NCBI RefSeq assembly: GCF_008370685.1
Contig: NZ_VTZU01000002.1
Location: 62,001 to 126,000 of the forward strand
Direction: 5' to 3'
Source: Aquimarina sp. RZ0
GTDB lineage: Bacteria > Bacteroidota > Bacteroidia > Flavobacteriales > Flavobacteriaceae
Length of the DNA: 64,000 nucleotides
In this document: positions 1-64,000 of the stretch, in pieces
Position numbering within the stretch: position 1 is the first letter of the stretch
How the letters are laid out: each line of letters opens with the position of its first letter
Notes under the pieces: model-generated
The model's database searches: none
The model's input: the letters and a program-made list of their open reading frames with translations, nothing else
What the model was told of the DNA's origin: nothing
Translations under genes and position numbers: made by a program

Positions 1-1
1 A

Positions 2-1000
2 AGTAGAAATGAGAATATATTTCTTTCTGATTCTCCTTATATACTGAATGATGAGTTAACAGCGCTCCTGAAAGAATATTTTTTTAAGCCTTTTAGAGAA
101 AAAGAAGAAAATTACTTCCAATTTGCAAATGAAGTAGATGTAGAATTCAACCCTTTATATAAAATTGTAACAGAAATTTTCAACAACCCTTCTTCTGCTC
201 ACGAAAAATCAAAAAGAATTGCATCCCTGCTTTATGAGCAATCACAGCATCCACATATTAAAAGTGGAGAAGTATATATTACTTACCTAGAAAATCTTAC
301 CATTGATAATGAAAAGGTAGCTGCTATTGGGATTTTCAAATCAGAATTAAAATATGATTTTCTTCAATTTGCAGAAAAAGGTTCTGATATAGAATTATTA
401 CATCAACAAGGAGTCAATCTGAATAAACTAGACAAAGGATGTCTGATTTTTAATCATAAAAAGGAAGAAGGATACAAGGTTTTATCTGTAGATTCTAACC
501 GATATGATACCAAATACTGGCTGGAGCATTTTTTGGGTGTTGAGGCTTTTGAAGATGAAAACTTTTATACAAAAAAGTATATGAAGTTTTGTCAGGATTT
601 TGCCAAAGATGTTGTATTGCCGGCAGAAGATAAAAAAGAAGAAGTGATGTTTATGAACAGAGCTGTAAATCACTTTGCCAAAAACGACACATTCGAAGAG
701 TCTGCTTTTTTAGAAGAAGTAATTGATAATCCAGAACTTATCCCGGAGTTCAAACATTATAAATCAGAAAAAGCGCCTAAATATCATATTGAAGATCTAA
801 CTGAATTCCCTATTGCTAACACAGCAGTTTCTGCCGCCAGAAAAAAAATAAAAAATACCATTAATCTGGATACAAACATTCAGATTAAAATGGATTTTAT
901 TAATCCGGAATCTGCAGAAAAATTTGTAGAAAAAGGATGGGATGAAGAAAAACAGATGTATTACTACCTTGTGTATTTTAATAAAGAGCAGAAAGATTAA
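2..1000 (+). CDS. Nucleoid-associated protein, NA37/NdpA-like (5' truncated by window edge)
   Basis: The frame is open from the first bases of the window to the TAA at 998-1000, giving about 332 residues without a start codon, so the gene begins upstream. The layout fits the NA37 (YejK/NdpA) nucleoid-associated family common in Bacteroidetes: an early segment on yielding 'phikSGEVYITYLENL', a middle strand pair reading AAIGIFKSE and KGCLIFNHKKEEGYKVL, then the region with YDTKYWLEHFL and a C-terminal strand IQIKMDFINPESAEKF. YejK-type proteins bind the nucleoid; the exact role in this phylum is not known. The stop is followed 45 bp later by a triple-hairpin repeat in the same direction. Family assignment is from recognition of the overall pattern, not from a search. 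Confidence 0.75.
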   Translation, partial: SRNENIFLSDSPYILNDELTALLKEYFFKPFREKEENYFQFANEVDVEFNPLYKIVTEIFNNPSSAHEKSKRIASLLYEQSQHPHIKSGEVYITYLENLTIDNEKVAAIGIFKSELKYDFLQFAEKGSDIELLHQQGVNLNKLDKGCLIFNHKKEEGYKVLSVDSNRYDTKYWLEHFLGVEAFEDENFYTKKYMKFCQDFAKDVVLPAEDKKEEVMFMNRAVNHFAKNDTFEESAFLEEVIDNPELIPEFKHYKSEKAPKYHIEDLTEFPIANTAVSAARKKIKNTINLDTNIQIKMDFINPESAEKFVEKGWDEEKQMYYYLVYFNKEQKD

Positions 1001-1419
1001 GAAAATCCGTGAGAAGACATTGATCTGGAAAAGAAAAGTGAATGAAGTAAACTACCTCGGGGCAATCCCACGAGGACATTTATTAGAAAAAACATTTCGA
1101 TTTCGAGCTAAGCCTCGGAGCATTTAAATCTCGATTATCGAGTCAATATATCACCTCGAAAAGTTATAGCCTTCTCTAAGTAAGAATACTACATCAAATT
1201 TTCTGAGACATATTTGAACTATATATTTAATATTGAAATACACAAACATCTCGCAATACACCATTACTTAAAGGGATTGCATTCTAAAATTTTGATACTC
1301 TAAAACCTACTATATTTTCTAATACCTGAAAAAAAACAGAAAAAACGGGTAACATTTATATACTTACAGACACTTACTTATAGATAAGCCCGATATTTAA
1401 ATTATTTAATCAGAAAAAA
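1001..1419. other. Intergenic region with one dispersed repeat
   Basis: No convincing gene. It holds triple-hairpin repeat copy 1 (1046-1148). The rest is AT-rich sequence that presumably carries the promoter of the secreted protein starting at 1420; I could not identify a clear TAnnTTTG box. Confidence 0.6.
1046..1148 (+). repeat. Triple-hairpin dispersed repeat, copy 1
   Basis: Starts with AGTAAACTA and contains the hairpin arms CCTCGGGGC / CCCACGAGG, a second arm pair around CGAG...CCTCG and a third CTCGATTATCGAG. It matches the copies at 22770, 27242, 30592, 60544, 62976 (minus) and 63182 (minus). It lies 45 bp after a plus-strand stop codon and points the same way as that gene. Confidence 0.85.
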
Positions 1420-2022
1420 ATGAAAAAAATTAGAGTATTAACCAGTATTATAACACTAGTTTCTTTAGGAGTTTATTCTCAAACAGATACATCAAATTAT
1501 GAAAAACTAAATCTACAATCACCTAGTGGAGTTAGTTTATTTCAAAGCTCTTCTACCAATGGTGTTTGGGCAACAGGAACAATCACAGCAGATCGCTGGG
1601 GGCTTTTTGAAGATGCTTCAAGTTCTAAAGAAAGAATAACAGTGCTTGCTGGTGGTAACGTGGGGATTGGAACAAATAATCCAGATGCTACACTAGCAGT
1701 AAATGGGAACATCCACACTAAAGAAGTAAAAGTAGATCTTAATGGATGGCCCGACTATGTTTTTGAAGATGATTACAAACTACCCACTTTACAGCAAGTA
1801 GAAGATCATATCATAGAAAAAGGACATCTAGAAAACATTCCTTCTGCAGCAGAAGTAACAGAAAATGGTATTCAATTAGGAGAAATGAATGCAAAATTAC
1901 TTCAGAAAATAGAGGAACTGACATTATATATGATCGAACAAAATAAAAAGACGGAAGCACTTAAAATAATAGTTACAGCACAACAGAAAGAAATAGAATC
2001 ATTAAAGAAAAACACAAAATGA
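1420..2022 (+). CDS. Secreted fibre-like protein with conserved Bacteroidetes C-terminal segment
   Basis: 200 residues with a signal peptide (about 1-20, ending VYSQ). Residues 80-97 hold GNVGIGTNNPDATLAVNG, the repeat typical of phage tail fibre-like and secreted Bacteroidetes proteins. Residues 101-175 (DLNGWPDYVFEDDYKLPTL... then ENGIQLGEMNAKLLQKIEEL) are the conserved C-terminal block that usually follows it, ending in a predicted coiled coil (160-198). There is no T9SS sorting domain and no S74 endosialidase chaperone domain. A longer relative with the same C-terminal block is at 55710-56954. Role unknown; probably extracellular and oligomeric by analogy with fibres. Confidence 0.75.
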   Translation: MKKIRVLTSIITLVSLGVYSQTDTSNYEKLNLQSPSGVSLFQSSSTNGVWATGTITADRWGLFEDASSSKERITVLAGGNVGIGTNNPDATLAVNGNIHTKEVKVDLNGWPDYVFEDDYKLPTLQQVEDHIIEKGHLENIPSAAEVTENGIQLGEMNAKLLQKIEELTLYMIEQNKKTEALKIIVTAQQKEIESLKKNTK

Positions 2023-2105
2023 CATAAAGATTGAAGACATGCGTCGGAAATATAAAGGTAGCGCTTATTAGCCGTTTTTCCTGACTCGATGCCTCCTTAA
2101 TAAAA

Positions 2106-2150
2106 ACGAATTCCCTCACAGTCCTCTTCTATAAGGGAATTTGTTTTTTT
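2106..2150 (+). terminator. Rho-independent terminator
   Basis: Arms GAATTCCCT (2108-2116) and AGGGAATTT (2134-2142) with a 17-nt loop, followed by a run of T. It would end transcription of the secreted protein gene that stops at 2022. Confidence 0.65.
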
Positions 2151-2169
2151 AAGGCTAATCAAGTATTAA

Positions 2170-2323
2170 TACCATTTCTATCTTAAAATTACCCACTAAA
2201 ATTTGTTCTTTTCCCCTTATACTTCAAAATAAAAATTAACCGTAGGCTATGCTGAACTTTTCTTTTTTGCCTAAAGAAAAAACAACTGTATTTTATTTGG
2301 GTAATTTTAAAGCAAAAATGGTA
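2170..2323. mobile_element. MITE, subfamily 2 (TAC...GTA ends, TAA target duplication)
   Basis: A 154-bp element with imperfect inverted ends of about 26 bp: left TACCATTTCTATCTTAAAAT, right (reverse complement) TACCATTTTTGCTTTAAAAT. It is flanked on both sides by TAA (2167-2169 and 2324-2326). Its reverse complement shares interior segments (GCATAGC, TACGGTT, AAAAGAA) with the 160-bp MITE at 20680 and 42986, so they look like diverged subfamilies. It has no coding capacity. Confidence 0.7.
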
Positions 2324-2390
2324 TAAATTTGTTGAACTCCCTTTCAACTTTAACATTTTCACTCCCAAATCTGATACCTGAAATCAAAAC

Positions 2391-2424
2391 TTCCTTTTTT
2401 TATTTTTATTTTTATTTTTATTTA
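2391..2424. repeat. ATTTTT microsatellite
   Basis: About five tandem units of ATTTTT just downstream (3' side) of the minus-strand gene ending at 2439. It might vary in length between strains and affect 3'-end formation; no function can be shown. Confidence 0.7.
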
Positions 2425-2438
2425 AAACTTGCTGACTC

Positions 2439-3506
2439 CTACCCTTCCAACAACCTCTTCATATTTACATTTTCGTAATTACGTTTTACAAAATCCATAG
2501 CCGTTTTTAGGACTTCGCCCATAGAATCACTTCTTCTAAATTTTAAATCTAATGTAAAGTTATATAGATGTTCCCGGAGTTCTTCTAAATTCTCTCGCGT
2601 AGAAATCGTATCCTGACACATACAAGCAATTAAAGTTTCGTACCGCGATCTGGAATTTAAAATACGTTTTGCCAGAATAGATCGTTCTTCCTTTTTATAT
2701 TGCTCAACAGATCGGGGTTGTAATTTACTCATGACAACATCAACCATCGTGAAATTTTCCTTAAAAAACTGAGGTTGATATACTTTCAATTTCCCTTCAA
2801 AACACTGCTGATCAAAATCAATAGCTCTAATCTTATATTCTACATGATCAAAATCATGGATAGGAATAATCACATAATTATAGGAGCGCATATCACCTAA
2901 CAGCCGCATCTGGCAGCGCTCATTAAATTTCACGAATTCTTTTGCTATCTGAGCCTTTGCCTGATCACTCAGATCCGGCAGGAAATCTTTGATAAACACA
3001 TCTCCTGCAATTCCCGCAATATGTTCCTCGATCAATGTGTTTTTATATACCAAAAAATTGATCCTGTTTGGTGAGAACATATGTTCTAATTCTAATCCAT
3101 AAATACGGGATGCGTCAGCTTTCTTTACATAAATATACGTATAGTTATCATTAAGAATATTTCTAATCTTGATTCTAAAAGGTTTGGAATTGCCAAAAGT
3201 ACAGTAATCAATTGCATCTATATTAAGAAATTCTATGGCATCTTCATTACCATCAGAATGCAGTATAGTATACACTTTTTTTAAACTAGATTCTATTTCA
3301 GGACGCTCATGTTCTTCATAATACACACGTACCCACAAGGTATCTTCATCATTAGTATCATAAACCACAATCGAACCCGAAAACCTTAATAAATCATCAT
3401 AAAAAACGGGAATCTTAATCTTACGATTACATTCCTTTAAATACGCATCTAATTGATCATTTATAGGATACGTAGGTTTCTTTTTAGACATCAGTTCTTC
3501 TTCCAT
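2439..3506 (-). CDS. Conserved protein of unknown function
   Basis: 355 residues, ATG start, no signal peptide or membrane segment. The middle holds KEFVKFNERCQMRLLGDMRS (about 190-209) followed by IIPIHDFDHVEYKIRAIDFD (about 213-232), ending in an acidic DFD that could bind metal. The C-terminal third is helical and charged. I do not recognise a named family, although proteins of this look occur in flavobacteria. The gene is divergent from the ABC transporter pair at 3633 with 126 bp between starts. The 3' side has an ATTTTT microsatellite and a MITE but no obvious terminator of its own. No function is claimed. Confidence 0.6.
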   Translation of the reverse strand: MEEELMSKKKPTYPINDQLDAYLKECNRKIKIPVFYDDLLRFSGSIVVYDTNDEDTLWVRVYYEEHERPEIESSLKKVYTILHSDGNEDAIEFLNIDAIDYCTFGNSKPFRIKIRNILNDNYTYIYVKKADASRIYGLELEHMFSPNRINFLVYKNTLIEEHIAGIAGDVFIKDFLPDLSDQAKAQIAKEFVKFNERCQMRLLGDMRSYNYVIIPIHDFDHVEYKIRAIDFDQQCFEGKLKVYQPQFFKENFTMVDVVMSKLQPRSVEQYKKEERSILAKRILNSRSRYETLIACMCQDTISTRENLEELREHLYNFTLDLKFRRSDSMGEVLKTAMDFVKRNYENVNMKRLLEG

Positions 3507-3632
3507 AATAAACTTTCTGTAAGAAAAGCAATTTACAAAATTTCATATCAGCTCTTATAACTATCCATTATTCTTGTAACAAAAAACTATAGTAGTCGTC
3601 TAGTTTAGTATAACTGTCAAAATCAATCAAAA

Positions 3633-4532
3633 TTGGAAACCATTTTAACACTTACCAACCTTACCAAGAAATTCGGTCCGATTACTGCTGTTAGTAATCT
3701 TTCCTTTACCATAAAAAAAGGAAATGTTTATGGAATTTTAGGCCCTAATGGAAGTGGTAAATCCACAACACTAGGAATCGTTCTTAATGTAGTAAATAAA
3801 ACAGCTGGTGAGTTTACCTGGTTTGATGGTACCACATCTACTCACGAAGCGTTAAAAAAAGTAGGTGCTATCATAGAGCGTCCTAATTTTTACCCTTATA
3901 TGACTGCTGCTCAAAACCTAAAGCTTGTTTGTCAGATCAAAGGCGTATCGGGAAATAAAATTGATGAAAAACTAGAGCTTGTTGGTTTATTAGATAGAAA
4001 AGATAGTAAATTCAGTACATTCTCTCTCGGGATGAAACAACGCCTTGCAATTGCTTCTGCATTATTAAATGATCCTGAAATTTTAATCCTTGATGAACCT
4101 ACTAATGGCCTTGATCCGCAGGGGATTCATCAAATTAGAGAGATCATCAAAATAATTGCCTCTAAAGGAACAACAATACTATTAGCTTCTCACCTTCTGG
4201 ATGAAGTGGAAAAAGTATGTAGTCACGTAGTAATTATCAGAAAAGGTATTAAACTATACTCGGGTCCCGTAGATGAAATGAATGCTAGTCACGGCTTCTT
4301 TGAATTGAATAGTAATCAGAATAGTATACTCAAAAAATGGCTTTCAGAACACAGTGCTTTTGGAAATATTAAGGAAGAGGAAGGTAAAATTATTGCTTTT
4401 TTAATATCCGAATTAGATGCCGAAAGTTTAAATAAAGAATTATTGAATACTGGAATCATACTTACACATCTCGTAAAAAGAAAAGAAAGCCTGGAGGAAC
4501 AATTCTTACAATTAACCAATAATTTAAACTAA
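3633..4532 (+). CDS. ABC transporter ATP-binding protein
   Basis: 299 residues forming the ATPase of an ABC-2 type exporter. Visible motifs: Walker A GPNGSGKST (37-45), signature FSLGMKQRL (130-138, a variant of LSGGQ), Walker B LILDEP (151-156) followed by TNGLDP, and H-loop ASH near 188. The C-terminal 80 residues are the accessory region usual in drug or bacitracin-type exporters. Translation probably starts with TTG at 3633 (residues ETILTLTNLTKKFG follow); no in-frame ATG lies close by. The permease begins 4 bp after the stop, so the two form an operon. Substrate unknown. Confidence 0.9.
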   Translation: METILTLTNLTKKFGPITAVSNLSFTIKKGNVYGILGPNGSGKSTTLGIVLNVVNKTAGEFTWFDGTTSTHEALKKVGAIIERPNFYPYMTAAQNLKLVCQIKGVSGNKIDEKLELVGLLDRKDSKFSTFSLGMKQRLAIASALLNDPEILILDEPTNGLDPQGIHQIREIIKIIASKGTTILLASHLLDEVEKVCSHVVIIRKGIKLYSGPVDEMNASHGFFELNSNQNSILKKWLSEHSAFGNIKEEEGKIIAFLISELDAESLNKELLNTGIILTHLVKRKESLEEQFLQLTNNLN

Positions 4533-4536
4533 GAAC

Positions 4537-5376
4537 ATGCTACGATTACTCAATATAGAATTTCAGAAATTACGATATAACAGAGCTGCAAAAGTACTAA
4601 CCATTACTTATTTTGTATTGATTCTGTTAATTTCGCTCATTGCCTCTTATGAATTTAGTTTTGGTGGAGTTAATTTTAGATTGGCTGATCAGGGGATCTT
4701 TAATTTTCCATATATATGGCATTTTAATTCCTGGATTGCAGCCTGGTTAAAATTATTTTTGGCCATCGTTATTGTTTCCATTATGGCAAATGAATATACG
4801 AATAGAACCCTAAAACAAAATCTGATCGATGGATTAAGTAAAAAAGAATTTTTAGCTTCTAAATTTCTCACGGTTATTGTCTTTTCATTTATATCAACCT
4901 TATTTTTATTCATTATATCTTTAATACTTGGGTTGATATTTTCAGATTATAATGAGTTTTCTATTATCTTTTCTGATATGGAGTTTATTTTTGCGTACTT
5001 CATTAAGCTAGTAGGATTTTTCTCTTTTTGCATGTTTTTAGGTATCTTAATAAAAAGGTCTGCTTTTGCATTGGGTTTTTTAATTTTCTGGCAACTTATC
5101 GAAGGGGGAGTTCGATTGATTTCAGGATTATTCAAATGGAAATTCGATACTAATTTTGTAGATAAAATAATTCCGTTCTTACCATTAGACAGTATGAATA
5201 ATCTGATAAATGAGCCTATTACCAGGCTAAATTTTATTCAGTCAGCGGCAAATCAGCTAGGAGAAAACTTCCAAAGGGATTATGCTGTACATTGGTATGA
5301 AGTTTTAATTGTGTTAATTTGGACAGCAATCTTTGTAAGACTTTCATATTATCTTCTAAAAAAGAGAGATTTATAA
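4537..5376 (+). CDS. ABC-2 type transporter permease
   Basis: 279 residues with about six hydrophobic segments (near 20-38, 65-84, 107-135, 155-190, 230s, 250-272) and the short charged N-terminus MLRLLNIEFQKLRYNRAAK usual for ABC-2 permeases. It is the membrane partner of the ATPase at 3633-4532, 4 bp upstream. A T9SS surface protein gene starts 27 bp after the stop; the short gap could mean co-transcription, but a possible TATATTTG box lies between them. Substrate not evident. Confidence 0.85.
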   Translation: MLRLLNIEFQKLRYNRAAKVLTITYFVLILLISLIASYEFSFGGVNFRLADQGIFNFPYIWHFNSWIAAWLKLFLAIVIVSIMANEYTNRTLKQNLIDGLSKKEFLASKFLTVIVFSFISTLFLFIISLILGLIFSDYNEFSIIFSDMEFIFAYFIKLVGFFSFCMFLGILIKRSAFALGFLIFWQLIEGGVRLISGLFKWKFDTNFVDKIIPFLPLDSMNNLINEPITRLNFIQSAANQLGENFQRDYAVHWYEVLIVLIWTAIFVRLSYYLLKKRDL

Positions 5377-5384
5377 TATATTTG
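5377..5384 (+). promoter_or_regulatory. Possible flavobacterial -7 box
   Basis: TATATTTG fits the TAnnTTTG -7 consensus of Bacteroidetes, 18 bp before the ATG at 5403. No clear TTG is seen at -33, so the call is weak. Confidence 0.3.
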
Positions 5385-5402
5385 GGTTGTTGAACCCATT
5401 GC

Positions 5403-8400
5403 ATGAAATTTATAAACATCGTCTTCTTCATTATTACTGGCTTTTCTGCATTTGCACAAGGAGAAGCCAACAATTGGTATTTTGGACAAAACGCTGGAAT
5501 AAATTTTAGCACCACGCCTCCTACCGCTCTTACAAACGGAAGGATCAATACTCTCGAAGGTTGTACAACAATATCTGATGCTACGGGAACCTTACTATTT
5601 TATACTGATGGCTCTACCATTTTTACCCAAAATCATACAGTAATGCTTAACGGTATGGGACTTAAAGGAGATACTTCCAGTACCTCATCAGCTTTAATTG
5701 TCCCACAACCCAATACCCCCAATATTTATATTGTGTTTACGGTAGATGAACCACATCATTTTAATGCGGATAATGATCCTACTATATCTGATGGCGATGG
5801 TGTGAATGATGGATTATTATACTCCGTAGTCGATATGTCTCTTGATGGAGGAAACGGAGCTGTCATTACCGGTCAAAAAAACATCCCTTTAACTACCTAT
5901 GATACGGCTAATGCGTTGGAAAGCTTATATAAATGTTCTGAAAAAATAACAGCGGTAAAAAGTGATGACTGTGATTCTTTTTGGGTGATTACTCATTTTA
6001 TTGATACCTATTATGCCTTCAGCATTGATCAAACGGGGATTAATCCAACCCCTGTAACATCACAGGTAGGAGTTACAGTGCCTATATCCGGATACAGGCG
6101 TAATGCCTTAGGCTATTTGAAAGCTTCTCCCGAAGGAGATAAATTGGCAGTAGTCCACTTTGGATTGACAAACATAACGGGAGGTAATGGTCCCGGTAAG
6201 GTATTATTATATGATTTTGATAATAGTACCGGGATTGTAAGTAATGAAATCGAACTTTATAATGGAGGAGCTCCTTATGGCATCGAATTTTCACAAACCG
6301 GGCAACGTCTATATACAACTATAGGTCTCGAAGATGATGGTATTGGCAATGGATTTTTAATGCAGTTCGATCTATCTTTACCAGATATTCAGATTGCTAT
6401 GAGCGGTACTCGAATAGGTAATGAAAATGGACAGGATACTTCTACCTTTAGTGCAGGAGCATTGCAATTAGGACCTGACGGAAGAATCTATAGAGCTTTA
6501 TTTGATTTTAATACAGCTCAGGGAGATTATCTGGGAGTCATACAAAACCCGGAAGAATTAACTCCTGATATTATATATAATGAGAGAGGTATTCTGGTGA
6601 ATATTGATGGAGCCAGAAGTTCTCGTATAGGGCTACCTCCTTTCATACAATCAATTTTTGCGCAAACTATTGATATCATTAATAATGGAGAACCTGCTAC
6701 TATTAATCTTATGCTTTGTGAAGGAGAATCTTACAGGCTTGAATATCAAGACATTCCCTTAGCAACATATACCTGGTTCATTGATGATCTACAATCAACT
6801 AATACTAATTTTTTTCTGGATGTTACTACCACAGGGAATTACAGATTAGAGGTTGATCTTAATGATGGAAGTTGCCCATTAATTGGTGTTGCTAATGTAA
6901 TCTTTTCCCCTGTACCTATAATAGAAAACACACCTGGAGACCAAAATATTTGTGATGACAATAATGATGGTATATCAAATGTAGACTTATCTATATACGA
7001 TGCTGTTTTTTTAGGAACGCAAGATCCGAATCAGTTTCAGGTACGATACTTTAGATCTATTACCGATGCCGATACTAATACAAATGTTTTATCTCAAAAT
7101 TTTACTACAGAAAACAATCCACAAACAATTGTGGCCAGAATAGAAAATAGTAGCAACCCTAACTGCTACAATACTACAAGTTTTCAGATAGAAACTTTTG
7201 ATACTCCAGTAGCTTTTCCCGTACCTCCAATAGTGTTATGTGATAACGATGATGATGGCGACAGTACCAACGGGATGATTCTTTTTGATATCACCACGAA
7301 TAATACAGCTATTTATAATGGACAAAACACATCAGATTTTGCCATTACATATCATACTTCCTTACTGGGAGCCCAAAATAATACGGATCTAATTATAGAT
7401 CCAACAAATACAATTCTGTCGGATACTATAAGGACGATATATATAAGAATTGAGAACAATCTGAATACAGGTTGTTTTGATACTACAGATATTTCGGTTA
7501 CCATAAACCCTTTACCGATTGCTAATACAACTTCTTTGATGCAATGTGATGAATATATGGATCCAACAGACGGTATTACGCTATTTAATCTTAATCAGGC
7601 TATCGATCAGATTACAGGAGGTATACCAGATCAAACAGTAGTATTCTTTGAAGATCAGGCAACAGCCAGTACAGGAGTTCCTGCTATTACTAATACCGAG
7701 GCATATCAGAATGTTGCTGCGAATCAGCAACTTTTTGTTCGTGTCACTAATGATCTTACAGAATGTTTTAGAATAACTACACTTGATCTGACAGTAAGTA
7801 CCACATCTGCCAATGATGCTATTCTAAGTCTCTGTGATGATGATGGTACTGAAGATGGTTTTAGAGAATTCGATCTTACGCTGGCAAATCCTCAGGTACT
7901 GATGGGGATTGCAAGTCCAAACTTATCAGTAGCATATTACGAAACTATTGAAGCAGCATTGAGCGAAAATAATCCTATAACAAGCTATATCAATACAACC
8001 TCAGGAACTCAAGGGCAGGATATCGTATATGTAAGGGTAGAAAATAACCTCAATCAATGTTTCGGGATCAATCAGGTGTCACTATTCGTAAATCCATTAC
8101 CTGATATAGAAGGGCAGACAGAAGTTTTTTTATGTGAAGGTGAAAGTATATCAATTGATGCTGGTCTGCAATCAGGTGATATTAACGACTTTGATTACTT
8201 ATGGATGCCCAGTGGAGAAACTACACAAAGTATAATCGTTACTCAGAATACAGACTATACCGTTATGGTTACCAATAGCATTAGTAATTGTTCAAAAAAC
8301 AGAACTGTTACTGTAAACCTCTCTTCTCCGGCAACGATTCAGGAGATTGTGATTAATGATGCTTCTGATAACAATACAGTTACTATAAATGTTACAGGTT

Positions 8401-8819
8401 TAGGAAACTATGAATATGCTATTACGCTTAATAACAGTGGGATACAAAATTATCAGGATAGTCCAACATTTACAAATGTACCTCCTGGATTTCATCGTGT
8501 ATATATTCGGGATAAAAATGGCTGTGAACCTGAAGCTACAGAAGATATTGCTGTCATTGGATTTCCTAAATATTTTACCCCTAATGGAGATGGTTTTCAC
8601 GAAACCTGGAATATTAAGGGAATAGCGACAGAGATATTAGGCAATTCTATAATCTATATTTTTGATCGCAAGGGGAAACTTCTTAAACAATTAACTCCTA
8701 ATAGTAACGGATGGGATGGAACCTATGGCGGACAAATAATGCCTTCCGGGCAATATTGGTTTCGGGTACAACTAGAGGATGGTAGAATTCGTAAAGGAAG
8801 CTTTTCTTTGATCAGATAA
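5403..8819 (+). CDS. T9SS type B surface protein (gliding motility-associated C-terminal domain)
   Basis: 1138 residues. The signal peptide (about 1-18, ending FAQ) is followed by EANNWYFGQNAGINF, the usual opening of a Bacteroidetes beta-propeller-like N-terminal region (to about 420). Next come repeated adhesin-like modules of about 90 residues with the pattern LCDxDxDGxxxFDLT...YVRVENNxNxxCF. The C-terminus (about 1050-1138: FPKYFTPNGDGFHETW ... GWDGTYGGQIMPSGQYWFRV ... KGSFSLIR) is a T9SS type B (CHU_C) sorting domain, so the protein is exported across the outer membrane. Its last 1.3 kb are nearly identical to the gene that follows at 8904. Confidence 0.92.
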   Translation: MKFINIVFFIITGFSAFAQGEANNWYFGQNAGINFSTTPPTALTNGRINTLEGCTTISDATGTLLFYTDGSTIFTQNHTVMLNGMGLKGDTSSTSSALIVPQPNTPNIYIVFTVDEPHHFNADNDPTISDGDGVNDGLLYSVVDMSLDGGNGAVITGQKNIPLTTYDTANALESLYKCSEKITAVKSDDCDSFWVITHFIDTYYAFSIDQTGINPTPVTSQVGVTVPISGYRRNALGYLKASPEGDKLAVVHFGLTNITGGNGPGKVLLYDFDNSTGIVSNEIELYNGGAPYGIEFSQTGQRLYTTIGLEDDGIGNGFLMQFDLSLPDIQIAMSGTRIGNENGQDTSTFSAGALQLGPDGRIYRALFDFNTAQGDYLGVIQNPEELTPDIIYNERGILVNIDGARSSRIGLPPFIQSIFAQTIDIINNGEPATINLMLCEGESYRLEYQDIPLATYTWFIDDLQSTNTNFFLDVTTTGNYRLEVDLNDGSCPLIGVANVIFSPVPIIENTPGDQNICDDNNDGISNVDLSIYDAVFLGTQDPNQFQVRYFRSITDADTNTNVLSQNFTTENNPQTIVARIENSSNPNCYNTTSFQIETFDTPVAFPVPPIVLCDNDDDGDSTNGMILFDITTNNTAIYNGQNTSDFAITYHTSLLGAQNNTDLIIDPTNTILSDTIRTIYIRIENNLNTGCFDTTDISVTINPLPIANTTSLMQCDEYMDPTDGITLFNLNQAIDQITGGIPDQTVVFFEDQATASTGVPAITNTEAYQNVAANQQLFVRVTNDLTECFRITTLDLTVSTTSANDAILSLCDDDGTEDGFREFDLTLANPQVLMGIASPNLSVAYYETIEAALSENNPITSYINTTSGTQGQDIVYVRVENNLNQCFGINQVSLFVNPLPDIEGQTEVFLCEGESISIDAGLQSGDINDFDYLWMPSGETTQSIIVTQNTDYTVMVTNSISNCSKNRTVTVNLSSPATIQEIVINDASDNNTVTINVTGLGNYEYAITLNNSGIQNYQDSPTFTNVPPGFHRVYIRDKNGCEPEATEDIAVIGFPKYFTPNGDGFHETWNIKGIATEILGNSIIYIFDRKGKLLKQLTPNSNGWDGTYGGQIMPSGQYWFRVQLEDGRIRKGSFSLIR
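7504..8807 (+). repeat. Long direct repeat, left copy (3' ends of tandem T9SS genes)
   Basis: Matches 10072-11375 at a constant offset of 2568 bp with no gaps. By eye I find about six mismatches, all before 7763; from 7763 to 8807 the two copies read identically. This suggests recent duplication or ongoing gene conversion. Confidence 0.9.
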
Positions 8820-8903
8820 TAATAATGATTTATTTTCACGCGATATACATACACAATAGTTTGCCAGTATATTAGTATATTCGTCTTGTACTTAAATTAG
8901 CAA

Positions 8904-11387
8904 ATGAGAAAAGCAATACGTATAATACTTTTACTTTTTACCCCTTTTTTTTCTGTTTATGCACAAAATGAACCTACTGATTGTATTAATACGATTATTA
9001 TTTGCGGAAATACCAGTTTAGAATTAAACTCCAATGGCGTAGGTATCAATGATTTTTCAATAGCTGGAAATAATGCTCCAGACTGTGGTTTTATGGAGAG
9101 TCAAAGTTTATGGATACGCGTAAATATTGTACAATCCGGTACTTTAGCATTTACAATTACCCCAGAATCTGTAAACCCAAATGAAGATTATGATTTTGCT
9201 ATATATGGCCCAAATGTTTCATGTACTACTCTGGGTAGTTCTATACGTTGCTCATCTACCAACCCTCCTGCAGCAGGAGTATCTACATTGACAGGTTTAA
9301 GAGATACTGAAACTGATGAAAGTGAAGGTCCAGGTTCTTTGGGAAATGGCTTTGTTCGTCCTATTGATGCCATTGCAGGAGAAGAGTACTATATATTAAT
9401 CGATAATTTCTCTCAAAATGGAGGTTTTGATCTTCAATTTACAGGAACCGCATTACTACCAGACAGCCCTATTAATAACGCAGATACTAATATCGCTATT
9501 GATCTTGATTTAACAGAATGTGATATCATAGGAGATGGTAATGACGGAATGACAAATTTTGATTTAGAAAGTAATACAGCGGCAATTTTAGGAACACAAA
9601 GTAATACCGTAATTACCTACCATGCTACAGAAGAAGATGCTAATATCAATTTAAATCCATTAGTAAGCCCTTATACAAGTACACAAAATAATCAGATAAT
9701 ATACACTCGCATCGAAAACACAATTACGGGTTGTTTTATTGTAGATACTTTTAACCTAATCACGCAATCAGGTACTTTAATTAGTGCGCCCACCCCGTTT
9801 ATACTCTGTGACACTACAGATGATGGTAATGATACTAATGGATTTGCCTCGTTTTTATTAACTGAAAAGAATCCTGAAATTCTCAACGGCTTAGATCCAC
9901 TGGCTAATATTCTTACCTATCACATATCTCAATCAGATGCAGACTCAGGAGTTAATACTATAAATACAGCAGTTCCTTATACGAATATTGCTAATCCTCA
10001 AACGATATATGCCCGTGTTCAAGATGCATCTTCTTCACTATGCTTTAGCATAGTTTCGTTGGACTTACAAGTAAACCCTTTACCCATTGCTAATGCAACT
10101 TCTTTGATGCAATGTGATGAATATATGAACCCAACAGACGGTATTACGCTATTTAATCTTAATCAGGCTATCGATCAGATTACAGGAGGTATACCAGATC
10201 AAACAGTAGTATTCTTTGAAGATCAGGCAACAGCCAATACAGGAGTTCCTGCTATTACTAATACCGAGGCATATCAGAATGTTGCTGCGAATCAGCAACT
10301 TTTTGTTCGTGTCACTAATGATCTTACAGGATGTTTTAGAATAACTACACTTGATCTGACAGTAAGTACCACATCTGCCAATGATGCTATTCTAAGTCTC
10401 TGTGATGATGATGGTACTGAAGATGGTTTTAGAGAATTCGATCTTACGCTGGCAAATCCTCAGGTACTGATGGGGATTGCAAGTCCAAACTTATCAGTAG
10501 CATATTACGAAACTATTGAAGCAGCATTGAGCGAAAATAATCCTATAACAAGCTATATCAATACAACCTCAGGAACTCAAGGGCAGGATATCGTATATGT
10601 AAGGGTAGAAAATAACCTCAATCAATGTTTCGGGATCAATCAGGTGTCACTATTCGTAAATCCATTACCTGATATAGAAGGGCAGACAGAAGTTTTTTTA
10701 TGTGAAGGTGAAAGTATATCAATTGATGCTGGTCTGCAATCAGGTGATATTAACGACTTTGATTACTTATGGATGCCCAGTGGAGAAACTACACAAAGTA
10801 TAATCGTTACTCAGAATACAGACTATACCGTTATGGTTACCAATAGCATTAGTAATTGTTCAAAAAACAGAACTGTTACTGTAAACCTCTCTTCTCCGGC
10901 AACGATTCAGGAGATTGTGATTAATGATGCTTCTGATAACAATACAGTTACTATAAATGTTACAGGTTTAGGAAACTATGAATATGCTATTACGCTTAAT
11001 AACAGTGGGATACAAAATTATCAGGATAGTCCAACATTTACAAATGTACCTCCTGGATTTCATCGTGTATATATTCGGGATAAAAATGGCTGTGAACCTG
11101 AAGCTACAGAAGATATTGCTGTCATTGGATTTCCTAAATATTTTACCCCTAATGGAGATGGTTTTCACGAAACCTGGAATATTAAGGGAATAGCGACAGA
11201 GATATTAGGCAATTCTATAATCTATATTTTTGATCGCAAGGGGAAACTTCTTAAACAATTAACTCCTAATAGTAACGGATGGGATGGAACCTATGGCGGA
11301 CAAATAATGCCTTCCGGGCAATATTGGTTTCGGGTACAACTAGAGGATGGTAGAATTCGTAAAGGAAGCTTTTCTCTAATACGATAA
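8904..11387 (+). CDS. T9SS type B surface protein, paralogue of the preceding gene
   Basis: 827 residues. Signal peptide about 1-21 (ending VYAQ). Residues 24-190 form a different N-terminal domain from the neighbour: DCINTIIICGNTSLELN followed by a pre-peptidase-like beta region with ESQSLWIRVN and DYDFAIYGP. Three or four of the LCDxxDDGxDxxGF adhesin-type modules follow, then a type B sorting domain identical to that of the gene at 5403. The two genes thus combine distinct N-termini with one shared stalk and export signal. The start is 84 bp after the previous stop, with its own possible promoter region. Confidence 0.92.
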   Translation: MRKAIRIILLLFTPFFSVYAQNEPTDCINTIIICGNTSLELNSNGVGINDFSIAGNNAPDCGFMESQSLWIRVNIVQSGTLAFTITPESVNPNEDYDFAIYGPNVSCTTLGSSIRCSSTNPPAAGVSTLTGLRDTETDESEGPGSLGNGFVRPIDAIAGEEYYILIDNFSQNGGFDLQFTGTALLPDSPINNADTNIAIDLDLTECDIIGDGNDGMTNFDLESNTAAILGTQSNTVITYHATEEDANINLNPLVSPYTSTQNNQIIYTRIENTITGCFIVDTFNLITQSGTLISAPTPFILCDTTDDGNDTNGFASFLLTEKNPEILNGLDPLANILTYHISQSDADSGVNTINTAVPYTNIANPQTIYARVQDASSSLCFSIVSLDLQVNPLPIANATSLMQCDEYMNPTDGITLFNLNQAIDQITGGIPDQTVVFFEDQATANTGVPAITNTEAYQNVAANQQLFVRVTNDLTGCFRITTLDLTVSTTSANDAILSLCDDDGTEDGFREFDLTLANPQVLMGIASPNLSVAYYETIEAALSENNPITSYINTTSGTQGQDIVYVRVENNLNQCFGINQVSLFVNPLPDIEGQTEVFLCEGESISIDAGLQSGDINDFDYLWMPSGETTQSIIVTQNTDYTVMVTNSISNCSKNRTVTVNLSSPATIQEIVINDASDNNTVTINVTGLGNYEYAITLNNSGIQNYQDSPTFTNVPPGFHRVYIRDKNGCEPEATEDIAVIGFPKYFTPNGDGFHETWNIKGIATEILGNSIIYIFDRKGKLLKQLTPNSNGWDGTYGGQIMPSGQYWFRVQLEDGRIRKGSFSLIR
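10072..11375 (+). repeat. Long direct repeat, right copy
   Basis: Partner of 7504-8807. Identity ends six codons before the stop: the left copy ends in a TTGATCAGATAA-type tail and the right in CTAATACGATAA, both still encoding SLIR. That sharp boundary is what gene conversion leaves. Confidence 0.9.
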
Positions 11388-11466
11388 ACTTTCACTAAAA
11401 CTTCATATTGTATAAAATCTATTGGCAGTATTCAGTATCTTTATTCATAAAAAGAAAGAGATTATA

Positions 11467-13473
11467 ATGAAGTTCGAACTTGTTTCAGAATTTATACCCA
11501 CCGGAGATCAGCCAGACGCTATAAAGCAGCTAGTTAACGCCATAGAGAATGGTGAAAAGTACCAAACCTTATTGGGAGTTACCGGATCTGGTAAAACATT
11601 TACTGCAGCAAATGTTATTAAAGAAGTGCAACGTCCTACTCTAGTTCTGGCGCATAATAAAACATTGGCAGCACAACTTTATTCAGAGTTTAAACAATTC
11701 TTTCCTAAGAATTCAATAGAATACTTTGTTTCTTACTATGATTATTATCAACCCGAAGCCTATATACCTACATCTGGAACGTATATAGAAAAAGACCTTT
11801 CTATCAATGATGAAATTGAAAAACTACGATTAAGTGCTACTTCTGCCTTGCTGTCAGGAAGAAGAGATGTTTTGGTAGTTGCATCCGTCTCCTGTATCTA
11901 TGGTATTGGTAATCCTATCGAATTTCAGAAAAATGTAATTTCTATTACCAAAGATCAGGTTATTTCCAGAACTGCTCTATTACATAAATTAGTTCAGAGT
12001 TTATATTCCCGGACAGAAGCAGAGTTTAACCGAGGGAATTTTAGAATAAAAGGAGATACTGTAGATATTTTTCCAGGATATGCAGATTTTGCTTTTAGAA
12101 TACATTTTTTTGGGGATGAAATCGAAGAAATAGAATCATTCGATATACAAACTAATAATGTAATTGAAAAGTATGACCAGTTAACGATTTATCCTGCAAA
12201 TATGTTTGTGACTTCTCCGGAAGTACTGAATGGTGCTATTGACCAAATTGCATTAGATTTAGGAAAACAAGTTGACTATTTTAAAGAAATAGGAAAACAT
12301 CTGGAAGCTAAACGACTCGAAGAACGTACTAATTTTGATCTGGAGATGATCAAAGAATTAGGGTATTGTTCGGGTATTGAGAATTATTCCCGATACCTTG
12401 ATGGCAGAGACCCGGGTAGCAGACCTTTCTGTTTACTCGATTATTTTCCTGATGATTTTTTAATGATTATTGATGAGAGTCACGTAACCGTATCTCAAGT
12501 CCATGCTATGTATGGAGGAGACCGATCCAGGAAAGAAAATCTGGTTGAATATGGTTTTCGCCTTCCGGCAGCAATGGACAATCGCCCTTTAAAATTCGAA
12601 GAGTTTGAAGCAATACAAAATCAGGTAATTTATATTAGTGCAACTCCTGCAGATTATGAGCTACAGAAGAGTGAAGGAACCTATGTAGAACAGATCATAC
12701 GACCTACCGGATTGCTTGATCCCATTATCGAGGTAAAACCAAGTCTTAACCAAATAGACGATCTGATCGAAGAGATGCATAGCCGTATTGAAAAAGACGA
12801 ACGCATTCTTGTGACTACACTAACCAAAAGGATGGCAGAAGAATTGACTAAGTATCTAACCAGAATTGATATCCGATGTAGATATATCCATAGTGATGTT
12901 GATACACTTGAGCGAGTAGAGATCATGCAAGACCTGAGAAAAGGGCTTTTTGATGTACTCATAGGTGTTAATCTCCTGCGAGAAGGACTGGATCTTCCGG
13001 AAGTATCATTAGTAGCTATACTGGATGCTGATAAAGAAGGGTTTCTTCGTAATAATCGATCCCTTACCCAAACAATCGGAAGGGCAGCAAGAAATGTAAA
13101 TGGTAAAGCTATTATGTATGCCGATAAAATTACCAAAAGCATGCAAGCAACTATTGATCAGACTAATTATCGCAGAGAGAAACAAATTGCCTATAATACA
13201 AAAAATGGTATCACGCCTACGGCTATTAAAAAATCGATGGATAGCGCATTGGCTGGTAAAAAGGCAGAGCCATATCAGTTTGAAACTGCCCCAACATTGC
13301 AGGCTGCAGAAGAAGAAACTGCATACTTCACAAAAGAACAATTAGAAACTCGTATAAGAAATGTACGCAAAGAGATGGAAAAAGCTGCAAAAGAATTGGA
13401 TTTTATGACTGCAGCCAGGCTCAGAGATGAAATTAAAATGCTACAAGCCAAGGTTCAGGATCAAAAAGTATAA
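11467..13473 (+). CDS. uvrB: UvrABC excinuclease subunit B
   Basis: 668 residues from the ATG at 11467, the expected length for UvrB. This helicase-like subunit takes over DNA damage from UvrA and recruits UvrC in nucleotide excision repair. Motifs: Walker A GVTGSGKT (38-45), the beta-hairpin region YYDYYQPEAYIP (about 93-104) that inserts behind the lesion, DESH in motif II, TIGRAARN in motif VI, and a C-terminal UVR motif (about 625-660, EMEKAAKELDFMTAARLRDE). An in-frame TTG at 11422 would add 15 poorly matching residues; the ATG preceded by an A/G-rich stretch and starting FELVSEFIPTGDQP is preferred. Confidence 0.97.
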   Translation: MKFELVSEFIPTGDQPDAIKQLVNAIENGEKYQTLLGVTGSGKTFTAANVIKEVQRPTLVLAHNKTLAAQLYSEFKQFFPKNSIEYFVSYYDYYQPEAYIPTSGTYIEKDLSINDEIEKLRLSATSALLSGRRDVLVVASVSCIYGIGNPIEFQKNVISITKDQVISRTALLHKLVQSLYSRTEAEFNRGNFRIKGDTVDIFPGYADFAFRIHFFGDEIEEIESFDIQTNNVIEKYDQLTIYPANMFVTSPEVLNGAIDQIALDLGKQVDYFKEIGKHLEAKRLEERTNFDLEMIKELGYCSGIENYSRYLDGRDPGSRPFCLLDYFPDDFLMIIDESHVTVSQVHAMYGGDRSRKENLVEYGFRLPAAMDNRPLKFEEFEAIQNQVIYISATPADYELQKSEGTYVEQIIRPTGLLDPIIEVKPSLNQIDDLIEEMHSRIEKDERILVTTLTKRMAEELTKYLTRIDIRCRYIHSDVDTLERVEIMQDLRKGLFDVLIGVNLLREGLDLPEVSLVAILDADKEGFLRNNRSLTQTIGRAARNVNGKAIMYADKITKSMQATIDQTNYRREKQIAYNTKNGITPTAIKKSMDSALAGKKAEPYQFETAPTLQAAEEETAYFTKEQLETRIRNVRKEMEKAAKELDFMTAARLRDEIKMLQAKVQDQKV

Positions 13474-13538
13474 GTTCTCATTATAAAAATACAGCTGTAT
13501 TATATAGACATAGGCTAAAACTAAAACACTAAATCGAT

Positions 13539-14573
13539 ATGTACACCACTTCAATAGAAAAGTTTATAGAAGACATTCCCAAAGCAGAACTTCACCTACA
13601 CATAGAAGGAACATTTGAACCTGAATTGATGTTCAAGATTGCACAGCGGAATCATAAAGAAATACCTTACAACTCTATTGAAGAAGTAAAGAATGCGTAC
13701 AGGTTTAATAACCTTCAGGAATTTTTGGATATCTACTATGCAGGCGCTGGTGTATTAATAACGGAACAAGATTTTTATGATCTTACCTGGGCATATCTAA
13801 CCAAAGTACACAAACAAAATGTAACCCACGTAGAAATTTTCTTTGACCCGCAAACACATACAGAAAGAGGAATTTCTTTTGATATTGTGATCAATGGAAT
13901 TCGAAATGCCCTCGAAGACGGAATATCAAAATTGGGGATCAGTTATAAATTAATTATGTCATTTCTACGACATCTGGATGAATCATCAGCCTTTAAAACT
14001 CTGGAACATGCAATCCCTTATAAAAAATGGATTACCGCAGTAGGATTAGACTCTTCTGAATTGGGAAATCCTCCTTCAAAATTCGAGCGTGTATTTACCA
14101 AAGCCAGAGCAGAAGGATATCAAACTGTTGCGCATGCTGGTGAAGAAGGTCCTGCAACCTATATTTGGGAAGCATTGGATTTGCTAAAGGTTACTAGAAT
14201 CGATCATGGAAACAGCTGTCTTGATGATGAACAGTTAGTACAGAAGCTAGTTGCTTCACAAATACCATTGACTTTATGTCCTCTATCTAATCTGGAATTA
14301 AAAGTAATAACAGACCTAAAAGATCATCCTATAAAAAAGATGATGGACAAAAATTTATTGGTAACCATCAATTCTGATGATCCTGCATATTTTGGAGGAT
14401 ATATAAATAAAAACTATCTGGAAACTGCCAAAGCACTCAACCTCTCCAGGAAGCAAATAACTACACTTGTCAAGAATAGTTTTAAAGCCAGCTGGTTATC
14501 TGAGGAAGAAAAAGAAAGAATAATAAAAGAGATTGATTTTTATGCGTATCAAAATCAAATATCAAAAAATTAA
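13539..14573 (+). CDS. add: Adenosine/adenine deaminase family protein
   Basis: 344 residues of the metal-dependent purine deaminase family. The N-terminal HLHIEGT (H19, H21) supplies two metal ligands, HAGEEGP (about 203-209) a third and the catalytic Glu, IDHGN the conserved histidine, and NSDDPAYFGGY the metal Asp. Hydrolytic deamination of adenosine gives inosine (adenine gives hypoxanthine in the Aah1-like branch). The sequence HIEGTFEPELMF and the SDDPAYFGGYIN end are also typical of adenine deaminases, so the substrate is left open. It lies between uvrB and the sugar-acid operon, 65 bp after uvrB, without an obvious functional link. Confidence 0.85.
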   Translation: MYTTSIEKFIEDIPKAELHLHIEGTFEPELMFKIAQRNHKEIPYNSIEEVKNAYRFNNLQEFLDIYYAGAGVLITEQDFYDLTWAYLTKVHKQNVTHVEIFFDPQTHTERGISFDIVINGIRNALEDGISKLGISYKLIMSFLRHLDESSAFKTLEHAIPYKKWITAVGLDSSELGNPPSKFERVFTKARAEGYQTVAHAGEEGPATYIWEALDLLKVTRIDHGNSCLDDEQLVQKLVASQIPLTLCPLSNLELKVITDLKDHPIKKMMDKNLLVTINSDDPAYFGGYINKNYLETAKALNLSRKQITTLVKNSFKASWLSEEEKERIIKEIDFYAYQNQISKN

Positions 14574-14609
14574 TTAATTCTTACTCTACGTGCTTATATT
14601 TCTTCTAAA

Positions 14610-14645
14610 TGACAAAAATAATTACTTAAACTACTTATTTTGTCA
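14610..14645. promoter_or_regulatory. Imperfect palindrome upstream of the sugar-acid operon
   Basis: Arms TGACAAAAATAA and TTATTTTGTCA are separated by about 13 bp, ending some 40 bp before the first start codon of the operon. It could be the operator of an unlinked regulator; it could also be a weak terminator for the deaminase gene, although no T-run follows. Confidence 0.4.
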
Positions 14646-14683
14646 ATATGAATTATTATTAGTTTAAATTGCTTCTGTAGTTT

Positions 14684-16003
14684 TTGTTGAATATTTTCTC
14701 TTTTCCTGTGAATAATAAAATTGTAAGTTCCTCCACCAGTCCGACCCGTAAACGATACGGAATACTAGGGTTAGTATTTATATCAGTAGTCATAAATTAT
14801 TTAGACAGATCCAACATATCTGTCGCCGCCTCTGCCCTCTCTGAGGAGTTAGACCTGGATAAAGTTAAAATGGGGCTTATTTTTTCTGCCTTTGGATGGA
14901 CATATGCCAGTTTACAAATTCCGGGAGGTGTCATTGTTGATAAAATACGAGCACGATTGCTTTATGCTATAATCTTAACCTTGTGGTCAATCGCCACCTT
15001 GTTACAGGGATTGATTAGCTCGTTTGCTGGGTTAATAGGATTAAGAGCTAGTATTGGTATTTTTGAAGCACCATCTTTCCCTATAAATAATGCAATCGCC
15101 ACAAAATGGTTTCCAGAAGAAGAGAGAGCCTCTGCTATCGCCTTTTATACCTCAGGACAATATATCGGTTTAGCTTTTCTGACACCCCTTTTGGCATATA
15201 TACAAGGTGAATTAGGTTGGCGAGGTTTATTCGTTCTTTCAGGGATTGTGGGGCTTGTTTGGGCGGTAGTCTGGTACTTATTTTATCGGGATCCGGAAAA
15301 TCATACAAAAATTAATCAGGAAGAGCTTGATCATATTCAAAAAGGAGAAGCTAAAGTCAAAATAAAGCCAAAACCTTTTCAATGGAAGGATCTAAAACAT
15401 GCATTTATTTATAAAAAACTCTGGGGGTTGTATCTTGGTCAATTTTGTTTGGGATCAACATTTATATTCTTCCTCACCTGGTTTCCCACTTATCTTCAGG
15501 AACAAAAAGGAATAGATTTAATGAAATCAGGAATTATGGGATCTGTTCCTTTTTTAGGAGCGTTTCTGGGTGTTATCATTTCAGGTTTACTTTCAGACAA
15601 ACTCATAAAATCCGGAGTATCTAAAGAAATTGCAAGAAAAGCACCAGTGCTGGCTGGGCTTTTATTATCGTCATCAATCATATTTGCCAATTATACGACT
15701 AGTCCACAAATTACTATTATGTTTTTAACACTTGCATTTTTTGGTACTGGTTTCGCCAGTATTGCCTGGATATTTGTTTCTGCCATAGCCCCAAAAGAAC
15801 ATATAGGACTTATAGGAGGTGTCTTTAATCTAATGGGAGGACTATCTGCTGTAATTGTTCCTATTGCCATAGGAATATTAGCCAAAGATGGTAATTTTGA
15901 ACCAGCATTGTTCTTTATAGGAATAATTGCCATAATTGGTTTTCTTGCCTATATTTTTCTTGTTGGTAAAGTAGAAAGAATTGAAATCCCTACTAATGAA
16001 TAA
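14684..16003 (+). CDS. MFS transporter, anion:cation symporter type (probable hexonate/hexuronate importer)
   Basis: About 439 residues, 12 predicted membrane helices, with the MFS signature region NYLDRSNISVAA in helix 1 and GWRGLFVLSG / YRDPENH in the middle, as in ACS-family galactonate and glucarate permeases. The start is unclear: TTG at 14684 or 14687 or GTG at 14708; a TAG just upstream rules out anything earlier. The three following genes encode a sugar-acid dehydratase, KDG kinase and KDPG aldolase with gaps of 9, 12 and -4 bp, so this is the first gene of a catabolic operon and probably brings in its substrate. Confidence 0.85.
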   Translation: MLNIFSFPVNNKIVSSSTSPTRKRYGILGLVFISVVINYLDRSNISVAASALSEELDLDKVKMGLIFSAFGWTYASLQIPGGVIVDKIRARLLYAIILTLWSIATLLQGLISSFAGLIGLRASIGIFEAPSFPINNAIATKWFPEEERASAIAFYTSGQYIGLAFLTPLLAYIQGELGWRGLFVLSGIVGLVWAVVWYLFYRDPENHTKINQEELDHIQKGEAKVKIKPKPFQWKDLKHAFIYKKLWGLYLGQFCLGSTFIFFLTWFPTYLQEQKGIDLMKSGIMGSVPFLGAFLGVIISGLLSDKLIKSGVSKEIARKAPVLAGLLLSSSIIFANYTTSPQITIMFLTLAFFGTGFASIAWIFVSAIAPKEHIGLIGGVFNLMGGLSAVIVPIAIGILAKDGNFEPALFFIGIIAIIGFLAYIFLVGKVERIEIPTNE

Positions 16004-16012
16004 GCTAGATTT

Positions 16013-17167
16013 ATGATTAAAATAACCGATATCAAAACGTTTCCTGTTAGGGTTGAAAATGGTAATCAATTAGTTATCAAAGTTGAGACTAATGAAAAAG
16101 GTATTTATGGATGGGGCGCTTCCGGATTAAGCGGCAGAGAGCTTGCCGTAGTAGGAGCAGTAAAACACTACGCTCATTTTTTAACCGGAAAAGATCCTCG
16201 AAAAATTGGAGCACTCTGGCAAGAAATGTATCGCAGTCAGTATTTTGAAGGAGGACGCGTACTAACGGCTGCAATTTCTGCAATTGATATTGCTTTACAC
16301 GATATAAAAGGAAAATTATTAGAAGTACCTGTATATGAATTATTAGGTGGTAAACAGCGAGATCATATAGAATGCTTTGCTTCCTTAAAATTCGAATCAA
16401 AGGAAGAATTGATTACCAAAGCACAAAAGCTAAAAGAAGCAGGATTTTCTGCCATACGCTTATACGAAGCCAGTGAAGGATCAGCACCTTATGTAGCCAG
16501 AGAATCAATTGCTAATCTTACAGAATGGTTACCTGCACTGAGAAAAGAAATGGGAAATGCCATGACGATTGGTATGGACTATCATCATAGACTCACCATA
16601 CCAGAAACTGTATCTTTTATAAACAGAATGCCCCTAGGTACGCTGGATTTTCTGGAAGAACCTATAAGAGATGAAAATCCACAAGTATATCAGGAATTGA
16701 GAAAAATGATACAAGTACCCTTAGCAATAGGTGAAGAATTTGCAAGTAAATGGCAGTTTTGGCCTTATCTAAAGGATAATATAACACAATATGCCCGCAT
16801 AGATGTTTGCAATGTTGGTGGATTAACAGAGGCTATGAAGGTCGTTGCTCTGGCAGAAACTAATTATATTGATGTAATGCCTCACAATCCATTAGGTCCA
16901 ATATGTACTGCTGCTACCATACATATGCTGGCAGCTTCTGCCAATGTAGCCTGGTTAGAAGAAATCAATACTCCCGTAGAATGGTGTGGTACCAATAGTG
17001 AAAAATTTTACCCTGTTCAACCCGTTATAGAAGGAGCTTGCTATAAGATTCCTGATGGGCCGGGACTTGGTGTAGAGTTTAATGAAGAACTTGCTTCTCA
17101 ATCAGAATTTAAAATCAAAGAAGTCCCCCATTTATCTAAAAAAGATGGTTCATTTACCAATTGGTAA
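16013..17167 (+). CDS. Enolase-superfamily sugar-acid dehydratase (galactonate dehydratase-like)
   Basis: 384 residues of the mandelate racemase/muconate lactonizing family. The capping domain is at 1-120 and the barrel follows, with metal ligands in MDYHHR (about D185), FLEEP (about E216) and IGEEF (about E243), and the general acid/base His in DVMPHNPLGP (about 291-300). The last motif and the order match D-galactonate dehydratases, which give 2-keto-3-deoxygalactonate. The neighbours (KDG kinase, KDPG aldolase, ACS-type importer) support an aldonic acid pathway of Entner-Doudoroff/De Ley-Doudoroff type. The exact stereochemistry of the substrate cannot be read from sequence; gluconate- or xylonate-type acids are alternatives. 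Confidence 0.82.
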   Translation: MIKITDIKTFPVRVENGNQLVIKVETNEKGIYGWGASGLSGRELAVVGAVKHYAHFLTGKDPRKIGALWQEMYRSQYFEGGRVLTAAISAIDIALHDIKGKLLEVPVYELLGGKQRDHIECFASLKFESKEELITKAQKLKEAGFSAIRLYEASEGSAPYVARESIANLTEWLPALRKEMGNAMTIGMDYHHRLTIPETVSFINRMPLGTLDFLEEPIRDENPQVYQELRKMIQVPLAIGEEFASKWQFWPYLKDNITQYARIDVCNVGGLTEAMKVVALAETNYIDVMPHNPLGPICTAATIHMLAASANVAWLEEINTPVEWCGTNSEKFYPVQPVIEGACYKIPDGPGLGVEFNEELASQSEFKIKEVPHLSKKDGSFTNW

Positions 17168-17179
17168 TACGTTTATACT

Positions 17180-18187
17180 ATGAGTTTTGTAACTTTTGGA
17201 GAAATAATGCTGCGACTTACTCCGGCTTTACATGGAGAAAAGCTTCGTACTACAGAGCAATTTAATGTGAATTTTGCGGGATCAGAATCCAATGTAGCCA
17301 GTTCTCTGGCCGTTTTGGAAAACGATGTCTCTTTTATCACCAAACTTCCTGATCACGCTATTGGAGATCATGCCATACAATCACTAAACTCATATGGTAT
17401 CTATACCAAGAATATTATAAGAGGTTCAGGAAGAATTGGCACCTATTTTATAGAGATTGGCGCTTCCATACGCCCCTCAAGTGTTATTTATGATCGTTCC
17501 GGTTCTGTTTTTAGCCAGATAGGCACATCAGAATTTGACTGGGATCTTATTTTTAGAGACAAGAAATACCTATTCATTTCTGGCATTACAGCCGCCCTCT
17601 CAGATCAATGCGCTGCAGAACTTATCAAATGTGTAGAAACAGCGAAGAAACATAATATACTCATTGGGTTTGATATGAATTACCGTCGTAAACTCTGGAA
17701 AGATGCTCAACAAGCTCGTATTATATTTGATAAAATTTTGCCAATGACCGATATTCTCTTTGGAAACTCTGGTGTTTTGGATGATGTATATGGTATTAAA
17801 CCCAAGACTCAGCATCTTCTGGAAGCTACTTTAGAATCTATCAACATTGCTAAAAAACATTTCGGAATTGAACAATATGCATTTACCATTAGAAATCATC
17901 TCTCAGCAAGTAAAAATGAGCTTCAGGGAGTATTTTATACTGAAAATAACAGCTCAATATCCAAAAAATATACCGTAGATATCTTAGATCGTTTTGGTAC
18001 AGGTGATGCTTTTGCAGCGGGATGCCTGCACGGTATAGGAAAAAGATGGACTCCACAGCAACTCATAGAATTTGGTACCGCAGCATTTGCTCTTAAACAT
18101 ACCATCTATGGCGATCAGCACACAAGTACACTATCAGAAATTAATGCCATTGCAGATGGTCACACTTCAGGACACGTATTAAGATGA
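17180..18187 (+). CDS. 2-keto-3-deoxy-gluconate (KDG/KDGal) kinase, PfkB family
   Basis: 335 residues of the ribokinase/PfkB fold. The N-terminus FGEIMLRLTPALHGEKL is usual for KDG kinases; NFAGSESNVASSLAVL contains the conserved Gly-rich turn, and DRFGTGDAFAAG (about 272-283) holds the catalytic Asp and anion hole. The enzyme would phosphorylate the 2-keto-3-deoxy acid made by the dehydratase encoded 12 bp upstream, using ATP. The stop overlaps the next start in ATGA (18184-18187), so translation is probably coupled to the aldolase. Confidence 0.88.
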   Translation: MSFVTFGEIMLRLTPALHGEKLRTTEQFNVNFAGSESNVASSLAVLENDVSFITKLPDHAIGDHAIQSLNSYGIYTKNIIRGSGRIGTYFIEIGASIRPSSVIYDRSGSVFSQIGTSEFDWDLIFRDKKYLFISGITAALSDQCAAELIKCVETAKKHNILIGFDMNYRRKLWKDAQQARIIFDKILPMTDILFGNSGVLDDVYGIKPKTQHLLEATLESINIAKKHFGIEQYAFTIRNHLSASKNELQGVFYTENNSSISKKYTVDILDRFGTGDAFAAGCLHGIGKRWTPQQLIEFGTAAFALKHTIYGDQHTSTLSEINAIADGHTSGHVLR

Positions 18188-18819
18188 ACAGACAAGAAAA
18201 ATTAACACTTATTTTAGAAGAAAAGATTGTTGCCATTATCCGATCAAAGGTACAATCTGATGTAAATCAGATTATTGAAGCACTGGCTTCTTCAGGAATT
18301 AAAGCACTGGAAATAACTTCTAATACCGTCGGGTTCATGGAAGAGATAAAAAAAGCCAGAGCAAAATATCCTGATATATTAGTGGGAGCCGGAACTATTA
18401 CTAATACTACATTAGCGAAACAAGCAGTGGATGCGGGTGCACAATTTATAGTCACTCCTAATACGAATACCGAAGTTATCAAATATGCTCACTTACATGA
18501 ATTACCCGTATTGATGGGAGCTCTTACTCCTTCTGAAATATGTGAGGCAGAAGCGGCGGGTGCAGATGTGGTCAAACTATTCCCTTCTGGAACCGAGAAT
18601 ATTGGGATTCCTTATTATAAAGCAGTGTCTGCTCCTCTGGACAACATTACTTTATTTGCCGTAGGTGGTATCGGACTACATAATATCAAAGCTTGGTTTG
18701 AAGCAGGCATTCAGGGTGTTGGTGTTGGCGGAAAACTAACAACTCTAAACGAAAATAACACTCTTGAGGACATCCGTAATACAGCAAAACAAATGTTGGA
18801 TATTATTAAGAATTTCTAG
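18184..18819 (+). CDS. KHG/KDPG aldolase
   Basis: 211 residues, class I aldolase of the KDPG/KHG family. Conserved features are IVAIIRSK at 14-21, ALEITSNT with the catalytic Glu (about E46), GAGTI, FIVTPNTN, and DVVKLFPSG with the Schiff-base Lys (about K134). It splits 2-keto-3-deoxy-6-phosphohexonate into pyruvate and glyceraldehyde-3-phosphate, completing the operon's route. It overlaps the kinase gene by 4 bp and is the last gene of the operon; no terminator hairpin is evident behind it. Confidence 0.92.
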   Translation: MNRQEKLTLILEEKIVAIIRSKVQSDVNQIIEALASSGIKALEITSNTVGFMEEIKKARAKYPDILVGAGTITNTTLAKQAVDAGAQFIVTPNTNTEVIKYAHLHELPVLMGALTPSEICEAEAAGADVVKLFPSGTENIGIPYYKAVSAPLDNITLFAVGGIGLHNIKAWFEAGIQGVGVGGKLTTLNENNTLEDIRNTAKQMLDIIKNF

Positions 18820-19241
18820 TGCTTTTAAAAAAATAAGGGAATTTCACGTTATTTTTAGAAATTTAAAGTGTATAAATAATATAGATTTATGTAGCGTGAG
18901 TTCGTGTTACGGATCTTTACGTTAGGTCTAAGTGATTTTTGATAGAATATCGTATCGAAAACTTGTGAATTTATGAAGTGATTTATAGTTCTTTGATTCT
19001 GGCGAAAAATAGTCGTTTTTTGATCAATTGAAATGTGTTTTGCACCTCATAGCAGTGTCCCGAAGTAAGAAAAAGCTGAAAATTGAGTCAAAAAGAGCAT
19101 GTTTTTATAACGAATTGAAAAAAAATCGAATCACTTCTACAACAAAAACCTATTCTATTAAAAAAAACACGGTTATTTATGGTTTCTGGTTACCTTAAAC
19201 TACCTTACATCAATAATTTTATTTAAAAATATGCAGTCAAA
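18820..19241. other. Gene-free stretch
   Basis: I find no ORF with coding character, no strong hairpin and no match to the repeat families here. It separates the sugar-acid operon from the DinB-like gene and presumably carries that gene's promoter. Confidence 0.5.
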
Positions 19242-19769
19242 ATGAATAAAATCGAAATGCTGAGTAAACAAACATTAGATACATATTTATGGGTTCATAA
19301 ATTGATTGATACCACACCTGATGAAAAATGGAACTCAATAGCTGATGTACTGGATTCAAATATAAACTGGCAGGTTGGACATCTGGTTATAAGCATCTAT
19401 TATCATTCAATTCTGGTGATAAAGGGACATCAGGAAGATGTATTAAAACAACTTTCGTTACAAAAGTATTTAGAGTTATATACTTTTAACTCATCTCCTA
19501 AAAAAGTGGTTGGAAAAATAAGTCCAAAAGAATTACGCAATCATTTAGATATTGTAGAAAAGAAATCTATAGAAGTACTTAATTCTTTATCGCAAAAAGA
19601 TCTTACTTCTGACCTGGTTCCGGGAAAAGTCGAACACCCGGTAGCTAAAACCAAATTCGAAGCCATCGACTGGAATATAAAACATACCATGTGGCATTGC
19701 GGACAAATAGCTAGTTTAAACCGAATAGTACACAAATCATATGGTTTTGAGCTCAAAAAAACTGAATGA
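19242..19769 (+). CDS. DinB-like superfamily protein
   Basis: 175 residues, four-helix bundle of the DinB/DUF664 type. The three expected metal-binding histidines can be placed at WQVGHL (H47), in the middle helix region, and in NIKHTMWHCGQIA near 153-159. These proteins usually bind a divalent metal; some are thiol-dependent transferases, most have no known substrate. The ATG start is preceded by a long gene-free region, and the gene stands alone. A second DinB-fold relative (DUF1569) is at 27404 on the other strand. Confidence 0.8.
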   Translation: MNKIEMLSKQTLDTYLWVHKLIDTTPDEKWNSIADVLDSNINWQVGHLVISIYYHSILVIKGHQEDVLKQLSLQKYLELYTFNSSPKKVVGKISPKELRNHLDIVEKKSIEVLNSLSQKDLTSDLVPGKVEHPVAKTKFEAIDWNIKHTMWHCGQIASLNRIVHKSYGFELKKTE

Positions 19770-20174
19770 GATTGCATCTTGCTCTTATTTTTTCAAACTT
19801 TGTTTCTTAATATCGCAGCTCTTATAGTTACAGATCCATTGTCACATTTCAATATGAATACTAATACCTCCTGATTAATATCGTTCTTGATGTAAAATAC
19901 CCATTAGAATTCCCTCTTTTTTGTGAAACTTAAAAACAAAAGAAGTTACAGGCTATGAAATATACTTTGCTTTTTTTCTCAAACAGGAAATTACTGCCAT
20001 TTATTCGAATATTTTCAAAAAGGAATTGAGTAAAGTAACCATCATCTGGTTCTCTCAAAAAATTGAATTGATCATGTACTATTTTTACAAAAAATGTTTA
20101 GATTAGAGTATGTATAACTATTAGGTTTATAACACATAAAACAACCACTTTTTAAGTGACTGATATAAAGCAAA
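19770..20174. other. Gene-free stretch, possibly decayed
   Basis: No intact gene. A 40-codon open stretch near 19970-20105 (reading ...LKQEITAIYSNIFKKELSK...) has protein-like composition but no start or partner, and could be a gene remnant. It adjoins a pseudogene-rich region. Confidence 0.35.
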
Positions 20175-21066
20175 TTGAATTATTTTAAAAATAAAATGGC
20201 ATTGGAAGAAAACGGATACGCTATAGTATCCAATATATATTCAGACAGAGAAATTAGCCAAATGCTAAGCTGTATAGAAAATGTAAATCAAACAGGGAAT
20301 TCTTTTTTAAAAACAAAAGAGCTATTTGCAATTCGTCAACTCATAAAAAAAATTCCAGCACTCACCAAAATGGTATTCAATAAAAAATTGACAGAACTAA
20401 TATCTTATCTTTCTGAATCCAATTACTTTCTTACAAAAGCTATCTATTTTGACAAACCAAAAGCATCAAACTGGTTTGTTGGATATCATAAGGATATCAG
20501 TATCTCTGTAGATAAAAAAGAGACTGTAGAGAGTTATAAGAACTGGACTTTAAAAAAAGGACAAAATGGAGTACAACCACCAATCAAAATATTACAGGAT
20601 ACTATAACCATTAGAATACATCTAGACGATACTGATGAAAATAATGGCGCGTTAAAAGTAATTCCTACATCACATCTAATACGATTTGTGATTAAAAAAT
20701 TCGTATAAATTCATTGAATTATTTTTTCTTTATGCAAGGCAAAAAAATCAAGCATAGCTATAGCTACGGTTTATTTTTTAAACGAAGTAGAAAGGAAAAA
20801 GAAACGATGAATATGCGAAATTTTTAGTTATAAATCGTATAAAAGGGGTAATTCGTGTTAATTCTAAAAGCTGCATAACAGAAAACGAATACCTTTGTAC
20901 AGTCAAAAAAGGTGGAATTATGCTCATGAAGCCGTTATTATTACACGCATCTGGCAGAACAGTTAATAACAAAAGGAGAAGAGTAATTCATTTGGAGTTC
21001 AACAAACACAGACTCACTGCCCCTCTAAAATGGTTAGAGTATTGCGAGATAAAAACTAATACATAA
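20175..21066 (+). pseudogene. Phytanoyl-CoA dioxygenase (PhyH) family gene interrupted by a MITE
   Basis: The first 168 codons encode the N-terminal part of a PhyH-type Fe(II)/2-oxoglutarate oxygenase, including the metal motif HKD (H105, D107). At 20677 a 160-bp element is inserted; the interrupted frame runs ten codons into it and stops at 20708. Beyond the element, 20842-21066 continues the same protein in frame once the element and one TAA duplication are removed: KGVIRV..., then KPLLLHASGRT with the distal His (H203 of the restored protein) and the 2-oxoglutarate Arg (R207), ending in ...EIKTNT. The restored protein is 242 residues, normal for the family. The start is TTG 20175 or ATG 20196. 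As it stands the product lacks the distal ligand and should be inactive. Confidence 0.88.
20680..20839. mobile_element. MITE, subfamily 1, copy A (inside the PhyH gene)
   Basis: 160 bp, starting TACGATTT and ending AAATCGTA, with imperfect inverted ends of about 30 bp. It is flanked by TAA direct repeats (20677-20679 and 20840-20842). It differs from the copy at 42986-43145 by a single base that I can see. It carries a 31-codon frame (20732-20827) that is not kept in the related element at 2170, so it is probably non-coding. A TAA/TTA duplication resembles IS5/IS1031-type or PIF/Harbinger-type target choice (inference). Confidence 0.88.
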
Positions 21067-21111
21067 CAAAAAATAGTCTTTTTTAACAACTTTACATTTA
21101 TAGATCATAAA

Positions 21112-22014
21112 ATGGATACAATCAATATCAAAAATGTTACGGTTTGTGGAGCAGGTGTATTGGGCGGTCAAATTGCTTTTCAAACTGCGTTTCATAGATT
21201 TAATGTCACTATTTATGATATTAGCAATGAAATTTTAGAAAAAGCCACAATAAAATTTAAACTCCTGAGTAAAACTTACAAAAAAGATATAAGTGCTACG
21301 CAAAAAGAAGTAGATGCTGCAATAGCTCGTATCAAATTTTCTACAAACCTAAAAGAAGCAACAAAGGATGCTGATCTTGTTATAGAAGCCATCCCAGAAA
21401 ACATACGAGTAAAAAAAGAATTTTACATACAACTAGCCAAGGTTGCCCCTCTCAAAAGTATTTTTTGCACTAATTCTTCTACATTACTCCCTAGCATGTT
21501 TGCACAAGAAACTGGCAGACCTGAACGTTTTCTTGCATTACACTTTTCTAATTTAATTTGGAAACATAACACTGCCGAAATTATGGGGCATCCTACAACC
21601 AGCCCAAAAGTATTTGAGGCTATCGTAGATTTTTCTAAAGCGATCGGTATGGTAGCATTGCCTATCCATAAAGAACAATCAGGTTATATACTTAATTCGT
21701 TACTAGCTCCATTCCTTCGAAGTGCTCTGCATCTATATGTAAATAACATATCAGATCCTGAAACCATAGATAAAACCTGGATAAAAGCTTCTGGTTCTCC
21801 CATGGGACCATTTGGTATTTGTGATGTGGTAGGGATCACTACTATCTGTAATATCAACAAAATATTAGCAGATACTGGAGATGAGCTCTCCAAAATGATA
21901 GTCAAAGAACTACAGGAAAACTTTATTAGTAAAGGAAAACTCGGTATTCCTACAGGCAAAGGGTTTTATAATTATCCTAACCCAGCGTATGAGCAAGAAG
22001 ATTTCTTAAAATAA
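21112..22014 (+). CDS. 3-hydroxyacyl-CoA dehydrogenase
   Basis: 300 residues, ATG start. The NAD-binding Rossmann motif CGAGVLGGQIA is at 11-21 and the first strand ends in acidic YDI (NAD preference). ADLVIEAIPEN and FCTNSSTLLPS are the usual family segments; HFSN holds the catalytic His and a Glu lies about 12 residues on. The C-terminal helical domain has SGYILNSLLAPFL and SPMGPFGICDVVG. The enzyme oxidises 3-hydroxyacyl-CoA (probably short chain, 3-hydroxybutyryl-CoA type) to the 3-keto form. It stands alone between a broken dioxygenase gene and an IS200-like element. Confidence 0.88.
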   Translation: MDTINIKNVTVCGAGVLGGQIAFQTAFHRFNVTIYDISNEILEKATIKFKLLSKTYKKDISATQKEVDAAIARIKFSTNLKEATKDADLVIEAIPENIRVKKEFYIQLAKVAPLKSIFCTNSSTLLPSMFAQETGRPERFLALHFSNLIWKHNTAEIMGHPTTSPKVFEAIVDFSKAIGMVALPIHKEQSGYILNSLLAPFLRSALHLYVNNISDPETIDKTWIKASGSPMGPFGICDVVGITTICNINKILADTGDELSKMIVKELQENFISKGKLGIPTGKGFYNYPNPAYEQEDFLK

Positions 22015-22195
22015 TGAGCTTACCTTTGTGCTACTTTTTAAATTGCATTGCAAAAAAACACACCTTACCTATTTCTGTTTTAGGTATTAGATGTGCTACT
22101 CCAGAAAGAAAATATCAAAACGCCGGTAGAACATATATTCTTTTATAACTAAGCAATATAATTTAGGTTTTAAAATAAAAGGAAAGCTTAAACTA

Positions 22196-22760
22196 AACCA
22201 CCCTGCACTTAAAGTGCAGGGGTTTGATTTTACTAGGGATTAAAGTCCCCTCTTGCCTATTCCTTTATGAAATTGGAATTATCACTACCATCTCGCCTGT
22301 GATGTTCCAAATATTCATTGACCATCTCATCTGTGATGTTTCACCTACTCCAAACACCGTAACCATGTGCCCAAAAATGTTTACCCCAATAGCGATCTCG
22401 TATACTAGAAAACTCTTGTTGTAACTTCCTTGATGTTCTTCCTCTTAAATGTTTTACTATATAACTAACACTCAACTTTGGAGCATATTCAATGTGCATA
22501 TCAACGTGATCTACACCAACAAAACCTTTCAATATCTCAATACTTTCTGCTTCACAAATCTGAATCAAAAGTTCTCTATAACGAATTTGAATATCTCCTC
22601 GAAGCACTTTATACCTATACTTAGTAGACCAAACTATATGACAGGTCAATCGAATAACTGTATGAGTCCCTTTTCTTATTTTTGAATCCATCAAATCTAA
22701 GATATAGATTTTTTCGCATTACTAAAGTGCCGCAATGAAACTGCAGGGCTTTCACTCAAA
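22196..22760 (-). mobile_element. IS200/IS605-family element, degenerate
   Basis: The element has a single minus-strand Y1 transposase gene and no inverted terminal repeats, as expected for IS200. A perfect hairpin CCCTGCACTT-A-AAGTGCAGGG (22201-22221) lies beyond the 3' end of the gene, where the right-end recognition hairpin belongs. A weaker structure around 22720-22740 sits at the other end. The boundaries are approximate. The transposase is inactivated (see the pseudogene entry). Confidence 0.75.
22257..22694 (-). pseudogene. tnpA: IS200-type transposase TnpA, broken by an in-frame stop
   Basis: The open part (117 residues, to 22341) matches the Y1 transposase family: HIVWSTKYRYKVL near the start and HFWAHGYGVWS at the end. 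A TGA after GVWSR is followed in the same frame by NITDEMVNEYLEHH and a natural TAG at 22257-22259, so the stop probably replaces a Gly codon (GGA). The lost part contains the helix with the expected catalytic tyrosine (NEYLEHH). In addition the HUH motif reads HVD (residues 63-65) instead of HxH. Both changes should abolish activity. Confidence 0.85.
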
Positions 22761-23428
22761 TTTGAGACCAGTAAACTACCTCGTAGCAAGCCCACGAGGC
22801 GTGTATTAAAAAAAACATCTTGATTTCGAGGCAAGCCTCAAAGCATTTAAATCTCGATCATCGAGCAAATAGATAATAAAACTAAACATAACCATTATTT
22901 AGAAATAAGTAAATCTTTTTCAAAAACATATCGATAAGCGTTACTTTTTTAAATTTTTGGGTAGCGGCTATTGGGCACATATTAAACCTGACGATTATTT
23001 TTCCATAAAGAAACTGTGTAATCAATACCATATTCCAAACGACCACGAATTATCATTAAAGGATTGATTTTGATGATTTGCAAAAAAAACATCTGTACAA
23101 AGGAGAGCTCAGCCCTATGCTATTCACTGCACGCAAACTATTCGATTCATAAGGTTCTCATTATATTAGTAGTCAAAGCCCAATATTGATGTACTAAACC
23201 CTGTATTGTGGCATTTTTCTATGAAAACTATAAGTATTATTAGACATATGCACAACAGATATATCATTATGAAGCAAGTGTTGGATTGAGGGATTAGTTC
23301 ATTTTACAACAACGCAATTTTTATAGGAAGGAAAGAATAGTAATTAACAGAAAAAAACATAAAAGTAATGGTAACATTTTGTGTTATTATGACATATATA
23401 TAACGCTAAAAATTAAACAGAAATTCAT
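22695..23428. other. Gene-free stretch with one dispersed repeat
   Basis: It contains the left side of the IS200 element to about 22760 and triple-hairpin repeat copy 2 (22770-22870). Around 23060-23140 a short frame reads ...LYKGELSPMLFTARKLFDS before a stop, which may be the remnant of a lost gene. No intact gene is present. Confidence 0.5.
22770..22870 (+). repeat. Triple-hairpin dispersed repeat, copy 2
   Basis: Starts AGTAAACTACCTCG, keeps the second hairpin CGAGGCAAGCCTC and the third CTCGATCATCGAG. It begins 10 bp beyond the end of the IS200-like element. Confidence 0.85.
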
Positions 23429-24006
23429 ATGAAAAACTTATTATTACTGTTTTCTCTATTCGTACTAGTATCTTGTAAATCTGACAAATCAAATAAGCTT
23501 CTAAAAAAACACGATCATTCAAAGCATATAATCCAAAAGGTAAAAAACTTGAAAGCAATTAACTTCTACAATAAAGGTATTGAACTACTAGAACAAAGAA
23601 AATTGGATTCAGCAAAAACCTATTTAAAAAAGGCACTAGAGATCGAACAAAGCCCTATTATATTAAATGAACTTGGAACAATTGCATTAAATGAAGAAAA
23701 CCGTCAAAAGGCCTTAAATTATTATAATGAAAGTATAAAACAAGATCTTAGTTATTGGCCAGGTCATATTAATAAGTCAAGAATATTTATTTTAGAATCT
23801 CATTTTAAAAGTGCCGAAAAAACTTTGAAAGATATGTTGATCAAATGTGAATCTGACTATTGAAAGGCCTATGCAAACCTTCATCTGACTTATATATAAA
23901 TGGGAATTTAAATTGTAAAAACGCGAAAAAATCAGCAAAAAAAGCCAAGCTATTAAAAACAGATATGCAATCAAAAAATCATATGAGAAAGTTATTGACG
24001 GAATAG
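23429..24006 (+). pseudogene. TPR lipoprotein gene with premature stop and frameshift
   Basis: The open part codes for 144 residues: a lipoprotein signal peptide with lipobox LVSC (C16), then tetratricopeptide-like helices (INFYNKGIELLEQRKLDSAK, PIILNELGTIALNEENRQKA, and a third repeat). It stops at TGA 23861-23863, but the same frame goes on with KAYANLHLTYI, and after a frame change in the TATATATA run at about 23891-23898 it continues as NGNLNCKNAKKSAKKAKLLK to TAG at 24004-24006. The natural reading is CESDYW-KAYANLHL, so a TGG codon seems to have become TGA. The protein would have been a periplasmic or outer-membrane TPR lipoprotein of about 190 residues. Confidence 0.72.
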
Positions 24007-24454
24007 CGAAAAACTGTAATTAATCGAATAGATGGCTCAGTCGTTAATGGTCATACATTCATTTTTTAAACTTCTCTCAAATAAAAACTAATCTAGAAGA
24101 ATCCGGAATTATTTCTTTATAATGTTTGCTATCATCTACCTTGATGGAATCTTCATTATTTAATTTTTATTGTTTTTTTGACAGACAAATGAGAGAAATT
24201 ATTTTGATAAAAAAATTGATTACCAAAAAGAACTCCATAAGATTCATTATCCTCTTTTAAAGCCCACTAACTACATCATAAAGCATTGTTTTTATCAAAA
24301 AAGTTATTATTTATTCGTAAAGCCATAAAAAAAATCCGCTATTTCGTCTGCAAAATATTTGTATATTTTTCAGTATCTCCACTACCTTTTTACTATCTTA
24401 GTTATCAACTCATTGAATCATATTAAAAACATAGAAATTAGTATTTTTCTATCT
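24007..24454. other. Gene-free stretch before the hydroxylase gene
   Basis: AT-rich sequence with no convincing ORF or hairpin. A run of hydrophobic codons at 24359-24454 is in frame with the hydroxylase gene but starts with TTG and does not look like part of that family. Confidence 0.45.
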
Positions 24455-25081
24455 ATGAAAAGACACCAGATAATGAATCACTACGCCAGTCCGAAAACAC
24501 AATACGAAGACCGAATTAAACTACCATTTTCTTTTGATGTAACTAAAATGCTATTAGAATTTGAGGCTTTAAAACTTGGTCATTTTGAGTATTATGATGC
24601 AATTCCTTTACGGTCTCCCGCACATCTGGTAGACACCTCACTGCCTTTTCCTCCACCCGCAGATGATTATGCCGATGGTTCATGGACGCACTGGCTGGAC
24701 ACCAATGAACTAAAAACATCTCCATACCTAACGCGTGTTGTAGATACTTTTCGGGAACACACACAAGTTACCTTAGTTCGTTTATTAAGACTGGCTCCTG
24801 GCGCTGTGGTTCAAGAACATACAGATCCTACCCTGGCACTAGAAATTTCTAAATCTGTAATTCGACTTACGATTCCTATTCTTAATAAGGACAAAATTGA
24901 GTTTTTTCTAAACGGGATTCCAGTGCCCATGCAGCCTGGAGAATGCTGGTATTTGCGACTTAGTGATCCTCATAAAGTACATAATCTTGGAGATAGCGAA
25001 CGTGTTAACCTGACGATAGATATGATCCCTAATGATTGGATTCGAGAAATAATTTCTAACAGCCAGTTAACCACAAAATAG
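24455..25081 (+). CDS. Aspartyl/asparaginyl beta-hydroxylase domain protein
   Basis: About 208 residues from the ATG at 24455 (an ATG at 24473 is also possible; an in-frame TTG at 24359 would add an unlikely hydrophobic extension). The core VVQEHTDPTLAL supplies the HxD metal ligands, VIRLTIPI a core strand, and DPHKVHNLGDSERVNLTIDMI the distal His and the 2-oxoglutarate-binding Arg. This is the layout of the Asp/Asn beta-hydroxylase fold of Fe(II)/2-oxoglutarate oxygenases. The substrate is unknown. A small methyltransferase gene follows 54 bp downstream; the two may be co-expressed. Confidence 0.8.
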   Translation: MKRHQIMNHYASPKTQYEDRIKLPFSFDVTKMLLEFEALKLGHFEYYDAIPLRSPAHLVDTSLPFPPPADDYADGSWTHWLDTNELKTSPYLTRVVDTFREHTQVTLVRLLRLAPGAVVQEHTDPTLALEISKSVIRLTIPILNKDKIEFFLNGIPVPMQPGECWYLRLSDPHKVHNLGDSERVNLTIDMIPNDWIREIISNSQLTTK

Positions 25082-25135
25082 CATTTTTATTTTTTCATAA
25101 AAACACTCGCTTAAAAGATATCTGAATTTAAAAAT

Positions 25136-25621
25136 ATGAATTATTCCTTTATCCCGGTAAATGATCCCTATGCTCCTACTCCTACTGAGGTTGTACAGCA
25201 CAAATTAGACCTATTAGCATTACAAGATGGGGAAACCGTTTTTGACCTTGGTTGTGGGGATGCCAGACAATTGATAATGGCCTGTGCTATGGCTAACGTA
25301 ACTTGTATAGGGTATGAAATACTACCCGAAGCAATTGAAGATGCTAATAAAAACATAAAAGATGCGCAGCTATCGGATCAAATAGAAATCAAGATAGAAG
25401 ATATTTATAAGGCTGATATTTCTGAAGCTGATGCCTTAATCCTCTATTTTTCGAGAAGTGTACTTGGTGTATTATCTCGCAAACTAGAAAATGAACTCCC
25501 TACAGGTGCCAGAATTGCAACACATCAGTTTGATATTCCTGGGTGGAGTGCAGAAATAGAGAAAGAAGTATTACAAAAGGATGGATCAATAGAAAAAATA
25601 TATTTATACCGCAAAATATGA
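25136..25621 (+). CDS. Small class I SAM-dependent methyltransferase
   Basis: 161 residues. Motif I VFDLGCGDARQL (37-48) and the acidic end of strand 2 in GYEILPEA form the SAM site; IEIKIEDIYKADISEADALILYF covers motifs II-IV. The segment PTEVVQHKLDLLALQDGE is the usual beginning of this small methyltransferase type, related to histone-lysine-like or ribosomal-protein-type enzymes. The protein has no extra substrate domain, and the target is unknown. It follows the hydroxylase-like gene in the same direction. Confidence 0.8.
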   Translation: MNYSFIPVNDPYAPTPTEVVQHKLDLLALQDGETVFDLGCGDARQLIMACAMANVTCIGYEILPEAIEDANKNIKDAQLSDQIEIKIEDIYKADISEADALILYFSRSVLGVLSRKLENELPTGARIATHQFDIPGWSAEIEKEVLQKDGSIEKIYLYRKI

Positions 25622-25693
25622 GGCTTGTAGCACTATTTGCAACAATTTGGAACAAACATTGTCATTATCAGTAATCATAACTGCGAATTGAGA

Positions 25694-27151
25694 ATGTGTC
25701 TACAAAAATTAATCAAAATTCTGTTGATCTCTTGCATAGTATCTATTATCAATCAGGAAAAACTTAATGCCCAAAACAAACAATTTAATCCAGAAGAAAA
25801 ATTTTCTGTAGATAGTTTAACAACCTGGACAATTAAGCTGATGTCAGAAATTAGCAAAGCGCATCCTGGTTTCTATCGATATACTAATAAAGAAAGATTT
25901 AATTTTATAATTGACTCTACGAATTATACAATCAAAGATTCACTCACTACATTGGCCTATTATAGAAAACTTAAACCTTTATTTGCAAAAATAGGGTGCT
26001 TACATACTTCTGTCGACTTATCAGAACACTATAAAACTTATATTACTAAAGAATCAAAATTAATTCCGATAACGGTTTTTATAGACAAAGACAAACACGT
26101 ATTCATTACCAAAGATTATTCAGACAAAAAATCTTTAGCAATTAAAAGTGAAATTATCTCTATAAATGGTAAACCAATTTCAGAAATAATAAATAAAATG
26201 TTACTGGCAGTCCCATCTGATGGAGTTAACCAAACATTAAAAACACTTCTGCTGAATCATCGTTTTGCTTTCTGGTATCAATCAATAATTGAATTAAATA
26301 AGGATTATGAAATTGAAATAAAACTAAATAACAGTATTGAAAAACATATTGTAAAAGGTGTTTCAAAAGAAATTTTTCCTTCATTAGAGTCTGTTTTAGT
26401 AAATAAAAAACAGTTAGATTTTAAAATTAAAGATTCTATTGCTTTTCTTACAATTCACTCTTTTGCTAAAACGGTTATAAAGAAAAACGGGCAGAATTAT
26501 AAAAAATTCATAAAAGAAAGCTTTAAAATTTTACGGAACAAGAAAGTAAAAAACCTTATTATAGATATTCGTTACAACTCAGGAGGAACAGATGGCAATG
26601 CTGCCTTTCTTGCTTCTCATTTTTTTGATCAGCCTTTTAAGTATTGGGATAAGATTGAAGTTACAGACAAAATAGCCATAGAAATCAAAGGCATCAACAC
26701 TATTTTTTTTAAAAAACCAATACAAAAAGATAGTACATATCATTGGAGAGGAGCTAGATCGTGGCTTACAAAGGAGTTTAATTATTATAAATTACAAAAA
26801 CCTGCAAAAGATAATTATACAGGAAATGTATACATAATTACCAATGGTCTATGCATATCCTCCTGTAGTGATCTGGTAGCGATCCTATCTCATAACAAAA
26901 AAGCCACTATTGTAGGTCAGGAAAGTGGTGGAGGTTTTCAGGGAAATACAAGTGGAATGATGCCTGTGTCAGAAATTTATGCCAATATGTTGATTACAAT
27001 CCCACTTCAGAAATATACCAATGCTGTAGATATGAATAAAAATTTTGGACGTGGAACAATCCCTGATTTTATTATAGAACCAACACTTGATGATTGGATT
27101 GACAAAAAAGATATTGAAATGGATTTTGTAATAAAACAACTCAAAAAATAA
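25694..27151 (+). CDS. Secreted S41-family peptidase (C-terminal processing protease type)
   Basis: 485 residues from the ATG at 25694. An N-terminal hydrophobic segment (about 5-22) is a signal peptide ending near NAQ. Residues 30-130 are a helical N-terminal domain (EISKAHPGFYRYT, IGCLHTSVDLS), then a PDZ-like part (KSEIISINGKPISEII) and the S41 core: LIIDIRYNSGGTDGNAAFLA, VYIITNGLCISSCSDL with the probable catalytic Ser, and VGQESGGGFQGNTSG. The family cleaves extracytoplasmic proteins near their C-termini. A start at 25637 is possible but would put 19 polar residues before the signal peptide. Repeat copy 3 follows 90 bp after the stop. Confidence 0.85.
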   Translation: MCLQKLIKILLISCIVSIINQEKLNAQNKQFNPEEKFSVDSLTTWTIKLMSEISKAHPGFYRYTNKERFNFIIDSTNYTIKDSLTTLAYYRKLKPLFAKIGCLHTSVDLSEHYKTYITKESKLIPITVFIDKDKHVFITKDYSDKKSLAIKSEIISINGKPISEIINKMLLAVPSDGVNQTLKTLLLNHRFAFWYQSIIELNKDYEIEIKLNNSIEKHIVKGVSKEIFPSLESVLVNKKQLDFKIKDSIAFLTIHSFAKTVIKKNGQNYKKFIKESFKILRNKKVKNLIIDIRYNSGGTDGNAAFLASHFFDQPFKYWDKIEVTDKIAIEIKGINTIFFKKPIQKDSTYHWRGARSWLTKEFNYYKLQKPAKDNYTGNVYIITNGLCISSCSDLVAILSHNKKATIVGQESGGGFQGNTSGMMPVSEIYANMLITIPLQKYTNAVDMNKNFGRGTIPDFIIEPTLDDWIDKKDIEMDFVIKQLKK

Positions 27152-27241
27152 TATCTTATGATTAGTATTATTGTAGATTATAATATCAATTCTGAATTGA
27201 ATTTATTCATAAGTATCAGGTAAAGAGATACCGCTTTATTG

Positions 27242-27349
27242 AGTAAACTACGACAGGTCAAGCCGAGACTTTGATTGGGAAAAAACATTTCGATTTCGAG
27301 GCTAGCCTCCTTTAGATTAACATCTAAATCTCTATTATTGAGTAAATTT
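27242..27349 (+). repeat. Triple-hairpin dispersed repeat, copy 3 (diverged)
   Basis: Starts AGTAAACTAC and ends AGTAAATTT. The first hairpin is eroded (GACAGGTCAAGCCGAGAC), while the second (CGAGGCTAGCCTC) and third (CTATTATTGAG) are recognisable. It lies 90 bp after the stop of a same-direction gene. Confidence 0.75.
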
Positions 27350-27351
27350 TA

Positions 27352-27393
27352 AGGGGTAATTTTAAATCAGGATGGTATAATACGATTTATAAC
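27352..27393. mobile_element. Adjacent MITE end fragments
   Basis: GGGGTAATTTTAAATCAGGA followed by TGGTA resembles the right end of the subfamily 2 element (2301-2323). It is followed by TAA and then TACGATTTATAACTA, which equals the right end of subfamily 1 read in reverse. The two solo ends lie back to back around one TAA, just past the 3' end of the minus-strand gene at 27404. Confidence 0.5.
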
Positions 27394-27403
27394 TACTATA
27401 CGT

Positions 27404-27862
27404 CTAACTTTTCAGGATATCCATCACAATTCCCAAATGATGTATTGTATGCATTTTTAGGAAGCGTCTGGTTTGCCTTTTATTAAGCTGTCCGAATAAC
27501 GGGTGAATAAAATTCGAGTTTTTGTCCAATGATTCTAATTGATCAAGGTGATTCCTGGCTATTTCCAGTTGGGATAAAAGGTCTTCTGTTTTAATTTTAT
27601 CCGGTGGTAATACAAATACTGAAGATTTCCCCTTGCCCCTTGGCATATATCTAAGTGTAAACAGGATGAAACGTATCCAGTTAAACCTATGCTGATAACG
27701 CTCTGGATCTGAACTTATTAAAACTTCTGATATCGTATTAATTACTTTTAGGCTATGATCTAAATGCCAGGCGACTGATTTTCTCGAAACATTCGTATTT
27801 ATACGATCTCTAAACTGAATCAAATACGCTATATCATTTAATTGGCTATCCATAATCTCCAT
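27404..27862 (-). CDS. DUF1569 domain protein (DinB-like fold)
   Basis: About 152 residues from the ATG at 27862; an ATG at 27853 is equally good and 27919 would add 19 residues without family support. The helix SVAWHLDHSLKVINTI and the C-terminal HPLFGQLNKRQTRRFLKMHT followed by IHHLGIVMDILK are the hallmark segments of DUF1569, with His residues in positions to bind a metal as in DinB proteins. Function unknown. It lies 105 bp downstream of the TonB receptor gene on the same strand and may share its transcript. Confidence 0.8.
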   Translation of the reverse strand: MEIMDSQLNDIAYLIQFRDRINTNVSRKSVAWHLDHSLKVINTISEVLISSDPERYQHRFNWIRFILFTLRYMPRGKGKSSVFVLPPDKIKTEDLLSQLEIARNHLDQLESLDKNSNFIHPLFGQLNKRQTRRFLKMHTIHHLGIVMDILKS

Positions 27863-27967
27863 CATAACGACATTAAAACCCTCAAAAGCCCAATAGAAAG
27901 CCGTACCATAGATAACCAAAAACGTTACTTATTACTTCTAATTGTACATGAATTTATAATATTTTTG

Positions 27968-30352
27968 TTAAAACTCAAATCGATACCCGAAATCAGGAAA
28001 GAATCCTATTTGATTAACCTCATTGACCTCATTCGTCAATCGATTATAGCGACGTGTAAACAGGTTTTCATTCGCTGTTATGTTCTGAAGATCTATATAT
28101 AGCTGATGAGAACGTTTCTTTTTATTACTATTTATCTTATAGCCAAACTTAATATCCCATCTAACATAAGCATCACTCTGATCGCTAAAGGCTAAATCTT
28201 CCTCTAACACCTCAAAACCTGCCGCCTGAGAAGCCTGTAAATCGACTGGAGTAAAATATCTACCCCCAGAAAAAGTAAGCTTGGTATCAAAGAAAAGTAC
28301 ATCTTTCTTCGTTTTTCCTATTACAAATTCTTTTCCTGCTAATAGATTTACAACATATCCATTATTAAAAGGCGTATTACGCTCAATACCATCACTTCCT
28401 TTATATTCACTTTCAAAAAAAGAAGTAGTTAATAGTCCATAATATCCTTTGTTAAAAAACCGTTCCAATGTAATTTCTATACCTTGATTATTTCCTGTTC
28501 CTTGATTGACAAGAGATACACGACTAGTATCAAAACCAAAATCAGCTCCTTCAACCAGTGATGAATAACTAGAAGAAAACGGTTCAACTGCTGCATTATC
28601 GATATCTTGATAATACAATTCTACTTTACTTCTCCAATTACTTCCTATTGTAACATCATAGCCCAATACATAATGATTACTTCTCACAAAATCGAGATTC
28701 CTATTGGTTTGTGTCAATCTTCCATTTACATTTTCATTGAGAAATAATAAAGGGATGGGGATGGATTGATGATGTAAACCATATCCAAAACTTAATCGAT
28801 GATTCTTGGATATTTTATAGTTTATACCAACTCTGGGCTCTATTACAAATTGCTGATTCAATGAACTAAATTGTCCATGAACTCCTGCATTAAAAGTTAA
28901 TGTTTTAGTCAACCGAAACTGTCCTTGTATAAAAGGCTGAACAATACTCAAGTTTTCTTCAATATCACGAAAAGTAAATAGATCAGGGTCTCCGTCACCA
29001 TTAAGATCAGGTTGTTCTAATCGATCACTCAATAAAGACACTACACCTGTATTCTCAAATAAAACACCTGTACGTATAGTGCTCTTATTATTAAGTTTTG
29101 TATTAAAAAATGTAGAAAATGTTATTCTGGTTTCAGTATTATTTACTTCAGTATACCTTATAATACGTTCATTTTCTGTCTCTTTATTAATAAACCGATC
29201 TACCAGAAAATCATTCCCGGTAAAAGAACCTGAGATAATTGTTTTTAAATACGATGCATCTGTTATATTAACACGATGTTTTAATCCTATGACACTAAAT
29301 TGTGATTCTACAAAAGTATTTTCATCTTCTGCAGCAAAAAGATCATCTTCATCAATGTCATCACCCATGAAATCAATATCCGAAAATCCTAGTATTCCAA
29401 ACAATGAAAAGTTGCCCAGCCTGCTTTTCCCCAGATCAAGATTAAAAGAAATATCACTATAATTAGGTGTTGCTGATGTTCCTCCTGCTCCTACTCCTAA
29501 TATCCCCACCAATGAATATCTTCCTGCGATCAAAAAAGAACCATTATTTTTACCGATAGGACCTTCTGCCATTCCTTCTACTCCTGTAAAAATACCAACC
29601 TGAGCCGTATATTCATACTTATCTATATTTCCTTTTCTAAAACCTAAATCAAACACTCCTCCAATCGCGTTTCCATATTCTGCAGGAAAAGCAGATGTGA
29701 TAAAATCAGAATTCTTTAATAAATTAGGATTCAATGCAGATACAGGACCTCCTGTGGTACCTAACGTACTGAAATGATTAGGACTGGGAATAGGCACTCC
29801 TTCCAACCTCCATAATAAACCAGTAGGAGAATTCCCCCTAATAACAACATCATTTCTACTATCATCGGGAGCAGATACTCCTGCAAAATTAGCTGCCAGT
29901 CGTCCTACGTCACTTCTACCTCCAGAAAAACGGGTAACTTCTTCCAGACTAAACTGTCTCGCAGATACAGAAGCTAGTTTATTGATCGCTTTTGCTTTAG
30001 CCGTTTCAGAGGTTATAATCACCTCATCTAACCGATCAAATGATTCGATAAGAGATAGATTTACAACAGCAGCTTTACCGGATGTTACTACAATATTAGG
30101 TAAGGTTATAGATTCAAAACCAATATAACTTACTCTAATCACCTGTCGTCCCAGTGGTACATTATTCAATGTAAAGTAACCATCGATATCGGTAATCACT
30201 CCATTGACACTTCCGATAGCTAATAATTCTACTGTAGCGCCGACTAATGGCGCATCAGATTGCTTGTCAGTTATCAACCCTTTTATCACTCCCGTTTGGG
30301 CATTAATGATAATCGGAAATATGGCAATTAATAAAAGAATACGCTTTTTCAT
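27968..30352 (-). CDS. TonB-dependent receptor with CarboxypepD_reg-like domain
   Basis: 794 residues: signal peptide (1-18, INAQ), an Ig-like carboxypeptidase-regulatory domain (about 22-105: GVIKGLITDKQSDAPLVGAT, VSYIGFE), a plug domain (about 110-250: DDSRNDVVIRGNSPTGLLWR, FPAEYGNAIGGVFDL), then a beta-barrel ending in the aromatic C-terminus FGYRFEF expected for outer-membrane proteins. It would move a ligand across the outer membrane using TonB/ExbBD energy; the ligand is unknown. No SusD-like partner is next to it, so it is not a typical polysaccharide locus. It is transcribed away from the histidine kinase operon at 30706. Confidence 0.93.
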   Translation of the reverse strand: MKKRILLLIAIFPIIINAQTGVIKGLITDKQSDAPLVGATVELLAIGSVNGVITDIDGYFTLNNVPLGRQVIRVSYIGFESITLPNIVVTSGKAAVVNLSLIESFDRLDEVIITSETAKAKAINKLASVSARQFSLEEVTRFSGGRSDVGRLAANFAGVSAPDDSRNDVVIRGNSPTGLLWRLEGVPIPSPNHFSTLGTTGGPVSALNPNLLKNSDFITSAFPAEYGNAIGGVFDLGFRKGNIDKYEYTAQVGIFTGVEGMAEGPIGKNNGSFLIAGRYSLVGILGVGAGGTSATPNYSDISFNLDLGKSRLGNFSLFGILGFSDIDFMGDDIDEDDLFAAEDENTFVESQFSVIGLKHRVNITDASYLKTIISGSFTGNDFLVDRFINKETENERIIRYTEVNNTETRITFSTFFNTKLNNKSTIRTGVLFENTGVVSLLSDRLEQPDLNGDGDPDLFTFRDIEENLSIVQPFIQGQFRLTKTLTFNAGVHGQFSSLNQQFVIEPRVGINYKISKNHRLSFGYGLHHQSIPIPLLFLNENVNGRLTQTNRNLDFVRSNHYVLGYDVTIGSNWRSKVELYYQDIDNAAVEPFSSSYSSLVEGADFGFDTSRVSLVNQGTGNNQGIEITLERFFNKGYYGLLTTSFFESEYKGSDGIERNTPFNNGYVVNLLAGKEFVIGKTKKDVLFFDTKLTFSGGRYFTPVDLQASQAAGFEVLEEDLAFSDQSDAYVRWDIKFGYKINSNKKKRSHQLYIDLQNITANENLFTRRYNRLTNEVNEVNQIGFFPDFGYRFEF

Positions 30353-30705
30353 ACTAGCACTTTTTTTTTCAAATGTGCATTCTTATCTTTTATATATAAA
30401 ACCAAAATAGCCGAGTTGATCATTTTTTTATTGGAACTGCTAAAATCAACATTGAGTCTGACAAAACAGGAATTATTCATGCTAGTTTTCAGGTTAAATG
30501 ATTGATAATACGATTCAGAAGTTGTTTTGACAATTCAACAGAATACAAAATATAAATTGATTTTTAGTTATGTATCTTTAATCCGATAATTAGTAAACTA
30601 CCTCGGGGCAAGCCCACGAGGCATTTATTGAAAAAAACATTTTGATTTCGAGGCAAGCCTCGGAGCATTTAAATCTCGATTATCGAGTAAACTAATAGTA
30701 TCCAG
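30353..30705. other. Divergent intergenic region with repeat copy 4
   Basis: This lies between the TonB receptor (minus) and the kinase operon (plus). It contains the best-conserved triple-hairpin repeat (30592-30694), ending 11 bp before the kinase start codon. The remainder is AT-rich and should hold both promoters; I see no clear box. Confidence 0.55.
30592..30694 (+). repeat. Triple-hairpin dispersed repeat, copy 4 (best conserved)
   Basis: It is bounded by direct repeats AGTAAACTA at both ends (30592-30600 and 30686-30694). Hairpin 1 is CCTCGGGGC-AA-GCCCACGAGG, hairpin 2 CGAGGC-AA-GCCTCG, hairpin 3 CTCGA-TTA-TCGAG. It lies directly before the kinase gene. Confidence 0.9.
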
Positions 30706-31785
30706 GTGGTAAAAATAGCTACTATAAAAAAATTTGGTATTCGTATTCTTATCATCAATGTAGCATATACATTGATAAAATTCACCATTATACACGATGA
30801 AAATCACGATTTTTATAGCCCTACGAATATCTTTTATTATACTAGTGCCTTTTTCCTATTTATGCTCGCCTGGGAAACAAATGACTGGTTAGTAAGACGT
30901 TTATCAAAAACCGACAAAAGTCTTGATCTTACTACAGGCACACGAATTCTACTTATCAATATCCTTTTGGTCATACCAATTACTGCTCTCATATACTATC
31001 TGGCTATTTTTGAGTTTAATCACATTTGTAAAATCAATGCGGATACACCATGGTTACGGTTTAGAATTGATTTCCTTAGAGCCACACTAATTGGTTTTAC
31101 CGTAATAATTTTTAATCTATTTTACTATTCTCTGAAACAAAAAAAAGATATAGAAAATAAGATGATTGCATTACAGAAAGAAGTCATGACTTCTAAATAT
31201 AAATCACTGAAAAATCAGATAAGTCCACATTTTCTATTTAATAGTCTCAATACATTAACCTCGCTTATGTATGAAGACAGAGATCTGGCATCAGATTTTG
31301 TATCTAGATTAGCTTCCTGTTACCGATATATTTTAGACAATCGAGAAGAAGATCTGGTAAGCTTAGAAAAAGAATTGAATTTTATGGATTCATTTATTTT
31401 TATGATGAATATACGACATGAAGGAGCTTTAAGTATCACATCTCAAATATTTATACACCCAAAAGATTACAACATCCCCACACTTTCACTACAAATGCTA
31501 GTAGAAAATGCATTAAAACATAATTATTTCTCTAAAGAAAAACCATTAAAAATTAGCATCATTTCTTTGAATGATACTAGTTTACTTATTGAGAATAATC
31601 TCTATATGAGAAAAGAAACAGAAAACTCAACTAAATTAGGTCTTAAAAATATTAAAAAGAGATATTCATTTTATACCAATCAAAATGTATTAGTAGAAAG
31701 CAGCAATAGTTTTTTTAAAGTAACCATTCCATTACTTCCTAAAAACATAAAAGAAATTGCGATTACAAAAGTTCCCTTAATATGA
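30706..31785 (+). CDS. Sensor histidine kinase, LytS/YehU (His_kinase) type
   Basis: 359 residues. Four hydrophobic segments (about 10-28, 42-58, 80-103, 124-144) form an N-terminal membrane sensor. The kinase part has QISPHFLFNSLNTL with the phospho-acceptor His at 175 and the N-box LVENALKHNYF near 265. LytS-type kinases pair with LytTR regulators, and one follows with a 4-bp overlap (ATGA, 31782-31785). The start is taken as GTG at 30706; no ATG precedes the first membrane segment, and the next Met is at about residue 53. The upstream region is almost entirely a dispersed repeat. Confidence 0.88.
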   Translation: MVKIATIKKFGIRILIINVAYTLIKFTIIHDENHDFYSPTNIFYYTSAFFLFMLAWETNDWLVRRLSKTDKSLDLTTGTRILLINILLVIPITALIYYLAIFEFNHICKINADTPWLRFRIDFLRATLIGFTVIIFNLFYYSLKQKKDIENKMIALQKEVMTSKYKSLKNQISPHFLFNSLNTLTSLMYEDRDLASDFVSRLASCYRYILDNREEDLVSLEKELNFMDSFIFMMNIRHEGALSITSQIFIHPKDYNIPTLSLQMLVENALKHNYFSKEKPLKISIISLNDTSLLIENNLYMRKETENSTKLGLKNIKKRYSFYTNQNVLVESSNSFFKVTIPLLPKNIKEIAITKVPLI

Positions 31786-32540
31786 CCACAGTAGTAGTAG
31801 AAGATGAAAATATAGCCTCCAGACGATTAGCTTCTTTAATTAGAGAGCTTGCTCCTGAAATACAGATTGTTGGGCAAATTACCTCTGTAGAAAACGGTAA
31901 ACAATGGTTTGACAAAAACCCATTACCAGATCTTATATTTCTAGATATCCAACTTAATGATGGTTATGGTTTTGATATTTTGGACATGCTGGAAAATCAC
32001 CCTCCTGTAATTTTTACTACTGCTTATAATGAATATGCTATTAGAGGTTTTAAGTATAATGGTCTGGACTATTTACTAAAACCCATTGATAAAAATGATC
32101 TTAGAAATGCATTGAATAAATACCGAAAAACTAAAGTAAATACTAATGAGGTTTTTGATGAACAAAAATTTAAAAAAATCAAAAACCTATTTCATAAAGA
32201 GTATAAGAAACGATTTATGATCAAGGTAGGAAATCAATTCAATACGTTTAGTGTTGAAGATATCGCTTATTTCAAATCTCATGAAGGTCTTATTTTTTTA
32301 CACACGCATTCTGGACAACAGTTTCCTATAGAATATTCAATAGATCAACTGGTAGAAATTTTAGATCCTGTACAGTTTTTTAGAATCAACAGAAAATTTA
32401 TGGTATCTGTAAATGCTGTTTTAGAAATTCATAGCTATTTCAACAGTAGATTATTATTAAAACTAAATCCAAAAGAAGATGAACAAGTAATTGTTTCCAG
32501 AGAAAGAACTTCCAATTTTAAGAAATGGCTGGATTTATAA
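31782..32540 (+). CDS. LytTR-family response regulator
   Basis: 252 residues. The receiver domain (1-120) has the acidic pocket E7-D8, phospho-acceptor D55 in LIFLDIQL, the conserved T in FTTAYNEYA and K in YLLKPI. The LytTR DNA-binding domain follows (about 145-252: FMIKVGNQFNTFSVEDIAYF ... FRINRKFMVSVNAV ... VIVSRERTSNFKKWLD). It is the cognate partner of the kinase whose gene it overlaps. Targets unknown; the two genes that follow at 22 and 3 bp may be part of the same transcript. Confidence 0.93.
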   Translation: MTTVVVEDENIASRRLASLIRELAPEIQIVGQITSVENGKQWFDKNPLPDLIFLDIQLNDGYGFDILDMLENHPPVIFTTAYNEYAIRGFKYNGLDYLLKPIDKNDLRNALNKYRKTKVNTNEVFDEQKFKKIKNLFHKEYKKRFMIKVGNQFNTFSVEDIAYFKSHEGLIFLHTHSGQQFPIEYSIDQLVEILDPVQFFRINRKFMVSVNAVLEIHSYFNSRLLLKLNPKEDEQVIVSRERTSNFKKWLDL

Positions 32541-32562
32541 AATCAAAAAATATTAGTATCAA

Positions 32563-33588
32563 ATGAACAAAAAAAAAGTATTAGTAACGGGAGTTACTGG
32601 TTTTTTAGGATCTCATACCACCATCCAATTGCTCAATAAAGGATATGAAGTAACTGGAACATTAAGAAATATGGAGAGAGCAGAAGAAATTAAAAAAGTT
32701 ATTTCTGATCGTGTATCCTATATCGATTCATTAAGTTTTGCTCAAGCAGATTTGATGGACACTAAGATATGGGAAACTATTACAGAGGGAATGGATTATG
32801 TCCTGCATATTGCATCTCCGTTTCCCAGAGAATTACCAAAAAAAGAAGATGATCTGATTATTCCAGCCAAAACAGGTACTCTAAATGTTCTTAGAGCTGC
32901 TGCTAATAATAAAGTAAAAAGAGTTGTGCTTACTTCTTCTTCTGGAGCTGTTGTGTATGGAAAAGAAAAATCAAAAAGGTCTTTTACCTTTAATGAAAAT
33001 GATTGGACAGATATTAGCAATAAAAAAGATACTACTCCTTATTTCAGAAGTAAAACTATTGCAGAAAAAGCTGCCTGGGATTTTATCAAAAATGATACTA
33101 GTGGATTAGAACTGTCTACAATATGCCCTGTAGCTATACTGGGGCCTGTATTAGAAAAAGATTTTGGCACTTCTGCTAATATTGTAATAAAATGTCTGGA
33201 TGGCAGTACTCCGGCAATTCCGAAAATAGGATTCGAGATGGTAGATGTACGCTCCATTGCCGAATTGCATATCAAAGCTATGGAAGAACCAAAAGCAGCT
33301 GGTGAGCGTTTTATTGGTGCTGCAGGCTTTCTGGATTTTAATGATGTTGCGGCTATTCTCAGAGCGAAATATCCACACAAGAAAATACCCAAAATTTCTC
33401 TACCAGATTTTGCTGTGCGTATATTTTCGAATTTCGACAAAGCAATAAAACCAATTCTGATAGAATTAGGTACTCAAAGAAAAGTAGATGCGACCAAGGC
33501 TAAAATATTATTAAAATGGGAACCTATCCCTGTAGAAGAGGCAGTGCTGGCTTGCGCTGAAAGTGTCCTTAATTTAAATATTGTTTAA
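32563..33588 (+). CDS. NAD(P)-dependent epimerase/reductase, dihydroflavonol reductase-like extended SDR
   Basis: 341 residues of the extended short-chain dehydrogenase family. The N-terminal VTGVTGFLGSHTTIQLL is the GxxGxxG cofactor motif; VLHIASPFP, VVLTSSSGAVVYG and the YFRSKTIAEKAAW segment (YxxSK catalytic pair) follow. FIGAAGFLDFNDVAAILRAK is in the C-terminal substrate part. The pattern matches the dihydroflavonol-4-reductase/cinnamoyl-CoA reductase-like group, which reduces aldehydes or ketones with NADPH. It is 22 bp after the response regulator gene and 3 bp before a membrane protein gene, so all four are likely one operon. Confidence 0.88.
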   Translation: MNKKKVLVTGVTGFLGSHTTIQLLNKGYEVTGTLRNMERAEEIKKVISDRVSYIDSLSFAQADLMDTKIWETITEGMDYVLHIASPFPRELPKKEDDLIIPAKTGTLNVLRAAANNKVKRVVLTSSSGAVVYGKEKSKRSFTFNENDWTDISNKKDTTPYFRSKTIAEKAAWDFIKNDTSGLELSTICPVAILGPVLEKDFGTSANIVIKCLDGSTPAIPKIGFEMVDVRSIAELHIKAMEEPKAAGERFIGAAGFLDFNDVAAILRAKYPHKKIPKISLPDFAVRIFSNFDKAIKPILIELGTQRKVDATKAKILLKWEPIPVEEAVLACAESVLNLNIV

Positions 33589-33591
33589 TTT

Positions 33592-34218
33592 ATGAAACGG
33601 TTTGTTACAATAGTTTTTGTGCTATTATCTATTTTAGTCGGTCTATATCCTCTAGCTTATTTTTTTGTAGATCGAACCTTTGGACTACTAGCGTCCAAAA
33701 ACACAGAACTTCTATCTGATACAATCTGGAATATTGCCTTTTATATTCATATTATCCTTAGTGGGATTGCACTATTAATCGGCTGGATACAATTCAACCA
33801 TAAAGTAAGAATCAAAAAACCAAAACTACATCAGTTAATAGGATATATATATGTAGTAAATGCTATATTTGGCGGAATGTCAGGCATATACATAGGATTC
33901 TTTGCCACTGGAGGTATCATAGTATCTCTAGGATTTATATGTCTTGGAGTTGTATGGTTATACACTACAATAAAAGCATACGTAGATATCAAAAATGGAG
34001 AAATCCTACTACATCAAAAAATGATGTATTATAGTTATGCCGCATGTTTTGCAGCAGTTACACTACGGATATGGTTACCAATTCTTTCTATTTCTATTGG
34101 TGATTTTATAATTGCTTATAGAATCGTTGCCTGGTTATGTTGGGTTCCAAACCTTATCGTAACGTACATTCTTATTAGTAAAAACAAAATCGTATTTAAT
34201 CTTCAGAATAAAAAATGA
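33592..34218 (+). CDS. DUF2306 integral membrane protein
   Basis: 208 residues with about six membrane helices (7-27, 50-68, 83-105, 108-125, 145-165, 180-195). The histidine pairs KLHQLIGYIYV and LLHQKMMYYSYAACF are the segments conserved in DUF2306 (cytochrome b561-like) proteins, which may bind heme. The gene starts 3 bp after the reductase gene. Its TGA stop is directly followed by the ATG of a 29-codon frame. Function unknown; a redox role beside a reductase is only a suggestion. Confidence 0.82.
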   Translation: MKRFVTIVFVLLSILVGLYPLAYFFVDRTFGLLASKNTELLSDTIWNIAFYIHIILSGIALLIGWIQFNHKVRIKKPKLHQLIGYIYVVNAIFGGMSGIYIGFFATGGIIVSLGFICLGVVWLYTTIKAYVDIKNGEILLHQKMMYYSYAACFAAVTLRIWLPILSISIGDFIIAYRIVAWLCWVPNLIVTYILISKNKIVFNLQNKK

Positions 34219-34308
34219 ATGTATAATTCTCTTGTTATCATCTCAACTTTAATTATCAGATTTGTAGGATTTTACGTTGTAAATTATGGTAAAAAAACTT
34301 ACAAATAA
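34219..34308 (+). CDS. Possible small membrane peptide (29 aa)
   Basis: The ATG directly abuts the TGA stop of the DUF2306 gene, which favours translational coupling. The peptide (MYNSLVIISTLIIRFVGFYV then polar VNYGKKTYK) has one membrane segment and a basic tail. It is too short for any family call and could be chance. Confidence 0.35.
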   Translation: MYNSLVIISTLIIRFVGFYVVNYGKKTYK

Positions 34309-34385
34309 ATCTCATTTATTACCATACTATCTACAGAATAATTTCTTACTTTCGTAACCACACACTTCTACTTTTATGTATTGCT

Positions 34386-34490
34386 ATGGAGACACCAATA
34401 CATAATTCTCTATTTTTTGGGCTGATTACGTTAATAGTATTTTTATACATTCTTCTATTGACAATTTCTGATTTAAAAACACATAGTTAG
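34386..34490 (+). CDS. Possible small membrane peptide (34 aa)
   Basis: ATG GAG ACA ... TAG encodes METPIHNSLFFGLITLIVFL followed by YILLLTISDLKTHS, a single membrane helix with short polar ends. It lies 22 bp before the gene at 34513 in the same direction. Composition is protein-like, but there is no other support. Confidence 0.33.
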   Translation: METPIHNSLFFGLITLIVFLYILLLTISDLKTHS

Positions 34491-34512
34491 ATAAACCTAA
34501 AAACACCTTAAA

Positions 34513-34983
34513 ATGAAGCTAATATTACTATCGCTATTTGCAGGAGTATTTTCTATAGATACTTCCAAAATTAAATCAGAAACCACAATTGAAAAAATAT
34601 TCATTACTTCTACAGATTCAGAATCAGGAAGAACGCTAATGATAGAAGAAGATGAATATTCTATATGGGCATATGTATTAAAACCTAATATGGAAGGAAT
34701 TGATTTTGATGGTTTTTTATGCTCGATCATAGATCCAAAATCAATGGAAATCGACCCTAAGGAAGCCACTAAAAATGGAAATGCTACGCCACTTACCGCT
34801 ACTTATGCTAACAAACATAGCTATATTAAAAGTCTATCCGCAAAAGACATTAAAATCTACTGGAAAAAAGATCGGATAGAAATAAAGTTAAAAAAAGAAA
34901 TCTATCTTATTATGGATTTAAAAACAAAAACAAGTTATTCTAAAGCGCTCGCTAAGGATTGTTATTATGGTAATAAGTTATAG
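34513..34983 (+). CDS. Hypothetical protein, possibly exported
   Basis: 156 residues with a short hydrophobic start (MKLILLSLFAGVFS) that may be a signal peptide. The rest is a mixed beta-rich sequence with no motif I recognise (SESGRTLMIEEDEYSIWAYV, and a C-terminal LKTKTSYSKALAKDCYYG). It is the last plus-strand gene before a strong bidirectional terminator. No function is proposed. Confidence 0.55.
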   Translation: MKLILLSLFAGVFSIDTSKIKSETTIEKIFITSTDSESGRTLMIEEDEYSIWAYVLKPNMEGIDFDGFLCSIIDPKSMEIDPKEATKNGNATPLTATYANKHSYIKSLSAKDIKIYWKKDRIEIKLKKEIYLIMDLKTKTSYSKALAKDCYYGNKL

Positions 34984-35053
34984 AAATAATATTTTAAAAA
35001 ATAACGGAAGTATTCTTGCATTATTTTTGACAGCTCAATAAAATACTTAGTCT

Positions 35054-35094
35054 ACAAAAAGAGGGTGTTTTTAAAAAAAAACACCCTCTTTTAC
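35054..35094. terminator. Bidirectional terminator
   Basis: Perfect arms AAAGAGGGTGTTTTT and AAAAACACCCTCTTT with an A/T loop, T-rich on both exits. It serves the plus-strand hypothetical gene (ends 34983) and the minus-strand Hsp20 gene (ends 35126). Confidence 0.85.
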
Positions 35095-35125
35095 GTAACA
35101 TTAACTAACTAATTCAAATATCAAC

Positions 35126-35557
35126 TTATGAAATTTCTATTGATCGCTTAGGCTGTACTTTAGCCTCTTCCTTTTTAGGTAATTTAACTGATAAAACCCC
35201 ATTATCATAAGAAGCTAAAATATCAACAGTCTTTACAGTATCTGGCAAAGTAAATGAACGCTTAAAAGTACTGTAGCCAAATTCTTTTCTTGTATATGTT
35301 TCTCTTTCTTCTTTGATTTCTTTACTTACCTCAGAAGAAATAAGCAATACATTAGTATCTAATTCTATAACAAAATCTTCCTTTGTCAAACCTGGAGCTG
35401 CTAAATCTATAGTAAAACTGTCATCTGTTTCTTTGATATTAACTGCTGGTGTATTAAGACCAATTTTGCTAACACTGGATGTGCCTCCAAACCAATCTGT
35501 ATTAAAAATATCTTCAAGGATAAACGGTAATCTGTCTGTTCTTTTAACTAAACTCAT
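35126..35557 (-). CDS. Small heat shock protein, Hsp20/alpha-crystallin family
   Basis: 143 residues, an ATP-independent chaperone that holds unfolding proteins. The alpha-crystallin domain covers about 38-140: PAVNIKETDDSFTIDLAAPG, the segment YTRKEFGYSTFKRSFTLPD, then YDNGVLSVKLPKK, the usual A-x-x-x-n-G-v-L block. A short N-terminal arm (MSLVKRTDRLPFILEDIFNT) precedes it. The upstream region on the minus strand contains two inverted repeats with GACA/TGTC half sites that may be the heat-shock operator. Confidence 0.95.
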   Translation of the reverse strand: MSLVKRTDRLPFILEDIFNTDWFGGTSSVSKIGLNTPAVNIKETDDSFTIDLAAPGLTKEDFVIELDTNVLLISSEVSKEIKEERETYTRKEFGYSTFKRSFTLPDTVKTVDILASYDNGVLSVKLPKKEEAKVQPKRSIEIS

Positions 35558-35631
35558 AATATCTTTTTTTAAGTTATTTTAAATTTTAAATTCAAATAAT
35601 AGCTAGCAATTAGAATTCCAATATAAAAAAC

Positions 35632-35677
35632 AAGACATAATGTCGTTTTTATTATTAAAAATATGACTTTTTGTCAA
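35632..35677 (-). promoter_or_regulatory. Inverted repeats upstream of hsp20
   Basis: Two palindromes lie 75-120 bp before the ATG: GACATAATGTC (about 35633-35643) and TGACTTTTTGTCA (35664-35676). On the minus strand the second contains TTGACA, which could act as a -35 element with TAATAA 17 bp on. Paired GACA-N-TGTC sites suggest a dimeric repressor or activator (inference). Confidence 0.45.
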
Positions 35678-35707
35678 AAAAACATATAGATATATGACAA
35701 TTACCAC

Positions 35708-35748
35708 AAAAAAAAGACGCTGAGTTCTGCTCAACGTCTTTTTTTTGT
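35708..35748. terminator. Rho-independent terminator of the TerB-like gene
   Basis: Stem AAAGACGCTGAG / CTCAACGTCTTT with one mismatch, and A/T runs on both sides. It lies about 70 bp past the end of the minus-strand TerB-like gene. Confidence 0.75.
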
Positions 35749-35756
35749 AATAGAAT

Positions 35757-35796
35757 TCATCTTAACTTTTTAGGAAATAGAAAAAAGTCAAGATGA
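35757..35796. terminator. Second hairpin behind the TerB-like gene
   Basis: Arms TCATCTTAACTTTTT and AAAAAGTCAAGATGA form a 15-bp stem with one wobble. On the minus strand the stem ends in a T-rich arm. It precedes the terminator at 35708, so two stops are in tandem. Confidence 0.5.
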
Positions 35797-35817
35797 GTTC
35801 GTAATTTATTTATTATC

Positions 35818-36219
35818 CTAATTATAAAAACGTGCAAATATTGACATCAATTCTTTTGGAGGGATTACCTTGTCAGGATACTTGTGCATTTCTTTTAACA
35901 CAGTATTAATCGCTTCAGGTCGTAACCCCATTTTTAACCCCATTTCCCTAATTTTATGAATTTCGGACTGAGAGGTTTCCTTATCTACATTCATTAACAA
36001 TACCAATCTATGAAACTGTAATATTCGCTGTGATTCTGGCTGGAGATGTTTTCTGGCAGCATTATTTCTCACCAGATCTCCTATTTCTTCTTCTGTTATC
36101 CCCAGCTGCAAGGCTATCGCCAGAATAAAATTATATTCTTCATCTTTTATTTCTTTATCTGCTTTAGCAAACTCAATCATCTCAGCAAGCAAACTCAATT
36201 TTTCTTCTTTACTATACAT
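35818..36219 (-). CDS. TerB-like (tellurite resistance/Co-chaperone DjlA N-terminal type) protein
   Basis: 133 residues, all-helical. EMIEFAKADKEIKDEEYNFI near the N-terminus carries the conserved acidic metal-binding motif (A-x-x-D-x-x-i-x-x-E-E) of the TerB fold; QFHRLVLLMNVDKETSQSEI repeats a similar acidic helix pair. TerB-like domains are thought to bind metal and assemble with membrane complexes, but single-domain proteins like this have no assigned role. The gene stands alone, divergent from DUF1456 with 146 bp between starts, and is followed by two terminators. Confidence 0.78.
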   Translation of the reverse strand: MYSKEEKLSLLAEMIEFAKADKEIKDEEYNFILAIALQLGITEEEIGDLVRNNAARKHLQPESQRILQFHRLVLLMNVDKETSQSEIHKIREMGLKMGLRPEAINTVLKEMHKYPDKVIPPKELMSIFARFYN

Positions 36220-36365
36220 GCATCTCTTTTAAAAAAAATTCAACAACTAATCATTTTGGGATATTATCAGGCAAATGCATGCAAATATCATACAAACAAA
36301 TTAGGTGTATATAACATAACCGATTTTTTTTTCTTAAGCCATTAAAAGAACTACCTTTGCCTTCT

Positions 36366-36632
36366 ATGGGATTAACTAATAATGATATTTTCAAAAAATT
36401 ACGTGTTGCACATAAACTTCGTGATGACGATATTGTAAAAATTTGTACTCTGGTTGATTTTAAGGTCACCAAAAGTGAACTTGGAGCTATGTTTAGAAAC
36501 GAAAGCCACCCAAAATATATGGAATGTGGTGATCAAGTGTTACGTAACTTCTTAAATGGATTAATCATCCACCTCAGAGGTCCAATGCCAGAAAAAAAGG
36601 ACAAGAATACAATACACAAGAATACTAAATAG
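36366..36632 (+). CDS. DUF1456 family protein, single-domain form
   Basis: 88 residues from the ATG at 36366 (an in-frame TTG three codons upstream is less likely). NNDIFKKLRVAHKLRDDDIV and LGAMFRNESHPKYMECGDQV are the DUF1456 (YehS-like) signature segments. E. coli YehS has two such repeats in about 156 residues; here only one is present, followed by a lysine-rich tail. Function unknown. It is transcribed away from the TerB-like gene and 70 bp ahead of the methyltransferase operon. Confidence 0.78.
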   Translation: MGLTNNDIFKKLRVAHKLRDDDIVKICTLVDFKVTKSELGAMFRNESHPKYMECGDQVLRNFLNGLIIHLRGPMPEKKDKNTIHKNTK

Positions 36633-36702
36633 TATACTGCACCTAAAAATAAATGCTTAATTTAGAGATATTAAATCATTTCTTTTAACTATCCTTTTAA
36701 GC

Positions 36703-38319
36703 ATGCTTACGAAACAAGAGAAACAAATATTCAGAGAAGAATTGTTCAGGCATCTTGATGGTATTGTAGTTGCTCCACTGGCATTCGCCTTGTTCAGAGC
36801 AAAAATAACAGACTATATTATTCTTCATAAGACTATTACAATATCAAAAATTGCTAAAGTATTTAATGGAAACGAAGGATATCTTACCGTAGCACTAAGA
36901 ACGCTATCTTCTCAGGGATGGTTAAATTATGAAATAACTCAAAACTCAGTAAATGTAGCTATTAATGAACGAACTAAAATAGCTTTTGATCTTTTTTACC
37001 TATATCAAGACACTGTTGATCTTTTAGAATATTCTGGTAAATTCCATCCCAGAAAGTTTGAGTTAGATCCTTTTTATAAATTAGAAAAATTATTGATTAT
37101 TTATCAAAAAAAGATGAATATTACTCTTTCTGATGATACGATAACCAATACTATTCAAAAACAAATACTAAAGCATATAGAAGGTATATTGGTCGGCCCT
37201 ACAATTGTACATCTGGGAATGGGAGGAATGTTTCATAAATATTTTATGGAAGCTTCATTTAGTGCCGATGAATATCACGGCTCTCCAGAAAGTTTTGATG
37301 TAATCTTATCATTTTTGAGCTATTTAGGCTGGTTTACCAAAAAGAATCAACAGTATACCTTTACCAAAAAAGGTTTATTCTTTGCCAAAAGAGCTACCTC
37401 ATATGGAGTTACGGTCTCTTATATTCCGATGTTTAGAAAAATAAATGACCTCTTATTTGGTGATCCCACTGTCCTGTGGAATACTAAAAATGGGGAGGAT
37501 GAAACTCACGTAGATCGCGAAATGAATGTTTGGGGAAGCGGTGGTGCACATGCTACATATTTCAAAAAGATAGATGAGATTATTATTAGCTTATTCAACC
37601 AACCAATAGAACAACAACCCAAGGGGATTCTGGATATGGGATGTGGAAATGGAGCATTTTTGATACACCTTTTTGATGTAATTGAATCCAAAACATTAAG
37701 AGGTAAACACCTGGATAACAATCCCTTATTTCTAGTCGGCGCTGACTATAATAAAGCTGCCCTAAAAGTTACCAGAACCAACTTAATTCAGGCTGATATC
37801 TGGGCAAAAGTAATCTGGGGAGATATCAGCAATCCCGATGCTATAGAAAAAGATTTAAAAGAGAATTACTCAATTCAATTAAGAGATCTTTTATCCGTAA
37901 GAACCTTTTTGGATCACAACAGAGTGTGGAGCGAACCTATTTCAAAACTAAACACTCCAAGTAGCTCTACAGGTGCATTTGTATACAGAGGAAAACTTCT
38001 ACAAAATGACGATGTAGAAAGAAACCTAAAAGATCATTTTATTAAATGGGCGCCACATATTGCTAAGTTTGGATTAATCATTATTGAACTTCATACAATT
38101 TCTCCTGCTCTAATAGCAAAAAACATAGGAAAAACAGCAGCTACTGCGTACAACACCACTCACGGTTTTTCTGATCAGTATATTTTAGAAATAGATGCTT
38201 TTCTCAAAATCATTGATGAAGCAGGACTAACAAGTGATAGTACATACTTTTCTAAGTACCCAAATTCGGATCTTGCTACCGTAAGCATTAACTATATAAT
38301 TCAATCAAACAATTCATGA
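36703..38319 (+). CDS. Large class I methyltransferase with duplicated N-terminal winged-helix module
   Basis: 538 residues. Two related modules precede the catalytic domain: residues about 12-110 (HLDGIVVAPLAFALFRAKIT, then a winged helix with LTVALRTLSSQGWLNYE) and about 157-240 (HIEGILVGPTIVHLGMGG, then FDVILSFLSYLGWFTKKN). The methyltransferase core starts near 307 with ILDMGCGNGAFLIHLF, then VGADYNKAALKVTRTNL and LLSVRTFLDHNRVW. Similar didomain arrangements occur in O-methyltransferases and polyketide-associated (AprA-like) methyltransferases. It overlaps an aldo/keto reductase gene by 4 bp, so the two probably act in one pathway on a small molecule; no synthase gene is nearby. Substrate unknown. 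Confidence 0.78.
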   Translation: MLTKQEKQIFREELFRHLDGIVVAPLAFALFRAKITDYIILHKTITISKIAKVFNGNEGYLTVALRTLSSQGWLNYEITQNSVNVAINERTKIAFDLFYLYQDTVDLLEYSGKFHPRKFELDPFYKLEKLLIIYQKKMNITLSDDTITNTIQKQILKHIEGILVGPTIVHLGMGGMFHKYFMEASFSADEYHGSPESFDVILSFLSYLGWFTKKNQQYTFTKKGLFFAKRATSYGVTVSYIPMFRKINDLLFGDPTVLWNTKNGEDETHVDREMNVWGSGGAHATYFKKIDEIIISLFNQPIEQQPKGILDMGCGNGAFLIHLFDVIESKTLRGKHLDNNPLFLVGADYNKAALKVTRTNLIQADIWAKVIWGDISNPDAIEKDLKENYSIQLRDLLSVRTFLDHNRVWSEPISKLNTPSSSTGAFVYRGKLLQNDDVERNLKDHFIKWAPHIAKFGLIIIELHTISPALIAKNIGKTAATAYNTTHGFSDQYILEIDAFLKIIDEAGLTSDSTYFSKYPNSDLATVSINYIIQSNNS

Positions 38320-39299
38320 AATATCGAATATTAGGAAAAACAGACTACAACATCTCAGAAATAAGTTTAGGCACCTGGCAAGTTGGTGGTAAATGGGGCT
38401 CAGAATTTAATTACAAAAATGCAGAACATATTTTAAATACTGCAGTTGATCATGGAATCAACTTTATCGATACTGCAGATGTATACAGTAATCGAGAAAG
38501 TGAGAAAGCTGTTGGCAAACTTATAAAATCAAGATCAGAAAGAATATATGTAGCCACAAAATGTGGTCGCTTTATCCATCCACATATAAATAAAAACTAT
38601 ACCCCAAAGGCACTAAGAAACTATGTCGAAAATAGCCTTACAAACCTTGCTGTAGAAAGAATAGATCTTATTCAGCTACATTGCCCTCCTACAGAAGTCT
38701 ACTATCGTCCAGAAATATTTGAAGAGTTTGACAAACTATTATCTGAAGGAAAAATTGGAGCACTGGGGGTCAGTGTAGAAAAAATTGAGGAAGCATTAAA
38801 AGCAATAGAATATGATAATGTGAGCACTGTACAAATTATCTTTAACATATTCAGACAGCGACCTAATGAGTTGTTTTTTGAACAAGTTAAGAAGAAAAAT
38901 ATTGGAGTCATCGCAAGAGTTCCACTGGCAAGTGGATTATTGAGTGGAAAGTATGATTCTAAAACGACCTTTAGCAAAGACGACCATAGAAGCTTCAATA
39001 GAAATGGAGAAGTCTTTGACAAAGGAGAAACTTTTTCCGGAGTTGATTATCAATTAGGATTAAAGGTTGTAGCATTACTCAAACAACAATTTCCAGATAT
39101 ATCATTACCCATACTGGCACTGAAATGGATTTTAAATCATCCACAGATAAGCTGTGTCATACCAGGAGCATCCAACAAAGAACAATTAAAATCGAATATT
39201 TCTGCCAGTGAAATTTCTAATCTATCTGACAAGGACATGAAAATTATTCAAAATATCTACGAGACTTACATAAAAAAATACGCACACCATTATTGGTAA
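38316..39299 (+). CDS. Aldo/keto reductase
   Basis: 327 residues of the AKR barrel family. The catalytic tetrad is intact: D52 and Y57 in FIDTADVYSN, K82 in ATKCGR, H122 in IQLHCPP. NADPH contacts near the C-terminus include the segment SCVIPGASNKEQLKSNI. It reduces a carbonyl with NADPH. The start overlaps the methyltransferase stop (ATGA, 38316-38319), which implies coupled translation and a shared pathway. No terminator is seen after it; 368 bp separate it from the next gene. Confidence 0.92.
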   Translation: MKYRILGKTDYNISEISLGTWQVGGKWGSEFNYKNAEHILNTAVDHGINFIDTADVYSNRESEKAVGKLIKSRSERIYVATKCGRFIHPHINKNYTPKALRNYVENSLTNLAVERIDLIQLHCPPTEVYYRPEIFEEFDKLLSEGKIGALGVSVEKIEEALKAIEYDNVSTVQIIFNIFRQRPNELFFEQVKKKNIGVIARVPLASGLLSGKYDSKTTFSKDDHRSFNRNGEVFDKGETFSGVDYQLGLKVVALLKQQFPDISLPILALKWILNHPQISCVIPGASNKEQLKSNISASEISNLSDKDMKIIQNIYETYIKKYAHHYW

Positions 39300-39667
39300 T
39301 AATTCCATAAATTTTGTGCATCGAACTGACATATACGGCAAAAATAATCTCCTGCTGGTATACCACTTGTTATTTGAATTTATTGATGATCTCATCTTGA
39401 CTTTACTATTTCCTGAAAAATGGTTGAAGTTCGTCCATATTTCGTTGCTTTTTTCGTCTGTAGTGTTACTATAGACTACAAAAAATGCCGCATCCGGTCA
39501 AATTTCAGCTAATTTTCGATTAAAAATAAAAATCAAGGTAATTTCTATGATATGAGAAAATTATGCTTTTCAGCTTAATTTCAGAATAAAAAAATAATAG
39601 AAGCTCAGGCTATTCTATAATTTTCTTTATCTTCTTAGCCACAAAATCATTTATCACTTACACGTTC
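39300..39667. other. Gene-free stretch
   Basis: There is no coding signal on either strand. A segment at about 39389-39420 (CTCATCTTGACTTT ... TATTTCCT) resembles the reverse complement of the hairpin at 35757-35796 but does not itself fold. It presumably holds the promoter of the tricorn-like protease. Confidence 0.45.
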
Positions 39668-42600
39668 ATGAAAAAATTAAGTATTCACACATTTCTATTA
39701 ATTTCACTACTATCCTCAGCAGCATCTACTGCTATAGACCCTGAAAACACCAGAATGCTGGAACAACCTGCTATCAGTCAATCACACATAGCTTTTATAT
39801 ATGCAGATGATCTGTGGATAGCAAATAAAAATGGAACGCAGCCCAGAAGGCTCACTATAGATGAGGGTATAGAATCCAATCCTGTTTTTTCTCCTGACGG
39901 AAGTCTAATCGCTTTTAGCGCCCAATATGATGGAAATATTGATGTTTTTACAATTCCGGTAACCGGAGGAATCCCCAAAAGACTGACTTGGCACCCAGGT
40001 TTTGACAGAGTAGTCGAATTTACTCCAGATGGAAAATCAGTAGTTTTTAATTCCTTGAGAACAGCATTTACCAATAGACTACTTAAATTATATCAGGTAG
40101 ATATTAAGGGTGGGTTTCCGAAAGAATTAGAAATCCCAAATGCTTATCACGCCGCCTATTCACCTGATGGAAACTATATGGCCTACACCCCTATTCCAGA
40201 TCGTTTTAAACAATGGAAGAATTATCGAGGAGGCACGATTGCCAATATTTGGTTATTCTCTTTTAAAGATAAATCAATTGTAAAAATCCCCCAGACAGAC
40301 CAAGGAAGTAACGATGTACAGCCTATGTGGAAAGGAGATGATATATTTTTCTTGAGTGATAGAAATGGGGAATTTAATTTATTTTCATATAATACCAAAA
40401 CAAAAGGAATTGATCAATTGACTCAATTCGATGATTTTCCAATTACAAATGCTTCAATCGGACAAAACGAAATTATTTTTGAACAGTCAGGATACCTTCA
40501 CATCTATAATATTCAACAAAAAACCAATACGAGACTTAGTATTGGCATTGCTACAGATCTTTTAGAATTGAGAGAACGTTATATAAAAGGTGGAGATCAC
40601 ATAAGATCTGCCAACATTTCTCCCTCTGGAAAAAGAGTAGTTTTTGATTACAGAGGTGAGATTATCACCGTCCCCGAAAACAAAGGAGACCCCAGAAACA
40701 TCACAACAAGTCCCGGCGCTCACGAAAAATACCCTGCCTGGTCCGCAGACGGAAAACATATTGCTTATTTCTCTGATGAATCCGGAGAATATCAATTACA
40801 TATAAAACCGCAAGACGGCAAAGGAAGTACTCAAAAAATTAAAGTCCCAGGCACCGGTTTCTATGCTTATACCAATTGGTCTCCTGATAGTAAAAAAATA
40901 AGTTTTTCTGATAATGGTCGAAATCTTTATATTCTTGATATTGATTCAGAAAAAATTACTAAAATTAATAGTGACGAATATTATTTCCCTGGGGCTTTTA
41001 GGAATTTATTTGGCGATTGGTCTTCTGATGCCAACTGGATGCTGTATTCTAAAATTATTGACACCAATTTTGAGCAAATATTTTTATACTCAATCAAGAA
41101 CAATAAATCGTATCCTATAAGTGATGGATTAAGCAATGCTACTAATCCAGTTTTTGACCCCAATGGTAAGTATATCTATTTTTTTGCATCGACAGATGCC
41201 GGCCCGGTAGTCAACTGGTTTGATCAATCCAATCAAGATATGTCTCTAACTAATTCAATATACTTAGCTACCTTAAGAAATGATATTTTATCTCCTTTTG
41301 CAAAAGAAAGTGATGAGGAGCCGATAGATGATACAAAGAAAAAAAACGATATAAACGATGATACTAAGGAATCTGAAAAAAATGATCAAGACCTAGAAAT
41401 TGATCTAGAAAATATTCAAAATCGTATTATTGATCTCCCTATAAAAGCAGGAAGTTATTATGGATTAGAATCCGGACAAGAAAACAAAGTTCTTTATATA
41501 TCCTTTAATAATAGTGATGTATCTAAACCCTCTATGCTACATCAGTATGACATCATAAAGCGTAAAGACGATGTAGTAATGTCACTTGACAACTATATCA
41601 TCTCTGGCAATGGTCAAAAGATGTTATACCAAAAAGATGATAGCTGGGGAATTACTGATACTGGTAAAAAGCCTGAAACTGGAAAAGGAATACTGAAAAC
41701 GAATTCGATTCAGGTAAAAATAAATCCTTTAGAAGAGTGGAAAAACATATTTTACGAGGCATGGAGAGTTAACAGAGATTATTTTTATGACCCTGGAATG
41801 CACGGGGCTAACTGGAATGAAATGAAAAAGAAATATGAAGTATTCTTACCACACCTATCTTCCAGAAATGATTTAAACCGGGTAATACAGTGGATGTGCA
41901 GCGAACTATCTGTAGGACATCATAGATTAGAAGGGCGAGGAGAACGGCTAAATAAACCTGAACGTATCTCTGGTGGTCTTCTAGGAGCTGATTATCTGAT
42001 TTCTAACAATAGATATCAATTCAAAAAAATATATGGTGGACTAAACTGGAATCCCAATTTACGATCTCCATTGACAGCACCAGGAATCCAGGTTCATGAA
42101 GGTGATTATTTATTAGCTATAAATGGAAAAAATATACTAAGCGATGACAACATATTCAGTTTCTTTGAAAATACAGCAGATAAAATAGTAGAACTTACTG
42201 TAGGACCAAACCCTAATAGCAAAGATTCTAAAATAATTAAAGTAACCCCTATATCAAATGAATATAATTTGCGAAATCGTGATTGGGTAGAAAAGAATCT
42301 AAAGAAAGTTCATCAGGCAACTAATGGCCAGGTTGCATACGTATATGTCCCTAACACAGCGAATAGAGGTCATCAATACTTTAAAAGATACTTCTTCCCG
42401 CAGGCCAATAAAAAGGCAATTATTATAGACGAACGTTTCAATGGTGGTGGACAAATAGCAGATTACTACATCAATCTTTTATTAAATCCTTATCAATCGC
42501 ATTGGAACTTTAGATATGGTAAAGATCTTAAGACTCCCAGTGCTTCAATTCAGGGGCCCAAAGTCATGATTATTGATGAAACTGCCGGTTCTGGTGGAGA

Positions 42601-42931
42601 TATGCTTCCCTGGATGTTCAGAAAATTTAATGTAGGAACGCTTGTTGGGAAAAGAACCTGGGGCGGCTTGGTTGGCGTATTAGGTTTTCCTGAGTTTATC
42701 GATGGGGCTAGTGTTACTGCACCTAATGTAGCTATCTGGACCGAAGATGGGTTTATAGTCGAAAATGTTGGAGTAGCTCCTGATATAGAAGTAGAACAAT
42801 TGCCTTCTGAGATTATCAAAGGGAATGACCCTCAATTAGAAAAAGCAATTGAAATAGCCCTCGAAGCATTAAAGAAAAACCCTTCGAAGGAATACAAAAG
42901 ACCTCCATACCCCAAGAGATCAAGGAATTAA
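39668..42931 (+). CDS. Tricorn-like S41 protease
   Basis: 1087 residues. Signal peptide (about 1-20), then WD40/PD40-type beta-propeller repeats (about 35-530; IESNPVFSPDGSLIAFSAQY, KYPAWSADGKHIAYFSDES), an acidic linker (about 545-580), a helical C1-like part (WRVNRDYFYDPGMHGANW), a PDZ domain (about 790-860) and the S41 core. Catalytic candidates are His in SVGHHRLEGRG (about 760) and Ser in AGSGGDMLPW (about 976), as in tricorn protease. Such enzymes degrade peptides; here the signal peptide places it in the periplasm. It is a single gene closed by a terminator. Confidence 0.9.
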   Translation: MKKLSIHTFLLISLLSSAASTAIDPENTRMLEQPAISQSHIAFIYADDLWIANKNGTQPRRLTIDEGIESNPVFSPDGSLIAFSAQYDGNIDVFTIPVTGGIPKRLTWHPGFDRVVEFTPDGKSVVFNSLRTAFTNRLLKLYQVDIKGGFPKELEIPNAYHAAYSPDGNYMAYTPIPDRFKQWKNYRGGTIANIWLFSFKDKSIVKIPQTDQGSNDVQPMWKGDDIFFLSDRNGEFNLFSYNTKTKGIDQLTQFDDFPITNASIGQNEIIFEQSGYLHIYNIQQKTNTRLSIGIATDLLELRERYIKGGDHIRSANISPSGKRVVFDYRGEIITVPENKGDPRNITTSPGAHEKYPAWSADGKHIAYFSDESGEYQLHIKPQDGKGSTQKIKVPGTGFYAYTNWSPDSKKISFSDNGRNLYILDIDSEKITKINSDEYYFPGAFRNLFGDWSSDANWMLYSKIIDTNFEQIFLYSIKNNKSYPISDGLSNATNPVFDPNGKYIYFFASTDAGPVVNWFDQSNQDMSLTNSIYLATLRNDILSPFAKESDEEPIDDTKKKNDINDDTKESEKNDQDLEIDLENIQNRIIDLPIKAGSYYGLESGQENKVLYISFNNSDVSKPSMLHQYDIIKRKDDVVMSLDNYIISGNGQKMLYQKDDSWGITDTGKKPETGKGILKTNSIQVKINPLEEWKNIFYEAWRVNRDYFYDPGMHGANWNEMKKKYEVFLPHLSSRNDLNRVIQWMCSELSVGHHRLEGRGERLNKPERISGGLLGADYLISNNRYQFKKIYGGLNWNPNLRSPLTAPGIQVHEGDYLLAINGKNILSDDNIFSFFENTADKIVELTVGPNPNSKDSKIIKVTPISNEYNLRNRDWVEKNLKKVHQATNGQVAYVYVPNTANRGHQYFKRYFFPQANKKAIIIDERFNGGGQIADYYINLLLNPYQSHWNFRYGKDLKTPSASIQGPKVMIIDETAGSGGDMLPWMFRKFNVGTLVGKRTWGGLVGVLGFPEFIDGASVTAPNVAIWTEDGFIVENVGVAPDIEVEQLPSEIIKGNDPQLEKAIEIALEALKKNPSKEYKRPPYPKRSRN

Positions 42932-42933
42932 AC

Positions 42934-42969
42934 AAAAAAGCCTGATTTTATAAAATCAGGCTTTTTTGT
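42934..42969 (+). terminator. Rho-independent terminator
   Basis: AAAAAAGCCTGATTTTA / TAAAATCAGGCTTTTTT, a perfect stem with a T-run, 3 bp after the tricorn-like protease stop. Confidence 0.92.
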
Positions 42970-42985
42970 TTACGCTTCTATATTA

Positions 42986-43145
42986 TACGATTTGTGATTA
43001 AAAAATTCGTATAAATTCATTGAATTATTTTTTCTTTATGCAAGGCAAAAAAATCAAGCATAGCTATAGCTACGGTTTATTTTTTAAACCAAGTAGAAAG
43101 GAAAAAGAAACGATGAATATGCGAAATTTTTAGTTATAAATCGTA
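42986..43145. mobile_element. MITE, subfamily 1, copy B (intergenic)
   Basis: 160 bp with the same TACGATTT...AAATCGTA ends as the copy at 20680 and one visible base difference (C for G at the AAACSAAG site). It is flanked by TTA on both sides (42983-42985 and 43146-43148). It lies between the terminators of two convergent genes, a harmless position. Confidence 0.88.
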
Positions 43146-43193
43146 TTATATCAACCCACCGCTTAAATCTTTTTAAATCGAATCATTTTTTTA

Positions 43194-43228
43194 CAAAAAA
43201 AACGACCTAATAAATAGGTCGTTTCATA
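43194..43228 (-). terminator. Terminator of sucC
   Basis: Stem AAACGACCTA / TAGGTCGTTT with an ATAAA loop. Read on the minus strand it is followed by eight T, 27 bp after the sucC stop. Confidence 0.85.
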
Positions 43229-43255
43229 TTATATAACAAAGAATAAATTAGTTTC

Positions 43256-44449
43256 TTATGCTAGTACGGTTTGTACTTTATCTGCAGCTTCCTGAAACTG
43301 AACAGCACTCTGTACATCCAATCCACTAGTATCAATAAGCTCTTTTGCTATGTCAGCATTCGTTCCTTGCAAACGGACTATTATAGGCACTTTGATGGCA
43401 TCACCCATATTCTTATATGCATCAACCACTCCTTGTGCAACACGATCACAACGAACTATACCTCCAAAAATATTAATTAAGATCGCCTTTACATTATCAT
43501 CTTTCAGGATAATTCTAAAAGCTTCTTCAACACGCTTGGCATCTGCAGTACCTCCAACATCCAGGAAATTTGCCGGCTCTCCTCCAGCTTGCTTAATTAA
43601 ATCCATAGTTGCCATTGCTAAACCAGCCCCATTAACCATACATCCTACATTACCATCAAGATCTACATAATTAAGTCCAACTTCATTTGCTTCTACCTCG
43701 ATTGGATTTTCCTCACGGATGTCACGCATATCTACATAATTCTTATGGCGATATAAGGCATTATCATCGATAGTTACCTTAGCATCTACTGCCATAATTT
43801 TATCATCACTTGTTTTTAAAACCGGATTAATCTCAAATAATGAAGAGTCTGATTTATCATAAGCTGTGTATAAAGCCATAACAAATTTTGTCATCTCTTT
43901 AAAAGCACCTCCACTCAAACCAAGATTAAATGCAACACGTCTTGCCTGAAAAGGCAATAATCCAACTGAAGGATCTATTTCTTCTGTAAAAATCAAGTGT
44001 GGCGTCTCTTCTGCAACAGTCTCTATATCCATTCCTCCTTCTGTAGAATACATAATCATATTACGACCAGTGGCACGGTTCAATAATACAGACATATAAA
44101 ATTCGTTTGGCTCACTATCTCCAGGATAGTACACATCTTCTGCTACCAATACCTGATGTACTTTTTTTCCTTCTACAGAGGTTTGAGGAGTAATTAAGTT
44201 CATCCCAATAATCTGACCTGCAATTTCTTCTACTTCCTGAAGGTTTTTTGCAAGTTTTACTCCACCACCTTTTCCTCTACCACCTGCATGTACTTGTGCT
44301 TTGATAACGTGCCACCCAGTACCTGTTTCTGCAGTTAATTGTTTTGCAGCTGCAACTGCTTCTTTTGCATTTTGTGCAACAATACCGCGCTGGATACGCA
44401 CACCAAAGCTGCTTAATATCTCTTTACCCTGATATTCGTGTAAGTTCAT
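43256..44449 (-). CDS. sucC: Succinate-CoA ligase (ADP-forming) subunit beta
   Basis: 397 residues from MNLHEYQGKEIL at 44449, the normal length and start for SucC. The N-terminal ATP-grasp domain has AQVHAGGRGKGGGVKLA, and the CoA-ligase domain has NIFGGIVRCDRVAQGVV and the C-terminal VRLQGTNADIAKELI. With SucD it makes ATP or GTP from succinyl-CoA in the TCA cycle; sucD is not in the window, which is common in Bacteroidetes. An upstream in-frame start at 44485 would fall inside the promoter, so it is rejected. Confidence 0.97.
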   Translation of the reverse strand: MNLHEYQGKEILSSFGVRIQRGIVAQNAKEAVAAAKQLTAETGTGWHVIKAQVHAGGRGKGGGVKLAKNLQEVEEIAGQIIGMNLITPQTSVEGKKVHQVLVAEDVYYPGDSEPNEFYMSVLLNRATGRNMIMYSTEGGMDIETVAEETPHLIFTEEIDPSVGLLPFQARRVAFNLGLSGGAFKEMTKFVMALYTAYDKSDSSLFEINPVLKTSDDKIMAVDAKVTIDDNALYRHKNYVDMRDIREENPIEVEANEVGLNYVDLDGNVGCMVNGAGLAMATMDLIKQAGGEPANFLDVGGTADAKRVEEAFRIILKDDNVKAILINIFGGIVRCDRVAQGVVDAYKNMGDAIKVPIIVRLQGTNADIAKELIDTSGLDVQSAVQFQEAADKVQTVLA

Positions 44450-44482
44450 AGTCTTATTTTTTACCCTTTTGAATAGGAGTTC

Positions 44483-44514
44483 CAAAAATAGGAAAAGTGA
44501 AGTTCCTGTGCCAA
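44483..44514 (-). promoter_or_regulatory. Flavobacterial promoter of sucC
   Basis: On the minus strand TTG (44514-44512) is followed 21 bp later by TATTTTTG (44490-44483), an exact TAnnTTTG -7 box. This gives a start site near 44476 and a leader of about 27 nt before the ATG at 44449. Confidence 0.6.
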
Positions 44515-44604
44515 TCTTTTAGACTAAAAAACGTTTTAAGAAAACAGCTTTGGGATTATTAGAAAATATGATCAAAATATTGAAGGAAAAATGAAATATT
44601 GTAG

Positions 44605-45240
44605 TTATAATTCGAAATCTTCAAAATCTAAAGGGTCAAAATTTTTAAAATGCCCATTCATTTTAATAACCTCCTTTGCTCTATTCATTTCTTTTACTAC
44701 GGGGATTGTTATTTTTAGATGTCCTATAAGATAATTAAGTCGCTCTAATTCACTTCGCAATTTCAACAAGTGATATTCCTGATGCAAAGCCAGTCCTATT
44801 TTATGAGCCACTTGATAACTAATAAAGGGGATATCAAAAACCGGAGGTCTATCTATTGTTAATTCTATGTATAATAAAGTAATATTTCTGAGTAATTCTT
44901 CCTGAAGTTCTTCTACACCATTTTCTTTATCATCAAGATATTCTACATCTCCTCCGGCATATAATTTTCCTGATAATTCTGGATAAAAACTTTTAATTTT
45001 AAATACTCTTTTACCCATACAAACTACATCACTTCCTCCATTGGGATATCTTTTTTCTATTTTTTGCAGTACTACTTCTGTTCCATATTCTAATTTTTTA
45101 TTAATATATGCAGGAACCCCAAAAGAGATACCATCATTTTCACAATCCTCAATTAATTGTCGGTATCTTTCTTCAAAAATATGTAAAGGCAATCGCTCTC
45201 CTGGATATACAACTAATTCTAATGGGAAAAGTGGTAACAT
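44605..45240 (-). CDS. LON peptidase substrate-binding (N-terminal) domain protein
   Basis: 211 residues. The segment LPLFPLELVVYPGERLPLHI followed by FEERYRQLI is the classic start of the Lon N-terminal domain, and GSDVVCMGKRVFKI is its second conserved block. The ATPase and protease domains of Lon are absent, so it is a stand-alone substrate-binding-like protein; its job is unknown (protein-binding adaptor is one idea). The C-terminus is helical and acidic, ending FDPLDFEDFEL. It lies 155 bp upstream of sucC on the same strand, outside the sucC promoter. Confidence 0.88.
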   Translation of the reverse strand: MLPLFPLELVVYPGERLPLHIFEERYRQLIEDCENDGISFGVPAYINKKLEYGTEVVLQKIEKRYPNGGSDVVCMGKRVFKIKSFYPELSGKLYAGGDVEYLDDKENGVEELQEELLRNITLLYIELTIDRPPVFDIPFISYQVAHKIGLALHQEYHLLKLRSELERLNYLIGHLKITIPVVKEMNRAKEVIKMNGHFKNFDPLDFEDFEL

Positions 45241-45300
45241 TTTTATTTTAAAAATACTAATTAACTACTGCTACGCCGCATAAACACGCGTTAAAAAACT

Positions 45301-45330
45301 TAAAATCTATTCAATAAATAGATTTTTTAC
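45301..45330 (+). promoter_or_regulatory. Hairpin with T-run upstream of lysA
   Basis: AAATCTATT-CAATA-AATAGATTT followed by T6 lies 63 bp before the lysA ATG. It could be a leader attenuator or simply insulate lysA from upstream transcription; there is no other evidence. Confidence 0.35.
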
Positions 45331-45392
45331 ATACTTAAGGCTGATATCTCTAATTTTATTGATAATTTCGTAGGCTTAAATTGTAAAATCCA

Positions 45393-46625
45393 ATGAAAAA
45401 CTCAAGTTTATTAGCAATCGCAGAAGAGTTTGGGAGTCCGGTTTATGTATATGACTCCGAAAAAATTGTTTCACAGTATGAACGCCTTACGGGCGCATTT
45501 AAGAAAGTCAAACATGTAAAACTTAATTATGCTGTCAAGGCATTATCTAATCTTGCGATTTTAAAACTAATGAATTCGTTGGGTGCAGGATTAGATACCG
45601 TATCAATACAGGAAGTACAATTAGGGTTATTGGCCGGGGTAACACCCAATAATATTATTTTCACTCCTAATGGTGTATCACTAGAAGAAATAGAGAAAGT
45701 CTCTGCTATGGGAGTACAAATAAACATAGACAATCTTTCTATCCTCGAGCAATTTGGGACTAAACATCCTGATACTCCTGTTTGTATCAGAATTAATCCT
45801 CACGTTATGGCTGGCGGAAATAGTAATATCTCTGTAGGACATATCGACAGCAAATTTGGGATCTCTATCCATCAAATCCCTCATATTCTAAGAATTGTAA
45901 AAAATACCGGGATGAATATCAATGGTATTCATATGCATACCGGAAGTGATATCTTAGATATTGATGTATTCTTATATGCCAGTGAGATTTTATTCGAGAC
46001 TGCACTAAACTTCAAAAATCTTGATTTTATAGATTTTGGAAGCGGATTCAAAGTTCCTTATAAAACCGGAGACATCGAAACCAATATTGAAGAATTTGGA
46101 GAAAAACTCACTAAACGCTTTAATGCTTTTTGTAAAAAGTATGGTAAAGAATTAACGCTAGGATTTGAACCCGGAAAATTTCTTGTCAGCGAGGCTGGAT
46201 ATTTCTTAGCCAAAGTAAATGTCGTAAAGCAAACTACTTCTACTGTATTTGCGGGTATTGATAGTGGTTTTAATCACCTGATAAGACCAATGCTGTATAA
46301 TTCATATCATGATATTGTAAACATCTCTAACCCTACTGGAAGAGAGCGATTTTATTCTATTGTGGGATATATATGTGAAACAGATACCTTTGCTACCAAT
46401 CGAAGAATTTCGGAAATTACTGAGGGAGATATGATAGCTTTTAAAAATGCTGGAGCTTACTGTTTCTCTATGTCTAGTAACTACAACTCTCGCTATCGTC
46501 CTGCAGAGGTACTGTGGCATGAAAATAAAGCGCATCTGATCCGTAAACGCGAAACATTTAAAGATCTCACGAATAATCAGGTGGATGTAGATATTTTTTC
46601 CAAAATTCCAGAAACTACTTCTTAA
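45393..46625 (+). CDS. lysA: Diaminopimelate decarboxylase
   Basis: 410 residues, fold III PLP enzyme making L-lysine from meso-diaminopimelate, the last step of lysine synthesis. The PLP lysine is K49 in NYAVKALSN; HIHMHTGSDI-type residues (HMHTGSD), FGSGFKVPY and the EPGKFLVSEAG segment bind the cofactor, and CETDTF (about 333) supplies the cysteine from the partner subunit. YSSNYNSRYRPAEVL-like residues near the end complete the substrate pocket. It is a single gene with its own terminator. Confidence 0.95.
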   Translation: MKNSSLLAIAEEFGSPVYVYDSEKIVSQYERLTGAFKKVKHVKLNYAVKALSNLAILKLMNSLGAGLDTVSIQEVQLGLLAGVTPNNIIFTPNGVSLEEIEKVSAMGVQINIDNLSILEQFGTKHPDTPVCIRINPHVMAGGNSNISVGHIDSKFGISIHQIPHILRIVKNTGMNINGIHMHTGSDILDIDVFLYASEILFETALNFKNLDFIDFGSGFKVPYKTGDIETNIEEFGEKLTKRFNAFCKKYGKELTLGFEPGKFLVSEAGYFLAKVNVVKQTTSTVFAGIDSGFNHLIRPMLYNSYHDIVNISNPTGRERFYSIVGYICETDTFATNRRISEITEGDMIAFKNAGAYCFSMSSNYNSRYRPAEVLWHENKAHLIRKRETFKDLTNNQVDVDIFSKIPETTS

Positions 46626-46647
46626 AAAAATCACAAAGCTGATATAC

Positions 46648-46683
46648 GAAATGCGTTAAATTTAAAATTTAACGCATTTTTCT
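46648..46683 (+). terminator. Terminator of lysA
   Basis: AAATGCGTTAAATTT / AAATTTAACGCATTT, a perfect stem followed by T-rich sequence, 23 bp after the lysA stop. Confidence 0.9.
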
Positions 46684-47045
46684 TATAGAACTTATCTTGA
46701 AGTACAGCATCAGAATAACCAAAGAATCAAACCCATCAATCACCTGTAAAACAACAATTTATACAAACAAATCAATAATAGTGCTTTGACGAAAAAAAAA
46801 GTGTATCGAGAATAGATTTTCAAGCTCAAAATGCCTGTTTTTGATGCAAAACTCTTATCAGAATTTCACTGACTGACTCTCTTATGATTCATCAAATCCA
46901 ATTAATCCAAAGAAAAAATATGCTTTTCATATTCGCTTTAAGGCATTTTTATATTTTGCAATAGTAAATAGCAATCAAACAAGAGGGAAGGAAGAAAAAA
47001 CGAAATCACTAGAAAAATTTTGGAAATCACCGTAAAAGATAGCGG
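46684..47045. other. Gene-free stretch between convergent genes
   Basis: Nothing recognisable: no ORF with coding character, no strong hairpin and no copy of either repeat family. Confidence 0.5.
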
Positions 47046-47270
47046 TTATAATTTCTTAATATTTCGTATTAAATATTCTAATCCATTTACTTTCAATTCA
47101 TAAACTGTTTGTAATTGTTGACCCAAAACTCCTTTAGGAAAGCCCTTATTATGATACCAAACGATATAATGCTCTGGTAAATCTATAAGGTATCTATCTT
47201 TATATTTACCAAAGGGCATTTTAGTATTAGATAATTTAATCAAAAATTCTCTCTGCGGTTGAAGGTCCAT
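47046..47270 (-). CDS. DUF3820 family protein
   Basis: 74 residues. The core MPFGKYKDRYLIDLPEHYIV followed by WYHNKGFPKG is the DUF3820 signature (a small 'quorum-sensing-regulator-like' family of unknown role that resembles an exonuclease-associated module). It starts 11 bp after the DUF922 gene's stop on the same strand, so the two are probably co-transcribed. Function unknown. Confidence 0.85.
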   Translation of the reverse strand: MDLQPQREFLIKLSNTKMPFGKYKDRYLIDLPEHYIVWYHNKGFPKGVLGQQLQTVYELKVNGLEYLIRNIKKL

Positions 47271-47281
47271 AAAAAAATTTC

Positions 47282-47818
47282 TTATTTAGCATATTCCCTA
47301 TAGTACCACATTAGGTTCTTAACCTTCTTTTCCCATTTAATCTGGTTTTCTTTATTTTTAGAATGATCCGTCTCTATATCATATTGCTCTTGCATATTAA
47401 TCCTCATCCGCTCTACTCTTTTATACATTCTATTTAGATCTCTACGAACATTCTTATCAGGCTTATACTCTTGCAATTTCTTTCTCATAATTCTAGCGTG
47501 TAATTCTGAAATATCAAAATGCAATTGCTCATGCAACAATAAATAGTTTGTAGATTGACCTTTTTTCACCCAGGATAGTGATGGGTAACAAAAACTATCA
47601 ACCTCATATTTTAATTCTATCTTCCCGTAATCTTCTTTACTAATAGACCATTGATATGTTATACCTGTATTAACACTAGCATCAAAATTACTATTAGACT
47701 TAGGCTCTCCTCTAAAATCAGACCAATCTAATTTGCTTTTTTCTGCATAAGAAAAACGCTCTACATATCCATGATCAGCAAAAATTAACACTAAAAGAAT
47801 GGTAAAAAATTTACTCAT
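47282..47818 (-). CDS. DUF922 domain protein (putative secreted Zn-dependent protease)
   Basis: 178 residues with an N-terminal hydrophobic segment (1-15) as a signal peptide. LDWSDFRGEP (about 29-38) is the conserved opening of DUF922, and LLLHEQLHFDISEL (about 93-106) contains HExxH-like HEQLH with a following D, a zincin-type metal site. The C-terminal half is charged and helical. It is predicted to be a periplasmic metalloprotease, but activity in this family has not been settled. The downstream DUF3820 gene follows 11 bp later. Confidence 0.82.
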   Translation of the reverse strand: MSKFFTILLVLIFADHGYVERFSYAEKSKLDWSDFRGEPKSNSNFDASVNTGITYQWSISKEDYGKIELKYEVDSFCYPSLSWVKKGQSTNYLLLHEQLHFDISELHARIMRKKLQEYKPDKNVRRDLNRMYKRVERMRINMQEQYDIETDHSKNKENQIKWEKKVKNLMWYYREYAK

Positions 47819-48141
47819 AATTGCAATAATTATGCCCAGCTAAAAGTTGTTTTTTATATTTTGAGATTCAAGCTTAAAGACTCGGGGCGAGGTCTAAAAA
47901 ACTTTTCTAAAATAATCTTATTTATTCCAATTACAGAAATACTAATACAAATCTACACATATGTGTTAGTAGTTTTATTTAACAAAACAGGTACTCATTA
48001 ATATTCAACTATCCCAAATCTAGTATATCAACATCTGTACCAAGGTTTTAAAAAAACGAATACGAGTATTAAAATAATTATAATAAATAAAACATGGTCT
48101 AAAAATAAAAAAAACATTCCAAATTTATATCGAAAATAAAT
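47819..48141. other. Gene-free stretch
   Basis: It lies upstream of the DUF922 gene and downstream of the LysM gene. Around 47880-47895 the segment ACTCGGGGCGAGGT resembles a piece of the triple-hairpin repeat, but the rest does not align. Otherwise I see nothing. Confidence 0.4.
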
Positions 48142-50313
48142 TTATTCTATCACTGTTAACTTTAAATCTTCGTCAAACTTAATGATATAAGATGCTTTAT
48201 TATAATATCCTCCGGATAGTTTTTTAGCATAATTAAATTTATTTTCTACATACTCGGTTGTTCCTTCAAAAGATGCCGCGTGATAAATATCATCTGCTGT
48301 CCCCAATCTCATTAAGATATCATATGTAATATCAAAACCTCTAACTGTGTACTTGCTGGGAATCGTTCCATATTCTTTTTTGTACCTCGCCACAAATGAG
48401 GTCATTTTTTCGGTATCATAATTATCATATTCTTTATCAATTGACGGATAATGCAAATGTAATTTTGACAAGTGGTTATTCTTAACAGAATCATCATCAA
48501 AAGCATTATTTTTATCAGTAGTAAACAAGGTTACCTGATGGCTTTCTGCTTTGGCATTGAGTCCACCCGTAACATTACTAATCATAGCAACATCATTAGA
48601 TTCCAGAAAAACCCAATTAGGTTTATTTTTTGCTAACACCTTATTTAGATTTACATCGTACACATAATTTCCATCTTCTACCTTAGCTATTTTGGCATCA
48701 GGGAATTCTGAAATCAATTTATTCTTTATCTTTTCATATCTTTTCCCTTGCTGTACAATAATTACAATATTTTTATCTACAGAGTCCTTTTTTACATATG
48801 ATATCAATTTATCCTGAAGCATAACATCGGTAGGTCTGGTTTGAAAAAAATTACTGTATAGCTTAGATTCTCTTTTAGAGATTGGAGAAAAGACAGGTGT
48901 GTCATATTTTTTTAATTCCTTTGCGGCGGCCTCTACATTGGTATGATACAATGGACCAACGACAGCGTCTACTTCATCAAAATTATTTTGATCTATTAGA
49001 CTTTTTATATAGTTAACGTTATTTTTATGTTGTGTATCAAAAACATTTAGCTCTACACTAAGTCCTTTCGTTTTTGCTGAATCAACAGCAATCTGAACAC
49101 CTTTATAAAAATCAAGTGCAACTCTTATTCCTTGTCCTCTTCTTCCTTTAATATATTCTTCTGTTTCTGTTCTTGCATTCAGGTCTAATGTATCTAAGCC
49201 AAAAGGTAGCATAATTGCTAGTTTCTTTGTTTTAAAATTAGACAACATATTTTCCAGAATATCTATTTTTCGTTCTTCAAAATCTATAGCCAAAGAATCT
49301 CTACTATTTTGTTGCGGAAGTGTTATTACCATTCCTGCTCTCAGACCATCCCTAACATAAGGATTCATTTTAAACAATGAATCCGAGGATATATTAGTGC
49401 GCTTAAGAATACTATACACTGTTTCTTTTGGACGCACTTCGTACAACTCAAATCCAGGTTCAATTATTTCTTCCATAGGAACAAAAATAACTGTAGGCAC
49501 CGTAATCTCTAATCCAATTGGAAGATCTGGACTCATTCCCGGGTTTAACTTTTCTAATTCTGCAATGGTAATACCATGTCTTCTGGCGATACCATATTTA
49601 GTCTCTTTTGGCTTTACTGTATAGTTTGTAGTTGAAGAGATTCTACTACTCAGTGTATCAATTGGAGTTCCTGCTAAAACAGTTTCTGTTTCGGTTTTTT
49701 CATATATTGGAATTCTGAGCTTATCTCGTTTACGAATCCCTTCAGAATACAGCCTTTTATTATGTTTTTTAATATCATCTATCGCTATGCCATACTGCTT
49801 AGCTATTCCATATAAAGTTTCTTTCTTTTTCACTTTATGCGTTCTAAAAGTGATAATTTTACGTATTTCTTCTAATGGTTTTATACTATCCAATACAGCA
49901 TCTGCTACATTACCTGAAGTATCTTCTACATCCTTTTCTTTATTTTTTTCGAGCTTGTTAACTTTTAGGATTTGCCCTAAATTGATTCCATTAACAGCAT
50001 CTGGATTTAATATATAAATTGCTTCTGGTGTTGTATCATATTTTTTGGAAATATTGTATACGGTATCACCTTCTCCTACAATATGCGTATTATATTCCTG
50101 ATCATCGCTCACAGGGATCGCCAGAATTTGTCCTTCACTGATCCCTTCTTTTGCTGTTGGATTTATCCTGTAAATTGCTTCTGGAGTTGTATTATACCGC
50201 TTTGCGATCCTATATACATTTTCTCCCTGTATAACTTTATGACTTTTATACTGCTGCGCATAACTAATATGAGTCATCACCAACACTAAAAAAAACATCA
50301 AAACTTTTTTCAT
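48142..50313 (-). CDS. LysM-domain protein fused to a periplasmic-binding-protein fold
   Basis: 723 residues: signal peptide (1-19, SYAQ), then five LysM peptidoglycan-binding repeats (starting near 23, 73, 155, 230 and 290; each reads like YKVxxGExxYxIAKxYxxxxxxIxxxNP), a short linker, and a type 1 periplasmic binding fold (about 355-715: LAIMLPFGLDTLDLN, VDAVVGPLYHTNVEAAA, TPVFSPISKRES, VRGFDITYDILMRLG). The combination suggests a cell-wall-anchored sensor or carrier in the periplasm. It lies 56 bp downstream of guaA on the same strand, an arrangement I recall as common in Bacteroidetes, perhaps an operon. Confidence 0.88.
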   Translation of the reverse strand: MKKVLMFFLVLVMTHISYAQQYKSHKVIQGENVYRIAKRYNTTPEAIYRINPTAKEGISEGQILAIPVSDDQEYNTHIVGEGDTVYNISKKYDTTPEAIYILNPDAVNGINLGQILKVNKLEKNKEKDVEDTSGNVADAVLDSIKPLEEIRKIITFRTHKVKKKETLYGIAKQYGIAIDDIKKHNKRLYSEGIRKRDKLRIPIYEKTETETVLAGTPIDTLSSRISSTTNYTVKPKETKYGIARRHGITIAELEKLNPGMSPDLPIGLEITVPTVIFVPMEEIIEPGFELYEVRPKETVYSILKRTNISSDSLFKMNPYVRDGLRAGMVITLPQQNSRDSLAIDFEERKIDILENMLSNFKTKKLAIMLPFGLDTLDLNARTETEEYIKGRRGQGIRVALDFYKGVQIAVDSAKTKGLSVELNVFDTQHKNNVNYIKSLIDQNNFDEVDAVVGPLYHTNVEAAAKELKKYDTPVFSPISKRESKLYSNFFQTRPTDVMLQDKLISYVKKDSVDKNIVIIVQQGKRYEKIKNKLISEFPDAKIAKVEDGNYVYDVNLNKVLAKNKPNWVFLESNDVAMISNVTGGLNAKAESHQVTLFTTDKNNAFDDDSVKNNHLSKLHLHYPSIDKEYDNYDTEKMTSFVARYKKEYGTIPSKYTVRGFDITYDILMRLGTADDIYHAASFEGTTEYVENKFNYAKKLSGGYYNKASYIIKFDEDLKLTVIE

Positions 50314-50369
50314 ATACTAATCTTTATAATACCTGATTCCCCAAATAATTTATATTAAACGCTAGAATA

Positions 50370-51899
50370 TTATTCCCATTCTATTGTTGCCGGCGGTTTT
50401 GAGCTTATGTCATACACTACTCTATTAACGCCTTTTACTTTGTTTATTATTTCATTAGAGGTTTTTTGTAAAAACTCATAAGGAAGATTTACCCAATCTG
50501 CCGTCATTCCATCTGTACTTTCTACAGCTCTTAATGCAACACATTTTTCATAGGTACGTTCATCTCCCATAACCCCTACACTCTGCACAGGTAATAAAAT
50601 AGCACCTGCTTGCCATACTTTATTGTAAAGTCCATTCTCTTTTAATCCATTGATAAAGATAGCATCTACTTCTTGCAAAATACTAACTTTTTCTGAAGTA
50701 ATGTCTCCTAATATTCGAATTGCCAAACCTGGCCCCGGAAAAGGATGTCTTCCTAACAGCTCTGGATCTATATCCATAGAGGCTCCTACCCGTCTTACTT
50801 CATCTTTAAACAACATTCTTAAGGGTTCCACTACTTTTAATTTCATAAAATCTGGCAATCCTCCTACATTATGATGCGATTTGATCGTTACAGAAGGCCC
50901 GTTTACGGATACAGATTCTATCACATCAGGATAAATCGTTCCTTGTGCTAACCATTTTGCATCTTCTATCTGATGCGCTTCATCGTCAAAAACTTCAATA
51001 AATACTTTACCTATTATTTTACGTTTTCCTTCTGGATCGCTTTCTCCTGCCAGAGCATTCAAAAAACGTGCCGAAGCATCTACTCCCTTTACATTTAACC
51101 CCATTCCTTCATATTGATCCAATACAGAGGAAAATTCATTTTTGCGTAGTAACCCATTGTTTACAAAAATGCAATGAAGATTACTCCCTATTGCTTTATG
51201 AAGTAATACGGCTGCAACGGTAGAATCCACACCCCCACTTAATCCCAAAACTACTTTATCATCTCCTAACTTCTTTTTTAATGTTGCCACGGTTGTATCC
51301 ACAAAAGAATCAGGCGTCCAATTTGGTTGTATTTCGGCAATTTTGATCAAAAAATTATCCAACAATTGTTTACCATCAGTAGAGTGATACACCTCTGGAT
51401 GAAACTGAATAGCATATGTATCTTCATGCGCTATCTTATATGCCGCATTGGTAACATCACTTGTACTGGCCAGTAATACCGCATCGGTAGGAAGTGATTT
51501 TATAGTATCACTATGACTCATCCATACTTGAGATCCTATAGCAATATCACTAAAGAATTGCTCTTCTGATTTTATATAGGAAAGATTTGCTCTTCCGTAT
51601 TCACGTGTACTGGAAGGGGCTACCTCTCCTCCACTGAAATGTGCCAAATATTGTGCTCCATAACAAACTGCTAACAGTGGTTTTTTTCCTCTAATTCCTG
51701 ATAAATCAGGATGTGCGGCATCTTCTCCTCTTACCGAAAGTGGTGAACCTGAAAGTATTACAGCTTTAAAATCTGATAAATTACCTGGTAATTTATGATA
51801 GGGATGGATTTCACAATAAATATTTAACTCTCTTACACGTCTTGCTATTAATTGAGTATACTGTGATCCAAAATCTAAAATGAGTACGTTATTTTGCAT
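50370..51899 (-). CDS. guaA: GMP synthase (glutamine-hydrolysing)
   Basis: 509 residues from the ATG at 51899 (a TTG two codons upstream is less likely). The glutaminase domain has the nucleophile Cys in [13 protein letters not shown] and His-Glu in QFHPEVYHS; the ATP pyrophosphatase domain has [14 protein letters not shown], and the C-terminal dimerisation domain ends in [12 protein letters not shown], the conserved GuaA terminus. It converts XMP, glutamine and ATP into GMP, the last step of guanine nucleotide synthesis. Confidence 0.97.
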
Positions 51900-52032
51900 A
51901 GGCAAAAATAAAATTAAATTACAACCCTCGAAATCCTAACTCAGATAATTTTCGCCTACATTCATTTTTTTATGAACACTCTGTCAATAGCTCCATAAAA
52001 TCGCGACTCAATCCGTATATTTATATGGCATT

Positions 52033-52812
52033 ATGAGAAACTCATGTTTTAAATATTCAATATGTCTGTTCGTGCTAATTTCTTTTTTTTCTTGTAAAAG
52101 TGGATTAGGCAACAGAAGCTCTTTTGACTATGTATCAAGTATTAATGAAGCTTCTTTTAGATCCATACCTTTAACTCCTGGAAATATCATTGGAACAATT
52201 AACGTTGAAGATCGCGAATCTACATGGAAGTATGACCTTACCATTCCTAAAATTAGGAAAGAAGAAAAAGTACCTCTTTTTATTGTTCTTCATGGAGGTA
52301 TCGGTAGTAAAAACTATACAAAATTCAGTAATTGTCTGGTTGTTCCGGGACTAAAAGATGCCGGAGGTTTTATATTTAGCCCATCGGGAGCGTGGCGTAC
52401 CTGGACATTGGATCATTTAGAAAAGAGAATTCTTGATTTTATCGAACTTGCCAAAAAATATTGGCCAATAGATCCTAATAAAGTTGTATTGGTGGGATAT
52501 AGTAATGGAGCACTGGCTGGCTGGCAATATGCCAAAAAATATTCTAGTACTTTTTCTGCTATGATCTTAATGGCCTCTAACTGTAAGGTTGAAGAGAAAC
52601 CAGACATCCCAATTTATGTGATCCAGGGAACAGAAGATATGTTTTTCCCTATAAAAAAAGTTAGAAAGCGAATTGCTGCCGCAAAAGAATTAGGCTGCGA
52701 TATTACTTTTGTAGAAGCTCAGGGAAAAACTCATATTAAGGCTTGTGAATATTCTGAAGTATTAAAATCGAGCATACCGTGGTTAGAAAATAAAGTTTGG
52801 CTGCATAGATGA
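52033..52812 (+). CDS. Alpha/beta hydrolase lipoprotein (esterase/depolymerase-like)
   Basis: 259 residues. The lipobox FFSC (C21) marks a lipoprotein. The hydrolase fold shows LFIVLHGGIGSKNYTKF (oxyanion region), the nucleophile elbow GYSNG (S near 157), an acidic residue in QGTEDMFFPI and the triad His in GKTHI (near 232). This looks like the PHB-depolymerase/phospholipase-carboxylesterase-like group; the substrate is unknown. A paralogue 295 bp downstream lacks the His. Confidence 0.82.
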   Translation: MRNSCFKYSICLFVLISFFSCKSGLGNRSSFDYVSSINEASFRSIPLTPGNIIGTINVEDRESTWKYDLTIPKIRKEEKVPLFIVLHGGIGSKNYTKFSNCLVVPGLKDAGGFIFSPSGAWRTWTLDHLEKRILDFIELAKKYWPIDPNKVVLVGYSNGALAGWQYAKKYSSTFSAMILMASNCKVEEKPDIPIYVIQGTEDMFFPIKKVRKRIAAAKELGCDITFVEAQGKTHIKACEYSEVLKSSIPWLENKVWLHR

Positions 52813-53107
52813 TTGCTTATAAAAACTCTTTTCTCTTTCTTTCATATGCATCTCAATATTGAGTCGCCTCTATTTGTATTAGCTTCATTGTATAGTTCTA
52901 TTTATCTGTTGTTCTTCTTTTTTTAGCTTTAATATCGGTTTTACGATACAATTTAAGGGAAAATATACGCAATTAAACTACTGTAAAACCGTTTACCGTA
53001 GGATACTTACCATTCAACGACATCAAATCTTCGTTAAACGAGAAACCTGATTTTAAGTCTCTTAATCCTACTACTTTTACACTGTAACCAAAGTAAAATT
53101 AATATTT
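52813..53107. other. Gap between the paralogous hydrolases
   Basis: No gene or clear hairpin. It probably contains the promoter of the second hydrolase. Confidence 0.4.
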
Positions 53108-53833
53108 ATGAAAACTCTAAAGCCTTCTTTTAAAATTAAATTTCTATTCTTATTCAGCATTTGTTTATCATTTATAACTACTGCAAATACTATAGATGAC
53201 CGTCAGGGTCTAGAAATGGCAATTTTCAATTCAATTTATAATAAAAAATACGATCTTGTTATCCCGAAAAATATTACTGATAAAAAACTACCTTTATATA
53301 TAGTACTACCAGGCGGACTAGGAACCAAAAATTACACTAAATTCAGAGACAGTCTCATATTACCTGGTTTGAAAAATAAGAAAGGAATTGTTTTTAGCCC
53401 AAAAATATCCTGGAAAAGGACGAACCAAAAAGCTTTGGAGAATATAATAGTCGATTTTATTACTGTTGCCAGAAAGACATTTTCTATCGACACTGAAAAA
53501 ATTACACTAATAGGATACAGCAATGGTGCAATCCAAGCTACAAAATTAGGAAAAAGTAAGAGCTTCTTGTTCTCATCCATTGTTCTTATGGCTTCTAATT
53601 TTAAGTTTTCTAGTAAGATCAAAACTCCTATTTATATTATACAAGGAACAAAAGATCGATATTTCCCGATAAAAAAAGCTTACAAAAGTGTTTCTTATGC
53701 TAAAGAGATCGGTTGTGATATCACTTTTATAGTTGCAGAAGGCAAAAATGACTATAATCCATCACAATATAAAAGTGAATTAAAAGACTTAACTACCTGG
53801 TTAGAAAATACAATCTGGAATCCGGTTCTCTAG
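53108..53833 (+). CDS. Alpha/beta hydrolase paralogue, probably lacking the catalytic His
   Basis: 241 residues. A signal peptide (about 1-28, ending TTAN) replaces the lipobox of its neighbour. It keeps the shared segments LPLYIVLPGGLGTKNYTKF, the elbow GYSNG (S near 137) and QGTKDRYFPI. Where the neighbour has GKTHIKACEY, this protein has GKNDYNPSQY, so the triad His is replaced by Asp. The HG of the oxyanion turn is also PG here. It may be a non-enzymatic or altered-specificity copy made by local duplication. Confidence 0.78.
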   Translation: MKTLKPSFKIKFLFLFSICLSFITTANTIDDRQGLEMAIFNSIYNKKYDLVIPKNITDKKLPLYIVLPGGLGTKNYTKFRDSLILPGLKNKKGIVFSPKISWKRTNQKALENIIVDFITVARKTFSIDTEKITLIGYSNGAIQATKLGKSKSFLFSSIVLMASNFKFSSKIKTPIYIIQGTKDRYFPIKKAYKSVSYAKEIGCDITFIVAEGKNDYNPSQYKSELKDLTTWLENTIWNPVL

Positions 53834-53946
53834 ATAACACATAAAAAAAACCATACGTCATATAATTAGTACCCATACCCAAATTAAATAGTATTTAACA
53901 AACTTCAATTTTTAAATCCCCTTAATAACCTAAAAATATAGACAAC

Positions 53947-54315
53947 ATGGAAACTTCAAAATTATACATCAAAAATCAACTTATTACCAGCATTATTTTA
54001 TTAATCTTTTGTTTTCAGAGTCTTGCTTGCCTTGCCAGTAGTAATTCTAAAACCATACACCTAAAAGAATATAAATTTACAAACGATATTAGTATGGTAT
54101 CAGGAGAGCACAAAGAAGATACAAAAGCTACAAAAATTAGTAGTGATTACATTTTTCTCTCTGAAAGTGAATCCATTCAGGTAACACAATCTATATTAGA
54201 TTTTATAAAAGAAAATACAGATCCTTATAAAAAGAAGCATGAAGCTACAGGAAGTTGGATGAAAAGCACCTTATGGATTAAAGATCCATATTGGATCAAA
54301 AAAGAAGTAGCCTAA
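53947..54315 (+). CDS. Hypothetical exported protein
   Basis: 122 residues with a hydrophobic N-terminal segment (about 11-30, ACLASS) that looks like a signal peptide or lipobox-like LAC. The rest is polar with no motif known to me; it ends with a tryptophan-rich stretch (GSWMKSTLWIKDPYWIKKEV). It is expressed from its own unit, closed by a terminator. Confidence 0.55.
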   Translation: METSKLYIKNQLITSIILLIFCFQSLACLASSNSKTIHLKEYKFTNDISMVSGEHKEDTKATKISSDYIFLSESESIQVTQSILDFIKENTDPYKKKHEATGSWMKSTLWIKDPYWIKKEVA

Positions 54316-54383
54316 ACCTATGTTTTGCACCATGTTGAACTTAAAATTATTCAAATAAAATACAATTATTTTTTTAAGCAAAA

Positions 54384-54417
54384 AGAAAAAGGAAGCCGTT
54401 ATGCTTCCTTTTTCTAT
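54384..54417. terminator. Bidirectional terminator
   Basis: AAAAAGGAAGC-CGTTAT-GCTTCCTTTTT, a perfect 11-bp stem with A/T runs on both exits. It serves the exported protein gene (ends 54315) and the minus-strand ThuA gene (ends 54461). Confidence 0.9.
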
Positions 54418-54460
54418 TGAAGTATAAAATTTTGATGCGTAATGTTAAGACAGGATGGTA

Positions 54461-55468
54461 TTACTCCTTGATAATCTTAAAACTACTTTCTTGACGTCCA
54501 GAAATCAGTCTCCCTAAATATAGCCCCTTAGATAATTTTTCAAGATTTATGTCGACAGAAGCGATAGAAGAAGGTATCGATCTCATATATACTAATTGTC
54601 CGTTGATATCATAGATCATTAATGATTTTTCCTTTGTAACAACCGAGGTGGATAATTTTAATACGGTACTCACTGGATTTTGATTTATTTCAAAAGGTAT
54701 TTCAGCAGTTACACCTCCTACACTGAGCGTATTCCCAATCACATATTTAATTCCTTCTTCTATATGCTTTATAAAATTCGCATTGTTTGTATAATCGCTG
54801 GAATTATGACCTAATGCGGTATAAAAAGAACGTCCTCCCATATACTCTTTATACCAGGAGATTGGTCTCGCTTCATCATAATCATTAGATCCTGTAGAGG
54901 CTACCATCAGAATGTTTATATTGCCATCAAATAGTTGTCCACCATTATTTCTCCAATAATAATACTCCTCAGATTTGTTCCAGGTAGTTCCCAAAAAATC
55001 AACAGATGGGTGCGAGCTTACTACGGTCATATCTGCATTAAAATTATTCCTGGTATGATTCGGATTTCTTTGTATGATTGCACCAACAAGATCATTATAA
55101 AAAGGCCAACTTTTATCTCGATAAGTATCTGTAGCTGCATGGATACCTAAAAAACCGCCTCCATTCGCTATATATTGTTCAAAAGCCTGTTGTTGTGAAG
55201 CATTGAGCAAACCATTACCGCTAGTATTGCACCATATCACGGCACTGTACTGCGCAAGGTTATTGGTAGTAAAACTACTAGCATCATCAGTCTCATCTGT
55301 TGTCCATAACCCATTGGTAATACCCAAATCAGTAATCATCGTTACCCCAGCTCCAATTGACGGATGTTCAAAACCATTTGTTTTGGTAAAGACTAATACT
55401 TTATCCTGCGCCGAAATTGCACATATACATAATAGAAATACGGCTAATAAAAGAGTTTGTGTTTTCAT
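54461..55468 (-). CDS. ThuA-domain secreted protein with T9SS type A sorting domain
   Basis: 335 residues: signal peptide (1-20, ISAQ), a ThuA (trehalose utilisation, glutamine amidotransferase-like) domain (22-235: VLVFTKTNGFEHPSIGAG, YSAVIWCNTSG, NGGGFLGIHAATDTY, YTALGHNSSDY) and a C-terminal T9SS type A sorting domain (about 258-335: NPVSTVLKLST, MIYDINGQLVY, LSKGLYLGRLI). It should be exported to the cell surface or medium and may bind or modify carbohydrate, as proposed for ThuA domains; no catalytic role is established. It stands alone on the minus strand. Confidence 0.9.
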   Translation of the reverse strand: MKTQTLLLAVFLLCICAISAQDKVLVFTKTNGFEHPSIGAGVTMITDLGITNGLWTTDETDDASSFTTNNLAQYSAVIWCNTSGNGLLNASQQQAFEQYIANGGGFLGIHAATDTYRDKSWPFYNDLVGAIIQRNPNHTRNNFNADMTVVSSHPSVDFLGTTWNKSEEYYYWRNNGGQLFDGNINILMVASTGSNDYDEARPISWYKEYMGGRSFYTALGHNSSDYTNNANFIKHIEEGIKYVIGNTLSVGGVTAEIPFEINQNPVSTVLKLSTSVVTKEKSLMIYDINGQLVYMRSIPSSIASVDINLEKLSKGLYLGRLISGRQESSFKIIKE

Positions 55469-55668
55469 ACTATTTACATTTTAGAAGTATAACGCTACTA
55501 ATTCTGTTTTAAGTATGCTCCAATATTACTTCCAGTCTATACATTTTGGTCATATTAAAAAATAAGAAGTCAAAATTAGCTAGATTTTAAAAATCTTACT
55601 ATCAAATTATTACAAAACTGTCCACTCTTTGTCCACCTTCTTTTTTCCTTTATAAAGGTAAATGCTTA

Positions 55669-55676
55669 TAGGTTTG
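55669..55676 (+). promoter_or_regulatory. Possible -7 box before the fibre-like gene
   Basis: TAGGTTTG matches TAnnTTTG, 33 bp before the ATG at 55710. No TTG is found at the expected -33 distance. If real, it supports the later start, because the alternative start at 55662 would lie upstream of it. Confidence 0.35.
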
Positions 55677-55709
55677 GGGTACTCATCAAAAAAATATAAA
55701 TACACAATT

Positions 55710-56954
55710 ATGAAAACCAAAAAAACAACCAAAAAACAATCCTTATTTAGTATGAAACATTTAATAATTCTATCTTTATTATGCTGCACACCACTAAAAG
55801 TTTTGGTAGCACAAATCGGACCTATAGGGCCTTTCCCCAGTAGTGGCACAAAATATACAGAAGCAAAGCAAACCAACATTATTTTATTTGATACTGAACA
55901 AAAGAAAAAGAGGGATTCAAACTTTTATGTAGCCTGGGGTAAAAGATCCAATTGGAATAAAAACATAAAACTAGAAGTACTTGAAGAAGGAGCTGTAGCT
56001 ACAAGAGATGGCATGTTTACGGACTGGGGGGATTTATACCTTGTAAGTAATTGGGACAGTTCAAATTTCGAAAATTCGAATATCAGATTTGGTTTTGGGA
56101 GTAATCTTAGGAGAAATGTATCCGAAAAAATGCGTTTGACCGGCAAAGGGTGGTTAGGAATTGGGACTACTAATCCTACTGCAAAACTGCATCTTACTGG
56201 CGGAGCTGCTTGTATTGATGGACATGAACTACTGTTAAATGACAAATCCAATCTGAGGATGAAAGGAGGTAGTATATCCAATTGGGCAGCTTTTAATTTT
56301 AAAGCTGACTATGATAATACAGGAGATAAGCAGTATATTTTTCGTGGAAAAGATGATATTGGTTATATTACTTTTGATGCCTGGAATCAAAAAAATATAC
56401 TTCATGGTAAGACTACTTTTAAAAATGATATTGTAAGCGAAGCGCAACTATCATTAAAAGGAAATCTTACTTTTACAAATACTGAAGAAGTACAACAGTT
56501 AAGTACCTATAAAGGATTAGAAATAGCACTAAATAATACAGAAGAATCTCATTTTTCAGTAAAAAACCCTATAGGAGTTCATGCGCTATATGTAAACTTA
56601 CAAGGCAATGTAGGTATTGGCGGTATTGACAACCCTAAAGAACAATTACACATAAATGGTAAGGTAAAAGCAAGTGCGTTTATTACGGACCTTTCTTCTT
56701 TTCCTGATTATGTTTTTGCAAACGATTACGAGCTAACATCATTATCGGACATCAAAAAATATATAAAAGCCAATCAGCATTTACCTGGCATGCCTTCTGA
56801 AAAAGAGGTGATAAAAAATGGTTTAGATCTTAAAGAAATAAGTGTACTATCTGTAGAAAAGATTGAAGAATTGTACCTGCACCTGATAACTCAGCAAGAA
56901 TTAATTTCAAAACTAGAGGAAAGAGTACATCAGTTAGAAACCGCAAAAAAATAA
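55710..56954 (+). CDS. Secreted fibre-like protein
   Basis: 414 residues from ATG 55710. The signal segment at about 17-33 (LIILSLLCCTPLKVLVAQ) is unusually far from the start. GWLGIGTTNPTAKLHLTG and VGIGGIDNPKEQLHINGK are two copies of the fibre repeat. The C-terminal block (SSFPDYVFANDYELTSLSDI, NGLDLKEISVLSVEKIEELY) and the coiled coil match the protein at 1420-2022. No T9SS sorting domain is present. It ends 21 bp before a very large T9SS cargo gene, so the two are probably co-expressed and perhaps assemble together on the surface (inference). Confidence 0.78.
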   Translation: MKTKKTTKKQSLFSMKHLIILSLLCCTPLKVLVAQIGPIGPFPSSGTKYTEAKQTNIILFDTEQKKKRDSNFYVAWGKRSNWNKNIKLEVLEEGAVATRDGMFTDWGDLYLVSNWDSSNFENSNIRFGFGSNLRRNVSEKMRLTGKGWLGIGTTNPTAKLHLTGGAACIDGHELLLNDKSNLRMKGGSISNWAAFNFKADYDNTGDKQYIFRGKDDIGYITFDAWNQKNILHGKTTFKNDIVSEAQLSLKGNLTFTNTEEVQQLSTYKGLEIALNNTEESHFSVKNPIGVHALYVNLQGNVGIGGIDNPKEQLHINGKVKASAFITDLSSFPDYVFANDYELTSLSDIKKYIKANQHLPGMPSEKEVIKNGLDLKEISVLSVEKIEELYLHLITQQELISKLEERVHQLETAKK

Positions 56955-56975
56955 AACTAAATGCAATCGACAATT

Positions 56976-59900
56976 ATGAAAATTTATATTAAATTATCGT
57001 GGCTCTTCTTAGTTTTTGCCTGCTGTTATCAGATACACGGACAAATTCCTATTCAAATAGAGCCTGATATATTTCCTATACCCGATACAGAGGATATTGA
57101 TATAGCCTCTTTTGATCGACCAGATTTTAAAGGAAATCAATCTGTAAGAGGAATAGTACGAATTTCTCCAGATGATACTGATTTTGTTTTGACAAGAACT
57201 GGTATTACACTCTCATTAGTACCGCCAAAAAAAAATAACAAGGAACAACTATGGTGGCTGCTACAAGACTATATCCATAAAGGTTTTTCTATAGTAAGTG
57301 TTTCAGATGGAACACAGTGGCTCTTTGTGGGTAGTAAAGATTCTGATACATACCAATTAGAATTAAAAACGAATGACAAAACTGCTTCCAATGAAATAAT
57401 TGATGAATATATAGATCCTGGCTATTTTTTTGAGATGCAAATTCCTTATACTACTCAACAAAAGAGACATGCACTAATAAGAAGCATATCCAATACTGAT
57501 ATCTATTGGCATTACACTACTTCTGGTATTGCATTGAACAAGCTTACCAAAGAAGACACCACTCCTTTTGTTTTTAATTATGAAATCGCAAATTTCTTCG
57601 AAAACTCATACCTATCTATTCCTTTCTATGACTCTGCTAATCACACAGAAAATATATTACAGGATAAAACAGCCACCCGAATTTCGGTAGTAGGTGAAGA
57701 AATTAATCCTGATAACAATTCAGCAATCATAGGCTCTGGCGCTATCACCGTTCTGAATAAAAAAGGGGATGATGAAATGTTTAGAGTAGTTTTTGAAAAT
57801 GAATCAATCGCCAGCATTGGTTTATTAGATTATGTAAACAGTCACTATACCAAAGATGCTATACAATCTTCTGGATCCAGAAAACTTATTGCGGGTATCA
57901 GTGTGGATGATGGTGGTGATATTTACCTTTTTAATAAGGGACAAGTCAAGTATACTGGCTTTGAGACAGACAAACCAATATTATTTGGTTACAAACAAGG
58001 TAAATTAATTGCGAAACAAGGAGATAAAACCAAAGAAATGACTGGTGTACCAACACCAATCTTACTTAACAATAATGACGGTAATATTTCCAGATTACTT
58101 GCCAAAATAAGAAACGGTTCTGTACAATTGTCTTATATAGCAAGTGCCATTGTGATCAGTGGTAAAGAATTTGGCACAAAAGAATTACCGGACACATATA
58201 GCACCAGTCCTCAATTTTCACACGCTCCAGACCCTAACAAGCCTTCAAATTTATTTGACTGGCAACAAGAAGATTATATATTAAGATATAAGAGCAATGG
58301 AGCCGTAATTACAGAAAGTGTAACGAGTCCATTTTATGAAGACAATCCTCGTTTTAGTGCAATTGCTTCTAAACAGAGCGCAAACGGAACCTACCTGGGA
58401 GGTGAAGATTTTAGCGTTCTCGATGGTTGGGAATTAATTAAAATGGATTTTGGATATGACGAAAATAATAAACCAAAACCAGATAGTAAATTACGTGGAG
58501 AACCCTACATGATGTTTTATAATCGTTTTACAGGGAAACTACGTATATTTATTTATATCAATAATTCATCTATTGCTAATAACCTTCGGGTAACTCTAAT
58601 AGATAAAGTAAGTAATACAATTAGTGGCACTTATGGTAAACCAAGATTGTGGTCTAGTTTTTTGCAGGGAAAAGCACTAGATGAACGCACATTGAGTTCT
58701 GGTGCATATTCTAAAACTGTAGTATTAAACTCCTCTTCTACCGGTCAGTTTTTCTATGCAGATTTCACCTTTAATTATGACCCATGTATATGTTTCTTTG
58801 AATCAAATCTGCAAATAAAAGTTGATAAAGTTACTAAAGGTGATCTACAAATTGTAGGAAAAACGTTAGGAGGAAGTATCCCTGCAGGAAGTCCTGTATA
58901 TGATGATTTTATGGCACAAACTGATAATTTCTTAACAGGAGTATTGGATGCCCCTTTTGGAGAACAGGTGCAGACTCTGGGAGATATCAGTTTTAACAAT
59001 TTTGATGAATGGGGCAATAGAGAATGGAGTAATGAAACAGAATTTATATTGCCTGGTAAAAAAGTAGAACAATGGGAACGTGAAGCATTACAACTACAAT
59101 ATCAAGGTACCGTAACAATGTCTAGCGGAGATTTTTTATCTGCCACAGGCAAAGCCATGAAAGCGGTAGGAGAAGGAACTGATTGGGGGTTCTTAAATAC
59201 AGGAGCTCCTCTAAAAGCGGTAGGAGAAGGTATTGATGCTTCAGGTACGGCAATGAAAGGTTCCGGGCGTGCCTTGACTGCAAAAGCTCTAAAAATCCGG
59301 TTAGATAATCTTACGGATCAACCTGATAAAACTATTCCATTGAGTTTTCCTGATCCCCAACCAAGTGTTGTTTTCTCTGAATTGGCAGCAACCGGTACCT
59401 TAACTATTTCTACCAATATACTTAATGATGTCATCATCACTACACCAGGATCCATAAATGCAGAAGAAGCTCCTATAGAATTTGGGAATGGTAGTAAAGG
59501 TTCTTTTCCTTTATATAATGAGCCTTTGGGGATCTTTAATTTATTATTCACACCAGAAGTAGGAATTACCGTCGTAGAAAATCAGTATGATACTTTAGGT
59601 GCCAATCTTCGGCTAAAAGAAAAGCCATATGTTACTACAAATATTGATCAGGTTACTGGTTTTGAAACAGGTTTCTTCACAGCATCTTATGTAGTTACAA
59701 CCTATAACCGTGAAGGGGTTTCTACAGATAGCAGACGTTCCAGGATGTTCATCATACCTACAAATGATAATCAGGATATAAAAGAACTTCCGACCGATTT
59801 TAATATTACCACTTTGCTAGACACAACTACTATGCTAGAAAATATCAAAGCATACACTGGCAAAGCTGATGAATTAAAAAATGAATTAAAAAAATGGATA

Positions 59901-60545
59901 ATTGTTAATCTGGAAGTAGAATATTATGGCTTTTCTGGAGTTGGAGAAAGTGGACAGCAGAATGGGGAAATTCTAAGACAATCCTATAGTGTGAATACCG
60001 ATTTTCATTTTGATACGGTATCTGGATTTAATCTAAATGATCAGGCTTCCAGCATCGGTGCTTCTATATTTGATGAATACAATGGTAAAAATAATCCAAT
60101 CTGGAATGATGACTATATTATTACCAAAGACACAGATGGTTTTGAAACTCATATGAAAACTTTTTGCGAAGAAACGGTACCTAATATTTCTGTAGGTAGC
60201 AGATCTATTTTACAAAATAAAACCCGTACTGATCAGGACAATATAGCATCAGATTCCCGGGAAGAACAATTAAAAACAGAGGTAGAAGCTACAGGTATTG
60301 CCGCATACCCTAACCCGAGTAAAAGAACATTTAATGTACGGTATAAAACCCTTCATGAAGGAGAAGTTACAATGACCGTTACGGATCTTAATGGACGTAT
60401 AATTTTATCTCATTCAGACTATGTTTACAAAAAGGGGATTGAGAAAGAAGCTTATATCAACCTTCTAGACTTAAATGGGGTTTATATACTTACCATTCAG
60501 TTCGAAAACGGTTTATCTCATATCACCAAACTCATAAAGAATTAG
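56976..60545 (+). CDS. Very large T9SS type A secreted protein of unknown function
   Basis: 1189 residues from ATG 56976 (an ATG five codons earlier also fits). The signal peptide ends near IHGQ. Most of the protein is beta-rich and unlike any family I know. About residues 715-775 hold an Ala/Gly-rich stretch with repeats such as GKAMKAVGEG, LKAVGEGIDASG and GTAMKGSGRA. The C-terminus (about 1105-1189: AYPNPSKRTFNVRY, VTDLNGRIILSH, LLDLNGVYILTI) is a T9SS type A sorting domain. It is expressed with the fibre-like gene 21 bp upstream. The TAG stop lies at the start of repeat copy 5. Confidence 0.82.
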   Translation: MKIYIKLSWLFLVFACCYQIHGQIPIQIEPDIFPIPDTEDIDIASFDRPDFKGNQSVRGIVRISPDDTDFVLTRTGITLSLVPPKKNNKEQLWWLLQDYIHKGFSIVSVSDGTQWLFVGSKDSDTYQLELKTNDKTASNEIIDEYIDPGYFFEMQIPYTTQQKRHALIRSISNTDIYWHYTTSGIALNKLTKEDTTPFVFNYEIANFFENSYLSIPFYDSANHTENILQDKTATRISVVGEEINPDNNSAIIGSGAITVLNKKGDDEMFRVVFENESIASIGLLDYVNSHYTKDAIQSSGSRKLIAGISVDDGGDIYLFNKGQVKYTGFETDKPILFGYKQGKLIAKQGDKTKEMTGVPTPILLNNNDGNISRLLAKIRNGSVQLSYIASAIVISGKEFGTKELPDTYSTSPQFSHAPDPNKPSNLFDWQQEDYILRYKSNGAVITESVTSPFYEDNPRFSAIASKQSANGTYLGGEDFSVLDGWELIKMDFGYDENNKPKPDSKLRGEPYMMFYNRFTGKLRIFIYINNSSIANNLRVTLIDKVSNTISGTYGKPRLWSSFLQGKALDERTLSSGAYSKTVVLNSSSTGQFFYADFTFNYDPCICFFESNLQIKVDKVTKGDLQIVGKTLGGSIPAGSPVYDDFMAQTDNFLTGVLDAPFGEQVQTLGDISFNNFDEWGNREWSNETEFILPGKKVEQWEREALQLQYQGTVTMSSGDFLSATGKAMKAVGEGTDWGFLNTGAPLKAVGEGIDASGTAMKGSGRALTAKALKIRLDNLTDQPDKTIPLSFPDPQPSVVFSELAATGTLTISTNILNDVIITTPGSINAEEAPIEFGNGSKGSFPLYNEPLGIFNLLFTPEVGITVVENQYDTLGANLRLKEKPYVTTNIDQVTGFETGFFTASYVVTTYNREGVSTDSRRSRMFIIPTNDNQDIKELPTDFNITTLLDTTTMLENIKAYTGKADELKNELKKWIIVNLEVEYYGFSGVGESGQQNGEILRQSYSVNTDFHFDTVSGFNLNDQASSIGASIFDEYNGKNNPIWNDDYIITKDTDGFETHMKTFCEETVPNISVGSRSILQNKTRTDQDNIASDSREEQLKTEVEATGIAAYPNPSKRTFNVRYKTLHEGEVTMTVTDLNGRIILSHSDYVYKKGIEKEAYINLLDLNGVYILTIQFENGLSHITKLIKN

Positions 60546-60588
60546 TAAACTGCCTTAGGGTACTTACATCTCAATCATCGCATAAAGC
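60544..60588 (+). repeat. Triple-hairpin dispersed repeat, copy 5 (truncated)
   Basis: AGTAAACTGCCTTAGGG followed by a shortened tail with CTCAATCATCG. The first bases belong to the stop codon of the preceding gene (TAG at 60543-60545). Confidence 0.6.
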
Positions 60589-60993
60589 TATAAATTATTG
60601 AACTAACAAAATAATGTTCTCTTTCTGATTACCTCAAAAAATAACAGAGCAAAATGTTAATAGTTATGTATTTCATATAATTTATGCGATGAATTGAATT
60701 ACGTCTATGTTATACTACTAACTTACTATAAGTTATGAGTTTGAAAAACGCTGGAAATGAAAACTAATGATGTAACTAATTCTTTCATAAAACAATTGTG
60801 CAAAAGAATAGTAATTCCTGATTTCCAGTTAGAATCTTAGTAATACTTTCCTTATGATCATTTCATAAGGAAAGTATTATATCAAAGAAAACAATACGTA
60901 TACTTTATCTTACTATTACTAATATGTTAATCTCTCAGACATATTAGCTTAAAACTATATTTTAGCCTTCCTTTAAACTACCCCAATTATAAT
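60546..60993. other. Gene-free stretch with a strong palindrome
   Basis: It contains the truncated repeat and a perfect 17-bp hairpin (60841-60879). The rest is AT-rich without coding character. Confidence 0.55.
60841..60879. promoter_or_regulatory. Perfect 17-bp palindrome upstream of the TPR-HTH regulator
   Basis: TAATACTTTCCTTATGA-TCATT-TCATAAGGAAAGTATTA. There is no T-run after it, so it is not a typical terminator. It lies 115 bp before the regulator's ATG and may be an operator or a distant terminator of the large secreted gene. Confidence 0.5.
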
Positions 60994-62868
60994 ATGAGGA
61001 TCCCTTTATTTTGGTATATTCTTTTTTTCACACTACTTCCACACTACATCCTACCGGCACAAAATATGCAAATAACGGATAGTCTTCATCGCGTTATTTC
61101 AAATAAAAACACAAGAGACACGACTTTACTAAAGGCTTATAATGATTTAGGTATACAATATGTAATTTCTGATCCTGCTCGCGCAAAACGTTATATTCAC
61201 CAAGCGCTTTCTATTGCCAAACGATTACAGAATTCTCGCGGTATAGCTGGAGCTAATAACTGTATGGGAGTTACCCATTATTATCAAAAAGAATATGACT
61301 CAGCATTAGTATACTTCAATAAATCCTATCGCATTAACCAAGATATCAAACATATATGGGGACAAGCTTCTTCTCTAAATCAGATAGGAGCTATCTACAA
61401 CCATACAGACCAGTATACTGAAGCCATTGAAAGCTTAACGAAAGCTGGAATTTTATTCTTAAAGGTCAACGATTCTCTTTCTTTTATTAAATCCATAGAA
61501 AACAAAGGGGTTTCTTACAAACGTACTGAACAATATGAAAAAGCAATTGAGTGTTACCTCTATGTGTTACGTTGGTATGAACGTTACAATAAAACAGAAG
61601 GAATCCGTAGATCCTATATACACATCAGTACTGTTTTAATCAAACAAGAGCAATATAAAAAAGCACTGAAATACCTGGATCAGGCATTATTGCGATTAGA
61701 AAAAAACAACCAAATCCTGAGGAGTTCTATTACTCTAAATATAGGAACATGTTATAATGGATTAAAACAGTATGATACAGCTTTAACATATTTTAAAAAA
61801 GCATTTGTATACAGAAAAACAACTGGCAACCCAAAAACAATTGCGTATATCCAATCACTGATAGGTGCTACTTATTATGAAATGCAGGATTATGGTAGCT
61901 CGCTAATTTTTCAAAAAAAAGCTTTATATAATTATACCACTGCTGGAGATAATAAACAAAAAAATTTTACTATTAATGAACTTGCCAAATGTTTTGTAAA
62001 AACCAATCAATTAGACTCTGCCAAAATTTATGCACTAAAAGCACTAGATATGACAAAAAACATTTGTGATCTCGATGGAGAAAAAGAAAGCCTCATCATA
62101 CTGGCACAAATTGCAGAACAAAACAGAAATACAAAAGATGCAGTACTGTACTATAAAAATTTAATTCAATTAAAAGATAGCCTGAAAAATCTGGCAAACG
62201 AAAAAAAAGCTCGTGAATTACAGGCTGAATATGAAAATGAAAAAAAAGAACAGCAGATCGTTTCTAAGGATAAGAAAATTAATCTTCTCAGACAAAAAAC
62301 AAAAAACAAAAAACTACAGCCTATTCTTTTAGTAATCATATTACTTGTTTCAATACTCATATTAAGCATAAAACTGTTTTGTTTCAAGAAAAAAATAAAA
62401 TGTTCCTTGCTAGAGAGAAAAAAATTAAAAGCAGAATTAGATTTCAGGAATAAAGAATTAACTACACACGCATTACATATTGTGAAAAAAAATACGGTAT
62501 TGGAGAACTTAAAACAAGAAGTCAAAGATATCAAATACTCAGAAAACCAGGATTTACAATATAAATACTTAAAACTTCTGCAAACTATTAATTTTGAGCA
62601 AAAAGATGCCGAAAACTGGAACAACTTCAGAAAATGTTTTGAAGAGGTACATCAGGACTTTTATACCATTGTGATGCAAAAGTATCCCAATGTTACTGCA
62701 AACGAATTGAGACTTATGGCACTTCTAAAACTCAATTTATCTTCTAAAGAAATTGCAAAAATTCTTAATATCTCACTAGAAGGCATTAAAAAAGCACGAT
62801 ATAGACTCCGAAAAAAAATAGGTATTAATAAAAAAAGCTCATTAAGAGATCATATACATAGCATATAG
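60994..62868 (+). CDS. TPR-containing membrane regulator with LuxR-like HTH
   Basis: 624 residues: signal peptide or N-terminal anchor (about 1-22, LPAQ), seven or so tetratricopeptide repeats (about 40-400: KAYNDLGIQYVISDPARAKR, ANNCMGVTHYYQKEYDSALV, SSLNQIGAIYNHTDQYTEAI), a charged coiled coil, one membrane helix (about 443-464), a second coiled coil and a C-terminal helix-turn-helix (about 570-620: NELRLMALLKLNLSSKEIAK, SLEGIKKARYRLRKK). This architecture is typical of Bacteroidetes: periplasmic TPRs sense something and the cytoplasmic HTH is thought to bind DNA. It stands alone behind a large palindrome. Confidence 0.88.
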   Translation: MRIPLFWYILFFTLLPHYILPAQNMQITDSLHRVISNKNTRDTTLLKAYNDLGIQYVISDPARAKRYIHQALSIAKRLQNSRGIAGANNCMGVTHYYQKEYDSALVYFNKSYRINQDIKHIWGQASSLNQIGAIYNHTDQYTEAIESLTKAGILFLKVNDSLSFIKSIENKGVSYKRTEQYEKAIECYLYVLRWYERYNKTEGIRRSYIHISTVLIKQEQYKKALKYLDQALLRLEKNNQILRSSITLNIGTCYNGLKQYDTALTYFKKAFVYRKTTGNPKTIAYIQSLIGATYYEMQDYGSSLIFQKKALYNYTTAGDNKQKNFTINELAKCFVKTNQLDSAKIYALKALDMTKNICDLDGEKESLIILAQIAEQNRNTKDAVLYYKNLIQLKDSLKNLANEKKARELQAEYENEKKEQQIVSKDKKINLLRQKTKNKKLQPILLVIILLVSILILSIKLFCFKKKIKCSLLERKKLKAELDFRNKELTTHALHIVKKNTVLENLKQEVKDIKYSENQDLQYKYLKLLQTINFEQKDAENWNNFRKCFEEVHQDFYTIVMQKYPNVTANELRLMALLKLNLSSKEIAKILNISLEGIKKARYRLRKKIGINKKSSLRDHIHSI

Positions 62869-62975
62869 CGTCTGATCATAAATACAGTAAAATGAAATAT
62901 GTATCTTTTTCGAAATAAGTCATACAATAATTTATTGTTTAAATGTCCTCTATAATCAAGATGTAAAATAATATA

Positions 62976-63047
62976 AGGAGGCTTGTCTGGAAATCGAAAA
63001 TAGTATTACTCGATAAATGCCTCAAGGACTTGTCCCAAGGTAGTTAC
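62976..63047 (-). repeat. Triple-hairpin dispersed repeat, copy 6 (partial)
   Basis: On the minus strand it reads GTAACTACCTTGGGACAAGT then CCTTGAGGCATTTATC and so on to CAAGCCTCCT. Hairpin 1 keeps pairing through paired changes (GGAC with GTCC, where copy 4 has GGGC with GCCC). Confidence 0.75.
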
Positions 63048-63102
63048 TATAAAAAATTAATTAAAGCCCAAGAATCCATACGAACAATGTATTTCAGTAC
63101 TT

Positions 63103-63137
63103 GAAAAATCGTACTTTACTATAAAGCACGATTTTTC
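63103..63137. terminator. Terminator-like hairpin
   Basis: GAAAAATCGTACTTTA / TAAAGCACGATTTTTC with one mismatch, a stem of about 15 bp. It lies between repeat copies 6 and 7 and could end transcription from either side. Confidence 0.65.
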
Positions 63138-63181
63138 AAATTTTATCAGGCTTTTTTTCTAATAGATAATCTATTAGTATT

Positions 63182-63282
63182 TACTCGATAATAGGGTTTT
63201 AAAATGCTAAAGGAGGCTTGCCACGAAATCAAAATGTTGTTTCTCAATACATGCCTCGCAGCTTGCTCCGAAGCAGTTTACT
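63182..63282 (-). repeat. Triple-hairpin dispersed repeat, copy 7
   Basis: On the minus strand it starts AGTAAACTGCTTCGGAGCAA, continues GCTGCGAGGCATGTATTGAG, and ends with TATTATCGAGTA. The TAA stop of the minus-strand lipoprotein gene (63280-63278) is the TAA inside the repeat's AGTAAACT. Confidence 0.85.
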
Positions 63283-63787
63283 TTTGATTAGCCTCTTCTG
63301 CTGTTGCTTTTTCCTTATCTTCTTTCAGCATTTTTTTATCCTCTTCGGTAATTTTTTGATGTTCAGAAGCTAAACGTTGATGCTGATTTTCCATTTCCTG
63401 GTGTGCTTTTTTCATAGCTTCGTGTTCCGTTTTCATTTCTTCTAATGTAACTTCACCAGTACTATGTTTTTTTTCTAACTCTGTATGTCCATCAATTAAA
63501 GTTTGGTGCTTTTCGATAAGTTTACCGTGTTCAGCTAACATCGCTTGATGTTTTTGTTCTGTAAGTATATGAATAGAATCGTTTTCTATAGTTTTATGAG
63601 CTTCCATCATTTCATTATGGTCGTCTTTCATTGCCTTATGTTCCGTTTCCATTTTTTCATGAGATGCTTCCATCTCATTATGTTCTGTTACCATAGCCTT
63701 ATGCTCAGGAGTTTCTGCAGGATTTTGTTTACAGGAAAAAAATAAAGAGACTGCTGCAATTAAGATTAATTTACTAAGTGTTTTCAT
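63278..63787 (-). CDS. Lipoprotein with His/Met heptad coiled coil
   Basis: 169 residues. The lipobox LFFSC gives a lipidated Cys at 19. From 29 to 143 the protein is one long predicted helix with His every seven residues: 29, 36, 43, 50, 57, 64, then 73, 80, 87, 94, 101, 108, then 122, 129, 136, 143. In the first block Met is always at His+3 (HKAM, HNEM, HEKM, HKAM, HNEM), again at HQAM, HEAM and HQEM. Such HxxM spacing is used for soft-metal binding in SilE-type proteins, so metal buffering in the periplasm is one possibility; a simple coiled-coil spacer is the other. Similar lipoproteins occur in flavobacteria, without a known role. Confidence 0.75.
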   Translation of the reverse strand: MKTLSKLILIAAVSLFFSCKQNPAETPEHKAMVTEHNEMEASHEKMETEHKAMKDDHNEMMEAHKTIENDSIHILTEQKHQAMLAEHGKLIEKHQTLIDGHTELEKKHSTGEVTLEEMKTEHEAMKKAHQEMENQHQRLASEHQKITEEDKKMLKEDKEKATAEEANQK

Positions 63788-64000
63788 GATTTATGATTAA
63801 TTAAGTTTATTCTTCAAATGTATATAAACCGCATATTCCGATACTAGATTTTTAGAATTATTTTTGATAATTCTAACAAAAACTAGTTGAATTGTAATCT
63901 TGACTGTCTTTCGTTTCTTAAAGATTTCTAAAAAACAATCTTTATCATATTCTAAAGCCAGCAATATTATATTAATTCCTATATTTGGAAAATGAAAAAG
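63788..64000. other. Upstream region of the His/Met lipoprotein gene
   Basis: There is no coding sequence I can support before the window ends. The segment should contain the lipoprotein's promoter on the minus strand. Confidence 0.4.

What the first reader, a model, noticed from the sequence alone, without database searches (positions are those of the whole stretch)
20175..21066. A 160-bp MITE splits a PhyH-type dioxygenase gene, and removing it restores the frame exactly
The element (20680-20839) is flanked by TAA on both sides. Removing it and one TAA joins CTA (Leu168) to AAA GGG GTA (KGV...), giving a 242-residue protein with both His ligands and the 2-oxoglutarate Arg. No other damage is visible in the gene, so the insertion looks recent. 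The near identity with the second copy (one difference in 160 bp) says the same.
Basis: partly seen in the sequence, partly recalled or inferred. Interest (0 to 1): 0.75.

Follow-up and report, generated by a model that had tools for sequence, protein, structure and literature searches.

The report
Hairpin mobile element breaks dioxygenase gene
A tiny mobile DNA element has jumped into and broken an oxygenase gene in a marine bacterium; it is one of hundreds of copies there and belongs to a widespread family whose one strand has been kept able to fold into a long hairpin.

Summary
The finding holds. Element A (20680-20839, TAA on both sides) splits a PhyH-type dioxygenase gene. The halves join in frame; 25 of 26 distinct homologues cross the join without a nearby gap, and none of the 26 carries the element.

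The element matters more than the gene. Its left end occurs 326 times in this 7.0-Mb genome, an Aquimarina by its relatives. A covariance model finds the family in 44 of 149 genomes drawn from the family and 23 of 295 from the class. Length is mostly about 160 bp. The centre is conserved while the ends fall into several unrelated types. One end type matches a resident IS5-type insertion sequence over 20 bp, though those copies match the core less strongly.

One strand folds better in 18 of 18, 25 of 25 and 25 of 25 representatives, with compensatory changes and G-U pairs favouring that strand. This suggests selection on folded RNA or single-stranded DNA; base composition explains part.

Most likely: a recent insertion, moved in trans by an IS5-type transposase, that inactivated PhyH. 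The transposase for the TACGATTT ends was not found; the folded strand's role is unknown.

The parts
20175..20679 (+). 5' part of the PhyH-type dioxygenase gene (start to insertion, includes the TAA duplication)
   Evidence: ORF ends early at 20708; Pfam PhyH 4e-8
20677..20679 (+). left target-site duplication TAA
20680..20839 (+). 160-bp element A, hairpin MITE; the strand that folds is the + strand, which is the sense strand of PhyH
20715..20807 (+). conserved core of the element family (model R2)
   Evidence: 101 bits, E 1.4e-16; this copy was in the training alignment A4
20840..20842 (+). right target-site duplication TAA
20843..21066 (+). 3' part of the PhyH gene with its stop
42986..43145 (+). 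second copy of element A, 1 difference, between convergent genes
2170..2323 (-). 154-bp member with TACCATTT ends, between the convergent ORFs 1420-2022 (+) and 2439-3506 (-)

Best explanation
Element A is a non-autonomous hairpin transposable element. A transposase supplied in trans, most likely of the IS5 family, inserted it at a TAA in a PhyH-type oxygenase gene, duplicated the TAA, and so broke the gene. Shown: the insertion, the duplication, the frame break, the copy number, the relatives across the class, and the one-strand fold. Inferred: that an IS5-type enzyme moves it, that the gene product is lost, and that the folded + strand (as RNA or as single-stranded DNA) is needed at some stage of the element's life and keeps the interior and the paired ends under selection.
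For: Insertion. Three-bp TNA duplications in 50 of 54 copies. 326 left ends. One-strand fold: plus strand better in 18 of 18 Aquimarina representatives, in 25 of 25 loci from other genera of the family (25 of the 29 such loci fetched) and in 25 of 25 loci of the class sample from 22 genomes (25 of 28 fetched outside the own genome), orientation set by sequence only in both. Consensus fold -46.9 on plus, -18.5 on minus; G-U 110 and A-C 8 on plus, G-U 16 and A-C 44 on minus. Pair changes on A2: 37 of 54 pairs changed on both sides (shuffled 23.4), covariation 0.585 against 0.179 shuffled and at most 0.125 slid. Core A4: covariation 0.561 against 0.185 shuffled and at most 0.153 slid. Outer 28 nt: G-U against A-C 53:7, 81:8, 55:14. 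IS5 link: a 161-bp element with GAAGTGG ends shares 20 of 20 end bases with one end of a 928-bp IS whose transposase fragment matches IS5 NF033580 at E 5.8e-15.
Against: No autonomous element with TACGATTT ends was found in the 20 PF01609 loci, in about 1.1 Mb of loci, overlaps and masked contigs included, or in 0.4 Mb more; 56 small contigs are withheld and unread. The two 928-bp IS copies seen have no full-length transposase frame, and their matches (55.5 and 39.7 bits) are below the family cut-off of 110. Composition explains part of the strand asymmetry: shuffles differ by -2.7 to -10.5 kcal/mol on average, 4 of 13 elements (L085, L255, L264, L299) do not exceed all 60 shuffles, and L299 has a minus-strand z-score as strong as the plus. 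On A4 the number of pairs with double changes (17 of 20) does not discriminate: slid versions give 15-18. Only 15 of 25 family loci keep equal flanking trinucleotides. Same-direction gene gaps split 16 sense to 11 antisense, so no role in host transcripts is supported.
Confidence: 0.8

Rival explanations
1. An ordinary deletion-derived MITE: the interior is a leftover of one IS, and the hairpin is only a by-product of long inverted repeats.
For: TNA duplications, inverted repeats and high copy number fit. P. gingivalis MITEs share IS5 ends but have unrelated interiors (PMC4596501, section 7 part 1 of 2 read).
Against: Here the interior is conserved while the ends differ: TACC/TACG, GAGCCTG, GGCTTTG, GGCATCG, AGGGTTTG and GAAGT types. 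Six elements with other ends than TACC/TACG (L277, L292, L297, L298, L299, L302; all members of A4) each exceed all 2000 hairpin-preserving shuffles in similarity to the core consensus. A pure DNA palindrome should not prefer G-U over A-C on one strand.
Confidence: 0.15
2. The strand asymmetry is mutational: cytosines of one strand deaminate while that strand is exposed, with no selection on folding.
For: The plus strand has more G than C in all 16 rows, and composition accounts for part of the energy gap.
Against: 42 G-U cells lie in pairs where only A-U is seen as the Watson-Crick alternative, against 4 where only G-C is seen (62 both, 2 neither), so C-to-T change alone does not explain them; double compensated cells are frequent (173 against 55.6 shuffled; 186 against 54.0).
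Confidence: 0.1
3. The element acts mainly in host transcripts, as an RNA processing or stability hairpin, as proposed for ERIC and NEMIS.
For: In PhyH the folding strand is the sense strand. Of 7 copies whose open frame spans at least 100 codons with at least 10 on each side, 6 are in sense (my count; short spans may be chance). ERIC and NEMIS precedents (PMC2229807, parts 1 and 2 of 3 read).
Against: Among 49 copies with a gene on each side, same-direction cases split 16 sense to 11 antisense. Copies avoid open frames: span of at least 150 codons in 7 of 54 (3 of these at the very end of the frame) against 792 of 1048 control points.
Confidence: 0.25

Closest known systems
RUP (S. pneumoniae, 107 bp) and other IS-mobilised bacterial MITEs
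   Same: Small, non-coding, inverted ends, target duplication, ends shared with a resident IS (here for one end type only); RUP is reported in transposase genes (PMC2229807 parts 1-2 of 3), and 4 distinct A copies lie within 1.5 kb of PF01609 matches here.
   Different: RUP uses IS630-Spn1 and TA; here 3-bp TNA duplications and, for one end type, IS5-type ends; the core is kept across several end types and a class.
ERIC (enterobacteria, 127 bp)
   Same: Long hairpin with orientation-dependent RNA effects reported (PMC2229807). Two E. coli ERIC copies also fold better on one strand (-45.3/-35.1 and -41.8/-30.8).
   Different: Core model R2 does not match ERIC (best E 0.32, on another stretch); TA at the ends; different host class.
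bcr1-type repeats (Bacillus cereus group)
   Same: MITE-like repeats, often in UTRs or operon gaps (passages of PMC3446304). Length and hairpin details of bcr1 are recalled only.
   Different: Not compared by sequence here.
P. gingivalis IS5-type MITEs (BrickBuilt, MITE239, MITE464, MITE700)
   Same: Ends match IS5-family ISs; Bacteroidota host (PMC4596501 outline with abstract, and section 7 part 1 of 2).
   Different: Interiors reported as unlike each other, BrickBuilt as confined to P. gingivalis and P. gulae; here one interior goes with several ends. No sequence comparison was made.
Cardinium IS982-derived MITE
   Same: Bacteroidota MITE that adds to the decay of other mobile elements (PMC9769881 part 1 of 3).
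   Different: Derived from an IS982-family element and described as unique to one strain.

Membership tests
Bacterial MITE | non-coding, short, terminal inverted repeats | tested here: met
Bacterial MITE | target-site duplication | tested here: met
   50 of 54 copies of A
Bacterial MITE | ends shared with an autonomous element in the genome | tested here: inconclusive
   ends shared with a 928-bp IS, transposase frame not intact in the copies seen, for GAAGTGG-type elements; nothing found for TACGATTT
IS5-derived MITE | 3-bp target duplication of TNA kind | tested here: met
   A: TNA. GAAGTGG type: 10 of 12 non-IS pairs of 75-254 bp have equal trinucleotides, but of mixed kind, AAT 4. The link of TNA to IS5 subgroups is recalled.
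IS5-derived MITE | IS5 transposase shown to act on it | not testable with these tools
   needs a mobility assay
Known Rfam RNA family | match at gathering score | tested here: not met
   0 matches in the window; best over the element E 0.67 at 20.9 bits, gathering score 140
ERIC | sequence and structure match | tested here: not met
   R2 on two ERIC loci: best E 0.32, on another stretch
PhyH (phytanoyl-CoA dioxygenase family) | Pfam PF05721 over the cut-off | tested here: met
   59.9 bits against 22, joined
PhyH (phytanoyl-CoA dioxygenase family) | enzyme activity | not tested
   -

The most novel reading that the evidence does not exclude
A class-wide lineage of about 160-nt satellites with a conserved folded core that changes its terminal repeats to fit whichever IS5-type transposase is at hand, and whose mobility depends on folding of one strand (RNA or single-stranded DNA), a stage not known to me for IS5-type transposition.
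Probability: 0.3. Interest if true: 0.85.

Novelty: new variant of a known kind. Interest (0 to 1): 0.64.

Why it matters
How small bacterial MITEs move was called an open question in the 2007 review read here in part. A family of nearly constant length in many genera of a class, with hundreds of copies in one genome, a conserved core and exchangeable ends, makes the question testable: the pairing can be broken and restored without changing the end type, and the ends can be changed without touching the core.

Tried and rejected
Y1/IS200 mobilisation: a Y1 transposase ORF lies at 22341-22694, but duplicated trinucleotides that vary in N argue for a DDE enzyme (recalled mechanism). Known RNA family: none in Rfam. 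ERIC homology: not supported. Ribosome hopping over the insert: take-off CTA and landing ATA differ and copies avoid genes; judged unlikely.

Autonomous partner for TACGATTT ends: PF01609 loci, scans for paired ends, end pattern in 12 relatives, IS5_3 family in 13 genomes; none found. Ends GAGCCTG in 6 genomes gave mostly 161-bp elements (others 95-337) but no IS-sized spacing in the loci held.

A first alignment (A1) had one wrong coordinate and was replaced by A2. Whether GAAGTGG-type elements share the core: against the majority consensus not significant in 6 of 7; against the individual cores all 7 exceed 150 of 150 shuffles, best match L298. Their R2 scores (35-41 bits) are little or no higher than the reverse strand of element A gets, so this link is weaker than for the other end types. 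The downstream 3-hydroxyacyl-CoA dehydrogenase has no relative near the PhyH homologue in 30 loci (repeated with the own locus as positive control, found).

Literature: ten searches of open-licence PMC papers; no title or abstract start listed there describes this family. Papers read only in the parts named in Closest known systems. Subscription papers were not searchable.

Full report
1. The observation. The window reads as described: a 160-bp element at 20680-20839 between two TAA, inside an ORF that starts at 20175 and now stops at 20708. Element plus duplication is 163 bp, not a multiple of three, and all three sense frames of the element contain stops. Joined in frame, the halves give 242 residues with PhyH at E 5.8e-16 over residues 11-216, better than either half (4e-8 and 0.0029).

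2. Homologues. In the genus, 34 of 66 genomes held, own included, have a match to the joined protein, best 73% identity; in three of them (G028, G034, G051) the match is partial or in pieces. Thirty loci were aligned; one shorter hit (L136) was dropped and 29 kept, 26 of them distinct, because three pairs are the same sequence from two collections. Of the 29, 28 have no gap within 10 residues of the join (25 of 26 distinct; L126 has one), and none carries the element. Two more distant homologues fused to another domain (L066, L067) also have a gap near the join. Three same-genus loci read TCACATCTAAAGGGAATA at the join. The joined protein departs at 3 of 57 columns invariant in the other 29 rows, including Q106K beside the metal-binding HxD motif (motif recalled); two other sequences, L122 and L065, also depart at 3, both more distant (57% and 50% identity). 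So there is no second stop or frameshift, but 'no other damage' is too strong.

3. Copies in this genome. The 24-nt left end occurs 146 + 180 times with up to 3 mismatches, control 0. The 40 candidates scored of 471 are all 100% identical (best first); other copies differ by a few bases. In 399.5 kb of further stretches, three of the 20 chosen around known copies, model R2 gave 35 distinct places at E up to 0.001 (my count; the weakest score little higher than a reverse strand), with several subfamilies. Of 54 distinct A copies with enough flank, 50 have equal flanking trinucleotides. Open frames of at least 150 codons span the insertion point in 7 of 54 copies (3 of them at the very end of the frame) against 792 of 1048 control points in the same flanks, so an insertion in mid-gene such as PhyH is unusual. 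In 49 copies with a gene on both sides the arrangement is convergent 17, divergent 5, same direction 16 sense and 11 antisense. The other two members in the window also lie between convergent genes.

4. A family far beyond the genus. With the DNA alone, 31 of 52 genus genomes match, own included; one species (G053) has copies identical over all 160 bp. A covariance model (R1) from 18 Aquimarina elements finds the family in 44 of 149 genomes drawn from the family and in 23 of 295 drawn from the class, 13 of 156 genera, own genome included in both. Best matches are mostly 157-166 bp; other lengths seen are 151, 154, 176 and 194, and with GAGCCTG ends 95-337 beside the usual 161. Rfam has no match.

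5. One strand folds. Plus strand (the strand of the core consensus) is the better folder in 18 of 18 Aquimarina elements; in 25 of 25 loci from other genera of the family (25 of 29 fetched; L280-L283 were not tested); and in 25 of 25 loci of the class sample from 22 genomes (25 of 28; L307, L308 and L310 were not tested). In the last two sets orientation was set by sequence alone. On alignment A2 the consensus fold is -46.9 kcal/mol on plus and -18.5 on minus; mismatched pairs are G-U 110 to A-C 8 on plus and G-U 16 to A-C 44 on minus. A strand-neutral alignment of the two arms gave G-U 96 to A-C 34 over 16 rows. The pair census gives 37 of 54 pairs with changes on both sides, 96.0% of cells paired, covariation 0.585 against 0.179 in shuffles and at most 0.125 when slid. 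The core alignment A4 (53 sequences) gives 0.561 against 0.185 shuffled and at most 0.153 slid; there the number of pairs with double changes (17 of 20) is no higher than in slid versions (15-18), but the cells are (186 against 44-63). The structure was derived from these alignments, which favours it over slid versions; the plus/minus comparison does not have that bias. In the outer 28 nt, compared without any fold, G-U exceeds A-C 53:7, 81:8 and 55:14; per element 15 of 15, 24 of 24 and 19 of 23 (1 opposite, 3 ties; 3 elements with weak ends left out). G-U cells stand in A-U-only pairs 42 times and in G-C-only pairs 4 times, against deamination as the sole cause. Against my reading: shuffles keeping dinucleotides also fold better on plus by 2.7 to 10.5 kcal/mol on average, 4 of 13 elements do not exceed all 60 shuffles, and L299 is as exceptional on minus as on plus.

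6. Same core, different ends. Loci of other genera carry the core between other inverted ends: GAGCCTGTT (L299, L302, duplications TTA and TAA), GGCTTTGTAACG (L292, L312, TTA and TAA), GGCATCGTGCAG (L297), AGGGTTTGATAT (L277), AAGTTATTC (L298). L277, L292, L297, L298, L299 and L302 each exceed all 2000 hairpin-preserving shuffles in similarity to the core consensus (they were among the 53 sequences behind that consensus). In the own genome, 161-bp elements with GAAGTGGTTTAAAC ends resemble the ends of a 928-bp IS: element M1 (L153) matches one end of the L114 copy at 20 of 20 and the other at 18 of 20, and L113 at 17 of 18; element M2 (L162) matches at 19 of 20. The transposase fragments of these two copies match IS5 (NF033580, E 5.8e-15 and 3.8e-10, both under the cut-off) and neither copy has a full-length open frame. 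The cores of these elements match the family less strongly: R2 35-41 bits, no significance against the consensus in 6 of 7, but 7 of 7 significant against the individual cores, nearest L298. I take them as probable members.

7. How it works. Shown: insertion with duplication and gene break; conserved core; differing ends; one-strand pairing. Inferred: IS5-type transposases act on the ends; the core and the pairing serve a stage with a single folded strand. Sense/antisense balance in gene gaps gives no support for a role in host messages, which leaves the element's own RNA or a single-stranded DNA form as the better guesses. RNA and DNA cannot be told apart here: G-T pairs also stabilise DNA hairpins, and the DNA parameters show the same preference.

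8. Known kind. It is MITE-like by every feature tested except that the autonomous partner of the TACGATTT ends is missing. Closest are RUP, ERIC and bcr1-type repeats and the IS5-type MITEs of P. gingivalis. What differs is the class-wide core with several end types. I found no description in the listings of ten searches of the open-licence library.

9. Scores. The gene break alone is ordinary. The family is the interest.

Noticed in passing
window 22341-22694 (-): 117-aa ORF of an IS200/IS605-type Y1 transposase (Pfam E 2.6e-30) 1.5 kb downstream of the element; not linked to it.
   Followed up: partly
L066, L067 (G018, G008): PhyH homologue in one open frame with a long N-terminal part that looks like a WYL-type regulator (family recalled, not searched).
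   Followed up: no
G028:C5:88323-88895, G051:C216:709-1402: PhyH homologue matches in two pieces, with stops in the pieces of G028, in two other genomes of the genus; cause not examined.
   Followed up: no
G053:C44:31211-31371: Element with one A-type and one B-type end, a possible recombinant.
   Followed up: no
L100, L105, L110, L111: Four distinct A copies lie within 1.5 kb of transposase matches (PF01609); at L106 (same place as L100) an open frame spans the insertion point.
   Followed up: partly
L313, L314 (E. coli ERIC): Two ERIC copies also fold better on one strand, and hold strings resembling the AAGGC / AACGxAG internal loop of the core; the core model does not match them.
   Followed up: partly
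window 39560-39653 (-): Weak core-like match (E 0.0028 with R2) without clear ends.
   Followed up: no
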